Shown here: one piece after another, positions 1 to 64,000 of the stretch | Layout of the letters: every line of letters starts with the position of its first letter | Numbering within the stretch: position 1 is the first letter of the stretch | Source: Bacteroidales bacterium | GTDB taxonomy: Bacteria > Bacteroidota > Bacteroidia > Bacteroidales > UBA932 | Length of the DNA stretch: 64,000 nucleotides | Assembly: GCA_017619655.1 (NCBI GenBank) | Contig: JAFZRV010000004.1 | Coordinates: forward strand, 1-64,000 | Reading direction: 5' to 3' | The notes under the pieces: model-generated | Seen by the model: the letters and a program-made list of their open reading frames with translations, nothing else | The model's database searches: none | What the model was told of the DNA's origin: nothing | Made by a program: the position numbers and the translations under genes

Positions 1-567
1 GTGATCGGCAAGGGCGGCGAGACCATCCAGAAGATCCAGAAGGAAACCGGCACCGTCATCAACATCGACGAAGAGCCGATCCCGGGCACCAACATGACCG
101 AAGGCGTGGTGGACATCGCTTCCGACAACGCCGAGAACATGCAGAAGGCCATCGACTGGATCAAGGGTATTTGCGCGGTTCCCGAGGTTGGCCAGGTGTA
201 CCACGGCAAGGTGGTCTCCATCCTCGAGTTCGGTGCGTTCATCGAGATCATGCCGGGCAAGGAAGGCCTGCTGCACGTCTCCGAGATCGCCTGGACGAAG
301 ACCGAGAAAGTGGAAGACGTGCTCGCCGTTGGCGACGAGGTCGACGTCAAGCTGCTCGAATACGACCCGAAGGCCGGCAAGATGCGCCTCTCCATGCGCG
401 CGCTGACCGAGAAACCGGAAGGCTACGTGGAGCCGGAGCGCCGCCCGCGCGGTCCGCGCCGCGATGGCAAGGACGGTAAGGAAGGCGGACGCCGCGAAGG
501 TGGCCGTGACCGTGGCCCGCGCCGCGAAGGCGGTCGCGACGGCAAACCGCGTCACGAGAACAAATAA
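1..567 (+). CDS. pnp: Polyribonucleotide nucleotidyltransferase (PNPase), C-terminal part
   Basis: This is the 3' end of pnp. The gene is cut by the left edge, so the GTG at position 1 is just the first in-frame codon here. What remains are the two RNA-binding domains of PNPase: a KH domain with the GKGG loop at visible residues 3-6, and an S1 domain from about residue 64 (VGQVYHGKVVSILEFGAF). The two catalytic RNase PH domains lie outside the window. After S1 comes a tail of about 45 residues rich in Arg, Gly and Asp. PNPase degrades RNA 3' to 5' using phosphate and takes part in mRNA turnover. Identity is confident from the KH-S1 order and spacing. Confidence 0.95.
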   Translation: MIGKGGETIQKIQKETGTVINIDEEPIPGTNMTEGVVDIASDNAENMQKAIDWIKGICAVPEVGQVYHGKVVSILEFGAFIEIMPGKEGLLHVSEIAWTKTEKVEDVLAVGDEVDVKLLEYDPKAGKMRLSMRALTEKPEGYVEPERRPRGPRRDGKDGKEGGRREGGRDRGPRREGGRDGKPRHENK

Positions 568-579
568 TCCGCAAGGACC

Positions 580-1605
580 GTGGCCAGGATCCTGCTGCTC
601 ATGTCACTGCTCTCCTTCCTGGGATGCGGACGCCCGACGTCCGCACCCGAAACCGGCCGGCACGGCCAGTTGATGTCGCTGGAATACGGCGGTACCCACG
701 GATACCACGCCTACAGCAACATCGACTTCAAGGCCGAGCGCCTGGAAAACGGCCGTACGCGCATCACCGTGATGGTCGGCAACGACCGTGACCGCGTGTT
801 CGAAGAGGAAGGCAGCGTGATGGATTCCCTGGAAGCGATCGTCTACGCGTACAAGATGTACAAGTACGACGGGTCCTACCGGCCGAAGTTCGACGTGCTG
901 GATGGCGACAGCTGGCACCTCTACATGGACTTCGCCGACGGGGAACACGCTTCCTGCAGCGGATACGAGGCCGCGCCTCCCGGCAAGGGCCGCGAAGGCC
1001 TTGGAAAGATAGACGGCTTCTTCTCCCGCTGGCTCGATCAGGAGCCGGCGGAAGAGGTCGCCCTGGTTTCTTTCCGGTACGAAGTGCATACGGAGGAAGG
1101 CGACGAAGTCTTTACCTTCAAGAAGGAAGACGGGCGCTGCCCCGTGTATTTCCGCACGATGGGCTCAAATGACGGCTGGAACTACTACTGCGGCCAACCG
1201 AGCCTCGCCATCCACCTCGCCCGCGCCATCCGCTGGGGCCACATGGGTTCCTATACGGGCGAAAAGTTGGAAAATGAGGACAAGTCGCTTCCGCGCTGGA
1301 TCCTGGTCGCCGAATACGAGAACGGACAGCGGATCGAAGCGATGGACTACCTCGACCGGAGCCTCAAAGACGACGACTGGCGGCACGGCGTCCCGTCCCT
1401 CTCGGAAAGGGAACTCCGCTACGAAGTGGAGCGCTACTTCCAGGAAGAGCTCGCACGCATCCGTCAGCTCTCGCCCGAAGACCTCGGCGAGCACAGCTGC
1501 ACGACCTACGACGCCCAGGGCAAACCCACCCGCACCATCCGCTACGCCGGCGACGGCACCGTCCTCGGCGGCCGCGACTACAACGATCCGATGCTGGATT
1601 TCTAA
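580..1605 (+). CDS. Hypothetical lipoprotein
   Basis: I do not recognise this 341-residue protein. The GTG at 580 follows the pnp stop by 12 bases, and an AAGGA lies just upstream. That start gives a short basic N terminus, a Leu-rich core and Cys16 in LSFLGC, which looks like a lipoprotein signal. ATG at 601 would shorten the signal too much. The mature part is hydrophilic, rich in Tyr, Asp and Glu, with no membrane segment and no familiar catalytic motif. Residues near 265-285 are strongly charged. It has the host's high G+C codon use. It may be cotranscribed with pnp, since the next terminator lies downstream at 1627-1660. It is probably an exported protein of unknown role. Confidence 0.7.
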   Translation: MARILLLMSLLSFLGCGRPTSAPETGRHGQLMSLEYGGTHGYHAYSNIDFKAERLENGRTRITVMVGNDRDRVFEEEGSVMDSLEAIVYAYKMYKYDGSYRPKFDVLDGDSWHLYMDFADGEHASCSGYEAAPPGKGREGLGKIDGFFSRWLDQEPAEEVALVSFRYEVHTEEGDEVFTFKKEDGRCPVYFRTMGSNDGWNYYCGQPSLAIHLARAIRWGHMGSYTGEKLENEDKSLPRWILVAEYENGQRIEAMDYLDRSLKDDDWRHGVPSLSERELRYEVERYFQEELARIRQLSPEDLGEHSCTTYDAQGKPTRTIRYAGDGTVLGGRDYNDPMLDF

Positions 1606-1626
1606 TCCAGGCTCGGACATACAAAT

Positions 1627-1660
1627 AATAAACTCACTGCCATTCAGCAGCGAGTTTATT
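1627..1660 (+). terminator. Intrinsic terminator after the lipoprotein gene
   Basis: The arms AATAAACTCACTGC and GCAGCGAGTTTATT pair over 13 of 14 positions around a 6-base loop, with an A-rich 5' side and a T-rich 3' side. It closes the pnp-lipoprotein unit and insulates the toxin-antitoxin promoter that begins at its right arm. Confidence 0.75.
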
Positions 1661-1690
1661 TGTTTAATATATATTAAACTTATATATTTG
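1659..1690 (+). promoter_or_regulatory. Promoter with embedded palindromic operator for the HTH-MNT/HEPN operon
   Basis: A TTTG -33 box (1659-1662) and a TATATTTG -7 box (1683-1690) are 20 bp apart, the Bacteroidota spacing. The spacer holds a perfect 16-bp palindrome, TTTAATATATATTAAA (1663-1678). A repressor bound there would cover the promoter. The downstream gene encodes an XRE-type DNA-binding domain, so autoregulation is the natural inference. The ATG follows at 1706. Confidence 0.75.
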
Positions 1691-1705
1691 CAAAAAAAGA
1701 ACGGT

Positions 1706-2206
1706 ATGAGACGTTATGGTTTTCTGAAAGAGCTCCGTCAATCCAGGGGAATGACGCAGACGCAGGTGGGAATTTTGGCGGGTATGAGTAAATCCCAGAT
1801 ATCTCGGATGGAGAATGGAACATTAGGGAGCCCCGATACGGTTGACAAGGTGTTGGCGTCGCTGGGATACGAGATGGTGATCGATTTTCGGGATGTCATG
1901 CCCCAAAATATGCCGACAGCGGAGCGGATTCTGTCCATGCTAAAAGTTTACTATTTATGCAACAAAGATAGGCTCGGCATTGAGAAGATCGGCCTCTTTG
2001 GCAGCTTCGCCAGGGGAGAAGAGACACTTGACAGCGATATTGATATTGTAATTGCACTTAAACAGCCATCACTGTTTCTCTATGCCGAAATCGCCGGTCA
2101 GTTGAAAAACGTTTTCGGCCGAAAGATCGACCTGGTTTCAGCCAAGGCGCATATGACAGAATCGTTCAAAGCACAACTTGAAAAAGAGGCCATCTATGTA
2201 TCCTGA
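1706..2206 (+). CDS. XRE-type HTH fused to minimal nucleotidyltransferase (MntA-like antitoxin)
   Basis: This 166-residue protein joins two domains. Residues 8-57 are a Cro/XRE helix-turn-helix (SRGMTQTQVGILAGMSKSQIS). Residues 75-166 are a minimal nucleotidyltransferase with the exact GS-x10-D-x-D signature (Gly99, Ser100, Asp111, Asp113) and a third acidic residue at Asp142. Family knowledge: MntA enzymes add AMP to a tyrosine of a HEPN ribonuclease partner and silence it. The next gene is that HEPN partner, overlapping by 11 bp. The frame is open further upstream, but ATG 1706 fits the promoter and the start of the HTH domain. Lower G+C than the neighbours suggests horizontal gain. Likely role: antitoxin plus autorepressor in the cytoplasm. 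Confidence 0.9.
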   Translation: MRRYGFLKELRQSRGMTQTQVGILAGMSKSQISRMENGTLGSPDTVDKVLASLGYEMVIDFRDVMPQNMPTAERILSMLKVYYLCNKDRLGIEKIGLFGSFARGEETLDSDIDIVIALKQPSLFLYAEIAGQLKNVFGRKIDLVSAKAHMTESFKAQLEKEAIYVS

Positions 2207-2585
2207 AAAAGAACGTGTCCGCTCGCTCTTGAACAGCGCCATCCGTGAAATGGAGCTTCTTGGCCAAATGAGCGAGAAGGTCGAGAATGCGGATGATTTT
2301 GTCGCCAATCTCTCAGGTATGGTCCTTTTCCGGGCATGCGGGATGAGCTTGCAGTACATTACGGAGTCTTTTGTCAAAATCAAAAATCTCTGTGGCTCTG
2401 ACTATTTCAAGGCCTATAAGGACATCCCATGGAATTCGGTGTTTGGAATGAGGAACTTCCTATCGCACGAATACGGAGAGGTTGACGCCGAGGCTATCTT
2501 CGGAACCATCAAGTACGACATCCCCGCCCTCCTGCAAACGACCAGGCAGATGCTTGCGGACCTTCCTCCAACTGGGGAAGACTGA
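2196..2585 (+). CDS. HEPN-domain ribonuclease toxin (HepT-like)
   Basis: This 129-residue helical protein has the HEPN active-site motif R-x4-H-x-Y: Arg86, His91 and Tyr93 in RNFLSHEY. In HepT toxins Arg and His form the RNase site at a dimer interface, and the motif tyrosine is the residue adenylylated by MntA. ATG 2196 overlaps the end of the antitoxin gene by 11 bp, which implies coupled translation; an earlier TTG at 2178 is less likely. Antitoxin first, toxin second and shared low G+C are typical of type VII (HEPN/MNT) modules. RNA targets cannot be read from sequence. Roles in phage defence or plasmid-like maintenance are known for the family and only inferred here. Confidence 0.88.
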   Translation: MYPEKERVRSLLNSAIREMELLGQMSEKVENADDFVANLSGMVLFRACGMSLQYITESFVKIKNLCGSDYFKAYKDIPWNSVFGMRNFLSHEYGEVDAEAIFGTIKYDIPALLQTTRQMLADLPPTGED

Positions 2586-2597
2586 AAAAACTTCAAC

Positions 2598-2630
2598 AAA
2601 AAAGCTCCCAGCAATGCTGAGAGCTTTTTT
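2598..2630. terminator. Bidirectional terminator between the HEPN gene and glyA
   Basis: AAAAAAGCTC-C-CAGC, loop AAT, GCTG-A-GAGCTTTTTT form a hairpin flanked by six A and six T. It sits between convergent genes and can serve both strands. The stem closely matches the terminator after tRNA-Pro. Confidence 0.85.
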
Positions 2631-2648
2631 GTCTTGTGACAGCTTCGA

Positions 2649-3929
2649 TTACCAGCAGTTCAGCGGCATGCCGTTCATCTTCATCTTCACCTGCTGGCGG
2701 ACATCTTCGATGACCTGCTCGTCTTCGACGTTGCAGAGCACCCTGTCGATCAGGTCGACGATGCCCGGCATGTCTTTCTCGACGAGGCCGCGCGAGGTGA
2801 CGGCCGGCGTGCCGACGCGGAGACCGGAGGTCTGGAACGGGCTGCGGCTGTCGAACGGCACCATGTTCTTGTTGACGGTGATGCCTGCCTGCACGAGGGC
2901 TTTCTCGGCCACCTTGCCGGTCAGGTCGGGGAACTTCGTGCGGAGGTCGATCAGCATCAGGTGGTTGTCGGTACCGCCGGATACGATGTAGTAGCCCTTG
3001 CTGATGAAGGCCTCGGCGAGAGCCTTGGCGTTCTTCTGGACCTGGATCTGGTAGTCGCGGAACTCAGGCTGCAGGGCCTCGTAGAAGGCCACGGCCTTGG
3101 CGGCGATGCAGTGCTCGAGCGGACCGCCCTGGATGCCCGGAAAGACGGCGGAATTGATCATGGCGCTCATCTTCTTGATCTCGCCCTTCGGCGTGGTGAC
3201 GCCCCACGGGTTGTCGAAATCCTTGCCGATGAGGATGACGCCGCCGCGCGGACCGCGGAGGGTCTTATGGGTCGTGGAGGTCACGATGTGGGCATATTTC
3301 ACCGGGTTCTTCAGCAGACCGGCGGCGATCAGGCCGGCCGGGTGCGCCATGTCGACCATGAAGATGGCGCCCACTTCGTCGGCGATGGCACGCATCCGCT
3401 CCCAATCCCATTCACGGGAGTATGCGGAAGCGCCGCCGATGATGAGCTTCGGCTTGTATTCGCGCGCCTTGCGCTCCATGTCGTCGTAGTCCACCAGGCC
3501 CGTTTCCTTGTTGAGCTGGTACCCGATGGCGTGATACAGCTTGCCCGACATGTTCACCGGGGAACCGTGGGTCAGGTGACCGCCGTGCGCCAGGTCGAGG
3601 CCCATGAAGGTATCGCCGGGCTGGAGGCAGGTGAAGAAGACGGCCATGTTGGCCTGGGCACCGGAGTGCGGCTGGACATTGGCGTATTCAGCACCGAAAA
3701 GCTGGCAGAGACGGTCGATGGCCAACTGCTCGATTTGGTCGACCACTTCGCAGCCGCCATAGTAGCGGGCGCGGGGATAGCCTTCCGCGTATTTGTTGGT
3801 GCAAACGCTGCCCAGTGCTTCGAGGACCTGCTTGCTCACGAAGTTTTCGGATGCAATCAGTTCGATGCCTTCACTCTGGCGAGCCTCTTCCTTGCGGATA
3901 AGATCAGATATTTGAACGTCTTGTTTCAT
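2649..3929 (-). CDS. glyA: Serine hydroxymethyltransferase
   Basis: GlyA interconverts serine and glycine and loads the one-carbon unit onto tetrahydrofolate, using PLP in the cytoplasm. The 426-residue length is normal. The PLP lysine is Lys222 in [14 protein letters not shown]. Other family hallmarks are the N-terminal IELIASENF and [13 protein letters not shown] (residues 48-59). ATG 3929 begins directly before the conserved N terminus. The gene is a single unit, divergent from the SpoU methyltransferase with about 77 bp between starts. It works with the threonine dehydrogenase and kbl products elsewhere in the window, which make glycine from threonine. Confidence 0.97.
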
Positions 3930-3959
3930 ATGAATATAGTTGATTCTAGCTATAGATTA

Positions 3960-3986
3960 CAAAGATAAAACATTTTCCTATATTTG
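3960..3986. promoter_or_regulatory. Divergent -7 boxes for glyA and the SpoU gene
   Basis: TATCTTTG reads on the minus strand at 3960-3967 for glyA, and TATATTTG on the plus strand at 3979-3986 for the methyltransferase. Both match the Bacteroidota TAnnTTTG box. No well-spaced -33 box is obvious for either. Confidence 0.55.
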
Positions 3987-4006
3987 CCACGCCAATACTG
4001 GGAATA

Positions 4007-4540
4007 ATGTTTAGAAAACTATTGAACAGCGAACTGGGGCGGATCAGCGTCGAGCAGTTCAAGGAAGCCGAGAAAGCACCCTTCGCGCTGGTGCTCGACA
4101 ACGTGCGCAGCCAGCACAACGTCGGCTCCGCGTTCCGCACCTGCGACGCGTTCCGCATCAGCCGGATCTGCCTCTGCGGCATCACCGCCACGCCGCCCAC
4201 CCCGGAAATCCACAAGGCGGCCCTGGGCGCCGAGTTCAGCGTAGACTGGGAGTACTGCGACACGGCCCTGGAAGCCGTGGCGAAACTGCGCGAAGAGGGC
4301 TATACCATCATCAGCGTGGAGCAGGCCGAGCAGGCCACCCAGCTGCAGGACTTCCGCCCCGAGCCGGGCCGGCGCTACGCGCTGGTGTTCGGCAACGAGG
4401 TCAAGGGCGTGGCCCAGGAAGTGGTCAACGCCTCCGACGCCTGCCTGGAGATCCCGCAATACGGCACCAAGCACTCGCTCAACGTGTCGGTTTCCATCGG
4501 AATCGTCCTTTGGAACATTATTTTGAACAATCTTAAATAA
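4007..4540 (+). CDS. SpoU/TrmH-family RNA 2'-O-methyltransferase
   Basis: This 177-residue protein carries the three SPOUT knot motifs: NVRSQHNVGSAFRTCDAF (residues 32-49, with catalytic-type Asn32 and Arg44), FGNEVKGV (128-135) and IPQYGTKHSLNVSVS (149-163). The family transfers methyl from S-adenosylmethionine to ribose 2'-OH in tRNA or rRNA. It is a bare catalytic domain with no substrate-binding extension, like short TrmH/TrmL types. The exact target nucleotide cannot be assigned. It stands alone on the plus strand just ahead of tRNA-Pro, which has its own promoter starting inside its 3' end. Confidence 0.88.
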   Translation: MFRKLLNSELGRISVEQFKEAEKAPFALVLDNVRSQHNVGSAFRTCDAFRISRICLCGITATPPTPEIHKAALGAEFSVDWEYCDTALEAVAKLREEGYTIISVEQAEQATQLQDFRPEPGRRYALVFGNEVKGVAQEVVNASDACLEIPQYGTKHSLNVSVSIGIVLWNIILNNLK

Positions 4541-4554
4541 TTTTACTATCTTTG
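4522..4554 (+). promoter_or_regulatory. Promoter of tRNA-Pro
   Basis: TTTG (4522-4525), a 21-bp spacer and TATCTTTG (4547-4554) form a near-consensus Bacteroidota promoter. The mature tRNA starts 20 bases downstream, so a short 5' leader must be trimmed by RNase P. Confidence 0.8.
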
Positions 4555-4573
4555 CAGTCCCAATTCGGGACCT

Positions 4574-4647
4574 CGGGAAGTGGCGCAGTTGGCTAGCGCG
4601 CTGCGTTCGGGACGCAGAGGTCGGGTGTTCGAGTCACCTCTTCCCGA
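4574..4647 (+). tRNA. tRNA-Pro (anticodon CGG)
   Basis: The 74 bases fold as a full cloverleaf. The acceptor arm pairs CGGGAAG with CTTCCCG. The D arm pairs GCGC with GCGC. The anticodon arm has CTGCG/CGCAG around TTCGGGA, placing anticodon CGG at bases 34-36. The T arm has TTCGAGT in its loop. The discriminator is A. The 3' CCA is not fully encoded (ACA follows CCCG), so it must be added enzymatically. CGG reads the Pro codon CCG, common in this G+C-rich genome. It has its own promoter and terminator. Confidence 0.96.
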
Positions 4648-4648
4648 C

Positions 4649-4682
4649 AAAAAAGCTCTCAGCTTAGGCTGGGAGCTTTTTT
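4649..4682 (+). terminator. Terminator of tRNA-Pro
   Basis: Six A, the arm GCTCTCAGC, loop TTAG, an arm GCTGGGAGC with G-T pairs and six T form a classic intrinsic terminator just after the tRNA. Confidence 0.9.
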
Positions 4683-4697
4683 AATTCCATTATTCTT

Positions 4698-4863
4698 CCG
4701 CGACACAGACGTTTCATCTGTCTCATCTGTGTCGCTCGGCTGTTTTCAGCCTTTTGCGCTGATTTCCCTTCGCGACACGAAAGAAGCGGCGTTCTCTTCT
4801 GTGTCGCGGAAAGGAGTACGCCGCAAAGTAATGCAGAGATACCGGATCAGGTCCGGCATGACG
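4698..4863. repeat. Cluster of palindromic repeats with CGCGACAC arms, ending in a 26-bp REP-like element
   Basis: This gene-free stretch holds three hairpins. The first pairs GCGACACAGA (4700-4709) with TCTGTGTCGC (4726-4735) perfectly. The second pairs CGCGACAC (4771-4778) with GTGTCGCG (4801-4808), with partly paired A/G- and T/C-rich inner arms. The third, at 4838-4863, belongs to a dispersed family with copies at 46563-46588 and 56395-56420. No coding region is supported here. Confidence 0.7.
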
Positions 4864-4879
4864 CGGAGGCCGACCTCCC

Positions 4880-5164
4880 CTACGGATTCATCAAATCCTT
4901 GTTGACGAAGCGGAGGATGTGGTAGATCGACTCGATGGCGGCGTCGGCGGGGCCTTCGGGGTCGAGCATCTTGGCTTTGCCCAGCGCGTTGATGGCGTCG
5001 CCCCAGAGCTGCTGCCGGCGGTAGAGATTGCCTAGCAGGTACCAGCCCTGCGCGTCGCCGGGCGTCCGCTTCACATAGGCACACAAAGACTGATGCGCCT
5101 CCTCGAGCTCTCCAGCCCGAAGAAGCGCCTCAATCTCAACGAGGTTCGGCTCGTGGCGGTTCAT
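4880..5164 (-). CDS. Small TPR-like protein at the end of the rnf operon
   Basis: This 94-residue protein looks like about two tetratricopeptide repeats: AGELEEAHQSLCAYVKRTPGDAQGWYLLG has the TPR spacing of small and aromatic residues, followed by RQQLWGDAINALGKAKMLDP. It has no signal peptide or membrane segment. Its ATG overlaps the rnfA stop by one base (TAATG), so translation is probably coupled and it is the last gene of the rnf operon. TPR proteins bind other proteins; a link to assembling the Rnf complex is only a guess from position. Confidence 0.75.
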   Translation of the reverse strand: MNRHEPNLVEIEALLRAGELEEAHQSLCAYVKRTPGDAQGWYLLGNLYRRQQLWGDAINALGKAKMLDPEGPADAAIESIYHILRFVNKDLMNP

Positions 5165-5769
5165 TACACCAGACCCGAGAAACCCATGAAGGCGAGCGCC
5201 ATGATGCCGGCGGTCAGCAGGGCGATGGGAACGCCCTTGAAGGCCTTGGGCACGTTGCTCAGTTCCAGCTGCTCGCGGATGCCCGCGAACAGGATCAGGG
5301 CCAGACCGTAGCCGATGGCCGTGGCGATGGCGAAGAGCATGGCCTCGCCGAGGCCCAGCATGCGGGCACCCTCGGCAAAACCGAAGTTATACTCGTTGCT
5401 CACCACCTGGATGGCGACGCCCAGCACCACGCAGTTGGTGGTGATCAGCGGCAGGAAGATACCCAGCGCCTGGTAGAGCGAAGGGCTGATCTTCTTGATG
5501 ATGATCTCGACCATCTGCACGAGCGAGGCGATGACCAGGATGAAACTCACGGTCTGCAGGAACTCGAGCTGCAGCGGCTCGAGCACGTACTTTTGCAGGA
5601 GGAAAGTCACCAGCGTGGCAATGGCGATCACGAAGGTGACCGCTGCCGTCATGCCGACGGCCGTACCCACTTTCTTGGACACGCCCAGGAAGGGGCAGAT
5701 GCCCAGGAACTGGCTCAGTACGACGTTGTTGACGAAAATCGCCGAAACAAATATCAGAATGATTTCCAT
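5164..5769 (-). CDS. rnfA: Rnf electron transport complex subunit A
   Basis: RnfA is one of two homologous six-helix subunits (with RnfE) of the Rnf membrane complex, which couples electron flow between reduced ferredoxin and NAD+ to Na+ or H+ movement. The 201-residue length is normal. Hallmarks are [19 protein letters not shown] near the N terminus and [14 protein letters not shown] mid-protein; the Cys in each is thought to hold the iron centre between RnfA and RnfE. It follows rnfE with two bases between and is overlapped by the TPR gene. Identity is firm; RnfA versus RnfE is set by the motif variants and gene order. Confidence 0.95.
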
Positions 5770-5771
5770 GG

Positions 5772-6365
5772 TTAAGCCTGTTTAGTGAGTTTTCTGAAAA
5801 TAACCATCAGGTAGGCCAGCACGATGAAGGCGCCCGGCGCCAGCACGAAGGCCAGCATGCCGTCGCCGGCCATGAACTTCCAGCCGAAGGCGGAGCCGCT
5901 GCCCAGGATCTCGCGAACGAGACCGACGCAGGTCAGCGCGATGGTGAAGCCCAGACCGATGCCGATGCCGTCAAGCGCGGAGTCGCCCACCGAATTCTTG
6001 TTGGCAAAGGCCTCGGCACGGCCGAGGATGACGCAGTTCACCACGATCAGCGGGAGGAAGATACCCAGCGATTCGTAGAGCACGGGGACATAGGCCTGCA
6101 GCAAAAGCTGCACGATGGTCACGAAGGAAGCGATCACCACGATGTAGCACGGGATGCGCACCTTGTCGGGGATGATGCTCGAGATGGCCGAGATCGTGAT
6201 ATTGGACAGGATCAGCACGATCATCGTCGCCAGACCCATGCCCAGGCCGTTGATGGCGGAAGTGGTGGTACCCAGGGTCGGGCACATACCCAGGACGAGC
6301 ACGAACGTCGGATTGTTCTTGACGATGCCGTCGACAATCAGTTGCAGTTTACTGTTCTTACTCAT
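5772..6365 (-). CDS. rnfE: Rnf electron transport complex subunit E
   Basis: This is a 197-residue integral membrane protein, paralogous to Rnf[21 protein letters not shown] (residues 18-37) and [18 protein letters not shown] are the RnfE versions of the cysteine-bearing half-helices. RnfA and RnfE pack as an inverted pair in the membrane. The ATG overlaps the end of rnfG by 8 bp, consistent with tight operon coupling. A polar C terminus follows the last helix. Confidence 0.95.
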
Positions 6366-6954
6366 TTTCTTCGGGAATTACAGGTTCTTCCGCTGCCGTG
6401 GGGCAGTTGTTCTTGAATACTTCGTAGGCCGCGTTCACGCCCTTGAGGAAGGCGCGGGAGGTGATGGTCGAAGCCGTGATGGCGTCGATCTCGCCGCCGT
6501 CCTTGGTGACGGAAAGATTGGCGGTCGCCGGATTCTTGCCTTTCACCTGGGCGCGGGGAGCGCAGTTCTCGTCGACGATCTTCGCACCGAGGCCCGGGGT
6601 CTCGGAATGGGAGATGACCGACGTGTTGTAGATGGTGCCGTCGGGGGTGAAACCCACCATCAGCTGGAGGGTTCCGCCGAAACCGCCGGTCGAGACCTTG
6701 ATGGCGTAGCCCACGGTCTCGGCGCCGAGGCGGGACGTGTAGATCTGGGCTCCGTCGACCGTGCGGACCTCTTCGGAGGGCACGTTGTCGAAATACGGGG
6801 TGACGGCCGCGATCGCGGCGTTCACCTTGGCCAGCTCGGAAGCCTCGATCGGCGCCTTGGTCACCGCATAGACGGTGCCCAGCAGGGCCGAGCAGACCAG
6901 GCAAATGCCGGACAGGACCAGCACCATGTTGCCGAACGTAGATTTTTTAGCCAT
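6358..6954 (-). CDS. rnfG: Rnf electron transport complex subunit G
   Basis: RnfG is anchored by one N-terminal helix (residues 10-30) with a periplasmic FMN-binding domain. The flavin is normally linked to the last Thr of a D-x-x-(S/T)-G-A-T motif by ApbE. Here the site reads DAITASTITS, so the Thr is kept but G-A has become A-S. ATG 6954 gives 198 residues and an 8-bp ATGGCTAA overlap with rnfD; an earlier GTG (6972) would add six residues. The gene sits between rnfD and rnfE as in other Bacteroidota. Identity is strong from the domain and position. Confidence 0.93.
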   Translation of the reverse strand: MAKKSTFGNMVLVLSGICLVCSALLGTVYAVTKAPIEASELAKVNAAIAAVTPYFDNVPSEEVRTVDGAQIYTSRLGAETVGYAIKVSTGGFGGTLQLMVGFTPDGTIYNTSVISHSETPGLGAKIVDENCAPRAQVKGKNPATANLSVTKDGGEIDAITASTITSRAFLKGVNAAYEVFKNNCPTAAEEPVIPEENE

Positions 6955-7942
6955 TTTTCTTGACCTCCCCAAACCGGCGCGGTTTGCAATATTTGTTGAG
7001 CAAAGGAACGGCGCAGTTCATGATCAGGATGGCGAACGAGACGCCCTCCGGATATGAACCGAAGTAACGGACGAACACCGTGATCAGACCGATGCCGATA
7101 CCGAAGATGATCTGGCCCTTGGTCGTCATCGGGGACGTGACGTAGTCGGTCGCCATGAAGATGGCGCCCAGCAGCAGGCCGCCCGTGAAGACGTTGAACA
7201 GCGGGTTCGTGAAACGCTCGGGGTTCGCCAGCCAGAAGATGCCCGACACGACGAAGACCGTGCAGAGGATGGTCACCGGGATGGTGGCCTTGATCACGCG
7301 GCGGCAGAGCAGGTAGATGAAGCCCAGGACCAGTGCGATCGCGGAGAACTCACCGGCCGAACCGCCCATGTTGAAGAAGAACTCCTGGCTGAAGCTCAGG
7401 TTGTCCTGCGGAATCTCGGAGAGCGTCATGCCGTTCTTGAGGCCTTCCTTGACGGCGCCCAGCGGCGTCGCGCCGGAGAAAGCGTCGACCAGGCCGAAGA
7501 GCGAACCGCTGTCGTCCCAGGACGTCATCAGCACCGGGAAGGAAACCAGCAGGAACACGCGGCCCACCAGCGCCGGGTTGAAGATATTCTGGCCCAGGCC
7601 GCCGAAGGTCATCTTGGCCACGCCGATCGCCACGATGGAGCCCACCACGATGAGCCACCAGGGGGAGTTCGGGGGAAGGTTGAGGGCGAGCAGGCAGCCC
7701 GTCACGACAGCCGACAGGTCGGAGACCGTCACCGGACGTTTGAGCAGGTATTTCTGGATGAGGAATTCCGTCAGCACGCAGGCTGCGGCACCCACGAGGA
7801 TCAGCATCAGCACCGACCAGCCGCTGGCCAGGATCGACACCAGCATGGCCGGCGCCAGGGCGATGAGCACGTCGCGCATGATGGTCTGCGTGCTCTCCGG
7901 GCCGTGGGTGTGGGGAGAAGGAGATACAATGAGTTTGTTCAT
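6947..7942 (-). CDS. rnfD: Rnf electron transport complex subunit D
   Basis: RnfD is a multi-helix membrane subunit of 331 residues related to NqrB. It carries a covalent FMN on Thr159 within DAFSGATPLG (SGAT at 156-159). Other hallmarks are the N-terminal SPSPHTHGP, LALNLPP (residues 85-91) and GGLGQNIFNPALVGRVFLL. With RnfG it forms the periplasm-side flavin relay of the complex. It starts 6 bp after the rnfC stop and overlaps rnfG by 8 bp. Confidence 0.96.
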   Translation of the reverse strand: MNKLIVSPSPHTHGPESTQTIMRDVLIALAPAMLVSILASGWSVLMLILVGAAACVLTEFLIQKYLLKRPVTVSDLSAVVTGCLLALNLPPNSPWWLIVVGSIVAIGVAKMTFGGLGQNIFNPALVGRVFLLVSFPVLMTSWDDSGSLFGLVDAFSGATPLGAVKEGLKNGMTLSEIPQDNLSFSQEFFFNMGGSAGEFSAIALVLGFIYLLCRRVIKATIPVTILCTVFVVSGIFWLANPERFTNPLFNVFTGGLLLGAIFMATDYVTSPMTTKGQIIFGIGIGLITVFVRYFGSYPEGVSFAILIMNCAVPLLNKYCKPRRFGEVKKNG

Positions 7943-7948
7943 AGTCTT

Positions 7949-9286
7949 CTACTTTTTAGGTCTGCTACGCAGGATCTTCATAACTTCCGCCTTGGCGGGA
8001 CGGATCATATCGAGCAGCGGAATGCCGGCCGGGCAGGTGAAGCTGCAGCAGCCGCATTCGATGCAGTCGAAGACACGCTCGGCCTCCAGCTCGTCGTAGC
8101 GTCCGCCGGCGCGGCTGAGCTTGTTGAGCAGCCAGGGCTCCAGGCCCATCGGGCAGGCCTGTGCGCACTTGGAGCAGCGGATGCAGGGAGATTCGGGCGC
8201 GCGGCGCGTCTCCGCGTCGGTCAGGACGAGGATGGCGCCGTTGGCCTTGACCGTCGCCGCGTCGAGGTTGGCGACGGCGCGGCCCATCATCGGACCGCCG
8301 CTGATCACCTTGGCGGCGTTTTCGGGCAGGCCGCCCGCCACTTCGAGGATCTTCGACATCGGGGTGCCGATGCGGACCTTGTAGTTGTGCTGCACGGGGA
8401 GGCAGCGGCCCGTAACGGTGATCACGTTGTCGATGAGCGGTTTGTTCTTCTGCACGGCCTCGTACACGGCCAGCGAGGTGCCCACGTTCTGGACCACCGC
8501 GCCGGTGTCGATCGGCAGGGCGCCGGAGGGCACCTGGCGGCCGATGACCGCGTCGATCAGCTGTTTCTCACCACCCTGCGGGTAGCGTTTCTTGAGGACG
8601 ACCACCTCGATGCCGGGGAAGGCCGCGGCGGCCTTCGTCATCGAGGCGATGGCCTCGGGCTTGTTCTCTTCGATGCCCACGTAGCCGCGGGTCACGCCGA
8701 GGGCCTTCATCATGATGGCACCGCCGATGAGGATCTCTTCGGGGCGCTCGCGCATGATGCGGTCGTCGGAAGTCAGGTAAGGCTCGCACTCCGTACCGTT
8801 GAGGATGAGGCACTCGGCCTTCTTGTCCTTCGGCGGGGCGAGTTTCACATGGGTCGGGAACGAAGCGCCGCCCAGGCCCACGACGCCGGCTTTCTTCACC
8901 TTTTCGAGGATCTCTTCGGGCGTATAGGGAATATCCTTGACAATCTTGTCGCTGGTATCGATGTCTTCCATCCACTCGTCGCCTTCGACGGTGATTTCGA
9001 CATGCGGCACCAGGTTGCCGGCGATGTCGGCACGCGGGGCCACCGACTTGACGGTGCCCGATACCGGGGAATGCACATAACCGGAGATGAATCCGGAAGG
9101 CTCGGCGATCACCTGGCCCACTTTCACCTTGTCGCCCGCCGCCACGATCGGCGTGGCCGGTGCGCCCAGATGCTGCGCCATGGAGACATAGGCCGTCTCG
9201 ATGGCCGGGAAGACCTCGATGGCTGCCGCCGAGGAGATCTTGTTGTCGTGCGGATGCACGCCGCCAATCTTAAACGTTTTCTTCAT
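7949..9286 (-). CDS. rnfC: Rnf electron transport complex subunit C
   Basis: RnfC is the soluble NADH/flavin-binding subunit on the cytoplasmic face. The 445-residue protein has an N-terminal sandwich domain starting GGVHPHDNK, the flavin/NADH fold with GLGGASFPTHVKL and LNGTECEPYL, and two C-terminal 4Fe-4S motifs: Cys368-371-374-378 (CIRCSKCAQACP) and Cys408-411-414-418 (CIECGCCSFTCP). It lacks the long Ala/Lys-rich tail of enterobacterial RnfC. The start lies 17 bp inside the end of rnfB. Confidence 0.96.
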   Translation of the reverse strand: MKKTFKIGGVHPHDNKISSAAAIEVFPAIETAYVSMAQHLGAPATPIVAAGDKVKVGQVIAEPSGFISGYVHSPVSGTVKSVAPRADIAGNLVPHVEITVEGDEWMEDIDTSDKIVKDIPYTPEEILEKVKKAGVVGLGGASFPTHVKLAPPKDKKAECLILNGTECEPYLTSDDRIMRERPEEILIGGAIMMKALGVTRGYVGIEENKPEAIASMTKAAAAFPGIEVVVLKKRYPQGGEKQLIDAVIGRQVPSGALPIDTGAVVQNVGTSLAVYEAVQKNKPLIDNVITVTGRCLPVQHNYKVRIGTPMSKILEVAGGLPENAAKVISGGPMMGRAVANLDAATVKANGAILVLTDAETRRAPESPCIRCSKCAQACPMGLEPWLLNKLSRAGGRYDELEAERVFDCIECGCCSFTCPAGIPLLDMIRPAKAEVMKILRSRPKK

Positions 9287-10130
9287 CGGGCTTGGGTTTT
9301 TCTACGGGTTTGGGAGGGAAATTCACTTCGTGGATGGCACCGGTCGGGCACTCCGCGACGCACTTGCGGCACATCTTGCACACGTTGAAGTCGATGTAGG
9401 CCACGTTGTTCTCGACCGTGATGGCACCGAACGGGCAGGTCTTCGCACACTTGCCGCAACCGATGCAGGCAGCGCCGCAGGCCTTGCGGGCCACGGCACC
9501 CTTGTCCTTGTTGATGCAGGACACGAACACGCGGCGGTTCTTGAAGCCTTTGGCGCGCAGTTCGATGATGCCTTTCGGGCAGGCTTTCACGCAGGCGCCG
9601 CACGCCGTGCACTTGTTTTCATCCACCATGGCGACGCCCTTCTCGGGATCGACATGGATGGCGCCGAACTTGCAGGCCGCTTCGCAGTCGCCCTTGCCCA
9701 GGCAACCGAACTTGCAGCCGGTGTCGCCGGCATAGAGAGCGGCCATCACCTTGCACGATGCATAGCCGTCGTACTCGTTGGTCCGGGGGCGGTTGGCGAA
9801 GGTGCCGTTACAGCGGACCACCGCCACCATCGGGGCTTTCTCTTCCACCGCACGGCCCAGCGCCTCGGCGATCTTGGTCATCACCGGGTTGCCGCCGACA
9901 GGGCAGAAGAAACCGTCCATGCCCGGGGCCTTCACGACATTCTCAGCGAATGCATGGCAGCCGGCCTGGCCGCAGCCGCCGCAGTTTGCGCCCGGAAGGA
10001 TGGACTCCACCGTCGCGATGCGGGGATCCTCCTCTACCTTGAACTTTTGCGCCACAAAGTAGAGCACAACTGCGAACAGCAGCCCGAGGGCTACCAGACA
10101 GGCAATTGTAAAAAGAATAGTTCCAGTCAT
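9270..10130 (-). CDS. rnfB: Rnf electron transport complex subunit B (ferredoxin-type)
   Basis: RnfB takes electrons from ferredoxin. The 286-residue protein has an N-terminal membrane helix (residues 4-26), the four-Cys cluster domain starting at ANCGGCGQAGCHAFA, and then several CxxCxxCxxxCP ferredoxin motifs (for example CTACGACVKACP, CIGCGKCAKTCP and CKMCRKCVAECP). That arrangement is the long, multi-cluster Bacteroidota/clostridial form. Its ATG overlaps the rseC stop by the ATGA arrangement, and its end overlaps rnfC. Confidence 0.96.
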   Translation of the reverse strand: MTGTILFTIACLVALGLLFAVVLYFVAQKFKVEEDPRIATVESILPGANCGGCGQAGCHAFAENVVKAPGMDGFFCPVGGNPVMTKIAEALGRAVEEKAPMVAVVRCNGTFANRPRTNEYDGYASCKVMAALYAGDTGCKFGCLGKGDCEAACKFGAIHVDPEKGVAMVDENKCTACGACVKACPKGIIELRAKGFKNRRVFVSCINKDKGAVARKACGAACIGCGKCAKTCPFGAITVENNVAYIDFNVCKMCRKCVAECPTGAIHEVNFPPKPVEKPKPDEENV

Positions 10131-10561
10131 TTAGGTTGTTTTTCGATGGAAAAAGTAAATATTTTGGAAATCTTGTTTCGGAACAAAAAGACGCCCAGGT
10201 AATAGAGCGCCACGATGCCCAGCGAGCCGAGGCCCATGAGCACCTCGCCGGCGCCGCAGAGCGAAAACACGCCGATGGAGGCCATCAGCACGATGAGCGG
10301 CACCACATAGGCGAACCAGACGGCCTGGGTGCCCATGGACGGTGCCATCACCACGTTGACGGTCTCGCCCACCTGATAGTCTTCGGTCAGGGTCTTGATG
10401 TCCTGCGCCACCTCGACCACCTTGACGCTCTGGTCGGAAGCTCCGCACACGCCTTTGGCGTGGCAGGCGGCACAGGCGGACTTGTTGAGGATTTCTACGG
10501 CGATGTAGTCTTTGTCGACCGACACCACTTTGCCTTCGTGCTCTATCCGCTCTTTGGCCAT
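10127..10561 (-). CDS. rseC: RseC/MucC-family membrane protein
   Basis: This 144-residue protein has the RseC (SoxR-reducing system) layout. A small N-terminal domain has a Cys cluster, Cys30-x2-Cys33-x5-Cys39 (CAACHAKGVC), followed by two membrane helices around residues 80-125. In E. coli RseC acts with RsxABCDGE in reducing SoxR and affects the sigma-E response; in Bacteroidota it regularly heads the rnf cluster. Here it begins one base after the dnaB stop and overlaps rnfB by four bases. A redox role with the Rnf complex is likely, its exact task unknown. Confidence 0.88.
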   Translation of the reverse strand: MAKERIEHEGKVVSVDKDYIAVEILNKSACAACHAKGVCGASDQSVKVVEVAQDIKTLTEDYQVGETVNVVMAPSMGTQAVWFAYVVPLIVLMASIGVFSLCGAGEVLMGLGSLGIVALYYLGVFLFRNKISKIFTFSIEKQPK

Positions 10562-10562
10562 A

Positions 10563-12023
10563 TCAATAATCTTCGTTCGCGGGGAACATATTCATCCGTG
10601 ACTCCGTGTAGGAGGCGTTTTCCTGCTCGTAGGGCTGGTCGTTGTAGTCCACGAACTTCACTTCGGAAGCCAGGAAGCGCATCTTCACGTCGCAGACCTC
10701 GCCGTTGCGGTGCTTGGCGATGATCAGGTCGGTCTCGCCCGGGAAGCCGTGGTCGTCCTGCACGCCCAGGAATTCGGGGCGGTGGATGAACATCACGATG
10801 TCGGCATCCTGCTCGATGGCGCCCGACTCGCGCAGGTCGCTCAGCTGCGGGCGCTTGTTGCCGCCGCGCGTCTCCACGGAACGGTTCAGCTGCGACAGCG
10901 CGATGATGGGCACATTGAGCTCTTTGGCGATGGCTTTCAGCGAACGGGAGATGGCGGCCACCTCCTGCTCGCGCATGCCCTTGAGCTCCGGCGGGCCGGT
11001 CATCAACTGCAGGTAGTCGATGATGATGAGCTTCACGTGCTGCTTGTTGACCAGGCGGCGCGCTTTCGAGCGGAATTCGTAGATCGAGAGCGACGGGGTG
11101 TCGTCGATGAACATCGGGGCGCGCGACAGCTTGTTCAGGCCGTCGTGGAGCTGGGCCCATTCGTCCTGCGTCATCTTCTTGGCACCGCGCAGCTTGTCGG
11201 AGGGCAGGCCGGTCTCGCTCACCATCAGACGGGTCACGAGCTGGGTGTCTGGCATCTCCAGGGAGAAGAACGCCACGGGCACCTTGTGGTCCACCACCAT
11301 GTTGCGGGCCATGGTCAGCACGAAGGCCGTCTTACCGACGGACGGACGGGCCGCCAGGATGATCAGGTCGGCCGCCTGCCAGCCGAAAGTCACGCGGTCG
11401 ATGCCGGTATAGCCCGAAGGCACGCCGCTCAGGCCGTCTTCGCGCTGCTGGTTGGTCTCGATCTGCTCGATGGCCCGGTTGATCACCGAGACGATGGGCT
11501 TGGTTTCGCTGCGGACGTTGCGCTGGGCCAGGGTAAAGACTTTCTCCTCGGCTGTGTCGATGAGGTCATCCACGGCGAGGGAATCGTCGAAGGCCGCTTT
11601 CTGCACCTCGTACGAGATGGAAATCAGCTCCCGCTGCAGGAATTTCTGGAGGAGGATCTTGGTGTGGTACTCCACGTGGGCCGCCGCACCGATCTTGGTG
11701 GAGAGCTGGCTCAGGTACGCCATGCCGCCCACTTCCTCGAGTTCGCCGCGCTTCGTCAGCTCGTCCGACACGGAAAAGATGTCGACCGGGTCGTTGCGGC
11801 TCGACAGCGTGGTGATCGCCTCGAATATCTTCTTGTGGATGTCCTTGTAGAAACAGTCAGCCTGCAGCTGGTCCAGGACTTCGGGAACGACTTCCGGTTC
11901 CAGCAGCAGGGCGCCGAGGACGGCTTCCTCCACGTCAATGGCCTGCGGGGGCTTGCGACCGCCGAAATCTTCGGCGATCGTGTCCAGGTTCACGCGTTGC
12001 TGGCGTTTGTCGTTCTTGGCCAT
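10563..12023 (-). CDS. dnaB: Replicative DNA helicase DnaB
   Basis: DnaB is the hexameric ring helicase that unwinds the replication fork. The 486-residue protein has the N-terminal hairpin domain (residues 25-130) and the RecA-like motor with Walker A ARPSVGKT (225-232), Walker B LIIIDYLQLM, and the QLNRSVETR segment conserved in DnaB. No intein is present, and length is normal. It lies 18 bp after the zinc-ribbon gene and directly before rseC, so it may be read into the rnf operon. Confidence 0.97.
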   Translation of the reverse strand: MAKNDKRQQRVNLDTIAEDFGGRKPPQAIDVEEAVLGALLLEPEVVPEVLDQLQADCFYKDIHKKIFEAITTLSSRNDPVDIFSVSDELTKRGELEEVGGMAYLSQLSTKIGAAAHVEYHTKILLQKFLQRELISISYEVQKAAFDDSLAVDDLIDTAEEKVFTLAQRNVRSETKPIVSVINRAIEQIETNQQREDGLSGVPSGYTGIDRVTFGWQAADLIILAARPSVGKTAFVLTMARNMVVDHKVPVAFFSLEMPDTQLVTRLMVSETGLPSDKLRGAKKMTQDEWAQLHDGLNKLSRAPMFIDDTPSLSIYEFRSKARRLVNKQHVKLIIIDYLQLMTGPPELKGMREQEVAAISRSLKAIAKELNVPIIALSQLNRSVETRGGNKRPQLSDLRESGAIEQDADIVMFIHRPEFLGVQDDHGFPGETDLIIAKHRNGEVCDVKMRFLASEVKFVDYNDQPYEQENASYTESRMNMFPANEDY

Positions 12024-12041
12024 TGCGGGAAGGATTGAGGC

Positions 12042-12863
12042 TTACTCGTTCTCGAAGGCGGAGCTGACCAGGATACGGCCGCAGTACTCGCAGACGATGA
12101 TCTTCTTGCTCTCTTCGATGTCGAGACGGCGCTGGGGCGGGATCTTGTTGAAGCAACCGCCGCAGGCGTCACGGCTCACGGTCACCACCGCCAGTTTGTT
12201 GTGGGCGTTGGCGCGGACCTTGGTGTAAGCCACCATCATGCGTTCGTCGATCTGGCCCACGAGGTTCTCGCGCTCCTTCAGGAGGGCTTCCTCTTCCTTC
12301 GAGGTCTCTTCGACGATCGTGTCGAGCTCTTTCTTCTTCTCCACCAGGTCGGATTCGCGGAGCGCCAGGTCTTTCTGGGCATCCTCGACCACCTGCTTCT
12401 TCTCGGAGATCAAGGCTTCGTTCTCACGGATCTTCTTGGCGGCCACCTGCTGCTCGAGATCCTGGTACTCGATCTCCTTGGAGATGGACTCGTACTCGCG
12501 GTTGTTCTTCACGTTGTCGCGCTGGGCGTCGTATTTGGCAATCAACTGCTTGCTTTCCTCGATGACGTGCTTGTGCTCGGCATTGGCCTTTTCGATGTCC
12601 TTGATCTCGGCCTTGGTGTTGGCGATGCGGGTGTTCAGGCCCTCGATCTCATCTTCCAGGTCCTGCACTTCGAGGGGGAGTTCGCCCCGCAGGAGGTAGA
12701 TCTTGTCGATCTTGGTGTCGGTCTGCTGGATACGATACAGCGTACGGAGCTTCTGCTCCATCGCGATCGAATCGGTGTCGGCCATGTTTTTCTGCAGGGA
12801 GACGAAGGTCTCGCGCGGGTCGATCGGGGTGTCGATCTTGTTTACCTTCTTTTTTGTAGCCAT
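12042..12863 (-). CDS. Coiled-coil protein with C-terminal C4 zinc ribbon
   Basis: This 273-residue protein is mostly a long, highly charged coiled coil (residues 35-205). It ends in a zinc-ribbon with two CxxC knuckles at Cys234/Cys237 (CGGC) and Cys258/Cys261 (CEYC). This matches the zf-RING_7/CT398-like family, which often sits beside Nif3-like genes, as here. Its biochemical role is unclear; a nucleic-acid or protein scaffold is suspected for the family. The gene begins 11 bp after the Nif3-like stop. A TACCTTTG box at 12925-12932 could give it a separate promoter. Confidence 0.85.
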   Translation of the reverse strand: MATKKKVNKIDTPIDPRETFVSLQKNMADTDSIAMEQKLRTLYRIQQTDTKIDKIYLLRGELPLEVQDLEDEIEGLNTRIANTKAEIKDIEKANAEHKHVIEESKQLIAKYDAQRDNVKNNREYESISKEIEYQDLEQQVAAKKIRENEALISEKKQVVEDAQKDLALRESDLVEKKKELDTIVEETSKEEEALLKERENLVGQIDERMMVAYTKVRANAHNKLAVVTVSRDACGGCFNKIPPQRRLDIEESKKIIVCEYCGRILVSSAFENE

Positions 12864-12874
12864 AGCTTTTCTTG

Positions 12875-13636
12875 CTAGTAATAGTATATCGGATTGTTAT
12901 TTTTTTGCGTGGTCGTGCAAACCGCAAAGGTAGGCAAATTTTCTTGAAGTACCGAAACGAACTTTGCCACAATATCGACTTCACTTTCAAAGTGTCCGAT
13001 ATCGAGGATCATGTGCCCGTCCGGCACGATGAAATGGTGGTACGACACGTCGCCCGTGACGAAGGCGTCGGCGCCCGCCGCGAAGGCCTGTTCCGCGAAA
13101 CCGGAGCCGGCTCCGCAACTGGTGGCCACGCGCCGCACGGTCTCGACCGGGGCGGAGCAGCGCAGCATTTTCAGCCCGAAGCGCGCCTTCACCAGCGCGC
13201 AGAAATCCGCACCGGACAGGGGCTCGGGCAGCCGGCCGATGAAGCCCAGGCGGCTTTCGTCGAGCGGCTCCGCGTCCACCAGGCCGAGCCGCCGCACCAG
13301 CAGCTCGTTGACGCCGCCCGCCGCCTTGTCGGCGTTGGTATGGGCGGCATAGACGGCGATGCCGTGGCGGACAGCCAGGTATACGGCGCCTCCCACGGGA
13401 TCTTCGGGCGCGATGTGCTTGAGCCCGTTGAAGATGAGCGGGTGGTGGGTCACGATCATGTCGGCGCCGAGCGCGACGGCTTCCTCCACCAGCTGGCGGG
13501 TGCAGTCGAAGCCCACCAGCACGCGGTGGACCTCATCGTCGGGGCTTCCCACGCACAGGCCGGCATTGTCCCAGCGCTCCTGGTCCTCCAGCGGCGCGAA
13601 AGCCTCGAGGATGCGGGTGATGTCCTTGACCTGCAT
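12875..13636 (-). CDS. Nif3-like dinuclear metal-binding protein
   Basis: This 253-residue protein belongs to the Nif3/YbgI (DUF34) family, often named GTP cyclohydrolase 1 type 2, though the true substrate is unsettled. Metal ligands are visible: His64-His65 in VTHHPLIFNG, Asp44 in VGFDC, AAHTNAD near residue 97 and the C-terminal DIGHFESE. It is the short form lacking the PII-like insert. ATG 13636, four bases after the merR-type stop, gives the usual MxVKDI start. ATG 13654 would overlap that gene by 14 bp and is less likely. Confidence 0.9.
   Translation of the reverse strand: MQVKDITRILEAFAPLEDQERWDNAGLCVGSPDDEVHRVLVGFDCTRQLVEEAVALGADMIVTHHPLIFNGLKHIAPEDPVGGAVYLAVRHGIAVYAAHTNADKAAGGVNELLVRRLGLVDAEPLDESRLGFIGRLPEPLSGADFCALVKARFGLKMLRCSAPVETVRRVATSCGAGSGFAEQAFAAGADAFVTGDVSYHHFIVPDGHMILDIGHFESEVDIVAKFVSVLQENLPTFAVCTTTQKNNNPIYYY
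12925..12932 (-). promoter_or_regulatory. Possible -7 box ahead of the zinc-ribbon gene
   Basis: TACCTTTG on the minus strand lies about 60 bases upstream of the zinc-ribbon ATG, within the 3' end of the Nif3-like gene. No matching -33 box is clear. Confidence 0.35.
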
Positions 13637-13640
13637 GGGC

Positions 13641-13961
13641 TCAGATGTTTTCATAGAGTTCGGACAGCTGGGAGCGGATGTCGTAGAGCTTTTCCACGAT
13701 CTGGCGCTTGTGCTCCAGCCCGTCGCGGTTCTCGCCGAGCTTGCGCTCCACACCGTCGAGGGTCAGGCCCTCCACGCGGGTCAGGTAGTGGATGAGCCGC
13801 AGGTTGTCCAGGTCTTCCGGATGAAACAGGCGGTTGCCCTTCGCATTGCGTTCGGGCTTGACGAAGCGGGGGAAGGTGTCCGACCAGAAACGGATGGTCG
13901 AGACCTCTTCGCCGAGCAGTTCGGCTACTTCGCCGATCTTGTAGTATAATCGTTGTACCAT
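13641..13961 (-). CDS. MerR-family transcriptional regulator
   Basis: This 106-residue protein begins with a winged helix of the MerR type: YYKIGEVAELLGEEVSTIRFW (residues 6-26), then the wing and a conserved LRLIHYLTRVEGLTLDGVERKL. A short helix for dimerisation follows and there is no effector domain or Cys sensor, so the signal is unknown. It lies between the M23 gene and the Nif3-like gene and is translated in the same direction, with 8 bp to the upstream stop. ATG 13961 is the first start fitting the HTH. Confidence 0.88.
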   Translation of the reverse strand: MVQRLYYKIGEVAELLGEEVSTIRFWSDTFPRFVKPERNAKGNRLFHPEDLDNLRLIHYLTRVEGLTLDGVERKLGENRDGLEHKRQIVEKLYDIRSQLSELYENI

Positions 13962-13969
13962 AGTCAAAA

Positions 13970-14935
13970 TCAATCCATCGACTGTCCCGTGGTCAGGGCG
14001 ACGACCATCATCGTGTGGAAGGTCGCCGGGTCGAGATCCGCAAAGAAATAGTTGACGGGCTCCTGGACGAAGCCGCCGCGCAGCACTTCGTAGTGCAGGC
14101 AGGGGGCGAAGCACGAGCCGCTCTGGCCCACCGTGCCGATCTGATCGCCCTGGCGGATGGTCTGTCCTTCGGAGACTTTGATGGAATTCAGGTGGGCATA
14201 CACGGTCTGCAGCCCGTTGGGATGCTCGACCGTCACCCGGTTGCCCATTCCCTTCTCGCTCTTGACCACGCGCGTCACTTTCCCGTCGGCGCTGCAGCGC
14301 ACGAGGGTTCCGGCGGGCACCACCAGGTCGATGCCCGTGTGCTCCCGGATGGTCTTGTAGAAAGGCGTGATCTTCTTGCCCACCGACGCGCCGGTCTGCA
14401 GCGGGGAGAAAGGCTTGACCGGCACCGTCGACGGGATGGCCGTGGGCCGGATGTTGCCGCTGGCCAGCAGCGTGTCGATCTCCGTCAGCCAGCGCGTCAC
14501 CAGCGAAGCGGTGGATTCCACGCGGTTGGTGAGCGCGTAGGTGTCCCACACCAGGTCGCTCTCCGACATGGATTCGAGCTCCCCGCCCAGCTGGAGCAGC
14601 GTGTCCTGCGCCTCGATGGTATAGTTGGACGGATCCGCGCCGAACAGTTCCCGGTAGATCTCCCGGTCGCGGACCTGCAGGTTCCCCACCGTCCCCTCGA
14701 TGCGGTCGAGCTGGGCCGTGAGGGTCGCGTACTCCTCCGAGAGCAACTGGTTCTCCCGCTCGAGCAGCAGCTCGCGGTCCGTGCTGAACACCAGCGCGAA
14801 GACCGCATAGAACACGACCGCAGCCGCCACGATGGCGAAGACATAGCGCAGCAGCGCGCCGAGCACGCTTTTCAGCGTGGGCTTCTTCGGGACGAACGCG
14901 CCCCGCTTCTCGTCGAACACGTATCGTTTAGCCAT
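13970..14935 (-). CDS. M23/LytM-domain protein with altered catalytic site
   Basis: This 321-residue inner-membrane protein has a cytoplasmic N terminus, one membrane helix (residues 28-50), a coiled coil (54-90) and a periplasmic LytM fold. Zinc ligands His199 and Asp203 (HTGID) and His248 (AHLN) are kept. In the usual H-x-H motif, however, the first His is replaced by Cys279 (APCLHYEV), leaving His281. That first His is a catalytic residue in active M23 enzymes, so this protein may be a non-hydrolytic regulator in the manner of EnvC or NlpD. The start overlaps the upstream M23 gene by 8 bp. Confidence 0.9.
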   Translation of the reverse strand: MAKRYVFDEKRGAFVPKKPTLKSVLGALLRYVFAIVAAAVVFYAVFALVFSTDRELLLERENQLLSEEYATLTAQLDRIEGTVGNLQVRDREIYRELFGADPSNYTIEAQDTLLQLGGELESMSESDLVWDTYALTNRVESTASLVTRWLTEIDTLLASGNIRPTAIPSTVPVKPFSPLQTGASVGKKITPFYKTIREHTGIDLVVPAGTLVRCSADGKVTRVVKSEKGMGNRVTVEHPNGLQTVYAHLNSIKVSEGQTIRQGDQIGTVGQSGSCFAPCLHYEVLRGGFVQEPVNYFFADLDPATFHTMMVVALTTGQSMD

Positions 14936-15881
14936 TGCGCGCCTGCTTGTTGTATTCTTCCGGGGAGATATCGGGATTCAAGTAGTTCCAGGGGTTGATC
15001 TGCGTGCCGCGGTAGATCACTTCGTAGTGGAGGTGCGGGCCGGTCGACAGGCCGCTGTTGCCCAGCGTGCCGATCTTGTCGCCACGGATCACCACCTGCC
15101 CGGCGGTCACTTTGATTTCCTTGAGGTGGGCGTAGCGGGTCTTGTAGCCGAAGCCGTGGTCGATGACGATCACGTTGCCGTAGCCCGAGAAGTTGATCTG
15201 GGTCGATTCCACCACGCCGTCGCCGGTCGCATAGACAGGCTGTCCGGCCGGCCCGGCCAGGTCGACGCCCTCATGGAAGATGATGGCCTGGCGCACGGGA
15301 TGGAAGCGCGCGCCGAAGGGGCTGGTGATGGTGACGGTCTTGGGATTGACCGGATAGATGGAGGGAATGCAGGAAGCCATGTCGCCCGCCCGGCTCGAAT
15401 AGATCCGTACTTCGTCGAACGAGAGGGTCTGCACGTAGGCCTTGCGCGTCAGCCCGTCGACCTGGCGGGCCGCATCGGCCATCAGCTCGGCGTGGTCGAG
15501 CCCCAGGAACACGTCGTAGCGCTCCGCGCCGCCCAGGCCGGCATTCCGTTCTTCCGCCGGGATCTCTTCCATGCCGAAGACCGGGCGGTACACGAGGTTG
15601 TCGCGCAGCGACAGGTCGAGCAGCACCGCGTCCTGCGTCTCGATGCGCCCCTCCAGCATCCCGATCTGCTCGGCCAGCGCGCGGTTGTCGCGCTGCAGCA
15701 GCAGCTCCTTGGGCGAGGCGTTGCCCCGCGCCTGGATGAACACGAAGAAATAGACGAGGAAGCAGCTGATCCCGCCCAGCAGCACGGCCATGGACTTGTA
15801 GACGGTGGCACGGGCCGACAGCCTGTCGACTTCGAAGGCCTGGGTCTGTTCGTTGTAGATATAACGGATTTGGCGGGACAT
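14928..15881 (-). CDS. M23-family peptidoglycan endopeptidase
   Basis: This 317-residue paralogue of the next gene has the same plan: cytoplasmic N terminus, one membrane helix (30-50), coiled coil (55-90) and a periplasmic M23 domain. All active-site residues are present: His203 and Asp207 (HEGVD), His252 (AHLK) and His283-x-His285 (GPHLHYEV). It should cleave peptide cross-links in peptidoglycan. ATG 15881 is preferred over upstream in-frame starts because the protein then opens with the conserved [13 protein letters not shown] block. It is divergent from alaS and leads an M23-M23-MerR-Nif3 run. Confidence 0.93.
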
Positions 15882-15899
15882 TGACCGATTTCTGCAGTA

Positions 15900-15915
15900 T
15901 ATCTTTGCAAAATTA
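15900..15915. promoter_or_regulatory. Divergent -7 boxes for alaS and the M23 operon
   Basis: TATCTTTG on the plus strand (15900-15907) points to alaS. TAATTTTG on the minus strand (15908-15915) points to the M23 gene. The boxes abut, so the two promoters would compete. Neither has a convincing -33 box. Confidence 0.45.
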
Positions 15916-15981
15916 CGGAAATTTACCCGGAAAAAGACTAATTTTGTGCCAAATTCTATTCTTAGTATAAGTATAAGACCT

Positions 15982-18594
<2,613 letters not shown>

Positions 18595-18597
18595 TGG

Positions 18598-21030
18598 ATG
18601 AAGAAACTCGACCTTTACCTGATCAAGACGTTCATAGGCCCCTTCGTGGCGGTCTTCCTCATCGTAGTGTTTTCGCTGTCGATGCAGTTCATCTGGCAGT
18701 TCATCTACGACCTGGCGGGTAAGGGTCTCGGCATGGGGGTGATCTTCGAGTTCATGGGATGGGCTTCGTGCACCCTCTTCCCCAACGCCATTCCGCTGGC
18801 CACGCTGCTGGCCTCCATCATGACCCTGGGCAACCTGGGCGAGCGCAACGAGCTCCTGGCCATGAAAGCGGCCGGGGTCTCGCTGATGCGCATCCTGGCT
18901 CCGCTGATGATCGTTTCGGTGCTGATCTCCATCGGCGCTTTCTTCGCCGCCGACCGCCTGGTGCCGCATGCCTTCAACAAGGTCTACACGCTGCGGGCCG
19001 ACATCCTGCGCACGCGCGACGAGATCAAGATCCCGACCGGCATCTTCTACGACGGCATCGAAGGCTACAACCTCCGCATCTCCTCGCGGAACGACGACAC
19101 CGACATGATGTACGATCTGGTGATCTACGACCACACCGGCAACAGCGGCAACAACGACAACGTGATCATGGCCGACAGCGGCCGCCTCTACATCACGCCC
19201 GACAAGCAGAACCTGATCTTCGACCTCTACAGCGGCTGCTCCTATACGGAAACCAACGAGATGAACTACCGCGACACGACGCTCGAGTTGCTGCGCTCCC
19301 GCTTCGACGAGCAGCAGATGATCATCTCGCTCGACAACTACACCTTCGAGCGCTCGTCGGAAGACCAGTACGGCGACGAGATCAAGTCGCTCGGCCTAAA
19401 GCGCCTGCGCACCGACCGCGACTCGCTCGCGCGCCGGGTCGACACGGCGGTCATGCGCCAGACCCCGCGCTTCATGAGCGTCATGGGCATGCATTATCTC
19501 TACCAGCTCGACACCCTCCGGCCCGATTCGGCCTACATCGGCGTCCTCAACGTGGACAGCCTCCGCCGGGACTTCACGGAACAGCAGGTACTGCGCATGA
19601 ACCAGTCGGCCGTGGGCAAGGCACAGCAGGGACTGGAGCAGGTGAGCCAGTTCTACATCGAGACGAAATACGACCTGGGCCTGATCCGGCGCATCGACAT
19701 CGAGATGATCCTCAAGTTCACCCTGTCGATCTCCTGCCTGCTCTTCTTCTTCGTGGGTGCGCCGCTGGGCGCCATCATCCGCAAGGGCGGCCTGGGCGCA
19801 CCGGTCATCATCTCGATCTTCTTCTACCTGATCTACTACATCATCGACATCATCGGCCGCAAGCTGGCCAAGGGATCGCTGCCGCCTCTGGTGGGCACGC
19901 TGATCTCGACAGCCATCCTCCTGCCGATCAGCATCCTCCTCACCCGCAAGTCCACGCAGGACTCCTCGCTCTTCAACATGGATACCTACAAGGAATTCTT
20001 CCGGCGCATCGGCAAGTGGATCGCCAAGCGCTACCACCGCTTCATCAACCTGTTCCGGCGGGGCGGCGGCAAGGTGCGCATCGTCTACATGGGCACGCCC
20101 GAATTCGCCGTGGCGCCGCTCGAGAAGCTGCTGGAGGCGGGCTATGAGGTGGCCGGCGTGGTGACCGCCGTCGACAAGCCGGCCGGGCGCGGCATGGCCG
20201 TGCGCGAAAGCGCCGTCAAGCAATACGCCGTGGCCCGCGGCATCCCCGTGCTGCAGCCTGAAAAGCTCAAGGACCCGGAATTCCTGGCGCAACTGGCCGC
20301 CCTGAAGGCCAATCTCTTCGTGGTAGTGGCCTTCCGCATGCTGCCCAAGGAGGTGTGGCAGATGCCGTCCATGGGCACCTTCAACCTCCACGCGTCGCTG
20401 CTGCCGCAGTACCGCGGCGCGGCGCCGATCAACTGGGCCATCATCCGGGGCGAGAAGTTCACGGGCGTCACGACCTTCCTGCTCGACGAGCAGATCGACA
20501 CCGGCAAGATCCTCTTCCAGGAGAACTGTCCCATCGAGGACTACGAGGACGCCGGCGCCCTGCACGACAAGTTGATGAAGATGGGCGCGGACCTGGTGCT
20601 CAAGACGGTCGACGCGCTGGAGAACCACCGCACGAAGCCGTACGAGCAGAGCCTCGGCATGAACCGGACCCTCTATCCGGCACCGAAACTCACACGCGAC
20701 AACTGCCACATCGACTGGACGGCCAGCGCCCGTCGCGTCAGCCTCCTCATCCGCGGCCTGAGTCCCTACCCGGCCGCCTGGACCACGCTCGTCAAGGACG
20801 ACGGCACCCAGCTGGGCATCAAGCTCTACGACAGCTATGTCGTGCCCTGCGACGACGACGACCCGCGCACGCCCGGCCAGCTGACCACCGACGGCAAATC
20901 CTGGATCGAGGTGCGCTGCGGCCAGCAGGCGCTCCGCATCCTCAGCCTCCAGCTATCCGGCAAGAAACGCATGGATGTCGCCGACTTCCTCCGCGGCTTC
21001 CGCGAACCCGAAAGCTATCACTTCGAATAG
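18598..21030 (+). CDS. fmt: LptF/LptG-family permease fused in frame to methionyl-tRNA formyltransferase
   Basis: One 810-residue reading frame encodes two normally separate proteins. Residues 1-492 are a YjgP/YjgQ (LptF/LptG) LPS-export permease: three N-terminal helices, a periplasmic domain, three C-terminal helices (about 365-450) and a basic cytoplasmic tail. Residues 493-810 are a complete methionyl-tRNA formyltransferase starting exactly at VRIVYMGTPEF, with catalytic Asn596, His598 and Asp634 (NLHAS, DEQIDTG) present. Fmt formylates initiator Met-tRNA. There is no stop codon between the parts. The junction codon is GTG (20074), so Fmt could also be made by internal initiation. The 3' end overlaps queG (convergent) by 13 bp. 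Confidence 0.92.
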   Translation: MKKLDLYLIKTFIGPFVAVFLIVVFSLSMQFIWQFIYDLAGKGLGMGVIFEFMGWASCTLFPNAIPLATLLASIMTLGNLGERNELLAMKAAGVSLMRILAPLMIVSVLISIGAFFAADRLVPHAFNKVYTLRADILRTRDEIKIPTGIFYDGIEGYNLRISSRNDDTDMMYDLVIYDHTGNSGNNDNVIMADSGRLYITPDKQNLIFDLYSGCSYTETNEMNYRDTTLELLRSRFDEQQMIISLDNYTFERSSEDQYGDEIKSLGLKRLRTDRDSLARRVDTAVMRQTPRFMSVMGMHYLYQLDTLRPDSAYIGVLNVDSLRRDFTEQQVLRMNQSAVGKAQQGLEQVSQFYIETKYDLGLIRRIDIEMILKFTLSISCLLFFFVGAPLGAIIRKGGLGAPVIISIFFYLIYYIIDIIGRKLAKGSLPPLVGTLISTAILLPISILLTRKSTQDSSLFNMDTYKEFFRRIGKWIAKRYHRFINLFRRGGGKVRIVYMGTPEFAVAPLEKLLEAGYEVAGVVTAVDKPAGRGMAVRESAVKQYAVARGIPVLQPEKLKDPEFLAQLAALKANLFVVVAFRMLPKEVWQMPSMGTFNLHASLLPQYRGAAPINWAIIRGEKFTGVTTFLLDEQIDTGKILFQENCPIEDYEDAGALHDKLMKMGADLVLKTVDALENHRTKPYEQSLGMNRTLYPAPKLTRDNCHIDWTASARRVSLLIRGLSPYPAAWTTLVKDDGTQLGIKLYDSYVVPCDDDDPRTPGQLTTDGKSWIEVRCGQQALRILSLQLSGKKRMDVADFLRGFREPESYHFE

Positions 21031-21914
21031 TTGTTCCGCAACTGGTCCAGCCCGGCCCGACGAAGGCCTGAGTCGGCGAAGCGCCGCTCGAATTCATCTT
21101 CGCTGAGCGATGACCAGTCGGCGTCGGACATGGCGGCGATTTCGGCGCGGTGCGTCTCGAACTCGGGCAGCGGCGTGAGCGGCTTGTCCCAGGGGCAGGC
21201 GCGCATGCACTCTTCGCAGCCGAAGCGCCAGCCGCGGCGCGCGGCGACGGAGGCGAGGTCTGCGGGCAGCGGCGCATGCGACTCGATGGTCAGGTACGAG
21301 AGGCAGCGGCGGGCGTCGAGGTCGAAAGGTGCGCGGAGGGCGCCGGAGGGACAGGCGCGGAGGCAGGCACCGCAGGCGCCACATTCGGTGGCTGCCAGCG
21401 GCGCGTGCGGCGCGAAGCGTTCGGCCGGTATGTTGCAGACGATCACGCCGATGATGGTCCGCAGGCCGAATTCGGGCGAGATGAAGAAATTGTTCTGCCC
21501 GATGAAGCCCAGGCCGGCGCGGACAGCCCAGTAGCGCTCGAGGATTGGCGCGCTGTCGACGAAAGGCCGGCCCTCGAATGCGGAAAAGGCGGCCTTCAAT
21601 TCACCGATGACGGCGAAAAGCCGGTCTTTGACAATCTTGTGATAGTCCACGCCCTGGGCGAAGCCCGCCACGCCGCCACCCGCCTGTCCGTACGGGGCCA
21701 GGAAGCAGAGCACGCTCTCCGCTCCCGGCACCAGCTGCGCCGGATCGAAGCGCTTCTCCAGGTTCCGCGCGAGGTAGCCCATTTCCCCGTGGCGTCCTTC
21801 CGCGAGGAAGGCCTCGAAGCGGGGACGGATCGTCTCTATTTTTTCGGCCCTTGCGGCACCAAAATCCAAGAAACCATGCGCGCGGTAATTGATTTTTATT
21901 AAATTTGTGGACAA
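21018..21914 (-). CDS. queG: Epoxyqueuosine reductase
   Basis: QueG makes the last step of queuosine in tRNA, reducing epoxyqueuosine with a cobalamin cofactor and two 4Fe-4S clusters. The 298-residue protein has the catalytic-type Asp120 in VDSAPILERYWAVRAGLGFIG, and the clusters CGACGACLRACP and CEECMRACPWD. The only plausible start is TTG 21914 (MSTNLIKIN), as no in-frame ATG comes before the conserved region. It is divergent from the threonine dehydrogenase gene by 24 bp. tgt, the other queuosine gene here, lies about 8 kb downstream. Confidence 0.92.
   Translation of the reverse strand: MSTNLIKINYRAHGFLDFGAARAEKIETIRPRFEAFLAEGRHGEMGYLARNLEKRFDPAQLVPGAESVLCFLAPYGQAGGGVAGFAQGVDYHKIVKDRLFAVIGELKAAFSAFEGRPFVDSAPILERYWAVRAGLGFIGQNNFFISPEFGLRTIIGVIVCNIPAERFAPHAPLAATECGACGACLRACPSGALRAPFDLDARRCLSYLTIESHAPLPADLASVAARRGWRFGCEECMRACPWDKPLTPLPEFETHRAEIAAMSDADWSSLSEDEFERRFADSGLRRAGLDQLRNNYSK
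21900..21907 (+). promoter_or_regulatory. Possible -7 box for threonine dehydrogenase
   Basis: TAAATTTG lies inside the first codons of queG, about 32 bases before the dehydrogenase ATG. No well-spaced -33 box is evident. Confidence 0.4.
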
Positions 21915-21938
21915 ATCGATTTTAAATTGTCAAAATAA

Positions 21939-22898
21939 ATGAAAAGGATTCTTGTGGTCGGAGCGGGCGGACAGATCGGTACCGAACTTGTCCCGTATCT
22001 CCAGCATATTTATGGCGAAGATAATGTAATTGCCGCAGATTTGAAAGACGAACTCGTCGAAAAACTCGGCCGCGGCGCCATTGCCGAAAAACTCGACGTC
22101 CTCGACGCCCAGCGCTTCGAAGAACTGGTGAAAAAATACAAGGTCGACGCCATTTACAACCTCGTGGCCCTGCTCAGCGCCAAAGGCGAGCACATGCCCG
22201 GCGTGGCCTGGCACCTCAACATCACGGCCCTGATCAACGCCCTGAACATCGCACAGGCCCACCACTGCTCCATCTTCACCCCGAGTTCCATCGGCGCCTT
22301 CGGCCCGAACACCCCGCACGACAACACCCCGCAGGACACCATCATGCGTCCGAACACCATCTACGGCATCTGCAAGGTGACGGGCGAGCTGCTGGGCGAC
22401 TACCACTGGCAGCGCTTCGGCGTAGACGCCCGCAGCGTCCGCTTCCCGGGTATCATCTCCAACGGCGCCCTGCCCGGCGGCGGCACGACGGACTATGCCG
22501 TCGAAGTCTTCTACGAGATCCTTAAACCCGGCCACCACTACACCTGCGAAGTGCCGGAAGACAGCTACATGGACATGATGTATATGCCCGACGCCCTCCG
22601 CGCCGCCGTGGAAGTGATGGAAGCCGACCCGGCCAAGCTCGTCCACCGCAACAGCTTCAACATCGCCGCCATGAGCTTCTGCCCGCGCGAACTCTTCGAA
22701 GTCATCAAGAAGCGCATTCCCGACGCCACCTTCGACTACAAGGTCGACCCGGTGAAGGCCGCCATCGCCGACTCCTGGCCCAACAAGATGGACGACAGCT
22801 GCGCCCGTCAGGAATGGGGCTGGAAACCCGAATGGGACATCGACGCGATGGTCGACGACATGCTAAAGGTGATTGGCGAAAAACAGAAGAACGCCTGA
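21939..22898 (+). CDS. tdh: L-threonine 3-dehydrogenase, short-chain (epimerase-like) type
   Basis: This 319-residue protein is an NAD-binding Rossmann enzyme with Gly8-x2-Gly11-x2-Gly14 (VVGAGGQIG) and the Tyr142-x3-Lys146 pair in YGICK. The TPSSIGAFGP and ARSVRFPGIIS blocks match SDR-type threonine dehydrogenases and not sugar epimerases. It oxidises threonine to 2-amino-3-ketobutyrate, which Kbl (encoded at 55 kb) splits with CoA to glycine and acetyl-CoA. The 3' end overlaps the convergent thiamine diphosphokinase gene by 36 bp. Confidence 0.9.
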   Translation: MKRILVVGAGGQIGTELVPYLQHIYGEDNVIAADLKDELVEKLGRGAIAEKLDVLDAQRFEELVKKYKVDAIYNLVALLSAKGEHMPGVAWHLNITALINALNIAQAHHCSIFTPSSIGAFGPNTPHDNTPQDTIMRPNTIYGICKVTGELLGDYHWQRFGVDARSVRFPGIISNGALPGGGTTDYAVEVFYEILKPGHHYTCEVPEDSYMDMMYMPDALRAAVEVMEADPAKLVHRNSFNIAAMSFCPRELFEVIKKRIPDATFDYKVDPVKAAIADSWPNKMDDSCARQEWGWKPEWDIDAMVDDMLKVIGEKQKNA

Positions 22899-23501
22899 CG
22901 GGTGTGAGAACGTCAGGGTGAACGCGTCGGAAAGCGCCTCATTGAGCGTGGCTTTCCAGAGCGTATCGAAACGAACGGCATCGGTCGGGTATTTCAACCC
23001 GGCCGATGTCAGTTTCAGCGTATTGTCGAAGGCGAAAATCGAGACCTGCTGCCCCGGTACCGCCGACAGCGTTGCCGTGTCGAAGACGGCCTGGAAGCGG
23101 CCGTAATCCGTCAGCATCTCCACCGGGCAGGCGGCTTCCCGCGCATAGTCGAGCAGCAGCGACACATTGCCCAGCGTATGGTCCTCCCGCCGGCCCGTCG
23201 CCCCCACGATCGTGATGCGCGTCGGCTGCAGCGACAGGGCCACGCGAAAAGCCTTGGTCAGGTCGTTGTCGTCCTGCTCGGCCACACGGGTGATGAGCGA
23301 CGCATAGCGCGCCTGGAACGCCGGCGACAGGGAGTCGAGGTCCCCGACGATCTGGTCGGGCTCCAGTCCGAAGGCGACCAGCGCTTCGGCCGCCGAGTCG
23401 CAGCAGATGCGGACATCCGCCGCGCGCAGCGCCCGCAGCGGCGCCTCGGCCCGCGGGAAATCCCCCGCCGCTACAATAACGATATGCGCTTGCTTCTGCA
23501 T
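22863..23501 (-). CDS. Thiamine diphosphokinase
   Basis: This 212-residue protein matches thiamine pyrophosphokinase. The N-terminal catalytic domain has CDSAAEAL, the hallmark VGDLDSLS (residues 52-59), DDNDLTKAF (77-85) and GATGRREDHTLGN (99-111). The small C-terminal sandwich binds thiamine (GLKYPTDAV). It converts thiamine and ATP to thiamine diphosphate, the cofactor of many decarboxylases and transketolase. It lies alone on the minus strand, and its last 36 bp overlap the tail of the threonine dehydrogenase gene in opposite orientation. Confidence 0.92.
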   Translation of the reverse strand: MQKQAHIVIVAAGDFPRAEAPLRALRAADVRICCDSAAEALVAFGLEPDQIVGDLDSLSPAFQARYASLITRVAEQDDNDLTKAFRVALSLQPTRITIVGATGRREDHTLGNVSLLLDYAREAACPVEMLTDYGRFQAVFDTATLSAVPGQQVSIFAFDNTLKLTSAGLKYPTDAVRFDTLWKATLNEALSDAFTLTFSHPSGVLLFFANHL

Positions 23502-23539
23502 AGGGCAAATATATTACTTTTTCGGCGATCGACCTACTT

Positions 23540-23622
23540 CCCGGGCACAAATACCCTTGATTATGTGCCCGGGAACTGTTTCAAGTCGCTGCCGGACACA
23601 ATTTGCCGCCTTTTTGTGCCCG
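23540..23622. repeat. Two tandem hairpins sharing GTGCCCGG arms
   Basis: CCCGGGCACA (23540-23549) pairs perfectly with TGTGCCCGGG (23564-23573). Just downstream, CCGGACACAA pairs with TTGTGCCCGG (about 23592-23622) with one mismatch. They fill most of the 130-bp gap between the phosphatase stop and the thiamine diphosphokinase start. They may end transcription of the phosphatase operon or be REP-like elements. No gene is seen in this gap. Confidence 0.65.
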
Positions 23623-23631
23623 GTCATTCGT

Positions 23632-24906
23632 TTACGGCAGATGGACGAAATAATCGCGTAAATCTTTCCAGCGATAGTAGGGACCCTTGTAGGGCTTGAG
23701 GGCCGGGATGGTGGTCTCCTGCTCGTTGCGCAGGATCTTGACCAGCACGTCGCCTTTCTTGTCCTTGTAGAAGATCATCTGCAGGTTCGAGGCCATGGGC
23801 ATCTGTTCGAAGCAGTACCAGCCCTTTTCGGGTGCATCGACCATCGAGATGATTTCTTCATAGCCTTCCAGCCGCAGGTAGCTCAGCAGGGGCATCAGGC
23901 CGGAATCGTGCCCGAAGCGCAGATTGGCGGCGATATCGTTGCCGGCGATGGCGGCATCGGCTTTCTCAACGAAATCGGCGAGGATCTTTCTTCCCGTCTC
24001 GTAAAAGCGGCATTCGTTCTCCAGCGTGTTGGCCATCGAATCAAACTCGGAGATGTCGGCCAAATACCAAAGGTTGTAGAGCTCATCTTCCGTAAAGTAT
24101 TGGTAAATGTCCGGCACCTCGTAGTCATCGACCAGGCACTGGCTGATGTGCCCCGCATAGAGTGTGTAGTATATGAAGGTGCGCACATCGAACTTTCCCA
24201 GGTGCCGGGCTGCATCCCACGGATCGTTGAACCATGCGTTCATGATGCGGTTCGGGTCGATGCGTGCGTGGAGCAGGGAGTCGCACACGATGCCGTGCGA
24301 CGGCTTGCGCTTGACGCTCGTGCCGGGGGAAATGTGGCGCATGAAGCGCTCGCCGGCATACACGTCGAACCGCAGCTGCGGGGCGAAGCCCTTGATAACC
24401 ATCGTGAAGTTGGCCAGCGACTGGATGCAGCGCTGTACGTAGCTCGACTCGGCGACGATGCGGTCGCGGCCGGCCTGGTTGAAGACGCCGGGCACGCGCT
24501 CGTAGAGCCGCTGGGCGATGCCCTGGTGCTCGCGGCCGCCGAGCAGGGTGAGATAGCCTACCTGCCCGTCGTGGCAGGCTTCCAGCGTCTTGAGGTCTTT
24601 GTGCAGCCGGGCGCCTTCCGCGGTAAGCAGGCCCAGCGAATCCAGGCTGTCGAACAGATGGGACACGCGCGTGACGACTTCCATCGCCACGTGGTAGCGG
24701 CTTCCGTGGCGGCCGTAATGGCTGACGTAGAAGGGCTCGTAGCCTTTCGGTGCGGGCGTGTCGACGATAGCGTCCGGAGCTTCGTAGCTGTGCAGTACGT
24801 TCGCGTAGCGGCTGGGATCCTGCTGCAGGCGCGTACGCACGTCCTGGCCCTGGGCCAGCGGGCTGAGCAACAGCAGCGTTGCAAGGAAAAGGAGAGATCG
24901 TTTCAT
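23632..24906 (-). CDS. Periplasmic histidine-type (acid) phosphatase
   Basis: This 424-residue exported protein opens with a signal peptide ending near ALAQG-type residues 16-20. It has the branch-2 histidine phosphatase core: RHGSRYH at residues 66-72, with catalytic His67, and the late GHDSG motif in RFGHDSGLMPLL. Relatives include acid phosphatases and MINPP-type phytases that remove phosphate from inositol phosphates. Substrate cannot be set from sequence. The gene starts one base after the stop of the macroglobulin-like gene, so the two form an operon. Confidence 0.85.
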   Translation of the reverse strand: MKRSLLFLATLLLLSPLAQGQDVRTRLQQDPSRYANVLHSYEAPDAIVDTPAPKGYEPFYVSHYGRHGSRYHVAMEVVTRVSHLFDSLDSLGLLTAEGARLHKDLKTLEACHDGQVGYLTLLGGREHQGIAQRLYERVPGVFNQAGRDRIVAESSYVQRCIQSLANFTMVIKGFAPQLRFDVYAGERFMRHISPGTSVKRKPSHGIVCDSLLHARIDPNRIMNAWFNDPWDAARHLGKFDVRTFIYYTLYAGHISQCLVDDYEVPDIYQYFTEDELYNLWYLADISEFDSMANTLENECRFYETGRKILADFVEKADAAIAGNDIAANLRFGHDSGLMPLLSYLRLEGYEEIISMVDAPEKGWYCFEQMPMASNLQMIFYKDKKGDVLVKILRNEQETTIPALKPYKGPYYRWKDLRDYFVHLP

Positions 24907-24907
24907 A

Positions 24908-27900
24908 TTATTTCGATGTAAATGTTTCGGTGGCGGTATGGCCGCGGTATTCCTTGGCGTAGAGGCATTCGATCTCGACCAGGCCGGTGTTGAAAATGCC
25001 TTCCTGCGTCACGTAGAACTCTTCGGTCACCGTGGTCTTCTCTTCGGGCAGCAGCTCCCAGTAGTAGTTGGTTTCGGAAGGCTTGACCTCGCGGTAGAAG
25101 CCCCACCAGCTGAAATAGGAGCGCTCGTCCACCGGGTAGAACGAGGCCGGCCGCATGGCGCGCATCTGGACGAAGCTGCGGTTCTCGCTGTTGTCGATGT
25201 CGTAGTAGACGGTGATCTTGTCGCCGACCTTGAGTCGGGCTCCGTCGGCGAGGGTTTCCTTGCCGTTGCGCACGAAGCGGCGCTGGATGGTGATCTCGTT
25301 GGCGGAGGCCTTCACGCGGCTGAGTTCCGTGGTGTAGGTGTAGTACACGGCGCCGAGTTTGAGGTCCTTGGCCTTGCTGGCGATGAGCGCGTGGACCGCG
25401 TCGGTGGTGGCCACGGTGTTCTCCCAGGCCTGGTTGTGCTTCTGCAGCAACAGCCACTGGGCGATGCCGTCGACCATCTTCCGCTCCTTCAGCGAAGCGA
25501 AGAGTTCCATGAGCTGCGCATGAGCGTAGATCTCGCTGTTCATCAGGCCTCGGTACGGCATCACGGCGTTCGGGAAGTAGCAGCCGATGGTCGGATTCTC
25601 CACGGCGTAGTCTTTCAGCGACTCGCGCAGCAGCTTGACGCGCTGGCTGAAGCGCTTGTCGTCGTACGGCGTGCCGGCGGCGCGCAGCATCGTGTTGCAG
25701 AGCTGGGCCTTTTCGAGGATGGAGAGATCCTGCCAGCCGTCGCCGCCCTGGTCCGCGCATTTTTGGAAGACCTCCCGGGCCTTGTCGCTCAGCGGGATGT
25801 CGAACCAGAGGCTGCGGATGCCGAAGTCGCGGATGTAAGCGAAGGGCGCGAAGTCCTTGCGCTGCGCGTTGCGGAGCACCACGCGCTCGTCGACCGCAGC
25901 GGCGGCCTTGCGAACCATCTGCTGCTCTTCGGCGGACAGCGTGATGGCGCCCAGCTGCCGCAGCTGGCCCACTTTCTCGAGGAAGTAGAGCGTGATCATG
26001 TCGCTGCCGGGCATGCCGCGGAACCAGGTGAAGCGTCCGTCACGCTCCTGGAAGGTCTTGAGCGCGGAGAAGGCCTGGCTGCGGAAGGCGCTGTAGTCTG
26101 CCGGATCGTCCTCCAACACAAGGTTTCGCATCTGATTGATGTATAGCTGGTTGATCCAATTGATCGCATTTTCGCATGCAGGTTTCTGCGCCACGGGCAG
26201 CGATTCTTTCACGGCGTCGAGCGTGGAGTATTCGGCATATTCGATCTTCGGATTGGCGGCGCCGAACTGCTTGCGGAGCTGCTTCTCGTAGTAGGCGTGG
26301 TCCTTGCCCTGGCCCATCACGAACGATGCGGCTTCGGTGAGGGTGATGGTGTTGGGCACGATCTGGATCTCGTGCTGCTCGCCGTCGCTCGAGCCCAGGG
26401 TGGCGAACCAGATGCGGACGGTCAGTTTCCCGGTACCGCCCGGCACTTCGATGGTCCAGGCCACTTCGTCCTGGGCGCCGGCCAGCAGGCTCTTCTTCTG
26501 GCTGGCGGTACCCTTGAGCTTCAGCGGGCGGCCCTGGTCGTCGAGGATTTCCACGTAGGCCGTGCCGTTGAGCTGCCGGTCGCTCAGGTTCACGAGCTTG
26601 CTCTTGAGCACCAGCCGGTCGCCCTGCGTGGCGAAAAGCGGCACCGACGGCATGACCATCAGTTCTTTCTGAATCACGAACGAAGCCTCGTCCTGGCCGG
26701 TGAAGAGGCGCTTGTCGTGCGCCAGCACCAGCACCCGGAAGGTGGTCAGCAGGTCGCCGGCCGTATAGCGGACCTTCGTCACGCCGCCTTTCTCCGCGCG
26801 GATGTGCGGATAGAAGGCGATCAGCTCGCTCAGGTTCGTACGGCCCTCGAAGGCGGGATCTTCTGTCTCCCCTTCTTCTTCCCGGATTCCGGCGACATCA
26901 TCGGCCAGGATGCCGTCAGCCGCCGCAGTCTTGTACATGACCGCTTCCTCGGTGACCATCCGGCCGTTGGCCGTGGCGTAGCCCGCCACGCGGGTATTCA
27001 TCATCCGGTTGGCCGACATGGTATACCAGCTGTCGAGGGAGGAGCGTACGCCGGGGGCGCTCACGGACGGATATTCCCGGAGCGGGTGGAAGGCGAAGGA
27101 ATTGGCGCCATAGCGGTCGGTGGTCAGGTCGAAGATCGACACCAGCAGCTCCGATCCTTCCGGAGCGCGGATGGTCATCTCTTCCTGCGCGCCCGGGGTG
27201 GTCTTGTCGCGGAAAGTCTCGATGGCGACTTCAAGCCGCACGTCGCCCGGCCGCTTGAACTCGAATTGCTTGCGGATGATGTCTCCGTCGTAGACGCCGA
27301 AGATGACCAGGTTCACGCAGCTGCGCCAGGCCGGATCGTACGGGATCTTGAACTTGCGCAGCTCGTTCTGCAGATGGACGCTCTCGTGATAGAGCACCTT
27401 CGCGTTGTCGAAGATCTCCAGCTCGAAGTAAAGGTCTTTCTCCGAGGTGCCGAGCAGGAACTCGATCTCGCCTTCCGTCTTCACCGGATAGTAGAAAAAG
27501 CGCTGCTTGAAGGGCAGCTGCCGGTCATCGGTGCTCATGACGATGATCGAGCGGCTGGTGCGGATCTCGCGGCCGCGGTATTCGGCGCGGGCCGTCATCT
27601 CATAGAGGCCGGACGGCAGCGCGGCGAAGCCAGGCGCCAGCGGCTCGTTCGACGTGAAAACGCCTTGGGCCACTTCCCGGTCCTCCTGGTCTTTGAGAGA
27701 CCAGTCGCCCTGGAAAGTGTACGGCGTGCCGTTGAGCGTCGTGCCCTTGACGGTCACCTCCTTCACGCGGTCCTTGTCGATAATCAGGCGCCCGTTCTGG
27801 AACTGGCCTTTCGGCAGTTCGATGTGCAGCTCGAGCGGAATGTCGCCCACCGGCACGGAAATCTGGCTTTCGTGCACCTCGCCCTGCGGATCCACGGCCC

Positions 27901-29707
27901 GGACCCTGATGTCGTAGCTGGCCCGGTAGAGGTCCTGCATGTCTTCCGGACGGGAACCCGTGTAGACCGGGCGTTCCGCCGGGAAGAGGATCTCGAAGCG
28001 GCCCTCGTTGTCGGAGAGGGTGCTGCCCTCGCCCACTTTTTCGTACCAGCTGCTCCACCAGCCCGCCTTGGAAGCCACCATGCAGCTGCGGGAGATGCTG
28101 TATTCGATGGTGCCGCCCGCCACCGAGAAGCCGGCAAAACTCTGGAGCGTGCCGCCCTGCCGGACCACGTCGCCGAAGCAGAGCACTTCGCCCACAGGCT
28201 GCAGGGTCACGCTGAAGTTCGGGCGCTTGTAGGCTTCCACGCGGATGGACTTGGACGCGCTGTAGCCTTCCCGGATGATATATCGCCCGTTCTTGCTGCC
28301 TTCTGGCAGGGTGAAGAAGCCGCTGGCGGAACCCATGTCGTTGGTCAGGAGCTTCGTCTGGGCGACGGTGTCGGGCGAGGAACTGTGCTGGAGCGTCAGT
28401 TCTACCTGCTGGTTGGCCAGCACTTCACCCTCCGTTTCGGAGGCCTGGTAGCAGATTACCTTGAAGTAGATGGTGTCGCCGGGCTTGTAGAGGTTGCGGT
28501 CGGTGAAGATGATCGAGCGCCGGATGCGCTTGCTGTCGTCTTTACGGGCATACCACTCCTCGTTCTGCAGGCCGTCGATCAGCGGGGCGAAACTGTCGTC
28601 ACCCGCCTCGACGCGCAGGTAGTAGTTGTTCTTGCGGTCGGAGGGAGCCTTGCCGGCGTCGATGGCCGAGAAGCCCTGCCCGGCGAAACTGCCAGTCAGC
28701 CAGGGCTTCATCTTCAGGATGCAGCTCGTATTCTTGTCGTAGAGGTTCTTGAAGACGGAAAAGCGCCCCTGCGGGATGGGTTTGCCGGTGCGGTAGTCGG
28801 CGGCATAGACCTCGGGCTTGCCGTTGCGGATGCGCAGGGCGCCCACCACGTTGCTCACGTTGACGCTCTCGTAGCAGACCTCCTTCCCGTCCGGGGTCGC
28901 GAAGCGGATCACATAGATGCCGGGCGTGGGGAAGTCCACGGTCGTAGTGCGACGCTCCGGTATGTTGTATTCGTTGTCAAAGCCCGTCACCTCGGTCCGG
29001 GCCAGCAGGGTGGCGTGCTGCTCCAGGTTCAGGAGCGACGCGTCGCCCATGTAGGGCAGGTACACCACGTCCCTGTCCATGCGGTAGACCCGCTGCTCCA
29101 CTTTGTCTACGTTGCGGGTGTCGAGGGTGTACTCCACGCCGTTGGCGGGAGCCATGGTCGAATGGGAGGAGCAGCTGAGCGAGCGGGAATCCATCGACAC
29201 GATGAACGCCTCGATATCTTTCTTGTACGTGCCCACACGCTTGTGTTTCAGGAGCGATTCGGCCTCCCGGCGCACGGCCAGGTAGTCTTCGCCGCTCACG
29301 ACGCTGCGCGAGCGGTTGTCCACCGCCGCCTTGTGGTTCTGCAGCTGCCGGTAGAGCAGCCGCATGATGCGGGGATGGTCCTGGTATTTGACGACGTAGG
29401 CGTCCAGGCTGTCGACCAGCACGCGCTGGCGGATCGCCGTATAGCTGGGATAATACGCGTTGGCCTCTTTCCAGTTGTACTTGGTGAGGTTCTCGTAGAG
29501 CCTTTCGGAAACCGTCAGCAGTTCCAGCTCGTCGCCGGCGGCGAGGGTCTTCTGCTCCAATTCCTTCAGGTAATTGGCAGCAGTCTGGGGCTTGCCTTCC
29601 TTTTCGGCCTTCTGGACCTTGGACCAGAGGCGCGAATACGTGGTTTGTGCATCCATGGTAAAAACAACAGTGGCCAGCAAAGCGACCGTCCAAAGCAATC
29701 GTTTCAT
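24908..29707 (-). CDS. Alpha-2-macroglobulin-like periplasmic protein
   Basis: This very long protein (1,599 residues) has a signal peptide (residues 1-20, ending near TMDAQ). It has a macroglobulin MG2-type domain near residue 400 (TDRNLYKPGDTIYFKV), and an A2M region near 970 (FYPHIRAEKGGVTKVRYTAGDLLTTFRV). A helical toroid typical of the family occupies the C-terminal quarter. Where protease-trapping members have a Cys-x-Glu-Gln thioester, this protein reads KPACENAINW (about residue 1180), so no thioester is expected. Periplasmic macroglobulins may guard against proteases; this one may instead be structural. ATG 29707 fits the signal peptide better than the in-frame start at 29752. Confidence 0.85.
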   Translation of the reverse strand: MKRLLWTVALLATVVFTMDAQTTYSRLWSKVQKAEKEGKPQTAANYLKELEQKTLAAGDELELLTVSERLYENLTKYNWKEANAYYPSYTAIRQRVLVDSLDAYVVKYQDHPRIMRLLYRQLQNHKAAVDNRSRSVVSGEDYLAVRREAESLLKHKRVGTYKKDIEAFIVSMDSRSLSCSSHSTMAPANGVEYTLDTRNVDKVEQRVYRMDRDVVYLPYMGDASLLNLEQHATLLARTEVTGFDNEYNIPERRTTTVDFPTPGIYVIRFATPDGKEVCYESVNVSNVVGALRIRNGKPEVYAADYRTGKPIPQGRFSVFKNLYDKNTSCILKMKPWLTGSFAGQGFSAIDAGKAPSDRKNNYYLRVEAGDDSFAPLIDGLQNEEWYARKDDSKRIRRSIIFTDRNLYKPGDTIYFKVICYQASETEGEVLANQQVELTLQHSSSPDTVAQTKLLTNDMGSASGFFTLPEGSKNGRYIIREGYSASKSIRVEAYKRPNFSVTLQPVGEVLCFGDVVRQGGTLQSFAGFSVAGGTIEYSISRSCMVASKAGWWSSWYEKVGEGSTLSDNEGRFEILFPAERPVYTGSRPEDMQDLYRASYDIRVRAVDPQGEVHESQISVPVGDIPLELHIELPKGQFQNGRLIIDKDRVKEVTVKGTTLNGTPYTFQGDWSLKDQEDREVAQGVFTSNEPLAPGFAALPSGLYEMTARAEYRGREIRTSRSIIVMSTDDRQLPFKQRFFYYPVKTEGEIEFLLGTSEKDLYFELEIFDNAKVLYHESVHLQNELRKFKIPYDPAWRSCVNLVIFGVYDGDIIRKQFEFKRPGDVRLEVAIETFRDKTTPGAQEEMTIRAPEGSELLVSIFDLTTDRYGANSFAFHPLREYPSVSAPGVRSSLDSWYTMSANRMMNTRVAGYATANGRMVTEEAVMYKTAAADGILADDVAGIREEEGETEDPAFEGRTNLSELIAFYPHIRAEKGGVTKVRYTAGDLLTTFRVLVLAHDKRLFTGQDEASFVIQKELMVMPSVPLFATQGDRLVLKSKLVNLSDRQLNGTAYVEILDDQGRPLKLKGTASQKKSLLAGAQDEVAWTIEVPGGTGKLTVRIWFATLGSSDGEQHEIQIVPNTITLTEAASFVMGQGKDHAYYEKQLRKQFGAANPKIEYAEYSTLDAVKESLPVAQKPACENAINWINQLYINQMRNLVLEDDPADYSAFRSQAFSALKTFQERDGRFTWFRGMPGSDMITLYFLEKVGQLRQLGAITLSAEEQQMVRKAAAAVDERVVLRNAQRKDFAPFAYIRDFGIRSLWFDIPLSDKAREVFQKCADQGGDGWQDLSILEKAQLCNTMLRAAGTPYDDKRFSQRVKLLRESLKDYAVENPTIGCYFPNAVMPYRGLMNSEIYAHAQLMELFASLKERKMVDGIAQWLLLQKHNQAWENTVATTDAVHALIASKAKDLKLGAVYYTYTTELSRVKASANEITIQRRFVRNGKETLADGARLKVGDKITVYYDIDNSENRSFVQMRAMRPASFYPVDERSYFSWWGFYREVKPSETNYYWELLPEEKTTVTEEFYVTQEGIFNTGLVEIECLYAKEYRGHTATETFTSK

Positions 29708-29759
29708 GGTAAACTCGGTTTTGGCAACTAAAGATAACGAAAAATATACCAATTTTGCC

Positions 29760-29767
29760 TATCTTTG
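29760..29767 (+). promoter_or_regulatory. Probable -7 box for tgt
   Basis: TATCTTTG lies 19 bases before the tgt ATG, giving a short leader. No TTTG box is found at the expected distance. Confidence 0.5.
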
Positions 29768-29786
29768 CTTTGATTAGCGCAAGAGC

Positions 29787-30917
<1,131 letters not shown>

Positions 30918-30920
30918 CCC

Positions 30921-32018
30921 ATGAACCTGCCACACGTCAAGATCCTCGACAAGTACATCGTGAAGAAGTTCCTCGGAACCTTCTTCTTCACGATCATGAT
31001 CGGCGTGTCCATCGTCATCATCTTCGACCTGAGCGAGAAGATCGACAAGTTCGTGGAGAAGAACGTGCCGGTCCACGAGATCATCTTCGACTACTTCGGC
31101 GGCTTTATCCCGTGGATCGTCAACAACTTCAGCCCGCTGCTCGTCTTCATCTCGGCCATCTTCTTCACGTCGAAGCTGGCCCAGAACAGCGAGATCGTGG
31201 CCATGCTGTCGGGCGGCATCAGCTTCCGGCGTATCATGGCGCCCTATATGTTCTCGGCGGCCGTCATCTGCGGCCTGTCGCTGCTGCTGGGCCTCTACAT
31301 CATCCCGCCCGCCAACCAGAAACGCCTCGACTTCGAGAACAAATACATCAAGGCCCAGAGCATCGTGGCCAATACCCAACGCAACATCCACTACCAGCTC
31401 TCGCCGGGCGAGTACGTATACTTCGGGCAGTTCAGCTCCGCGAGCAACACGGCCTACGGCTTCACGCTGGAACGCGTGGAGCACAACCGCATCGTCTCGA
31501 AGCTCTCCGCCACGTCGGCTGCCTGGGACACGAGTTTCAACGGCTGGCGGCTGCGCAACTACTACATCCGCGATTTCTACGGAGAGTCCGAAGTGGTGCG
31601 GACCGGCAAGCAGCTCGACACGGTGCTGCAGCTGACCCTCGAGGACTTCTACCGGCGCAAGAATTCCGTGGAGTCGCTCTCCGGAAGCGACCTCAACGAG
31701 CTGATCCGCGTCCAGCGCATGCGGGGCGACGACATGGTCAAGCACGCCCTCATCGAGAAGCACAACCGCATCGCCATGCCCTTCTCGGCCTTCGTGCTGA
31801 CGGTCATCGCCGTGTCGCTGTCCTCGCGCAAGAAGCGCGGCGGCCTGGGCCTGAACATCGGTATCGGCCTGGCCATCAGTTTCGCATACATCCTGTTCAT
31901 GCGCTTCAGCCAGATGTTCGTGCTGAAGGGCATCATGCCGCCCGCCCTGGCCATGTGGGTGCCCAACCTGGTCTTCGCCGTCGTGGCGGCCATCCTCTAC
32001 AAGCTCGCACCGAAATAA
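30921..32018 (+). CDS. LptF/LptG-family LPS export permease
   Basis: This 365-residue YjgP/YjgQ permease begins with ILDKYIVKKFLGTFFFTIMIGVS, the first of three N-terminal helices. A periplasmic jellyroll-like domain (about 125-255) and three C-terminal helices follow. In the Lpt machine LptF and LptG pair with the ATPase LptB to lift LPS from the inner membrane and pass it to the periplasmic bridge. Its usual partner would be the other family member in the window (fused to Fmt at 18.6 kb). Which is LptF and which is LptG is not certain. It lies directly after tgt, a common Bacteroidota pairing. Confidence 0.9.
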   Translation: MNLPHVKILDKYIVKKFLGTFFFTIMIGVSIVIIFDLSEKIDKFVEKNVPVHEIIFDYFGGFIPWIVNNFSPLLVFISAIFFTSKLAQNSEIVAMLSGGISFRRIMAPYMFSAAVICGLSLLLGLYIIPPANQKRLDFENKYIKAQSIVANTQRNIHYQLSPGEYVYFGQFSSASNTAYGFTLERVEHNRIVSKLSATSAAWDTSFNGWRLRNYYIRDFYGESEVVRTGKQLDTVLQLTLEDFYRRKNSVESLSGSDLNELIRVQRMRGDDMVKHALIEKHNRIAMPFSAFVLTVIAVSLSSRKKRGGLGLNIGIGLAISFAYILFMRFSQMFVLKGIMPPALAMWVPNLVFAVVAAILYKLAPK

Positions 32019-32034
32019 ATCAACCCATATCGAT

Positions 32035-33336
32035 ATGAACGCCAAAACCAACCTGAAAATCAGGCTTATCGTGATGAACTTCCTGGAATTCGCCGTCTGG
32101 GGAGCCTACCTCACGTCACTCGGACGCTACCTGGGCAACATCGGCCTCGGATCGCACATCAAGTGGTTCTTCGCCATGCAGGGCATCGTGTCCATCTTCA
32201 TGCCTACGCTCATGGGCATCCTGGCCGACCGCCGCATCCAGGCGCAAAAGGTGCTGTCGATCTGCCACGGCTTTGCCGGCATCTTCATGCTGGCCGCCGG
32301 CTACTACTGCATGACGGCCGGCGACGCCGTCGAGTTCGGCCCGCTCTTCGTGCTCTACAGCATCAGCCTGGCTTTCTTCATGCCGACCATCGCCCTGGTC
32401 AACTCCGTGGCCTACAATGCGCTCCGCGGACAGGACATGGATCCGGTCAAGGAATTCCCGCCGATCCGCGTGTTCGGCACCATCGGCTTCATCTGCAGCA
32501 TGCTGCTGACCAACTTCCTCCATATCGACGGCGTGGCCATGCAGGACAGCTACACGCAGCTGATGTCTTCCGGCATCCTGTCCCTCGTGCTCTGCGTCTA
32601 CGCCATGACGATGCCCAAGTGCCCGGTCAACCGCAACAAGGGCAAGACGAATTTCGTGGACGCCTTCGGCCTGAAGGCCTTCACCCTGTTCAAGGACAGC
32701 CAGTTCGCCGTGTTCTTCATCTTCTCGATGCTGCTGGGCGCTTCACTCCAGATCACGAACGGCTACGCCAATACCTTCCTGGGTTCGTTCGCCGCCGATC
32801 CGGCGCTGGCGGGCACCTTCGCCGTCAAGCACTCCAACGCGCTGATCGCCATCTCCCAGGCATCCGAAACGTTCTGCATCCTGCTCATCCCGTTCTTCAT
32901 GCACAAGTTCGGCATCAAGAAGGTCATGCTCATCTCGATGCTGGCCTGGGTGTTCCGTTTCGCCTTCTTCGGCCTCGGCCATCCGTCCATGCCCGGCGTG
33001 CTGCTCTTCATCCTCAGCTGCATCGTCTACGGCATCGCGTTCGACTTCTTCAACATCTCGGGCTCGCTCTACGTGGAGCAGCGCACCGGCGCGGACATCC
33101 GCTCCAGCGCACAGGGCCTCTTCATGATGATGACCAACGGCTTCGGTGCCTCGGTCGGCACCCTCGCCGCCGGTGCGGTCATCGACGCCTGCGATGTGTT
33201 CAACACGCCCGCCAACTGGCCGAAGGCCTGGTTCATTTTCGCCGGCTACGCCCTGGTGGTGGCCATCCTCTTCGCCATCTGCTTCAAGTACAAACACGTC
33301 CCCGAAAAAGAGAACGCGCCACAACCCGGGCAGTAA
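32035..33336 (+). CDS. Nucleoside-type MFS transporter (NupG-like)
   Basis: This 433-residue membrane protein has about twelve helices and the nucleoside:H+ symporter family pattern: NFLEFAVWGAYLTSLGRYL at the N terminus, GILADRRIQAQKVL after the third helix, and GTIGFICSML mid-protein. The family carries nucleosides inward with protons, but the substrate is inferred from family only. It starts 16 bp after the permease stop and ends at a strong bidirectional terminator, making it the last gene of the tgt unit. Confidence 0.85.
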   Translation: MNAKTNLKIRLIVMNFLEFAVWGAYLTSLGRYLGNIGLGSHIKWFFAMQGIVSIFMPTLMGILADRRIQAQKVLSICHGFAGIFMLAAGYYCMTAGDAVEFGPLFVLYSISLAFFMPTIALVNSVAYNALRGQDMDPVKEFPPIRVFGTIGFICSMLLTNFLHIDGVAMQDSYTQLMSSGILSLVLCVYAMTMPKCPVNRNKGKTNFVDAFGLKAFTLFKDSQFAVFFIFSMLLGASLQITNGYANTFLGSFAADPALAGTFAVKHSNALIAISQASETFCILLIPFFMHKFGIKKVMLISMLAWVFRFAFFGLGHPSMPGVLLFILSCIVYGIAFDFFNISGSLYVEQRTGADIRSSAQGLFMMMTNGFGASVGTLAAGAVIDACDVFNTPANWPKAWFIFAGYALVVAILFAICFKYKHVPEKENAPQPGQ

Positions 33337-33348
33337 TCAACTGAGCAT

Positions 33349-33383
33349 AAAAAAAAACCGGCCCCGCGGGGTCGGTTTTTTTT
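33349..33383. terminator. Bidirectional terminator between the transporter and rplQ
   Basis: A run of nine A, the stem ACCGGCCCC/GGGGTCGGT with loop GC, and eight T. It lies between convergent genes and can end the tgt-permease-transporter transcript and the large ribosomal protein operon. Confidence 0.9.
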
Positions 33384-33400
33384 GCGCTTTCCGTATCCGA

Positions 33401-33970
33401 TTAGGAATTGCCGGACTTGCGGGGAGCAACGACTTTGCGGGCGGCGGGAGCAGCCTTCGTGGTTTTCTCGTTCGCAGCCTTGGGCGAATTCGCCTTGCGG
33501 GAAACGGTCTTCTTGGCCGGCGTGGCCTCACCTTCCGTAGCGGCGGCCTTCTTGGCGCCACTGCGGCGGGTCGTCGTCTTCTTGACTTCCTTCTCGGGAG
33601 CGGGAGCAGCCTCGGCGAAATCAACCAGCTGGATGATAGCCATGTCGGCGGCGTCACCCACGCGGAAACCCGTGCGGACGATGCGGGTGTATCCACCCGG
33701 ACGGTCGGCGATCTTCGGTGCAACGACGCGGAACAGTTCGCTGACAGCCTCTTTCTGCTTCAGGTAGCTGAACACGATACGGCGGGAGTGCGTGGTGTCT
33801 TCCTTCGATTTGGTGATGAGGGGTTCCACATAGGTACGCAGTGCCTTGGCCTTGGCAACCGTGGTCTCGATCTGCTTGCAGAGGATGAGCGAAGAAGCCA
33901 TGTTGGCCAGCATTGCCTTGCGGTGACCGCTCTGACGGCCCAAATGATTAATAGCCCTGTTATGCCTCAT
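33401..33970 (-). CDS. rplQ: 50S ribosomal protein L17
   Basis: L17 is recognised by [20 protein letters not shown] and [20 protein letters not shown] in its first 115 residues. The protein is 189 residues: a tail of about 70 residues rich in Ala, Lys and Thr follows the core, as is usual in Bacteroidota L17. Its ATG overlaps the rpoA stop by 11 bp (ATGAGGCATAA). It is the last gene of the ribosomal cluster. Confidence 0.97.
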
Positions 33971-35036
33971 AATTCTCTATTTCTGTTTCAGTGGTTTCTG
34001 TTTCTTTTTCGTTATCCGCAGCGGCGTCCTGGTCGGGAGCCGACTGCTTCGGTTCGATGCCGTACTTGGCCACGTCCATGCCGAAGTTGAGCTTCACCTT
34101 CTCGATGAGCATCTCGATCTCGTTCATGGACTTCTTGCCGAAGTTGCGGAACTTCATCAGCTCGCCGCGCTGGTGGGACACCAGGTCTGCGAACGTGTCG
34201 ATATTGGCCGCCTTCAAGCAGTTGAGTGCCCGAACGGAGAGGTCCATGTCGGAGAGCTTGCTGAGCAGGAGGTGACGCATGCGAAGTGCCTCCTCGTCGA
34301 GTTCCTTGCTGTCGACCTCGACCGGCGTTTCCGGCGTGATCTTCTCGTCGGAGAAGAGCATGAAGTGGTAGATCAGAATCTTGGCCGCTTCCTTGAGGGC
34401 TTCCTTCGGATGGATGGAACCGTCCGTGGTGATCTCAAGGTTGAGCTTGTCGTAGTCGGTCTTCTGCTCGACGCGCCAGGGTTCGACCGTGTACTTCACA
34501 TTCTTGATCGGCGTGAAGATGGAGTCGATGGCGATGGTATCGACGGGAGCGAGCTCGGCTTTGTTCTCGTCGGCAGGGACATATCCCCGGCCTTTGCCGA
34601 TCCGGATATCCATCTTCAGCTTCACCGTAGGCTCCATGGAGCAGATGTGCAGTTCAGGATTGAGGACCTTGAAGGAGGAGAGATGTTTGGAGATATCTTC
34701 AGCGGTGAACTCCTGCTTGCCGCTCACTTCGATGGTGGCGGACTCGCCGTCCACGTCCTCGATCATGCGTTTGAAGCGGACCTGCTTGAGGTTCAGCACG
34801 ATGTCGATGACGCTCTCGATGACGCCCGGGATGGTGTCGAACTCATGTGCGACACCCTCGATGCGGATCGAGGTGATGGCGAAACCCTCCAGGGAGGAGA
34901 GCAGGATCCGGCGCAGCGCGTTGCCGATGGTGATTCCGTAGCCCGGCTCAAGCGGCCGGAATTCGAAACGACCAAAGGTGTCGGTTGCGTCGAGCATGAT
35001 CACCTTGTCCGGTTTCTGGAATGCTAAAATGGCCAT
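33960..35036 (-). CDS. rpoA: RNA polymerase alpha subunit
   Basis: RpoA nucleates RNA polymerase assembly and its C-terminal domain contacts UP elements and activators. The 358-residue protein has the N-terminal [28 protein letters not shown] region. It also has the C-terminal helix-hairpin-helix domain ([29 protein letters not shown]) and an acidic tail of about 30 residues. ATG 35036 gives the family-typical [11 protein letters not shown] start; a TTG nine bases earlier is possible but less likely. It lies 12 bp after rpsD. Confidence 0.97.
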
Positions 35037-35048
35037 TTCTGTCAATTT

Positions 35049-35654
35049 TTACTTGGAGTACAACTCGACGATCAACTGTTCATTGATGGTTTCGGGAATC
35101 TCGCTCCGCTCAGGCAGGCTGGCGAACTTGCCGGCGCATTTGGCGGCATCCCATTCAAGCCAGGGATACTTGCCGGCGGCGGCGTTCAGGCTGTCCTGAA
35201 TGACTTCCAGGCTCTTGGAGCGCTCGCGGACACCCACGATGCTGCCGGTCTTCACGATGGTCGAAGGAATGTTGCAGACATTGCCGTCGATGGTGATGTG
35301 GCAGTGGGAGACGAGCTGGCGGGCAGCGGCGCGCGAAGGAGCGATGCCCATGCGGTAGACCAGGTTGTCCAGGCGGGATTCGAGCAGCATGAGCAGGTTT
35401 TCACCCGTACGGCCCTTCATGCGGTTGGCTTTGCCGTAGAGGTTGCGGAACTGGCGCTCGAGCACACCGTAGGTGTATTTCACTTTCTGCTTCTCAGCGA
35501 GCTGGATGCCGTACTCGGACGTCTTCTTGCGCTTCTTGGCCAGGCCGTGCTGTCCCGGAGGATAGTTCTTCTTTTCAAAATACTTGTCAGGACCGTAGAT
35601 CGGCTCACCGAACTTACGGGCAATCTTGGTTTTAGGACCAGTGTATCTTGCCAT
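35049..35654 (-). CDS. rpsD: 30S ribosomal protein S4
   Basis: S4 binds 16S rRNA early in small-subunit assembly and represses its own operon in other bacteria. The 201-residue protein has the start [17 protein letters not shown] and the S4 RNA-binding domain ([20 protein letters not shown]). It is the form without the N-terminal zinc cysteines. It lies between rpsK and rpoA, the standard alpha-operon order. Confidence 0.98.
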
Positions 35655-35674
35655 AATTCAATTACTTTTAATCG

Positions 35675-36064
35675 TTAGACTCTACGACGTCCCTTCGGGC
35701 GGCAACCATTGTGCGGGAGCGGGGTGACATCGATGATCTCGGTGACCTCGATACCGGCTCCGTGGAGGGTACGGATGGCGGACTCACGGCCTGCACCCGG
35801 ACCTTTGACATACGCTTTGATCTTGCGCAGACCGAGGTCGTAAGCGACCTTCGCGCAATCCTGAGCGGCGACCTGGGCGGCATACGGCGTGTTCTTCTTC
35901 GAACCGCGGAAGCCCATCTTACCGGCGCTCGACCAGCTGATCACCTGACCCGTGCTGTTGGTCAGCGTGACGATGACGTTGTTGAAAGTAGACGAAATAT
36001 GGGCCTGACCATAAGCGTCAACCTTGACAACTCTTTTCTTGCTTGCAGTAGTTTTCTTTGCCAT
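35675..36064 (-). CDS. rpsK: 30S ribosomal protein S11
   Basis: S11 sits on the platform of the small subunit next to the mRNA exit. The 129-residue protein has the conserved [31 protein letters not shown] and the C-terminal [18 protein letters not shown]. It lies between rpsM (10 bp) and rpsD (20 bp). Confidence 0.98.
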
Positions 36065-36074
36065 AATCTAAACC

Positions 36075-36452
36075 TTATTTCGTTGCTTTCTTCTTGTTGG
36101 CCACAGTCTTCTTGCGGCCCTTGCGCGTACGGGCGTTGTTCTTGGTGCTCTGACCGCGGACGGGGAGGCCGAGACGGTGACGGATGCCCCGATAGCAGCC
36201 GATGTCCATCAGTCGTTTGATGTTCAACTGAGTGGCAGAACGAAGTTCGCCCTCGATCTTGAATTCGTTGGCAATCATCGTACGGATTGCCGCAATCTGT
36301 TCGTCGTTCCAATCCTTGACCTTGATGTCGGGATTGATGTCGAGCGTACCGAGGATCTTCTCAGCGGAGCTGCGGCCGATACCGTAAATGTAGGTCAGAC
36401 CGATGACTCCACGCTTGTTGTTGGGTAAATCTACTCCGGCTATACGTGCCAT
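36075..36452 (-). CDS. rpsM: 30S ribosomal protein S13
   Basis: S13 makes bridges to the large subunit and touches the P-site tRNA through its tail. The 125-residue protein has [20 protein letters not shown] and [19 protein letters not shown], followed by a Lys-rich tail. It follows rpmJ by 38 bp, as in the common rpmJ-rpsM-rpsK-rpsD order. Confidence 0.98.
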
Positions 36453-36490
36453 AATCTATTTTTTACTTTATTGTTTACAAATTGATAAGA

Positions 36491-36607
36491 TTATCCCTGG
36501 CGCATCTTGAATTTCGGATTCTTCTTGCAAATGACATACAAGCGGCCTTTGCGCTTTACGATCTTGCAATCCTCACTACGCTTCTTAATGGATGTCTTGA
36601 CTTTCAT
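36491..36607 (-). CDS. rpmJ: 50S ribosomal protein L36
   Basis: This 38-residue gene encodes L36, starting [14 protein letters not shown] and ending KFKMRQG. The zinc-binding form has Cys11, Cys14, Cys27 and His33. Here position 11 is Ser and position 33 is Phe, while Cys14 and Cys27 remain, so the zinc site is incomplete (the C- type). It sits between infA and rpsM, where it is expected. Confidence 0.95.
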
Positions 36608-36619
36608 TGTTTCTAGATT

Positions 36620-36838
36620 TTATTTGTATCTGAAAGATATTCTTCCTTTTGTCAAATCATACGGGGACATTTCGACGCGCACCTTGTCGCCGGGGAGGAT
36701 ACGGATATAGTGCATCCGCATCTTGCCCGAGATGTGGGCGATGATGACGTGGCCGTTGTCCAGCTCGACGCGGAACATCGCGTTCGACAGGGCTTCGATA
36801 ATGGTGCCTTCTTTTTCTATGGCTGATTGTTTAGGCAT
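36620..36838 (-). CDS. infA: Translation initiation factor IF-1
   Basis: IF-1 binds the ribosomal A site during initiation. This 72-residue protein is a single OB fold: [21 protein letters not shown], then [24 protein letters not shown] in two conserved blocks. It lies between map and rpmJ with 12-24 bp spacers, all in one transcription unit. Confidence 0.97.
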
Positions 36839-36862
36839 AAATGAAGATCGTATGGTTTAACG

Positions 36863-37627
36863 TTACTTTTTTTCAATAAATTCAAAAGTTGTCAGCACTT
36901 CAGGCTGTCCGTGGCGGACGACCACCGTCTTCTCGAAGTGAGCCGACTTGGCGCCGTCTGCGGTATGGACCGCCCATCCGTTGTCGTCGAGATAGACCTC
37001 CTTGCGGCCGGCGTTGATCATCGGCTCGATGCAGATGACCATTCCTTCGCGGAGCTTTACGCCATGACCGCGACGTCCGTAGTTGGGGACCTCCGGGCTC
37101 TCGTGCATGTCGCGACCGAGGCCGTGGCCGACCAGCTCCCGAACGACGGAGAATCCGAGACCCTCGCAATACGACTGGACCGCTTCGCCGATGTCGCCCG
37201 TGCGGCCTCCCGCCACAGCCTGCGCGATGCCCAGTTCAAGCGATTGCCTGGTGGCATCGAGCAGCTGCTGCGTGCGGGCGTCCACCTTCCCGACCGGGAA
37301 CGTATAGGCGGAGTCACCGTAGAAGCCCCGGTACACCGTGCCGCAGTCAACCGAGACGATGTCGCCTTCCTTCAGCTTGTAGGCGGAAGGGAAGCCGTGC
37401 ACCACCACGTCGTTGACCGACATGCAAAGGGTGGCCGGAAAGCCCTCGTATCCGAGGAAACCGGGCACTGCGCCGAGCGAACGGATGAACTTCTCGGCGA
37501 TCACGTCGAGCTCCTTGGTCGTAATGCCGGGCTCGATGTGACGGCCGACCTCTGCCAGTGTCTTCGACACCATCAGGGCGTTCTCGCGCAGCAGGTCGAT
37601 CTCTTCTTCGGATTTGAGTCTGATCAT
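36863..37627 (-). CDS. map: Type I methionine aminopeptidase
   Basis: Map removes the initiator methionine from new proteins. The 254-residue enzyme has the five metal ligands in their usual blocks: two Asp (SVDCGTVYRGFYGDSAYTF), His (GHGLGRDMHE) and two Glu (CIEPMI and the late FEKTVVV). There is no N-terminal zinc-finger extension. It lies between secY and infA, as in many bacteria, so export, N-terminal trimming and initiation genes share one transcript. Confidence 0.97.
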   Translation of the reverse strand: MIRLKSEEEIDLLRENALMVSKTLAEVGRHIEPGITTKELDVIAEKFIRSLGAVPGFLGYEGFPATLCMSVNDVVVHGFPSAYKLKEGDIVSVDCGTVYRGFYGDSAYTFPVGKVDARTQQLLDATRQSLELGIAQAVAGGRTGDIGEAVQSYCEGLGFSVVRELVGHGLGRDMHESPEVPNYGRRGHGVKLREGMVICIEPMINAGRKEVYLDDNGWAVHTADGAKSAHFEKTVVVRHGQPEVLTTFEFIEKK

Positions 37628-37646
37628 GTGAAAGAATCTATCAAAA

Positions 37647-38972
37647 TTACATACCCGAACGGCCTTTGAGACGACCCGTCTTCATCAGTCCGTCGTAGTG
37701 ACGCATGAGCAAGTGGTTCTCGATCTGCTGGAGGGTGTCCAGGATCACGCCCACGAGGATCAGCAACGAGGTGCCGCCGTAGAAGGGAGCGAACTGGGCG
37801 TTGACGCCAAGCAGGCGGGCGAAAGCCGGCAGGATGGCGACGAGGGCCAGCAGGATGGAACCGGGAAGCGTAATGCGCGACATGATGGTGTCAATGTACT
37901 CGGCCGTCTTCTTGCCAGGCTTGCAGCCCGGGATGAAGCCGCCGTTCTTCTTCATTTCCTCTGCCATGTTGGTCGGGTTCACCGTAATAGCGGTGTAGAA
38001 ATACGTGAACAGGATGACCATGATGGCATAGACGAAGTTGTACCAGAAACCATTGGTGTTGCCCATTACAGCAGCAAGGCCTTTCGTAGCGTTGAAGCCC
38101 TGGAAGATGAGCGGGAAGAGCATCAGTGCCTGCGCGAAGATGATCGGCATCACACCTGCCGCATTCAGCTTCAACGGGATGTACTGACGGACACCGCCAT
38201 ACTGTTTGTTGCCCACGATACGTTTGGCATACTGCACGGGGATCTTGCGCACCGCCTGCACCAGCGCGATCGTACCGACGAACACCAGGAAGAGGATCAC
38301 GAGCTCGATGACAAGCACAAGCATGCCACCCAGGCTGGAGGTCCACTTATCGGTGATTTCGATCCAAAGGGCCTGCGGGAGACGGGCGATGATACCGATC
38401 ATGATGATCAGGGAAATACCATTACCAATGCCGCGGTCTGTAATTCTTTCACCCAACCACATGACGAACATCGTACCACCGATCAGGATGATCGTAGCGA
38501 AGATACCATACCACCAGCCGTTCATCGTGGTGACGAACGCCTCGGCGGGCAGGGTCGAACGCAGGGAGGCCACATAGGCCGGACCCTGGATGGCCAGGAT
38601 CACGATCGTGAGGTAGCGCGTGTATTGATTCATCTTGCGGCGGCCGCTTTCGCCTTCGCGCTGGAGGCGCTGGAAGGACGGAAGGAAGACGCCCAAGAGC
38701 TGGATAACGATGGATGCCGAGATGTACGGCATCACACCCAAGGCGAAGATCGATGCGTTACCGAACGCACCGCCGGAGAACATGTTCAACAAGCCGACCA
38801 GGCCTTCCGTACTCTTCTGCTGCAGGGCCGCGATCTGGGTGGCATCGATGCCAGGGATCACGACGTAGCTGCCGAGACGGTAGACAACGATCAGCAAGAA
38901 CGTGTAGATCAACCGTTTCCGGAGATCTTCGATCTTGAACATGTTGACTATCGTTTGAAAAAACTTTTTCAT
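37647..38972 (-). CDS. secY: Protein translocase subunit SecY
   Basis: SecY forms the ten-helix channel of the general secretion pathway in the inner membrane. The 441-residue protein starts with the typical LRKRLIYTFLLIVVYRLGSYV and has the plug/second-helix region MFSGGAFGNASIFALGVMPY, the cytoplasmic loop with RRMNQYTRYLT-type residues, and the late loop with NPTNMAEEMKKNGGFIPG. Length is normal. It follows rplO by 15 bp within the ribosomal operon. Confidence 0.97.
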   Translation of the reverse strand: MKKFFQTIVNMFKIEDLRKRLIYTFLLIVVYRLGSYVVIPGIDATQIAALQQKSTEGLVGLLNMFSGGAFGNASIFALGVMPYISASIVIQLLGVFLPSFQRLQREGESGRRKMNQYTRYLTIVILAIQGPAYVASLRSTLPAEAFVTTMNGWWYGIFATIILIGGTMFVMWLGERITDRGIGNGISLIIMIGIIARLPQALWIEITDKWTSSLGGMLVLVIELVILFLVFVGTIALVQAVRKIPVQYAKRIVGNKQYGGVRQYIPLKLNAAGVMPIIFAQALMLFPLIFQGFNATKGLAAVMGNTNGFWYNFVYAIMVILFTYFYTAITVNPTNMAEEMKKNGGFIPGCKPGKKTAEYIDTIMSRITLPGSILLALVAILPAFARLLGVNAQFAPFYGGTSLLILVGVILDTLQQIENHLLMRHYDGLMKTGRLKGRSGM

Positions 38973-38987
38973 TGCACCCTCCGGGGT

Positions 38988-39434
38988 TTAGAGTTTGGTG
39001 ACGGTTCCGCCTTTTTCTTCAATCTTCTTGATGGCCGAAGCGGAGAACGCATCGGCGGTCACATCGAGTTTGGCAGTCAGTTCGCCGTTGCCGAGGATCT
39101 TCACCAGGTCGGTCTTGGATGCAAAACCGGCGCTGCGGATCACGTCGACGTCGATGGCGGTCACGCCGAAGCGCTCGCTGATCGTCTGCAGGGCAGAGAG
39201 ATTGACAGCCTTGTATTCAATTCTGTTGTGGTTCTTGAAACCAAATTTCGGAAGACGACGCTGGATAGGCATCTGGCCGCCTTCGAAACCGATCTTGCGG
39301 GAGTAACCGGAACGGGATTTGGCACCGTTGCTACCGCGACCGGCGGTCTTGCCGAGACCCGAACCCGGGCCGCGACCGACGCGTTTCTCTGATTTGACAG
39401 AACCTTGTGCAGGTGTAAGATTATGCAGTTTCAT
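38988..39434 (-). CDS. rplO: 50S ribosomal protein L15
   Basis: L15 helps late assembly of the large subunit. The 148-residue protein begins [18 protein letters not shown], with the Gly-rich [23 protein letters not shown] tract split across residues 19-42. ATG 39434 is chosen over an upstream frame extension that reads into the rpmD gene. It lies between rpmD and secY. Confidence 0.97.
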
Positions 39435-39447
39435 CTGTAAATTCCTC

Positions 39448-39633
39448 CTATTCATTGACGGGTTCGACGGTGACGAGGTGGGAAACACGCTCGATCATAC
39501 CTTCGGTGACCGGAGTGAGTTCCACGATGACGCTCTGGTGCATCTTGTGGATGCCGAGCGAGGTGAGATTGGCAATCTGGCGCTTCGTTGCGCCGCTCTT
39601 GCTCTTGATCTGCGTAAGTTTAACCTTTGCCAT
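39448..39633 (-). CDS. rpmD: 50S ribosomal protein L30
   Basis: This 61-residue protein has the L30 pattern: [21 protein letters not shown] followed by [10 protein letters not shown] and a final [11 protein letters not shown]30 lies on the large-subunit surface near L15-binding rRNA. The gene sits between rpsE and rplO with 13-14 bp spacers and a GGAGG-like run (CCTCC on the plus strand) ahead of the start. Confidence 0.96.
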
Positions 39634-39647
39634 TGCTTCACCCTCCT

Positions 39648-40166
39648 TTAACCGTTAAATACTTTACTCATAGGAATGCCACGGAGACCGGCCACGGTGT
39701 AAGCGTCGCGCATTTCGGTCAGCGCGGCGACCGTTGCCTTCACCAGGTTGTGGGGGTTCGAGCTGCCCTTGCTCTTGGCCAGCACGTCGTGAATACCCAC
39801 CGACTCGAAGACGGCACGCATAGCACCACCGGCCTTCACACCGGTACCGGGCGCTGCAGGTTTCATGAACACGCGGGCACCGCCGAACTTGGCTGCCTGC
39901 TCGTGCGGAATGGTCTGCTTGCTGAGCGGGATGCGAACCAGGTTCTTCTTGGCATCTTCAATACCCTTGGAGATGGCGGTCGTGACTTCGTTGGCTTTTC
40001 CAAGGCCGTAGCCGACGACACCGTTTTCGTCGCCGACCACCACGATGGCAGCAAAGCTGAAGTGGCGGCCACCCTTGGTGACCTTCGTGACGCGCTGGAC
40101 GGCGACAAGGCGGTCCTTGAGCTCCAGATCGGTCGTCTTTACTTTCTTAACATTGATATCTGCCAT
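39648..40166 (-). CDS. rpsE: 30S ribosomal protein S5
   Basis: S5 lies near the mRNA entry channel and affects decoding accuracy. The 172-residue protein has the N-terminal double-stranded RNA-binding fold ([20 protein letters not shown]) and the C-terminal [19 protein letters not shown] block. Order rplR-rpsE-rpmD is standard. Confidence 0.98.
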
Positions 40167-40171
40167 AGTGC

Positions 40172-40534
40172 TTAGAATTTAAGGCCACCCTCACGAGCGG
40201 CGTCTGCCAAACTTTTAACTCTTCCGTGATAGAGGTAACCTCCGCGGTCGAAAGCGACGGTGGAGATACCCTTTTCGATGGCGCGCTCAGCGATCGCCTT
40301 GCCGACGATGGCTGCAGCCTCGACACCGGTCTTGCCCTTGCAGGCCTCGACGAGCGCCTTGTCATTGGACGAAGCCGAAACCAGGGTCACGCCCTTGGTG
40401 TCGTCCACGACCTGGACATAGATCTGTTTATTGCTTCTGTACACCACCATACGGGGCCGCTCGGCGGTACCGTTGACGATCTTGCGGATCCGGTAGTGAA
40501 TTCTCTGTCTTCTTTCTGTTTTAGTCAGTGCCAT
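40172..40534 (-). CDS. rplR: 50S ribosomal protein L18
   Basis: L18 binds 5S rRNA with L5. The 120-residue protein begins with [21 protein letters not shown] and ends with the conserved [23 protein letters not shown]. It is followed by rpsE after only five bases, implying coupled translation. Confidence 0.98.
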
Positions 40535-40548
40535 AACTTGATCTCCTA

Positions 40549-41109
40549 TTATTTAGCAGAAGCGCTCTTACCGGCCTTGCGACGGAGCTGTTCGCCGACG
40601 AACTTGATACCCTTGCCCTTGTACGGCTCAGGCTTGCGCAGCGAGCGGACCTTCGCGGCCACCATACCGAGCAGCTGCTTGTCAGCGCTCTTCATAACCA
40701 ACACAGGGTTCTGACCCTTCTTGACAGGTTCGGCCTCGGCCTTCACCTCTTTGGGAAGCTGGAACTGGATGTCGTGGGAATAACCCAGGCTGAAGGTAAC
40801 GATCTGGCCGTTGACCTCCACGCGATAACCGACACCGACGAGCTCCTGTTTGACAGTATAGCCTTCAGAGACTCCCACGACCATGTTGTGGATCAGGGCA
40901 CGATAGAGGCCGTGCATGGAGCGGTGGCGAGGCTGGTCCGTAGGACGCTTGACTGTAAGAACACCCCCATCAACGGAGACTTCGATGTCCGGATCAATCT
41001 TCTGGGACAGTTCTCCGAGCGGGCCTTTCACCGTGACGACGTGGTCGTCACCGACTTTGACGGCGACGCCAGCGGGCAGGTTTACAGGTAATTTACCGAT
41101 TCTTGACAT
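40549..41109 (-). CDS. rplF: 50S ribosomal protein L6
   Basis: L6 sits near the factor-binding site of the large subunit. The 186-residue protein shows the duplicated L6 fold: [14 protein letters not shown] at the start, [21 protein letters not shown] mid-protein and the C-terminal [23 protein letters not shown]. Order rpsH-rplF-rplR is standard. Confidence 0.98.
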
Positions 41110-41132
41110 TATTCTTCAATTTTTAATTGTTA

Positions 41133-41528
41133 CTAATAAACGTAGCAAAGCACTTCACCGCCGACATTGAGCGTCTTGGCCTCCTTGTCGGTGATAATAC
41201 CTTTGGATGTAGAGAGGATGGCGATTCCCAGACCGTTGAGCACGCGGGGCATGTTCTCCACGTCGGTGTAGGTACGCAGACCCGGGGAGCTGACGCGGAT
41301 GAGCTTCTTGACAGCCGCTTTCTTGGTCTCCGGATGATACTTGAGAGCCATCTTGATGGTGTTGCAGGGCTTGCCCTCAACGACCTTCCAGGCCAGGATG
41401 TAACCCTTCTCGTGGAGAATGCGGGTGATCTCGACCTTCATTTTGGATGCCGGAACCTCGACGGTCTTGTGACCTGCGAGATAGGCATTTCTGACGCGAG
41501 TCAGATAATCTGCAATTGGATCAGTCAT
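41133..41528 (-). CDS. rpsH: 30S ribosomal protein S8
   Basis: S8 is a primary 16S rRNA-binding protein and, in E. coli, the translational repressor of this operon. The 131-residue protein starts MTDPIADYLTRVRNAYLAGH and has the C-terminal GIAILSTSKGIITDKEAK block. A 96-bp spacer separates it from rpsN, the widest gap inside this operon, and holds an inverted repeat. Confidence 0.98.
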   Translation of the reverse strand: MTDPIADYLTRVRNAYLAGHKTVEVPASKMKVEITRILHEKGYILAWKVVEGKPCNTIKMALKYHPETKKAAVKKLIRVSSPGLRTYTDVENMPRVLNGLGIAILSTSKGIITDKEAKTLNVGGEVLCYVY

Positions 41529-41624
41529 TTCTTTTCTTTTTTGTGAATCCCGGCGTCACTCGGAATAAAGCCTTGTACGCGACGCCCGATATCCAATGTG
41601 TTAATATAATAAGTGAATTGAGTT

Positions 41625-41894
41625 CTACCAGCTTGCTTTCTTCACACCCGGAATCAGACCCTTGGAGGCCATCTCACGGAACTGAATACGGCTGATGCCA
41701 AAGAAGCGCATGTAACCCTTCGGACGGCCGGTGATCGAGCAACGGTTGTGCTGACGGCACGGGGAGCTGTTCTTCGGGAGCTTGTCGAGAGCGGCCCAGT
41801 CGCCGGCTTCCTTCAAAGCTTTGCGTTTTTCGGCATATTTGGCGCACATCTTCGCACGTTTGACTTCACGTGCCTTCATCGATTCTTTTGCCAT
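41625..41894 (-). CDS. rpsN: 30S ribosomal protein S14
   Basis: This is the long (89-residue) form of S14, [20 protein letters not shown] through [19 protein letters not shown]. It lacks the paired CxxC zinc knuckles of the short form. S14 contacts the head of the small subunit. It follows rplE by 11 bp. Confidence 0.97.
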
Positions 41895-41905
41895 ACCTTA
41901 TACTA

Positions 41906-42520
41906 TTAGTTGTTGTGTTTGATGTTCTTGAAGGGAATACCGAATTCGCGGAGAAGAGCGAAAGCCTCTTCGTCCTTGCTGGCAGTGGTGACGAAGGTGA
42001 TCTCCATACCCATCACTTTCGTGATCTTGTCGATGTCGATCTCCGGGAAGATGATCTGCTCTTTCACACCGAGGGTATAGTTGCCACGGCCGTCGAAGTT
42101 CTCGCTCACGCCCTTGAAGTCGCGGATGCGCGGGAGGGACACGGCGATCAGACGCTCGAGGAACTCGTACATGCGCACGCCGCGGAGGGTGACTTTCACG
42201 CCGATAGGCATGCCCTTGCGGAGCTTGAAGTTCGAGATGTCCTTGCGGGAAACGGTCTGGACGGCTTTCTGTCCGGTGATGGTGGTGAGTTCCTGCTGGG
42301 CAACCTCAACCAGTTTCTTGTCCTGGGTGGCGCTGCCGATACCCTGGTTGACGGTGATCTTGGTGAGCTTGGGCACCTGCATCACGGTGGAGTACTTGAA
42401 CTCTTTCATCAACTTGTCCACAATCTCTTCCTTGTATTTCTTCTGGAGGGAAGGGACGTAACCGATCTGGGCCATGGTAGGACCCTGCGGTACTGCTGCT
42501 GCTTTTTCTTTCTTAGCCAT
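41906..42520 (-). CDS. rplE: 50S ribosomal protein L5
   Basis: L5 binds 5S rRNA and reaches toward the P-site tRNA. The 204-residue protein has [38 protein letters not shown] and [21 protein letters not shown] short Lys/Ala N-terminal extension precedes the usual start. The ATG shares one base with the end of rplX, so the two are translationally coupled. Confidence 0.98.
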
Positions 42521-42840
42521 TATTTGATCTCCTCACCTGATTTTTTCGCGTAACGGACCAGTTTGCCTTTGTCGTTCAGACGACGGCCGATCTTGGTGGC
42601 GCCGCCCTTGACGGGATCCACGACCTGAAGGTTCGACATGTGGATGCCGGCTTCCTGTTTGACAATACCGCCCTGCGGGTTCTTGGAATTGGGTTTGGTG
42701 TGCTTGCTGACCATGTTGACTCCTTCAACGATGGCGCGATTCTTCTCGGTGAGCACGGCGAGGACCTTACCGGTTTTACCCTTGTCGTTGCCTGCGTTCA
42801 CGTAGACCGTATCGCCTTTCTTGATATGCAGTTTTGCCAT
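42520..42840 (-). CDS. rplX: 50S ribosomal protein L24
   Basis: L24 starts large-subunit assembly. The 106-residue protein has a KOW motif near its N terminus ([21 protein letters not shown]) and the conserved [13 protein letters not shown] and [16 protein letters not shown]. It lies between rplN and rplE. Confidence 0.98.
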
Positions 42841-42852
42841 GGTTGTACCTCC

Positions 42853-43218
42853 TTATAATACCTCAGGGGCCAGTGAAACGATTTTCATATAGTTTTCGCG
42901 GAGCTCACGGGCAACGGGGCCGAAGATACGGGTACCGACGACCTCATCCTGCTTGGTCAGGAGCACGCAAGCGTTGTCGTCGAAACGGATATAGGAACCG
43001 TCAGCGCGGCGGATTTCCTTCTTGGTGCGGACGACGACTGCATTGGAAACAGAGCCCTTCTTGGCGTTGCCGCCCGGAATGGCGCTCTTGACGGCGACGA
43101 CGATCTTGTCGCCGACAGTGGCATAGCGGTGGCGGGTACCACCGAGGACGCGGATGCAGAGAACCTCTTTCGCACCCGAGTTGTCAGCCACCAACAAACG
43201 TGATTCTTGCTGTATCAT
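42853..43218 (-). CDS. rplN: 50S ribosomal protein L14
   Basis: L14 sits at the subunit interface. The 121-residue protein begins [19 protein letters not shown] and contains [18 protein letters not shown] and a final [13 protein letters not shown]. It follows rpsQ by one base. Confidence 0.98.
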
Positions 43219-43219
43219 G

Positions 43220-43474
43220 TTATTTGACTTTTTCTACGATTTCTACTAATCTCCAGCGTTTGGTCTTGCTCAGCGGGCGGGTTTCCATGATGCGCACGGT
43301 ATCGCCTTCGCTGCACTCGTTCTTGTCATCCTGGGCGACGAACTTCGTGGTCTTGTTCACGAATTTGCCGTAGATCGGATGTTTCTCCTTGGTCTTGACA
43401 GCAACTACAATAGACTTATCCATCTTGTTGCTGACCACGATGCCGATTCTTTCTTTACGAAGATTTCTTTCCAT
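43220..43474 (-). CDS. rpsQ: 30S ribosomal protein S17
   Basis: S17 is an OB-fold protein that binds 16S rRNA early in assembly. The 84-residue protein starts [20 protein letters not shown] and continues [20 protein letters not shown]. It lies between rpmC and rplN. Confidence 0.97.
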
Positions 43475-43489
43475 GGGACAATTTCTATT

Positions 43490-43684
43490 TTAGTTCTGTT
43501 TCTCTTTTTCTGCGAGGACAGTCATCATGCGGGCCACGTCAGCTTTGGCTTTCTTGATGACGGAGGTGTCTTCCAGCGGAGAGATCACGTGGTTCATCTT
43601 CATTTTGTTGAGATTCTGCTTCTCAACCTCGAGACGCTCGCGCAGGTCTTTCACTGCCATCTCTTCGATTTCTTTTCTTTTCAT
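43490..43684 (-). CDS. rpmC: 50S ribosomal protein L29
   Basis: L29 lies at the peptide exit tunnel where nascent-chain factors dock. The 64-residue protein is a helical hairpin: MKRKEIEEMAVKDLRERLE then MKMNHVISPLEDTSVIKKAK. ATG 43684 is chosen because the open frame upstream overlaps rplP. It is separated from rplP by 19 bp. Confidence 0.96.
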   Translation of the reverse strand: MKRKEIEEMAVKDLRERLEVEKQNLNKMKMNHVISPLEDTSVIKKAKADVARMMTVLAEKEKQN

Positions 43685-43703
43685 AATCTGCTCTGCTAAA
43701 AGA

Positions 43704-44123
43704 TTATTCAACATAGTCGCGACGAACGACGAACTTCGTGGTGATCGGGAGCTTCTGGGCGCCGAGACGGAGAGCCTCCTTGGCGATTTCCATCGGAACA
43801 CCTTCGGCCTCGATGATCATGCGGCCCGGGGTGATGGGCGCCACGAAACCTTCCGGGTTACCTTTACCCTTACCCATACGGACCTCAGCCGGCTTCTTGG
43901 TATAGGGCTTGTCAGGGAATACGCGGATCCAGATCTTACCTTCACGTTTCATGTAACGGACGACAGCCTGACGGGCAGCCTCGATCTGCTGACCGGTGAG
44001 CCAGCAGCTCTCCATGGTCTTGATACCGAAGGAACCGAAAGCCAACTGGCTACCGCGCTGGGCGATACCTTTCATGCGGCCTTTCTGCTGTCTTCTGAAC
44101 TTGGTTTTCTTAGGTTGTAACAT
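43704..44123 (-). CDS. rplP: 50S ribosomal protein L16
   Basis: L16 shapes the A-site tRNA-binding region. The 139-residue protein begins [19 protein letters not shown] and contains the conserved [19 protein letters not shown]. It is the first gene of the ribosomal cluster in this window: rpsC and the rest of the S10 operon, which normally lie just upstream, are absent here. It has its own promoter and a 5' leader of about 70 bases with a stem-loop. Confidence 0.97.
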
Positions 44124-44164
44124 AGCCTTATTACTTTAATTATTCCTTAAACTTCTAATTGTCA

Positions 44165-44194
44165 GTGTCTTAGCATACTTCGGGCATAAGACAC
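44165..44194 (-). promoter_or_regulatory. Stem-loop at the 5' end of the rplP leader
   Basis: GTGTCTTA (44165-44172) and TAAGACAC (44187-44194) pair perfectly around a 14-base loop. The element starts within a few bases of the expected transcription start, so it would cap the leader of the ribosomal protein mRNA. It may stabilise the mRNA or bind a ribosomal protein. Confidence 0.6.
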
Positions 44195-44201
44195 AGGGTT
44201 G

Positions 44202-44232
44202 CAAAGGTACACAAAAAAATCAAATACCAAAA
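44202..44232 (-). promoter_or_regulatory. Promoter of the rplP-rplQ ribosomal operon
   Basis: On the minus strand TTTTG (44228-44232) and TACCTTTG (44202-44209) are separated by 18 bp. The surrounding 100 bases are very A+T-rich, unlike the genes, as expected for a strong promoter. Confidence 0.75.
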
Positions 44233-44348
44233 ACTTTTTCGAAATTTTCGACAAAAATTTTCAGTACTTAACTTCCTGACAAAACAGGCGGTTAGCTAAC
44301 TTGAAAAGGATGGAAATTTTCGCGTTTTCGACCGCGCGGAAAGAGCCG

Positions 44349-46553
44349 CTACCGGGAGAGGTAAAGCAGCATGTCGAGAAAGATGTGGCCGGCTTCGTCG
44401 TAGTGCGAGCCGTGACGGGAACGGAGATAGCGTTTCTGGGGGAAGGAAGCGTTCAGCTGCCGGAACATCCTGTCGGAGCAGGCGACGGAAACGATCTTGT
44501 CTTCAACGGAATGCCGCATCCAGACCAGCAGGCGGCCGGGCAGGCGGACATCCGTCACGTCGTTCGACAGGGAGGACAGCAGCGAGAACAGGCGCCGGAT
44601 ATCGTCGTTGTAGCCTTCCCGGAAAAAGTCCGGATGCAGATAGCCGTGGAGGTCCGATCCATAGCGCTCGGTCAGGAGGCTGGGGCTCACCTCGCCGGAG
44701 GAAACCTCCTCCCAGTGGGACAGCAATTCCGGACGGAACAACTGCGTGAGGTCAAGCTGGCCGTCGCAATAGGCGTTCAGGCTGCGTGCGATGCCCGGAT
44801 AGAGCATGTAGTCCATCTCGCCCGTCCGCAAGGATTCTTCCAGGGCTTCCCGGGGGTAATACGGGCCGCTCCCGATAAAGAGCGCGCGGGGACGGACCCC
44901 GTATTCGGGATGCTTCAGGTAGAGGCAGGATAAAGACAGCGCGCCGGGCGCACCCAGGGAATACCCGAACACAACGCTCTGCCGGGGAAGCGTCCGCCCC
45001 ATGCAGGCGAAATACTCCTCCGCGGCCTTCCGCAAATCGGCGCTATGCTGCGCCACCACCTCGTTCATCAGGTAGCAGACCGGCTGGTCTTCGGTAACGC
45101 CATACCCGTACGTGTCCGGTATCAGCGTCACATAGCCCATCGTGGCCGGTACCGCCGCCTCGGTGGAAAACAGCCAGCGGGAACCCGCCAGCGCTTTTTC
45201 CTTGCAGACGGGCGACATCTCCACCACACCCTTGAAACGGCCCTTTTCCGGATAGGCGATCAGCCCCGACGCGTCATGGGGCGCCCCGTCGGGACCGACG
45301 GTCCGGTAGCGCACCGCCACAAAGCGGCAGGGACGGCCCAGCCGGCGGACCATGCCGGCATGGCGGCTCAACGCCGTGGTATCCAGCATGTCTCCGTATT
45401 CCCGGAACGATTCGGAAATCATCTCGTCGGTCGAGCAGTGCCGCTCGCGCAGCACCGAAACCAGCGTCTGCGGCGTGACGCCTTTCGCCGCCTCGACCGC
45501 GCGCATCACGCGGAGGAAATTGCCGCCCCAGAAACCTTCGAGCTCCCGGTCGGTCCAGCCGCGGCGCAGCAGTTCGACCGTGATGTCCTTCATCTTCGAG
45601 GCGTCTTCCAGCTCGTTCATGCCGCCGCCCCCGTCGAAGTCCGTGCCGATACCCACGTATTCCGCGCCCACCAGGTTGCGGATGTACTCCACGTGGTCGC
45701 AGAACGTGCCGATGTTCACCTGGTCGTGCGGCAGCCACGAGAGGGCCCAGCGGCCCGTCGTGACCTGGATCACGCCGCCCTTCGCGGCGACGGCGCGGAT
45801 CTCGTCGTCCGTCAGGTTGCGGGGATGGTCCTTGATCGCGTACACGCACGAGTGCGAACAGATGACAGGTGCGGTGCTGAGCGCCAGGCAGTCATAGAGG
45901 GTCTCCGTGGAGGCGTGCGAGCAGTCCACGATGATGCCCAGGCGGTTCATCTCGCGCACCAGCTCTTTTCCGAAGGGCGAAAGGCCGCCCCAGGTCTTTT
46001 CGGGGTAGCGCGACGCGTCGCACACGTCGTTGTCGTAGTTGTGGCAGAGCGTGATGATACGGGTGCCCAGGTCATAGAACGCCTGCACGCGGGAAAGGTC
46101 GCGCCCGATGGGATAGGCGTTCTCCAGACCCATGACCAGGCTGAGCCTGCGGCGCTTCTTGTTTCGCTCGATATCCTTGGCTGTCAGCGCGATGGCCGCT
46201 TCTTTCGGCCGAGCCTCGATGTAGGCGCGGATGGCCTGCATCTTGCCGAGCGTCTCTTCGTACACTTGCCGCTCGGTTTCTTCGTCGAGCGGGCCCTGCC
46301 CCACGAAAACGGGATAGAAGCAGCAGTCCACCCGCCCTTCGCGCAAGCGCGGGAAGGATGCCTGCACCTTCGACAGGTCGACGTCAGGCTTGATGAGCTC
46401 CAGCGCCGTGTCGGTGTGGGTGTCGATGGAGATGATCCTGTCGTGGAGACGCTGCGCGCGCTTCTGCAGCGCAACTTCGTCGTCCTGCTGCGCCGTGAAG
46501 CCGAGGGCGGTGAAAAGCAAGAGTGCCGAAAGGAGTTTGATAAGATGATTCAT
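44349..46553 (-). CDS. Secreted M19 (membrane/renal-type) dipeptidase fused to an alpha/beta hydrolase
   Basis: This 734-residue exported protein has a signal peptide (residues 1-21) and two enzyme domains. Residues 30-355 are an M19 dipeptidase with metal ligands His46-x-Asp48, Glu144, His213 (VDCSHAS) and His234 (CSHS), and a late GTDFDG. Residues 400-734 resemble an alpha/beta hydrolase with the nucleophile elbow GYSLG (Ser532) and a C-terminal His region (SRHGSHYDEAGH). The dipeptidase half should split dipeptides, including D-amino acid ones; the hydrolase half looks like a lipase/esterase or peptidase of unknown substrate. It lies 46 bp after the GltS-type gene and could be cotranscribed with it. 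Confidence 0.85.
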   Translation of the reverse strand: MNHLIKLLSALLLFTALGFTAQQDDEVALQKRAQRLHDRIISIDTHTDTALELIKPDVDLSKVQASFPRLREGRVDCCFYPVFVGQGPLDEETERQVYEETLGKMQAIRAYIEARPKEAAIALTAKDIERNKKRRRLSLVMGLENAYPIGRDLSRVQAFYDLGTRIITLCHNYDNDVCDASRYPEKTWGGLSPFGKELVREMNRLGIIVDCSHASTETLYDCLALSTAPVICSHSCVYAIKDHPRNLTDDEIRAVAAKGGVIQVTTGRWALSWLPHDQVNIGTFCDHVEYIRNLVGAEYVGIGTDFDGGGGMNELEDASKMKDITVELLRRGWTDRELEGFWGGNFLRVMRAVEAAKGVTPQTLVSVLRERHCSTDEMISESFREYGDMLDTTALSRHAGMVRRLGRPCRFVAVRYRTVGPDGAPHDASGLIAYPEKGRFKGVVEMSPVCKEKALAGSRWLFSTEAAVPATMGYVTLIPDTYGYGVTEDQPVCYLMNEVVAQHSADLRKAAEEYFACMGRTLPRQSVVFGYSLGAPGALSLSCLYLKHPEYGVRPRALFIGSGPYYPREALEESLRTGEMDYMLYPGIARSLNAYCDGQLDLTQLFRPELLSHWEEVSSGEVSPSLLTERYGSDLHGYLHPDFFREGYNDDIRRLFSLLSSLSNDVTDVRLPGRLLVWMRHSVEDKIVSVACSDRMFRQLNASFPQKRYLRSRHGSHYDEAGHIFLDMLLYLSR

Positions 46554-46562
46554 GATGAATGA

Positions 46563-46588
46563 GATTCCGGGGCAAGCCCGGAATGACG
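46563..46588 (+). repeat. Dispersed 26-bp palindromic element, copy 2
   Basis: GAT, then a 17-base hairpin with arms TCCGGG and CCCGGA around loop GCAAG, then ATGACG. The framing matches copies at 4838-4863 and 56395-56420. It lies between the GltS-type gene and the dipeptidase fusion. Confidence 0.75.
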
Positions 46589-46599
46589 GGGGATTCGGT

Positions 46600-47943
46600 T
46601 TATTTTTGATTCCACCAGTGGCAGCGACGGGCCAGGAAAAGGATCAGGAGGGACAGGACGAGGCAGCCCAGCATGAGCCAGAGGCCCGCTCCGGCGGCAA
46701 AGAGGATGGGAACGAAGGTGATGAGCAGGATCTCGACCGGAGCGCAGGGCAGGTAGGCCAGCGCGTAGTCGTCCATGGCGTGGCTCTGCATCTTCGGGTC
46801 GACGATGCGCAGCAGGGCGATGCCCATGGCCATGGTGCCCGTCCACCAGCCCCAGGCGAAGATCGATTTCTCGAACCAGTCCTTGTTGTTGAGCCGGCGG
46901 CCGAACCAGAACACGGTGAAGACGGTCAGCGCGATGCCTGCCACCGTCAGCACGACCAGCGGCATCGCGTATTTCACGACGACGGCCAGCTTGATGGACG
47001 CCACGCCGCAGGCCACCAGCAGGTCGGTGGCCGAGCTGCTGATGCCCACCGTGGTGCGGGGGTCGATGTAGCGCGAGGCGCCCACCGAATTGAAGATGCT
47101 CTTGAACAGGATGCCCACCACGAAGGCGCAGCTGAACACAGGCAGCTCCAGCGCCGGCCAGAGCAGCTTCACGCCCCGGCTCATCAGGTAGCCGCCGAAG
47201 GCCGCCACCATCACCAGCGAGAGATGGAACATGTGCGAATCGATGGAGATGGGCGAGGTGGTGCCCACGGCCGTGGGCTCGCGTTTCTCTTCGGGCAGCA
47301 GGCCGCTGCGGTACTCGTCGGGCAGCGCGTTGAAATCGGCCAGGTAGGAGGTGTGTCCGCGGCGGGTGGCCATCTTGATGAAGAGCAGGCCGCCCAGGAT
47401 GGCCACGATCACGCCGATGGTGGCGGTGGTCATGCCCAGGCTCGCGGCCTCGTCCCAGCCCAGGCCGTCGAAGGCCGAGCCGATGGCGGCCGCCGTGCCG
47501 TGCCCGCCGTAGAAGCCGGTGGGCAGCATCACGCCGAAGGCCGGGTTGAGCTCCGGCCAGATGAGCCGCAGCACCAGCAGGCCGAAGAGGCCCATCACCG
47601 CCCACTGGAAGAGCATGCCGAACTGCGAGAAAGCCCACATGGGGCCCACGCGCCGGGCCACTTCCTTCACCTTGAAACGCGGCGAGGAGAAGGGCAGCGC
47701 GGCGAAGACCACGGCGATAAGGATGGCCGAGTAGGTGCTCACGTTGCTCGAGAGCGGCAGCCAGCCCAGGCCGTTGGGGCCGAAGGCCAGGCCCAGCAGG
47801 CCCGCCAGCAGGCTCGGGGGGATGAACAGGCGCTGGATCAGCCGGACTTTCACCCGGAGCAGCTTCCCGATGAGCAGCAGCCCGCAGATGATGCCTGCAT
47901 CGGAGAACAGCACCCACGGCGTGAAATTTGTAAGGTCGAACAT
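46600..47943 (-). CDS. Sodium/glutamate symporter-like transporter (GltS/ESS family)
   Basis: This 447-residue inner-membrane protein has about ten to twelve helices arranged as two repeats, each with a Gly-rich segment (LLAGLLGLAFGPNGLG; GFYGGHGTAAAIGSAFDGLGW). That second motif is characteristic of GltS, which takes up glutamate with Na+. A cytoplasmic loop around residues 195-235 splits the repeats. ATG 47943 is preferred; a GTG lies one codon earlier. Next downstream is a secreted dipeptidase fusion, so uptake of released amino acids would be a sensible joint role. Confidence 0.85.
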   Translation of the reverse strand: MFDLTNFTPWVLFSDAGIICGLLLIGKLLRVKVRLIQRLFIPPSLLAGLLGLAFGPNGLGWLPLSSNVSTYSAILIAVVFAALPFSSPRFKVKEVARRVGPMWAFSQFGMLFQWAVMGLFGLLVLRLIWPELNPAFGVMLPTGFYGGHGTAAAIGSAFDGLGWDEAASLGMTTATIGVIVAILGGLLFIKMATRRGHTSYLADFNALPDEYRSGLLPEEKREPTAVGTTSPISIDSHMFHLSLVMVAAFGGYLMSRGVKLLWPALELPVFSCAFVVGILFKSIFNSVGASRYIDPRTTVGISSSATDLLVACGVASIKLAVVVKYAMPLVVLTVAGIALTVFTVFWFGRRLNNKDWFEKSIFAWGWWTGTMAMGIALLRIVDPKMQSHAMDDYALAYLPCAPVEILLITFVPILFAAGAGLWLMLGCLVLSLLILFLARRCHWWNQK

Positions 47944-47951
47944 CACTGTTT

Positions 47952-47972
47952 CGGATTAATCCGTAAATTTAC
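47952..47972. promoter_or_regulatory. Overlapping palindromes between divergent genes
   Basis: CGGATTAATCCG (47952-47963) and GTAAATTTAC (47963-47972) are perfect palindromes sharing one base. They fill the middle of the 39-bp gap between the GltS-type gene and the DUF4294 gene, a likely site for a dimeric regulator. Confidence 0.5.
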
Positions 47973-47982
47973 AAAATATTTG

Positions 47983-48651
47983 ATGAAAAAAACAGTCCTG
48001 ATCCTGGCCGCCGCGTTGCTGGCGGCGCTCCTTTCTCCCTCGCTTTCCGCCCAGGACACCCGGCGGGAAGTCAAGGTCATGGAGTATTATGTCAACGGGC
48101 AGGACACCATCTTCATCGACGAACTTCCGCCCGCCGTCATCCACCCGCGCCAGACCATGAACAAGCGCGACTGGGTGAAATACTACAAGCGCGTGCACAA
48201 TTTCAGCAAGGCCTACCCCTACGCCCTGATGATCAGCCAGATCATCAACGAGACCGACAGCCTCTTCGAAGCGGAGCACTACACCCGCCGCCAGCGCGAA
48301 AAGTACCTCAACAAGATGAAGGACCAGCTGCTCAAGGACTTCGAACCCATCTTCCGCAAGCTGACGCTCAAGCAGGGCCTGATGATGATCCGGCTCATCG
48401 ACCGGGAGTGCGGCATGACGCCCTACTACATCCTGAAGAACTACCTGGGCGGCGCGACGGCCAGCTTCTGGCAGGGCGTGGCCAAGCTGTTCAAGGGCAA
48501 CCTCAAGCAGCCCTACGACCGCTTCGGGGAAGACAAGGACCTGGAAGAGCTGGTGGGCTACTGGCAGCGCGGGGAATTCGACAGCCTCTACTGGATGATC
48601 TTCGGGAAGCCGCGTCCCGAGATCATCGTTCCCGAAAGATTTCAGAAATGA
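47983..48651 (+). CDS. DUF4294-like exported protein
   Basis: This 222-residue protein has a clear signal peptide (residues 1-23, ending SLSAQ). The mature protein begins with a short beta-rich stretch (MEYYVNGQDTIFIDELPPAVI), then becomes helical and charged: RDWVKYYKRVHNFSKAYPYAL. This matches DUF4294, a family seen almost only in Bacteroidota and without a known function. ATG 47983 starts the signal peptide cleanly. It ends directly against the convergent lpxH stop with no gap. Confidence 0.8.
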   Translation: MKKTVLILAAALLAALLSPSLSAQDTRREVKVMEYYVNGQDTIFIDELPPAVIHPRQTMNKRDWVKYYKRVHNFSKAYPYALMISQIINETDSLFEAEHYTRRQREKYLNKMKDQLLKDFEPIFRKLTLKQGLMMIRLIDRECGMTPYYILKNYLGGATASFWQGVAKLFKGNLKQPYDRFGEDKDLEELVGYWQRGEFDSLYWMIFGKPRPEIIVPERFQK

Positions 48652-49356
48652 TCAGAGCGTGAGGTAGTTCACGCCCTCCGACCAGTCGCCGATGACGTCG
48701 AGCACGCCGCCGCTCTCCACCTCCATGTGCGCGGGCGAGTGCCAGTGACCGAAGATATAGCGGTCGATATGCTGCCGCTGGCCGAACGCATTGGCGAACT
48801 GATAGATGCCGGACGCGCGGTCGACCTTGATGCCGCGGTCGGGATGGTGTTTCTTGCTCTCGGCCGACCAGGCGTGGGCCAGGCGGAAGACCCAGCGCGG
48901 ATGCACGGCCCGCAGCAGGGCGATCAGCGCGCGGTTACGGAAGAGATGGAACACCACCCAGGACTTGGCGTCCCGGCAGCCCAGGGTGTCGCCGTGGCCG
49001 ATGCAGACCTGCTGGCCCTTGAGTTCCATGACGCGGTAGGGCTCGCGGACGATGTGCACGCCGAGTTCCTGCTCGAAATAGTCGGTGATCCACCAGTCGT
49101 GGTTGCCGCGGAAATACCACACGTCCATGCGTTCCGCCACCTCGGCGATGGCCGCCAGCGCGCGCACGCCGCCCCGGGGCACCACGTCCTTGTAGTCCAC
49201 CCAGAAGTCGAAGATGTCGCCCAGCAGGAACAGCCCTTTCGCGTCGGCAGGAAGGCCCTTGAGGAAATCCACGAAGAGCCGCTCCTTCTCCCCGCCCTTG
49301 TCGGGCAGGCCCAGGTGCAGGTCGCAGACGAAGTAGTATTGTCCGGTATCGGCCAT
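48652..49356 (-). CDS. lpxH: UDP-2,3-diacylglucosamine diphosphatase
   Basis: LpxH splits UDP-2,3-diacylglucosamine to lipid X and UMP in lipid A synthesis, at the cytoplasmic membrane surface. The 234-residue metallophosphatase shows the full motif set: DLHLG (residues 12-16), GDIFDFW, GNHDWW, GHGD and GHWHSP. It lies 14 bp after uppP. lpxK, which acts two steps later in the same pathway, is at 59 kb. Confidence 0.93.
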   Translation of the reverse strand: MADTGQYYFVCDLHLGLPDKGGEKERLFVDFLKGLPADAKGLFLLGDIFDFWVDYKDVVPRGGVRALAAIAEVAERMDVWYFRGNHDWWITDYFEQELGVHIVREPYRVMELKGQQVCIGHGDTLGCRDAKSWVVFHLFRNRALIALLRAVHPRWVFRLAHAWSAESKKHHPDRGIKVDRASGIYQFANAFGQRQHIDRYIFGHWHSPAHMEVESGGVLDVIGDWSEGVNYLTL

Positions 49357-49370
49357 GGGTCGGTATCAGA

Positions 49371-50171
49371 TTACAGGCTGAAAAGTATGCAGGCCAGGCC
49401 CACCGCGGCGCAGTACAGGGCGAACCAGTGCAGCCGCACCTTGCGGACCATGGCGATCATTACCTTGCAGGCGAAGAGGCCCGACACGAAGGCGGCGGCG
49501 AAGCCGAGCAGCAGCGGCAGCGCGCCCACCGTGCTCTGCGAGAACTCACCGCCTGCCACGTCGAGGAAGGCCTCGCCGAGGATGGGGACAATCACCATCA
49601 GGAAGGAGAAACGGGTGACCTCGTCTTTCTTGACGCCGCACAGCAGGCCCGTCGCAATGGTGGAACCGCTGCGCGACAAGCCGGGGATGACGGCGAAGGC
49701 CTGCGCCACGCCCATCCAGAGCGCCGAGCGCCAGCTGACCTGGCCGCCCTCGTCGCCCGCCGCGGCGCGCCGCAGCGTCATCATCTCCGAGAAGAAGAGC
49801 AGACCCGAGGTCAGGACCAGGGCGCCGCCGACCACGACGAGTCCTTCGCCGAAGAGCGCCTCGACCTGGTCTTTGAAGAACATGCCCACGACGAACACGG
49901 GGACCATCGAGAGCACGAGCAGCAGGATGTAGCGGGTCTCGGGGTTCCACTGGAAGCGGAAAAGCCCCTGCAGGAGCTTGACGATGTCTTTCCAGAAAAC
50001 GACGAGGGTGGCCAGCACCGTGGCGGCATGCACCGCCACCTCGAAACTGAGGTCGGCGGTCTCGATGCCGAACAGGGCCTTGCCGATGGCCAGGTGGCCG
50101 CTGCTGCTCACGGGCAGGAATTCCGTCAGGCCCTGGATCAGGCCCAGGACAATGGCTTCGATCCAGCTCAT
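49371..50171 (-). CDS. uppP: Undecaprenyl-diphosphatase
   Basis: UppP (BacA) recycles the lipid carrier of peptidoglycan synthesis by removing a phosphate from undecaprenyl diphosphate. The 266-residue membrane protein has both family signatures: GLTEFLPVSSSGHLAIG (residues 14-30) and PGLSRSGSTIATGL near 165. It lies three bases after the DUF3098 gene in the ftsX-DUF3098-uppP order typical of Bacteroidota. Confidence 0.96.
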   Translation of the reverse strand: MSWIEAIVLGLIQGLTEFLPVSSSGHLAIGKALFGIETADLSFEVAVHAATVLATLVVFWKDIVKLLQGLFRFQWNPETRYILLLVLSMVPVFVVGMFFKDQVEALFGEGLVVVGGALVLTSGLLFFSEMMTLRRAAAGDEGGQVSWRSALWMGVAQAFAVIPGLSRSGSTIATGLLCGVKKDEVTRFSFLMVIVPILGEAFLDVAGGEFSQSTVGALPLLLGFAAAFVSGLFACKVMIAMVRKVRLHWFALYCAAVGLACILFSL

Positions 50172-50174
50172 CGC

Positions 50175-50411
50175 CTATTCCGCTTCGTTGTCGTTGCGGG
50201 GCTTGCGCATGATGCCCCAGATGATGACGCCGATGCCAATGCAGATGCACACCGGCGCGACGGTGATGCGGCGGGCGCTGAACATCGCGGGATTGAACAC
50301 GTTCGGGTCGGACGAGCCGCCGCCGAGCATCAGAACGAAACCGAGCACCATCACGAGCAGGCCGATGCCGATGATGATCACATTTTTGGAAGGCATGGAA
50401 AAGTTTGCCAT
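50175..50411 (-). CDS. DUF3098 small membrane protein
   Basis: This 78-residue protein has two membrane helices (about 10-30 and 50-68) joined by a short loop with FNPAMFSARRITVAP. This matches DUF3098, a family regularly found between ftsX and uppP in Bacteroidota. The function is unknown; the context points to the cell envelope or division. It starts 16 bp after ftsX. Confidence 0.85.
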   Translation of the reverse strand: MANFSMPSKNVIIIGIGLLVMVLGFVLMLGGGSSDPNVFNPAMFSARRITVAPVCICIGIGVIIWGIMRKPRNDNEAE

Positions 50412-50427
50412 GGAATGTCGTATAAAG

Positions 50428-51306
50428 CTAATAATATAAATCGTCTTTGCTGCTGAACGCCACGCGGTTGACCACCAGCAGGGTCGAGATCACGCAGATC
50501 AGGACTCCCACCACGACGGTCCCGGCCAGCACGGCCCAGACGAGCCGCATGTCGAGGATCATGTTCAGCAATTCGGAGTCCTTGCTCAGGTAGCGGATCA
50601 CGCCGTAGAGGATGCCCGCGGCGATCAGGCCCGCCACGGCCCCCTGCACCGCCGCCTGCCGCAGGAAGGGCCGCGCGATGAAGGAGCGTTTGGCGCCCAC
50701 CAGGCTCATGGTGTAGATGGTGAAGCGGCGCGCGTAGAGGTTGAGCCGCACCGTGTTGTTGATCAGCGCGAAGGAAATGACCAGCAGGAGCACGATCACC
50801 ACGCCCAGGACCAGGCTGATGCTGCGGAGATTGGTATTGAGGCGCTCCACCAGGGTCTCCTGGTAGACCACCTCCTCCACATGCCGGTTCGCGAGCAGCT
50901 GGGCCTTCACCCAGTCGAGCGAGTCTTTGGTGATATAGTCGCCGTTGAGCTTCAGGTCGATCGAGATGGGGATCGGCGAGCTGTTGAACACCGAGAGGAA
51001 ATCGTCGCCCAGCAGGCTTTTCATTTCTTCGGCGCCCTCTTCCTTCGAGATGAAGCGGCTTTCCCGGACATAAGGCCGTTGGGCCAGGTCTTCGGCCAGC
51101 GCGCGCCCCTCCTTCTCGGAAGTGGACTGCTTCAGCATGACCGACACCGACATGTTCTCCTTGAACCAGCGGGCCAGGCCCCCTGCGTTCACGGCGAAAA
51201 CGGCGGCCGCCGCCATCAGCACCAGCACCAGGGAAATGCTGATGACCGAGGTGACGTAGGAACGGATCAACCGCTTGTGTACTATATTTTTACCTTTGCT
51301 GGCCAT
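50428..51306 (-). CDS. ftsX: Cell division protein FtsX (permease-like)
   Basis: FtsX is the membrane half of the FtsEX complex, which controls wall hydrolases during division. The 292-residue protein has one N-terminal helix (residues 20-42), an extracellular domain with VSVMLKQSTSEKEG, and three C-terminal helices ending near residue 285. Within the MacB-like core is ISFALINNTVRLNLYARRFTI. ftsE is not adjacent. ATG 51306 is chosen over the upstream in-frame start. Possible targets are M23 enzymes such as the one at 14.9 kb. Confidence 0.92.
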   Translation of the reverse strand: MASKGKNIVHKRLIRSYVTSVISISLVLVLMAAAAVFAVNAGGLARWFKENMSVSVMLKQSTSEKEGRALAEDLAQRPYVRESRFISKEEGAEEMKSLLGDDFLSVFNSSPIPISIDLKLNGDYITKDSLDWVKAQLLANRHVEEVVYQETLVERLNTNLRSISLVLGVVIVLLLVISFALINNTVRLNLYARRFTIYTMSLVGAKRSFIARPFLRQAAVQGAVAGLIAAGILYGVIRYLSKDSELLNMILDMRLVWAVLAGTVVVGVLICVISTLLVVNRVAFSSKDDLYY

Positions 51307-51321
51307 TTTCGGGACTGCTTG

Positions 51322-51352
51322 CAAAGATAATCAATTTTTTTTGTTACCTTTG
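51322..51352. promoter_or_regulatory. Divergent -7 boxes for ftsX and the GT5-like gene
   Basis: TATCTTTG on the minus strand (51322-51329) and TACCTTTG on the plus strand (51345-51352) match the -7 consensus. For the plus strand a TTG at 51319-51321 lies 23 bp upstream, slightly long. Confidence 0.5.
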
Positions 51353-51382
51353 TATCGAATTTGCCTTAAAACGACTTTGAAG

Positions 51383-52207
51383 ATGGAAGAACCCGTAAGA
51401 GTACTGTTCGTAAACTCCGAGATCTTCCCCTATATGCCTGAAACAGACATATCTGTGCTGGGCCGGTATCTACCGCAGGGGATCCAGGAGGGCGGCAAGG
51501 AGATCCGCTCCTTCATGCCGCGCTACGGCACGATCAACGAACGCCGCAACCAGCTGCACGAGGTCATCCGGCTCTCCGGCATGAACCTCATCATCAACAA
51601 CGCCGACCGGCCGCTGGTCATCAAGGTTTCCTCCATCTCATCCGCCCGGATGCAGGTCTACTTCATCGACAACGAAGACTACTTCCATCGCAAATTCATC
51701 TACCAGGACGCTGAAGGCAAAGATTTCAAGGATAACGACGAACGGGCCATCTTTTTCGCCCGGGGCGTGCTCGAGACCGTCAAGAAACTCCGCTGGAAAC
51801 CGGACATCGTGCACTGCCAGGGCTGGATCTCCCACTTCCTGCCCGTCTATCTGAAGAAAGTCTACCACGACGACCCCATCTTCACCGAGGCCAAGGTGGT
51901 GCTCTCGCTCTACAACGAGATGCTCGACACCCGCCTGAGCGACAACGTGGTCGACAAGGTGGTCACCGGCAGCCTGGTGGCGGACGACGTGGCCGTGCTC
52001 GCCGATCCCGCTGGCATAAATCTTGCGAAGTTGGCCATCCAGTATGCCGACGGCGTGATCGCCGGTGTTCCGGAGATCGACCCGCGCCTGATGGACGCCG
52101 CCCGGAAGCAGGGACTTCCCGTCCTGCCCTACGTGCCCGTCAGCAAGGAGGGCGGACCCTACGTCCAGGCATATGACCAATTTTATGACGACCTGTTAAA
52201 AAGATAA
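51383..52207 (+). CDS. GT5 (glycogen/starch synthase) N-terminal domain protein
   Basis: This 274-residue protein resembles only the N-terminal half of glycogen synthase: VLFVNSEIFPYMPE at the start, FMPRYGTINERRNQ, and the PDIVHCQGWISHFLPVYLK block. The ADP-glucose-binding K-T-G-G-L motif expected after the first strand is replaced by ETDISVL, and the entire C-terminal domain is missing, so synthase activity is doubtful. Such stand-alone proteins, followed by a DUF4270 lipoprotein as here, are widespread in Bacteroidota. The downstream gene starts 9 bp after its stop. Confidence 0.82.
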   Translation: MEEPVRVLFVNSEIFPYMPETDISVLGRYLPQGIQEGGKEIRSFMPRYGTINERRNQLHEVIRLSGMNLIINNADRPLVIKVSSISSARMQVYFIDNEDYFHRKFIYQDAEGKDFKDNDERAIFFARGVLETVKKLRWKPDIVHCQGWISHFLPVYLKKVYHDDPIFTEAKVVLSLYNEMLDTRLSDNVVDKVVTGSLVADDVAVLADPAGINLAKLAIQYADGVIAGVPEIDPRLMDAARKQGLPVLPYVPVSKEGGPYVQAYDQFYDDLLKR

Positions 52208-52216
52208 GCGATAGAG

Positions 52217-53575
52217 ATGAAAAAAACAGGGGTTTCCTACGGACTCGCAGCCCTGCTGACCTTGTCCTGCCTCGTTTCCTGCATTACCAAAGACTATACC
52301 CTCGGCTCCGCCCTGGTTCCTTCCAACCAGGATATCAGCATCCAGACCGCCACGTTCGACCTGCCCGTCGCCCTCAAGATGGCCGACAGCCTGCAGACCG
52401 CCGTGGGCCAGAGCGCCACGATCGGCGCCATCCGGACGGAACGCTACGGCCTGTACCACAGCGACGCCGCCATGGCCGTGACGGCTGGCAACGACTCCAT
52501 CGTCTGGGGCAAGGATCCCAGCGTCGTCAACCTCAAGCTGACGCTCTACATCGATACCGCCATGGTCGTCAATGCCGGGGAGCGCTACATTCCGCAGAAC
52601 CTGTACGTGCACCGGCTGAAAGTCCGGCTCGACTCCACGCTGATCTTCAACAACAGCCTCACGGCCGCCGACTACGACCCGGAAGTCCTTTCGCGGGGCG
52701 GCTTGGTGTTTGACGGCGGTTCCAGCTACGGCGTGGAACTCGACCCGAAGGTGGGCGAAGAGCTCCTGAAGATCCCCATGGAGACGCTCGACGACGACGA
52801 GGCCTTCATGAACGTGTTCAAGGGCCTGTACATCCGCTGCGACGATCCGGTGGAAGGAAAGGAAGGCGGACGCCTCAACACCTTCGACCTCACCTCCTCG
52901 TACATGGCCATCACGTACGACTATACGGACGACGACGGCAACCGTCGCCGCGGGGTCCAGAACTTCACGCTGGGCGAATACTACAGCGTCAACATCTGCT
53001 CGTCCGGCGCCCGCTACCTGGAGCAGCCCCTGGCCGCTGACGCCCTCTACATGGAAGGCATCTGCGGCATCAAGCCGCATATCAGTGCCGCCACGCTCCG
53101 CAGCATGCTCGACGACTTCGCAGCCGCCCAACAGGTCGACATCGACCGCATCCTCATCGCCAAGGCCATCCTGGTCTTCCCCTTCGAATACAACGGCGAC
53201 TACAAGCAGTTCGACGCTTACGCCCCCACGCTGTACGCGTGCCAGCGGGTGAAGGCCAGCTCCGACAGCCTGATCCGCTTCTCGCCCCTCGACGAGATCC
53301 AGGACGAAACCCTCGAATCGGGCGCCATCGACCGGGCCAACCTCACCTACACGACCAACATCAGCCAGTATCTCCAGAAGCTCCTGTCCCGCACCCCCGG
53401 CAGCATCACCGCCGACGACGACCTCTGGATCATGCCGACCCTGAGCGTGTATAACTCCTACACGTCGGCGACCTACTACTACGCAGACTATCTCTACTAC
53501 TCGCAGAGCCTGCTCAACGGCACGGCAGACGCCCGTCACCCCGTGTTGAAGCTGACGTACGCAATCCTGAAATAA
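52217..53575 (+). CDS. DUF4270-like lipoprotein
   Basis: This 452-residue protein has a lipoprotein signal ending at Cys22 (LVSC), so it should be anchored in the membrane facing the periplasm or surface. The mature part is beta-rich and hydrophilic. It has the DUF4270 features: an early YTLGSALVPSNQDISIQTATF and a late DARHPVLKLTY. Function is unknown. It follows the GT5-like gene in an arrangement common in Bacteroidota. It ends seven bases from the convergent fabF stop. Confidence 0.83.
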   Translation: MKKTGVSYGLAALLTLSCLVSCITKDYTLGSALVPSNQDISIQTATFDLPVALKMADSLQTAVGQSATIGAIRTERYGLYHSDAAMAVTAGNDSIVWGKDPSVVNLKLTLYIDTAMVVNAGERYIPQNLYVHRLKVRLDSTLIFNNSLTAADYDPEVLSRGGLVFDGGSSYGVELDPKVGEELLKIPMETLDDDEAFMNVFKGLYIRCDDPVEGKEGGRLNTFDLTSSYMAITYDYTDDDGNRRRGVQNFTLGEYYSVNICSSGARYLEQPLAADALYMEGICGIKPHISAATLRSMLDDFAAAQQVDIDRILIAKAILVFPFEYNGDYKQFDAYAPTLYACQRVKASSDSLIRFSPLDEIQDETLESGAIDRANLTYTTNISQYLQKLLSRTPGSITADDDLWIMPTLSVYNSYTSATYYYADYLYYSQSLLNGTADARHPVLKLTYAILK

Positions 53576-53581
53576 ATTGGC

Positions 53582-54832
53582 TTAAAGGGCCCGGAAAGCC
53601 AGGCAGGCGTTCTGCCCGCCGAAGCCGAAGTTGTTGCTGATGGCCACCCGGACCTTGCGCTCCTGGCGTTCGTTGAGCGTCAGGTTGAGCCGGTAGTCGA
53701 TCTGCGGGTCTTCGTGCTGGAAATTGATGGTCGGCGGAATCACGCCGTCCTGGATGGCATGGATGCAGGCCAGGGCCTCGACGGCACCGGCGGCACCCAT
53801 CATGTGTCCGGTCATGGACTTGGTGGAGCTGATGTTCACCCGGTAAGCCGCGTCGCCGAAGACGCGCTGGATGGCCCGGAGCTCGGCCAGGTCGCCCAGC
53901 GGCGTAGAGGTGCCGTGGGCATTGATGTAATCGACGTCCGAAGGGTTCAGCTTCGCTTCGCGGAGCGCCAGCTCCATGGCGTCGCCCGCACTCTCGCCGT
54001 CCTCGCGCGGCGCCGTGATGTGCCAGGCGTCGCAGGTCATGCCGAAGCCGGCGATCTCGCAGTAGATGTGCGCGCCGCGGCGCAGCGCATGCTCGTATTC
54101 CTCCACCAGCAGGATGGCCGCGCCTTCCCCCATCACGAAGCCGTCGCGCGTCGCGTCGAAGGGGCGCGAAGCGGTGCGGTATTCCGCATTGTTGGTGGAC
54201 AGGGCGTGGGCCGCGTTGAAACCGCCGATGCCGGGAATGGAGATCGGAGCCTCCGTGCCGCCCGAAACCATGATGTCGGCACGGCCCAGCTGAATCTGGG
54301 ACGCCGCCGTCAGGATGGCATGGGCCGAGGTGGCGCAGGCCGAGGACACGCCGAAATTGGGGCCGCGGAAGCCGTACTTGAGGGCGATATGGCCCGACGC
54401 GATGTTCGTGATGAACTTGGGGACCAGGAAAGGGCTGAAACGCGGATACTCTTCGTTTTCGAAGAAAGAGCGCATTTCATCGGTGAAGGTGTGGATGCCG
54501 CCGACGCCCGAGCCGACGACAACGCCGATCCGCCGAAGGTCGGTCTTGGACAAGTCCAGCTGGCTGTCCTTGACCGCCTCGGCAGCGGCTATCATCGCAT
54601 ATTGTGTAAAAGGATCGGTCCGACGCGCTTCCTTGCGGTCGTAGACCTCGGGGAATCCTTCCGGATCGAAGTCCGGAATCTCACATGCGAATTGCGTTTT
54701 GAAACGGGATGCGTCGAACCGGCTGATCAGATTGGCGCCACTGACGCCCAGGTCCAGATTGTGGAAATACTCCGGAACATTCTTGCCCAGAGGATTGATC
54801 GTGCCGATGCCTGTGATGACGACCCGCTTCAC
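53582..54832 (-). CDS. fabF: 3-oxoacyl-ACP synthase II
   Basis: FabF extends fatty acids by condensing malonyl-ACP with acyl-ACP. The 416-residue thiolase-fold enzyme has catalytic Cys166 (GVSSACATSAH), the first His in NAHGTSTPLGD and the second in STKSMTGHMMGAAG. It lies five bases after acpP, whose product carries its substrates. This acpP-fabF pairing is normal; fabD/G are not nearby. Confidence 0.97.
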   Translation of the reverse strand: MKRVVITGIGTINPLGKNVPEYFHNLDLGVSGANLISRFDASRFKTQFACEIPDFDPEGFPEVYDRKEARRTDPFTQYAMIAAAEAVKDSQLDLSKTDLRRIGVVVGSGVGGIHTFTDEMRSFFENEEYPRFSPFLVPKFITNIASGHIALKYGFRGPNFGVSSACATSAHAILTAASQIQLGRADIMVSGGTEAPISIPGIGGFNAAHALSTNNAEYRTASRPFDATRDGFVMGEGAAILLVEEYEHALRRGAHIYCEIAGFGMTCDAWHITAPREDGESAGDAMELALREAKLNPSDVDYINAHGTSTPLGDLAELRAIQRVFGDAAYRVNISSTKSMTGHMMGAAGAVEALACIHAIQDGVIPPTINFQHEDPQIDYRLNLTLNERQERKVRVAISNNFGFGGQNACLAFRAL

Positions 54833-54837
54833 CCGTC

Positions 54838-55074
54838 TTACTGAACGTTGGCCTGGATATAGTCGATAGCGTCCTGAACGGTCGAGATTTTCTCGGCAAC
54901 GTCGTCGGGGATGGTGATGTTGAATTCTTTCTCGAATTCCATGATCAGCTCGACGGTATCGAGCGAATCGGCGCCAAGATCGTTCTTGAAGCTGGCGGTC
55001 GGGGTTACTTCCGTCTCCTCTGCACCCAATTTATAGACGATGATCGAGATGACTTTCGAAGCAATATCTTCCAT
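54838..55074 (-). CDS. acpP: Acyl carrier protein
   Basis: AcpP carries growing acyl chains on a 4'-phosphopantetheine arm. The 78-residue acidic four-helix protein has the attachment serine Ser37 in [12 protein letters not shown]. It leads the acpP-fabF unit and is divergent from kbl. Confidence 0.98.
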
Positions 55075-55105
55075 AATGATACGGTTTTGGTTATAGTATA
55101 TTTTG

Positions 55106-55137
55106 CAAAGTAAGTAATTTTTGCCGAAAAACCCAAA
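55106..55137 (-). promoter_or_regulatory. Promoter of acpP-fabF
   Basis: On the minus strand TTTG (55134-55137) and TTACTTTG (55106-55113) are 20 bp apart. The -7 box differs from TAnnTTTG at one position. It interleaves with the opposite promoter of kbl. Confidence 0.6.
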
Positions 55138-55151
55138 TTTTCATATATTTG
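55120..55151 (+). promoter_or_regulatory. Promoter of kbl
   Basis: TTTG (55120-55123), 20 bp, TATATTTG (55144-55151): an exact match to the Bacteroidota promoter. The kbl ATG is 22 bases downstream. Confidence 0.8.
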
Positions 55152-55172
55152 TCATACTGAAAACAATCCACT

Positions 55173-56363
55173 ATGTATAACGATTTTCAAAAGTATCTGG
55201 AAGCCGAGCTTCAGTCGATCCGCGAAGCCGGCTTGTACAAGGAGGAGCGTGTCATCACCTCCGCCCAGCAGGCAGCCATCAAGGTAGCCCCCGGCAAGGA
55301 TGTCCTGAATTTCTGCGCCAACAACTACCTCGGCCTGGCCAACAGCAAGGAGCTCGTGGAAGCGGCCAAGCAGGCCCTCGACACCCACGGCTACGGCATG
55401 TCGTCCGTCCGCTTCATCTGCGGCACCGGTGACCTCCACAAAGAGCTGGAGAAGAAGATCTCCGAGTTCTTCGGCACGGAAGACGCCATCCTCTACGCCT
55501 CCTGCTTCGACGCCAACGGCGGTGTGTTCGAACCGCTGCTCGACGAGCACGACGCCATCATCTCCGACGCCCTGAACCACGCCTCCATCATCGACGGCGT
55601 GCGCCTGTGCAAGGCCCAGCGCTACCGCTACGCCAATGCCAACATGGAAGAACTGGAGAACTGCCTGAAGACGGCCCAGGCCCAGCGCCACCGCCTCATC
55701 GTGACCGACGGCGTGTTCTCGATGGACGGCAACGTCGCTCCGCTCGACCAGATCTACGCCCTGGCCACCAAGTACAACGCCATGGTGATGGTGGACGAGA
55801 GCCACTCCGCCGGCGTGGTCGGCAAGACGGGCCGCGGCACCACCGAGCAGTTCAACCTCCGCGGCAAGATCGAGATCCTCACCGGCACCCTCGGCAAGAG
55901 TTTCGGCGGCGCCGTGGGCGGCTTCACCACCGGCAAGAAGGAGATCATCGCCATGCTGCGCCAGCGTTCGCGCCCGTACCTGTTCTCCAACTCGATCCCG
56001 CCGATGATCGCTGCGGCCGGCATCAAGATGTTCGAGATGATGAGCGCCACCAACACGCTCCAGGACAAGCTCCACGCCAATACCGAATACTTCATCGGCC
56101 GCATGAAGGCCGCCGGCTTCGACATCAAGCCCACGCAGTCGGCCATCTGCGCCGTGATGCTCTACGACGCCCCGCTCTCGCAGAAGATGGCGGCACGCCT
56201 CCAGGAAGAGGGCATCTACGTCACCGGCTTCTACTATCCGGTGGTCCCGAAGGGACAGGCCCGCATCCGCGTCCAGGTTTCGGCCGGGCATGAAAAAGAG
56301 CACCTCGACAAATGTGTCGAGGCCTTCACCAAGATCGGAAAAGAACTTGGGGTGATCAAATAA
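55173..56363 (+). CDS. kbl: 2-amino-3-ketobutyrate CoA ligase (glycine C-acetyltransferase)
   Basis: Kbl cleaves 2-amino-3-ketobutyrate with CoA to glycine and acetyl-CoA, the second step of threonine breakdown. The 396-residue alpha-oxoamine synthase has the PLP lysine Lys242 in GTLGKSFGGAVGG, the DESHSAGVVG loop (residues 208-217), and NNYLGLANS near the start. Related enzymes include serine palmitoyltransferase and BioF, but the sequence and the presence of threonine dehydrogenase at 22 kb favour Kbl. It ends at a strong terminator. Confidence 0.92.
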   Translation: MYNDFQKYLEAELQSIREAGLYKEERVITSAQQAAIKVAPGKDVLNFCANNYLGLANSKELVEAAKQALDTHGYGMSSVRFICGTGDLHKELEKKISEFFGTEDAILYASCFDANGGVFEPLLDEHDAIISDALNHASIIDGVRLCKAQRYRYANANMEELENCLKTAQAQRHRLIVTDGVFSMDGNVAPLDQIYALATKYNAMVMVDESHSAGVVGKTGRGTTEQFNLRGKIEILTGTLGKSFGGAVGGFTTGKKEIIAMLRQRSRPYLFSNSIPPMIAAAGIKMFEMMSATNTLQDKLHANTEYFIGRMKAAGFDIKPTQSAICAVMLYDAPLSQKMAARLQEEGIYVTGFYYPVVPKGQARIRVQVSAGHEKEHLDKCVEAFTKIGKELGVIK

Positions 56364-56392
56364 AAAAAGCCGGCTTCACAGCCGGCTTTTTT
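56362..56392. terminator. Bidirectional terminator after kbl
   Basis: A run of A, GCCGGC, loop TTCACA, GCCGGC and six T. It directly overlaps the kbl stop and can also serve tsf on the other strand. Confidence 0.9.
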
Positions 56393-56394
56393 AT

Positions 56395-56420
56395 CGTCAT
56401 GCCCGGCTCGACCGGGCATC
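56395..56420 (-). repeat. Dispersed 26-bp palindromic element, copy 3
   Basis: Read on the minus strand: GAT, arms GCCCGG and CCGGGC around loop TCGAG, ATGACG. On the plus strand six T follow closely, so this copy may also work as a second terminator between kbl and tsf. Confidence 0.75.
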
Positions 56421-56424
56421 TTTT

Positions 56425-57423
56425 TTAGTCATCGGTGAGGGAGAAGCGGTAGAAGGCAAGGACCTTGGTATCCTTGTCGGCAGCGGCGAGGACGTCCTTC
56501 ACAGGGGTCTTGCCGTCGCCCATCTGGTACTCCTGCTGCTCCAGGGTGCTCTCTTTGAAGAACTTCTGGACGCGGCCGGCGGCGATGTTCTGGATCATCT
56601 GCTCGGGCAGGTTGGCTGCCTTCTCGGCAGAAACCTTGGCGATGATCTCGCGGGCCTTGTCGGCCATCTCCTTCGTGAGCCAACCCTTGGCGGTGTTGCT
56701 TTCGATGTGGTCTTCGCTGTCGCAGTGAGCCGGGTTGATGCCGGCCTTCTTGAGGGCGTTCTCCACAGCCTTGCGCACCTGCTCTTCCTTGGTCTTCTCG
56801 ATGGCGACCTGGCGCTCTTTCTCGACGACCTCTGCCGGGCAGTCTTCAGCGGAGACGGACACCGGGTTCATGGTCACGACCTGGATGGCGATACCCTTGG
56901 CGAGTTCCTCGTCGATCTTTTTGTTGAAGGCCACGATGGCGCCGAGCTTACCGTTGGTGGTGTGGATATAGGAAGCCACGTAGGGAGCTTCGAGCTTGCC
57001 GTAGAAAGCGAGGGTGTGTTTCTCACCGCTCTTGCCGGTCTGCTGGGAGATGGCGTCTTCCACCGTCTCGCCGTTGGCGAGCTTGCAAGCCTTGAGGGCT
57101 TCGACGTCGGCCGGGCAGGCAGCGATGGCTGCATCGGCAATGGCGTCGGCCAGGGCCTGGAACTCGGCGTTCTGGGACACGAAGTCGGTCTCGCAGCCGA
57201 GGCAGACGAGGATACCCTTGCCGTCGGCCACGCGGGCCTTCACAGCACCTTCGGTGGTCTCGCGGTCAGCGCGCTTGGCGGCCACGAGCTTGCCCTTCTC
57301 ACGGATAATTTCCTGTGCGCGGTCGAAATCGCCTTCAGCCTCAACGAGGGCCTTCTTGCAATCCATCATGCCGGCACCGGTCATCTTGCGCAGTTTAGCG
57401 ACATCTAATGCTTTGATTTCCAT
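56425..57423 (-). CDS. tsf: Elongation factor Ts
   Basis: EF-Ts swaps GDP for GTP on EF-Tu. The 332-residue protein starts with the UBA-like domain VAKLRKMTGAGMMDCKKALVE and has the conserved CETDFVSQNAEF core element and two dimerisation subdomains. It follows rpsB by 19 bp, the near-universal order. Confidence 0.97.
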   Translation of the reverse strand: MEIKALDVAKLRKMTGAGMMDCKKALVEAEGDFDRAQEIIREKGKLVAAKRADRETTEGAVKARVADGKGILVCLGCETDFVSQNAEFQALADAIADAAIAACPADVEALKACKLANGETVEDAISQQTGKSGEKHTLAFYGKLEAPYVASYIHTTNGKLGAIVAFNKKIDEELAKGIAIQVVTMNPVSVSAEDCPAEVVEKERQVAIEKTKEEQVRKAVENALKKAGINPAHCDSEDHIESNTAKGWLTKEMADKAREIIAKVSAEKAANLPEQMIQNIAAGRVQKFFKESTLEQQEYQMGDGKTPVKDVLAAADKDTKVLAFYRFSLTDD

Positions 57424-57442
57424 GGTGTGCTACGGTTAAGGG

Positions 57443-58267
57443 TTACTCTTCGTTCTTGGGTTCAGCGGCAGCTTCGGGAGCAGCTTCAGCCTTCGGGGTA
57501 GCGGCCTTGCGGGGACGCTTGGCGACGGGAGCGGCTTCTTCCTTGGCGGGAGCCTCATCTTTCTCTTTTTCCTTCTCGATCCTGCGCTCTTCCAGACCTT
57601 CGGCAACGGCGTTGCACAGGGTCTCGGTGATGAGCTGGATGGATTTAGCCGCATCGTCATTGGCCGGAATCACATAATCAATCGTGGTCGGGTCGCAACA
57701 TGTATCAACCATTGCGATAACGGGGATGTTCAGACGATTGGCTTCGCGGACGGCGTTGATCTCTTTCTGGACGTCCACGACGAAGATAGCGGAAGGAAGG
57801 CGGTTGAGGTCGGCGATGGAACCGAGGTTCTTCTCGAGTTTCGCACGCTGGCGCGAGATCTGGAGACGCTCGCGTTTGGCCAGGGTTTCAAAGGTACCGT
57901 CGGTCATCATCTTGTCGATGGTGTTCATCTTCTTGACGGCCTTGCGGATGGTGGGGAAGTTGGTGAGCATGCCACCGGCCCAGCGCTCGGTCACATACGG
58001 CATGTTGACCTTCTGTGCGCACTCCGCGACGATATCCTTGGCCTGTTTCTTGGTGGCCACGAACAGGATCTTGCGGCCTGCATGGGCAAGCTGCTTCATC
58101 ACGTTCGCTGCCTCGTCTATCTTGACGACAGTTTTATGCAGGTCGATGATGTGGATCCCGTTTTTCTCCATGAAGATATACGGAGCCATTTTGGGATTCC
58201 ATTTCCGCTTCAAGTGACCGAAGTGGACACCTGCATCGAGTAAGTCTTGGAAATTGGTTCTAGACAT
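57443..58267 (-). CDS. rpsB: 30S ribosomal protein S2
   Basis: S2 is among the last proteins to join the small subunit. The 274-residue protein has the start LLDAGVHFGHLKRKWNPKM and the conserved FVDTCCDPTTIDYVIPANDD-like block (VDTCCDPTTIDYVIP). A tail of about 45 residues rich in Ala, Pro, Glu and Lys follows the core. A 163-bp leader containing several hairpins separates it from rpsI. Confidence 0.97.
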   Translation of the reverse strand: MSRTNFQDLLDAGVHFGHLKRKWNPKMAPYIFMEKNGIHIIDLHKTVVKIDEAANVMKQLAHAGRKILFVATKKQAKDIVAECAQKVNMPYVTERWAGGMLTNFPTIRKAVKKMNTIDKMMTDGTFETLAKRERLQISRQRAKLEKNLGSIADLNRLPSAIFVVDVQKEINAVREANRLNIPVIAMVDTCCDPTTIDYVIPANDDAAKSIQLITETLCNAVAEGLEERRIEKEKEKDEAPAKEEAAPVAKRPRKAATPKAEAAPEAAAEPKNEE

Positions 58268-58274
58268 TGTTTGG

Positions 58275-58414
58275 TTTTTTAATTTTTTGTTTTTCTCTTT
58301 TCTTCAATTCGGAGTAGCGGCTTCAGGCCGGTCTCCTGAATTTTCCGCAGCTGAACAAATGGAGGGTAGCCGGTAACGGATCCCTTCGTTTTGGATTCAG
58401 GCTGTGCAAATGTA
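58275..58414 (-). promoter_or_regulatory. Candidate rpsB leader RNA with its own -7 box
   Basis: The 163-bp gap between rpsI and rpsB starts with TACATTTG (58407-58414, minus strand). The leader holds a CGGC-CTGAA-GCCG hairpin and a longer pairing of CCTGAA with TTCAGG. A long unconserved A-rich tract lies before the rpsB ATG. Such leaders often bind S2 for feedback control. Confidence 0.5.
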
Positions 58415-58430
58415 AATCAGTGTCAAGCGA

Positions 58431-58820
58431 CTAACGTTTGCTGAACTGGAAGCGTCTGCGAGCACCAGGCTGGCCCGGTTTCTTACGCTCGACTTCGCGG
58501 GCGTCGCGGGTCATGAAACCGTTCGACTTCAGGACGGGGCGGTAAGCTTCGGCGTCGACCTTGCAGAGAGCGCGGGCGATGCCAAGGCGGATGGCCTCAG
58601 CCTGACCCTTGATACCGCCACCGTCGACGTTGATCTTGAGATCGAACTGGCCGAGGGTGTTGGTCAGGGCGAGCGGCTGGTTCACGATATACCGCAGCGT
58701 GTCTTCCTTGAAGTATTCGTCGAGGGGACGGTCGTTGACGGTGATATTGCCGGAACCGGTGTTCAAATAGACGCGAGCAACTGCTGATTTACGTCTTCCA
58801 AGGGCGTTGATTACTTCCAT
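58431..58820 (-). CDS. rpsI: 30S ribosomal protein S9
   Basis: S9 reaches the P-site tRNA with its C-terminal tail. The 129-residue protein starts [19 protein letters not shown] and ends with the basic [18 protein letters not shown]. It is coupled to rplM, 9 bp upstream. Confidence 0.98.
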
Positions 58821-58829
58821 TACTCTGTC

Positions 58830-59282
58830 TTAAATTTCGTTTAACGTGAGGGGTTTGGGTTGCTGGGCTTCGTGCGGGTGCTCCGGTCCTGCATACACAT
58901 AGACGTTGCGGAACAGCTCTGCACCGAGGCGGTTCTTCGGAAGCATTCCCTTGATGGCATGCTCCACGACAAAGGTCGGCTTGCGATCGAACATATCCTT
59001 GGGCGTAGCGAAACGCTGGCCTCCCGGATAACCGGTGTGGCGAACGTACACTTTGTCCGTCAGCTTCTTGCCCGTGAGGCGGATCTTGTCGGCGTTGACG
59101 ATGATGACGTTGTCACCACAGTCCACGTGCGGCGTGTAGTCCGGTTTGTTCTTGCCACGGAGGACAAGGGCAACGCGGGAAGCGAGACGACCCAGCACCT
59201 GATCGGTCGCATCAATAACGTACCATTCTTTCTTGACGGTACCGCTATTGGCGGAAATGGTCTTGTAGCTTAAAGTGTCCAC
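58830..59282 (-). CDS. rplM: 50S ribosomal protein L13
   Basis: L13 is an early assembly protein of the large subunit. The 150-residue protein begins at GTG 59282 (MDTLSYKTISANSGT), the start expected for the family. It has the hallmark blocks LGRLASRVALVLRGKNKP, HVDCGDNVIIVNADK and KGMLPKNRLG. It has its own promoter and a leader with a G+C-rich hairpin at the 5' end. Confidence 0.97.
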   Translation of the reverse strand: MDTLSYKTISANSGTVKKEWYVIDATDQVLGRLASRVALVLRGKNKPDYTPHVDCGDNVIIVNADKIRLTGKKLTDKVYVRHTGYPGGQRFATPKDMFDRKPTFVVEHAIKGMLPKNRLGAELFRNVYVYAGPEHPHEAQQPKPLTLNEI

Positions 59283-59323
59283 TTTGTTGATTTTTAGGTT
59301 AATACTGTAAATTTGTTGCGATT

Positions 59324-59340
59324 CCCCGCTTTTTTGGGGG
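59324..59340 (-). promoter_or_regulatory. Leader hairpin ahead of rplM
   Basis: CCCC (59324-59327) and GGGGG (59336-59340) pair around a T-rich loop, right at the predicted transcript start and about 42 bases upstream of the rplM GTG. Position and size fit a short L13-binding leader, as described for Bacteroidia. Confidence 0.5.
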
Positions 59341-59343
59341 CTG

Positions 59344-59374
59344 CAAATTTACGAATAATTTTCTCTCCGGCAAA
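59344..59374 (-). promoter_or_regulatory. Promoter of rplM-rpsI-rpsB-tsf
   Basis: On the minus strand TTTG (59371-59374) and TAAATTTG (59344-59351) are 19 bp apart, an excellent match. The promoter overlaps the last codons of lpxK. Confidence 0.8.
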
Positions 59375-60398
59375 TTAATTTTGCGAAAGAGCCTTCTTCC
59401 TCAGGACTTTGGAACTTCGTTTCGATGGGAATATAGAACAAACGGGTGCGCACTTCCGCGCCCAGGCGGGTGCATCCGAGCAGGCGCATGGCGTCTTTTT
59501 CGGTGGTCAGCAGCACGGTCCGGGGATGACGGAGGGCATAGCGCCGCAGGAAGCGCTGGTCGCGCCGCGAGAAGGCGTGGTGGTCGCCGTAGCGCTTGTG
59601 CTCGATGTGCGGATAGAGGTCGACGAGGTGCACGCGCAGCGGACGGTCGTCGGCCACGCCCGAAAAAAGAAAGGCCTCTTTGGAATAGAGATAGCGGGCG
59701 TCCGCCTCGTCGGGGAAGACGGGCTTCGGCGCGTCGTATTGGATCGAGGTGAAATAAAGCGGCTGTTCGGGGCGCAGGTGCAGGTTCCGGCGCATCTGCT
59801 CGCGGTCCCAGTCGTCCACCAGCTTCGGCGTCTTGGTGACCAGCACGGCGTCGGCGCGGCCCATTTGCTCGGGCAGGTCGCGCAGGCGGCCGATGGGCAG
59901 CAGTTCGTCGTCGAAGACGGGGCGGTTGTAGTCGACCAGCAGCAGGCTCCGGGCGGGCTGCAGCTTGCGATACTGGAAGCCGTCGTCGAGCAGGATGATG
60001 TCGGGACGCTGCGCCTCGGGCAGGGCCAGCAGCTGCGACACGCCGTGGTTGCGGTTCTTGTCGACCGCCACCAGCACGTCGGGAAACTTGCGTTTGATCT
60101 GCAGGGGCTCGTCGCCCACCAGCGAAGCGGAGTCCGTGGGCTCGACGAGGCGGAAGCCCCGGCTTTTGCGCTTGTAGCCCCGCGAGAGCACCGCCACGCG
60201 CCGGTCTTCGCGCAGCAGGGCGCAGAGATATTCCGTCAAGGGGGTCTTGCCCGTGCCGCCCGCCGTGAGGTTGCCCACGGAAATCACCGGCACTGAGTGC
60301 CGAACGCTCTGGCGGCGGCCACGGTCATAGGCGGCGTTGCGCAGCTTGAGCGCCAGCCAGTACGGGAAAAGGATCGCGCGGCTCAGCTTCATCCCCAT
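59349..60398 (-). CDS. lpxK: Tetraacyldisaccharide 4'-kinase
   Basis: LpxK phosphorylates lipid A precursor at the 4' position, on the inner membrane. The 349-residue protein has an N-terminal membrane-associated helix and the P-loop AGGTGKT (residues 46-52), then the catalytic LLDDGFQYRKL-type motif (IILLDDGFQ) and VTKTPK. It overlaps the dusB stop; ATG 60398 or ATG 60392 are both possible starts. lpxH, an earlier pathway gene, is at 48.7 kb. Confidence 0.93.
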   Translation of the reverse strand: MGMKLSRAILFPYWLALKLRNAAYDRGRRQSVRHSVPVISVGNLTAGGTGKTPLTEYLCALLREDRRVAVLSRGYKRKSRGFRLVEPTDSASLVGDEPLQIKRKFPDVLVAVDKNRNHGVSQLLALPEAQRPDIILLDDGFQYRKLQPARSLLLVDYNRPVFDDELLPIGRLRDLPEQMGRADAVLVTKTPKLVDDWDREQMRRNLHLRPEQPLYFTSIQYDAPKPVFPDEADARYLYSKEAFLFSGVADDRPLRVHLVDLYPHIEHKRYGDHHAFSRRDQRFLRRYALRHPRTVLLTTEKDAMRLLGCTRLGAEVRTRLFYIPIETKFQSPEEEGSFAKLICRRENYS

Positions 60399-61363
60399 AC
60401 CTCCGCGATTCTGTCGAGCGTCGCGTAGAGCTCCGCCGGGTCGGTCGAGGTCACCAGCTTCAAGCGCGTCTCCTTAAAGTTCTCAAGTCCCTTGAAATAG
60501 CAGCTGAGGTGGCGGCGCATCTCGAAGATTCCCCTTCGTTCGTCCTTGAGTTCCAGCGATTTGGCCAAGTGCCGCTTCGCCAGGTCCACGCGCTCGCGCA
60601 CGCTCATGGGCGGCAGGAGCTCACCCGTGGCCAGGTAATGCTTCACCTCCCGGAAGATCCAGGGGTGACCGAAGCTGGCCCGGCCGATCATGATGCTGTC
60701 GACGCCGTAGCGGTCGAAGGCTTCCTTCGCGCCTTCGGGCGTGGTGATGTCGCCGTTGCCGATGATGGGAATGTGCATGCGCGGGTTGCGCTTTACCGCC
60801 CCGATCAGGGTCCAGTCGGCGCTGCCTTTATACATTTGTGCGCGTGTGCGCCCGTGAATCGTGAGGGCGGCGATGCCCGCATCCTGCAGGCGCTCGGCCA
60901 GCTCCACGATGATCTTGCTGTCTTCGTCCCAACCCAGACGGGTCTTGACGGTGACGGGCAGCTTCACGGCCTCGACCACCCGGCGCGTAATCTCGACCAT
61001 CACGTCGGGATAGCGCATCATGCCGCTGCCGGCGCCGCGGCGCGCGATCTTGTTGACGGGGCAGCCGAAATTGATGTCAATCAGGTCGGGTCGGGCTTCT
61101 TCGGCCCGGACGGCGGCCTCCACCATGGCGTCGGGAATGTGACCGTAGATCTGGATGCCGATGGGGCGCTCCTCGTCGCTCACCTGCATCTTGGCGATGG
61201 TCTTGGCGGCGTCGCGGATCAGCCCGTCCGACGAGATGAACTCCGTGTACATCATGTCGGCGCCGTACTGCTTGCAGATGTAGCGGAAGGAAGCGTCCGT
61301 GACGTCTTCCATCGGTGCGAGCAGGACCGGCCGTTCACCCAGGTCTATGTTTCCGATTTTCAC
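60389..61363 (-). CDS. dusB: tRNA-dihydrouridine synthase
   Basis: This FMN enzyme reduces uridines in tRNA D loops. The 324-residue TIM-barrel protein has the family blocks LAPMEDVTDASFR (residues 15-27), the catalytic cysteine Cys101 in NFGCPVNKI, and HGRTRAQMYKG. GTG 61363 gives the conserved start KIGNIDLGE; an earlier in-frame TTG region lacks conservation. A -7 box ends five bases before this GTG. The lpxK gene overlaps its stop. Confidence 0.92.
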   Translation of the reverse strand: MKIGNIDLGERPVLLAPMEDVTDASFRYICKQYGADMMYTEFISSDGLIRDAAKTIAKMQVSDEERPIGIQIYGHIPDAMVEAAVRAEEARPDLIDINFGCPVNKIARRGAGSGMMRYPDVMVEITRRVVEAVKLPVTVKTRLGWDEDSKIIVELAERLQDAGIAALTIHGRTRAQMYKGSADWTLIGAVKRNPRMHIPIIGNGDITTPEGAKEAFDRYGVDSIMIGRASFGHPWIFREVKHYLATGELLPPMSVRERVDLAKRHLAKSLELKDERRGIFEMRRHLSCYFKGLENFKETRLKLVTSTDPAELYATLDRIAEVWG

Positions 61364-61367
61364 GCCG

Positions 61368-61375
61368 CAAAGATA
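61368..61375 (-). promoter_or_regulatory. -7 box of dusB, implying a leaderless mRNA
   Basis: TATCTTTG lies directly upstream of the dusB GTG (61363), leaving about five bases. A CAA (TTG) at 61400-61402 is 24 bp away, slightly long for a -33 box. Confidence 0.5.
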
Positions 61376-61377
61376 AT

Positions 61378-61408
61378 AAAAAAGGGTTGCCCTTGCGAGC
61401 AACCCTTT
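61378..61408 (-). terminator. Terminator of the SusC/SusD operon
   Basis: Read on the minus strand: AAAGGGTTGC, an 8-base loop, GCAACCC and a run of T. It lies between the susD stop and the dusB promoter. Confidence 0.85.
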
Positions 61409-61424
61409 CTTATTGGATGAAATC

Positions 61425-63173
61425 CTACCAACCAGGGTTCTGGCCGATGGCAGGGTTCAGGTCGATCTGGCCCGACGGGATCGGAGCCAGGTACTGCTTG
61501 GCGCTGTACTGACGGCCGGTCTTGCCGTTGAGGGTGATGATGTAACCATTGGCGTCCAACGTCATCTTGGCGTGCTCGAAGTCGCCCAGCCATGCACCAC
61601 GGCACTGGTCCGGATACTTGGTCTGGTCGAGTTTGTCGAGCTGGTGCCAACGGATCATGCACCAGTAGCGGTCGTTGTTGTCGAACATCAGTTCAACGCG
61701 GCGCTCGCGGCGGACCTCCCAGATCAGGTTGCTGACACCCATGTTGTTCTTCGGGTCAGCAGCGGGGGAAGCGGTCAGGTGCGGCATGCCCACGCGGTCG
61801 CGGAGCAAGTTCACAGCGTTGACGGCACCACCGTTGTCACCGGTCTCGGCGCAAGCCTCGGCATAGTTGAGGATCACGTTGCCCAGCCAGAAGATCGGGG
61901 CGTCGGTCTCGGCACCGCCGATGGAGTTACGCAGGGTGGCGTTGGTGAAGGCAGGGTTGTCGAACTTCTGCACACCGTAGCCGGTGGAGGAAGTAGCTTC
62001 GGCACCGAGGCCATAGCGTTTGTAACCCACACCCGGATAGAGGAGCACATCGTCGATCTGCATGCCCAGACGAGGGTCGCGGACGGCCAGGACATCGCTG
62101 ATGTCGATGTTCCAGCTGCGGTCGTCGGCATACGGGTTCTTGCCACCGACCCAAGGCTCGAGACGACCGTGGTCGTTCTTGTCGAGTTTGGTGTTGGCGA
62201 GGCAGTTGCCGTCGAGGAACAGATAGGAATCGAAAGCGTCCTTGGTCATACCGTTGGTCTGGGTAGAACCGCAGGTGTAGTCGATGGTACTGTGCGAGAG
62301 AATGCCCTGGACATATTTCTTGTACATGATCATCTCCTTGGTAGCGGCGGAATTGGCCAGGTCGAAGGAGTTGTAGACAGCCTTGTAGTCCTTGCTCAGC
62401 GCATAGTTGCTGTTGTTCATGATAGCCTGGGAAGCGGTCTTGCACTCAGTGAGGAACTTCGTGGCGCGGCTTTCGTCAGCGGCTTTCTGGCCGTCGGCGG
62501 CGCTGCGGTACTTGCAGAAGGTACCTTCATAGAGGCAGATTTCGGACTTGATGGCCTGAGCCACGGCGTTGTTGTAAGCCGTGCGGGAGTTCGCGTTGTA
62601 GCTGATGTTGGCCACGGCGAAGTTCAGGTCTTCCAGAACCTTGTCCATGACGGCGTCACGATCCTGACGGGGACCGAAGAGGATGTCTTCGTCGGTCACG
62701 TCGAGGGCGTGGTCCACCCAGTAGCAGTCACCGAAGGTGCGGACGAGGCAGTAGTGCTGCCAAGCGCGGTACAGGCGGGCGATGCCCTCCCAGTTGGCCT
62801 TGGCGGTGGCGCTCATCGACTCGATGCCCGGCAGGGCCTCGATCAGGATGTTGGCGCGGCGGATTTCCGTATAGCAGGAGTTCCAGGTGCTGTTGGTTGC
62901 ACTGACGGACGTGAAGTTCCATTCGGAGTAACCGGTCGGCGTCTGGTTGTCGTTCAGCGTCGGGAAGTAGAAGGTACCATACGAACCGCTGTTGCCGTAG
63001 CCGGCCCACTCGTTATAGAAGTAGTTGGCATACAGTTCCACGTTCGTTTCGCTGGTGAAGTAGTTGGATTTCGTGAAGGAGGTGTAAGGGTCTCCGTTCA
63101 GAATCTCCTTGACGCAGGAAGTGAGCGTAAGGCTCAGAAGGACTGCAGAAAGTATGATGGTGATTTTTTTCAT
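61425..63173 (-). CDS. SusD/RagB-like nutrient-binding lipoprotein
   Basis: SusD proteins cap a SusC channel in the outer membrane and catch oligosaccharides or peptides. This 582-residue protein has a lipoprotein signal ending at Cys20 (LTSC). It has an N-terminal TPR-type domain with the typical EIRRANILIEAL and AYRAWQHYCLVRTFGD-type blocks, and the C-terminal NLIWEVRRERRVELMFDNNDRYW. It follows its SusC partner by 19 bp. The substrate is unknown as no degrading enzyme is in view. Confidence 0.93.
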   Translation of the reverse strand: MKKITIILSAVLLSLTLTSCVKEILNGDPYTSFTKSNYFTSETNVELYANYFYNEWAGYGNSGSYGTFYFPTLNDNQTPTGYSEWNFTSVSATNSTWNSCYTEIRRANILIEALPGIESMSATAKANWEGIARLYRAWQHYCLVRTFGDCYWVDHALDVTDEDILFGPRQDRDAVMDKVLEDLNFAVANISYNANSRTAYNNAVAQAIKSEICLYEGTFCKYRSAADGQKAADESRATKFLTECKTASQAIMNNSNYALSKDYKAVYNSFDLANSAATKEMIMYKKYVQGILSHSTIDYTCGSTQTNGMTKDAFDSYLFLDGNCLANTKLDKNDHGRLEPWVGGKNPYADDRSWNIDISDVLAVRDPRLGMQIDDVLLYPGVGYKRYGLGAEATSSTGYGVQKFDNPAFTNATLRNSIGGAETDAPIFWLGNVILNYAEACAETGDNGGAVNAVNLLRDRVGMPHLTASPAADPKNNMGVSNLIWEVRRERRVELMFDNNDRYWCMIRWHQLDKLDQTKYPDQCRGAWLGDFEHAKMTLDANGYIITLNGKTGRQYSAKQYLAPIPSGQIDLNPAIGQNPGW

Positions 63174-63192
63174 ATTCGTAGACCTTTAGATG

Positions 63193-64000
63193 TTAGAAAG
63201 TGATCTGGAGACCGCAGGAATACGTACGATAGATAGGCTCGGTACGGCCCCACACACCATTGGCATACGAACCGACACCGGTATTGATTTCCGGGTCGAT
63301 GCCGGTGCCCTTGTTGTTGTTGATGATGTCAACCAGGTTGTTGGCTGCCACATAGAAGCGGACCTTATCGATCTTGGCCTTGCTGGTCAGCTTGTGCGGG
63401 AGAGTATAGCCGACAGTCACGTTCTTCAGACGGAGGTAGGCCATGTTGACCAGGTACTTCGTCTGCGGATAGAAGTTGTAGCGACCGTTGTCCACGATGC
63501 TGGCGGAGATGGTACCCCGGCCGGCGCCGCCGCCGAAGAGGGCGGGATACTTGGCGTTCTGGTCGATATTCTCGGTAGCGACCTGCTGAGCGGTCACATA
63601 GCTCATCTGGTTGGTGTAGATACCGTCGACGCCACGCATGAACGGCATCACGAAGGAAGACTGGGTCCACATGTCACGCTTGCCCACGCCCTGGAAGTAC
63701 AGGTCGAGGTCGAAGCCGTTCCAGTTGCCGCCCAGGCGGAGGGAATACTGGTAACGCGGCGTGCTGTTACCGATCTTGACGAGGTCACCGTGATCTTCCG
63801 GCGTACCCTTACCCCAGTCGATCACACCGTCACCGTTCTGGTCCACGAACTTGATGTCACCAGGGCCATATTTGAACTTGCCGGATTCCAGTTTAGCCTG
63901 GGAAGGCGAAGAAGCCACATCGGCGGCGGAGGTGAAGTAACGATCGGTTACGAAGCCCCAGATCTCACCATATTCCTTGCCGGTGTAGTTGCTGTTGATC
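63193..64000 (-). CDS. SusC/RagA-like TonB-dependent receptor, C-terminal part
   Basis: This is the 3' part of a susC-type gene cut by the right edge of the window. The visible 269 residues are beta-barrel strands: KYGPGDIKFVDQNGDGVIDWG, GGNWNGFDLDLYFQGVGKR, and YLVNMAYLRLKNVTVGYTLP, ending with an aromatic C-terminal strand (GLQITF), as needed for barrel assembly. The plug and N terminus lie outside. It pairs with the SusD gene next to it. Confidence 0.93.
   Translation of the reverse strand, partial: INSNYTGKEYGEIWGFVTDRYFTSAADVASSPSQAKLESGKFKYGPGDIKFVDQNGDGVIDWGKGTPEDHGDLVKIGNSTPRYQYSLRLGGNWNGFDLDLYFQGVGKRDMWTQSSFVMPFMRGVDGIYTNQMSYVTAQQVATENIDQNAKYPALFGGGAGRGTISASIVDNGRYNFYPQTKYLVNMAYLRLKNVTVGYTLPHKLTSKAKIDKVRFYVAANNLVDIINNNKGTGIDPEINTGVGSYANGVWGRTEPIYRTYSCGLQITF

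Follow-up and report, generated by a model that had tools for sequence, protein, structure and literature searches.

An open reading frame on the forward strand of the window, i.e., the whole stretch of 64,000 nucleotides that was analysed (contig JAFZRV010000004.1 of a Bacteroidales bacterium), joins an LptF/LptG-type permease to a methionyl-tRNA formyltransferase (Fmt), and judged by the occurrence of one open frame in many species with both domains complete, it appears to be a genuine gene fusion. The simplest account of the sequences is a single 91.5-kDa protein with both activities, and we consider it quite probable that the product is one inner-membrane protein of about this size in which both functions are kept and Fmt lies on the cytoplasmic side. 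Residues 1 to about 450 would supply the LptF-type half of the permease for LPS export and pair with an LptG-like protein encoded further downstream; residues 451–492 would be the permease's own basic cytoplasmic tail; and residues 493–810 would be the methionyl-tRNA formyltransferase, formylating initiator Met-tRNA on the cytoplasmic face. In such a protein, both halves would be active and the chain would stay uncleaved. The model is built on the single frame, the complete and constrained halves, the wide conservation of the join, the erosion of the Fmt start codon, the single Fmt in 25 of 26 fused genomes, and more than one origin of the fusion.

Architecture and constraint of the fused protein

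The fused lptF-fmt gene (18598–21030, forward strand) comprises 810 codons and a stop, and its translation is free of internal stops. The LptF_LptG domain (PF03739) occupies residues 7–450 (18616–19947, forward strand) with 220 bits against a Pfam gathering cut-off of 27.9, and is whole, extending over positions 2–352 of the 353 in the profile. The Fmt half (residues 493–810; 20074–21027, forward strand; 35.5 kDa) is also full length. Formyl_trans_N is matched at residues 494–668 (122.1 bits, Pfam cut-off 26.1) and Formyl_trans_C at residues 697–802 (76.5 bits, cut-off 21.1), the gene passes the fmt equivalog model TIGR00460 of NCBIfam with 249.6 bits against a curated cut-off of 201.5, and the best match of solved structure is 1fmt (E 1.5e-59, aligned over residues 1–311 of 318). 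An earlier note on this DNA had proposed a permease and an Fmt joined in one frame with both halves complete, and these matches bear it out. The fused permease scores 128.1 bits with the LptF equivalog model TIGR04407, below its curated cut-off of 230, and 107.0 bits with the LptG model; it is referred to as LptF-like only, on the grounds of the higher LptF score and of the LptG-like character of the second permease. The second permease is encoded behind tgt (30921–32018, forward strand) and scores 199.4 bits for LptG and 135.6 for LptF, both under the curated cut-offs. It is likely the partner of the fused LptF. Two LptF/LptG genes are found in each of 32 genomes when split pieces are joined and a weak sub-cut-off match in G112 is set aside.

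Asn596 and His598 (20383–20391, forward strand) and Asp634 (20497–20499, forward strand), which we take to be the formyltransferase catalytic set, are invariant in all 111 fused genes, that of the window included, as is a loop arginine. The same is true of Glu82 and Glu85 in the permease, which presumably have roles in LptF/LptG. Ser600 in the SLLP motif of Fmt (20392–20409) is replaced by Ala in 33 of the 111, all from genus g22 (genera are numbered here, g1 being that of the window), while all 49 separate genes of the tree set have Ser at this position; Asn, His and Asp are fixed in g22 regardless. Two fused genes of g6 deviate from the GTPxF motif. Because of these departures, not every fused Fmt can be taken to be active. 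In comparisons of the window gene with seven relatives, dN/dS is 0.20–0.42 in the permease, 0.05–0.23 in Fmt, and 0.00–0.18 in the linker formed by residues 451–492. By this measure the tail is under purifying selection, estimated from few changes (0–10 nonsynonymous changes per pair).

The linker (19948–20073, forward strand), through which the C-terminal tail of the permease runs into Fmt, is basic, with a net charge of +9 in residues 465–492. In a Kyte–Doolittle scan, the strongest hydrophobic stretches lie near residues 6–24, 60–78, 99–117, 376–394, 401–419, and 431–449, with further overlapping stretches at 21–39, 88–106, and 381–399, and another stretch, 561–579, within the Fmt half. LptF-type permeases have the C-terminus on the cytoplasmic side, and together with the approximately six hydrophobic segments and the charge of the tail, this would place the Fmt half in the cytoplasm at the membrane. 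By eye, the fused tails are similar to the C-terminal tails of separate permeases, which indicates that the join brings little new sequence. A basic and probably exposed tail could also be where one polypeptide is cut to release a soluble Fmt, in which case the fusion would be a matter of co-expression. The sequence holds nothing against such cleavage, but a motif common to the tails of the nine fused genera is not evident by eye, and the number of residues separating the permease end from GTPxF ranges between 31 and 49, for which reasons we regard a cut in the tail as improbable and retain the intact membrane protein as the preferred reading.

To establish how many Fmt copies accompany the fusion, the fmt model was searched against 32 genomes, 26 of them fused. 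In 25 of these 26, exactly one Fmt exceeds the cut-off and is located inside the fusion, in frames of 806–840 residues. In the 26th, the g1 genome G039, the fused gene runs off its contig at residue 682, and contig ends divide the Fmt match into pieces of 184.3 and 66.8 bits. The matches to the model that remain in the 32 genomes are at or below 71.1 bits, and no second Fmt was found in the fused genomes searched, the window's genome included. The other Formyl_trans_N match in the window's genome sits in a frame of 192 residues, which from its size we take to be PurN. The fused Fmt is probably the only one of the cell. Peptide deformylase is encoded in all 26 fused genomes and in 32 of 33 genomes overall, the sole absence being from the window's own genome, which is 60.65% complete; from this distribution, formylation is probably still in use.

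Upstream of the fused gene, alaS (15985–18594, forward strand; TIGR00344 over the cut-off) ends 3 nt before the ATG, and the two genes probably belong to one transcription unit. Two neighbouring genes for M23-type peptidoglycan peptidases (13970–15896, reverse strand) are divergent from alaS. The two Lpt permease genes have queuosine genes as neighbours, namely queG (21018–21914, reverse strand) and tgt (29787–30917, forward strand).

Distribution and history of the join

A frame spanning both halves was searched for in 198 genomes, the window's own included, and recurs across g1 and in other genera of the family. Of 164 loci read, two were dropped because they had no permease match, and in 111 of the 162 with both genes placed the join is free of stops. 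These 111 belong to nine genera of one Bacteroidales family, which we take to be UBA932 of GTDB, with Cryptobacteroides: 37 are in g1, 37 in g22, 18 in g15, 12 in g6, three in g16, and one each in g2, g3, g5, and g23. In the other 51 loci the genes are separate; 47 of these loci belong to this family and four to others of the order, and in 46 of the 51 the two genes are no more than 100 bases apart. Within g1, the same stop-free frame is present in 37 of 40 genomes searched (again counting the window's own), and in genomes G008, G011, and G031 of this genus no match to Fmt exceeds the cut-off. Among the 37 g1 loci, ten also exist as named public contigs, with red deer, goat, sheep, and rumen among the sample sources; being the same DNA, these records add nothing to the count.

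The named public records are metagenome-assembled genomes, for which a sequencing or assembly artefact might be suspected, and the earlier note had named a sequencing change that removed a stop as one alternative, proposing that the junction be looked for in related genomes. The junction is there, and the same stop-free join in 111 genomes, reaching down to about 47–53% protein identity to the window protein, contradicts the loss of a stop through misreading. Occurrence of the frame in 37 of 40 g1 genomes and in eight other genera is compatible neither with chance nor with a local sequencing error. For the main clade, an artefact is refuted by this conservation, and as the cause of the fusion it can practically be dismissed, although a new reading could still change the single genomes G040 and G095.

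In a wider search of the family, 250 of 398 genomes match at E <= 1e-170, and among the matches listed or fetched at least nine of the 250 have a stop between the halves. At E <= 1e-112, seven of 393 genomes of the order match, six belonging to the same family as the window and one (G132) having internal stops, and the only match among 395 genomes of the phylum is the window's own. No fusion was thus found outside the family in the 393 order and 395 phylum genomes, a search that a very diverged or differently spaced fusion might escape.

A tree of both halves was computed for a subsample of 74 of 160 rows, 35 of the 74 being fused, with two short loci left out. On the free tree, the fused state requires five changes. 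Constraining all 35 fused rows to one clade costs 696 log-likelihood units (p-AU 6e-41), and omission of the g23 case from the constraint still leaves a cost of 72 units (p-AU 5.6e-4), by which a single origin of all fusions is rejected. One origin is not rejected for the six-genus clade of g1, g15, g3, g5, g22, and g16 (p 0.497), nor for g6 together with G040 (p 0.35), with the reservation that the groups submitted to the AU test were chosen after the first tree had been viewed and are not strictly a priori. This leaves a requirement of about three to five changes of state. Since separate genes are the condition in the outgroups and in most genera, several gains seem likelier than one gain followed by many losses. 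It is likely that the stop separating the neighbouring genes was lost repeatedly, and that the loss was tolerated since Fmt would accept N-terminal extensions and the permease tail would be free. Nine separate pairs in g4 and g14 (L047–L055) have both genes in one frame, about 20 bases apart and with only one or two stops in between, which puts them one or two steps away from a fusion, or from the split of one.

A return to two genes was not seen in g1, g6, g15, or g22, where 12 genomes without a spanning match were checked. Six of the 12 (G390, G312, G297, G031, G011, and G008) have no Fmt match, or none that exceeds the cut-off; of the six loci that were read, those of G384, G450, and G465 show the join, and in those of G454, G279, and G321 the contig ends within Fmt. 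All other family genomes searched that lacked a match are in genera with separate genes. The locus of G465 (L193) has a frame change in the permease near residues 181–192, the remainder still being joined to Fmt, which is either an assembly error or decay. A different kind of extension occurs in separate LptF-like permeases of g7, g8, and g20, where about 130–160 residues are added at the C-terminus (L162 in G046 and L164 in G092; by stop position also L161 in G045 and L165 in G105); for L162 and L164, Pfam gives nothing beyond LptF_LptG.

Compatible with the single-protein reading is the proposal that tethering is adaptive, i.e., that by keeping Fmt at the LPS-export complex the cell couples the formylation of initiator tRNA to its envelope. 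More than one origin and the lack of reversals in the four genera speak for it, and a selective benefit of tethering is possible. The same data would nevertheless be obtained if adjacent genes fused by chance and were hard to split again, and recurrence alone is for this reason no proof of benefit; we consider adaptive tethering a tentative idea that is more probably wrong than right. Somewhat more doubtful still is its stronger form, in which the LPS-export complex would serve as a platform for initiator-tRNA formylation, translation initiation and envelope export would have a component in common and might be co-regulated, and the arrangement would have been selected several times. To our knowledge, no functional link exists between LPS export and initiator-tRNA formylation.

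Start codons at the junction

The earlier note located the junction exactly at the natural first residue of Fmt, a GTG codon. As for the position, this is correct, since Val493 (GTG, 20074–20076, forward strand) is at the usual place for an Fmt start, but the start codon is not kept in relatives. Counting back from the GTPxF motif, the codon is at position −6, and among the 37 g1 members it is ATC in 26, GTG in 5, and GTC, ATA, and GTA in two each. With GTG in five of the 37 members, internal initiation at 20074, which the note had offered as a source of two proteins, is unlikely in the window's genus. ATG occurs in codons −18 to −4 of 35 out of 111 fused genes versus 47 out of 51 separate genes, and any of ATG, GTG, or TTG in the same interval of 62 out of 111 versus 51 out of 51. 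A complete lack of these three codons from −20 to −2 is found in 38 of the 111 fused genes (16 of them among the 37 of g1) versus none of the 51 separate genes, and from −30 to −2 in 22 of the fused genes; the Fisher tests on these counts ignore the relatedness of the genes, and the 111 again include two loci without the anchor motif, which is present in 109. Where there is no start codon from −20 to −2, Fmt would be made only within the long protein, barring unusual starts (e.g., ATC) or a start further upstream in the tail.

Internal initiation would yield two products, the full-length fusion and a free Fmt, with the start at GTG 20074 in the window and at in-frame ATGs elsewhere. The GTG is indeed in the exact place, start codons at −18 to −4 remain in the 62 fused genes counted above, and in g22 an ATG is kept in this interval by 27 of 37 fused genes (27 of the 35 fused ATG cases), with upstream A-richness like that of real starts (mean excess 0.225, versus 0.168 for 47 separate genes). 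A Lys-rich tail would, however, also give this A-richness. In g1, the 20 bases before the codon are not A-rich (mean excess −0.017), which together with the predominance of ATC and the 16 members devoid of start codons from −20 to −2 argues against a second product there. A Met directly before GTPxF is equally common in separate genes (51 of 51) and in fused genes (107 of 109), and starting at this residue would probably remove the first strand. An internal start is possible in g22, but as a general explanation the synthesis of two products appears quite unlikely, and the single 91.5-kDa protein is preferred. Among the linkers of g22 (e.g., L111 and L113), an in-frame ATG preceded by an A-rich sequence recurs at −9 or −12 relative to the Fmt core.

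Probable location of Fmt at the membrane and comparison with known systems

Fmt is normally a free cytosolic enzyme, and must reach every initiator tRNA. If the sole Fmt of these cells is part of an integral membrane protein, formylation can run from the membrane, and the fusion would lend itself to the question of whether translation initiation has a spatial organisation. For annotation, a pipeline that names the gene by one of its domains could report the other half as missing.

Both domains are known. A literature search at the level of titles and the opening parts of abstracts, mostly of openly accessible papers other than bioRxiv preprints, yielded no account of an LptF-Fmt fusion, in agreement with the earlier note, which knew of no described permease-Fmt fusion. 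The fused permease resembles LptF/LptG permeases (PF03739; solved structures 6mit, 6s8g, and 5l75) in its whole-domain match, its approximately six hydrophobic segments, and Glu82 and Glu85, but unlike in the known ones, its C-terminal tail runs on into a complete enzyme. Likewise, the Fmt half corresponds to Fmt (TIGR00460; 1fmt and 2fmt) in full length, equivalog score, and catalytic residues, and differs in that many of the fused forms have no start codon of their own and that they are attached to a membrane protein. In ArnA (1z7e), a related formyltransferase domain is also part of a two-domain protein. It differs in its substrate, which is a sugar, and in the partner domain, a soluble oxidase/decarboxylase.

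A further parallel is provided by fusions of transporter domains to the tRNA-modifying enzyme bTGT, as described in the part of PMC11130926 that was available. In that part, the account of bTGT fusions contains no permease-Fmt fusion, and LptG/F appears as a candidate transporter of queuosine precursors that was tested and did not complement (PMC11130926). As far as the available part of the source goes, the bTGT fusions and the one analysed here are alike in that a transporter is joined to an enzyme acting on tRNA; they differ in that the transporter of the bTGT fusions is proposed as the route by which the enzyme's substrate is brought in (PMC11130926).
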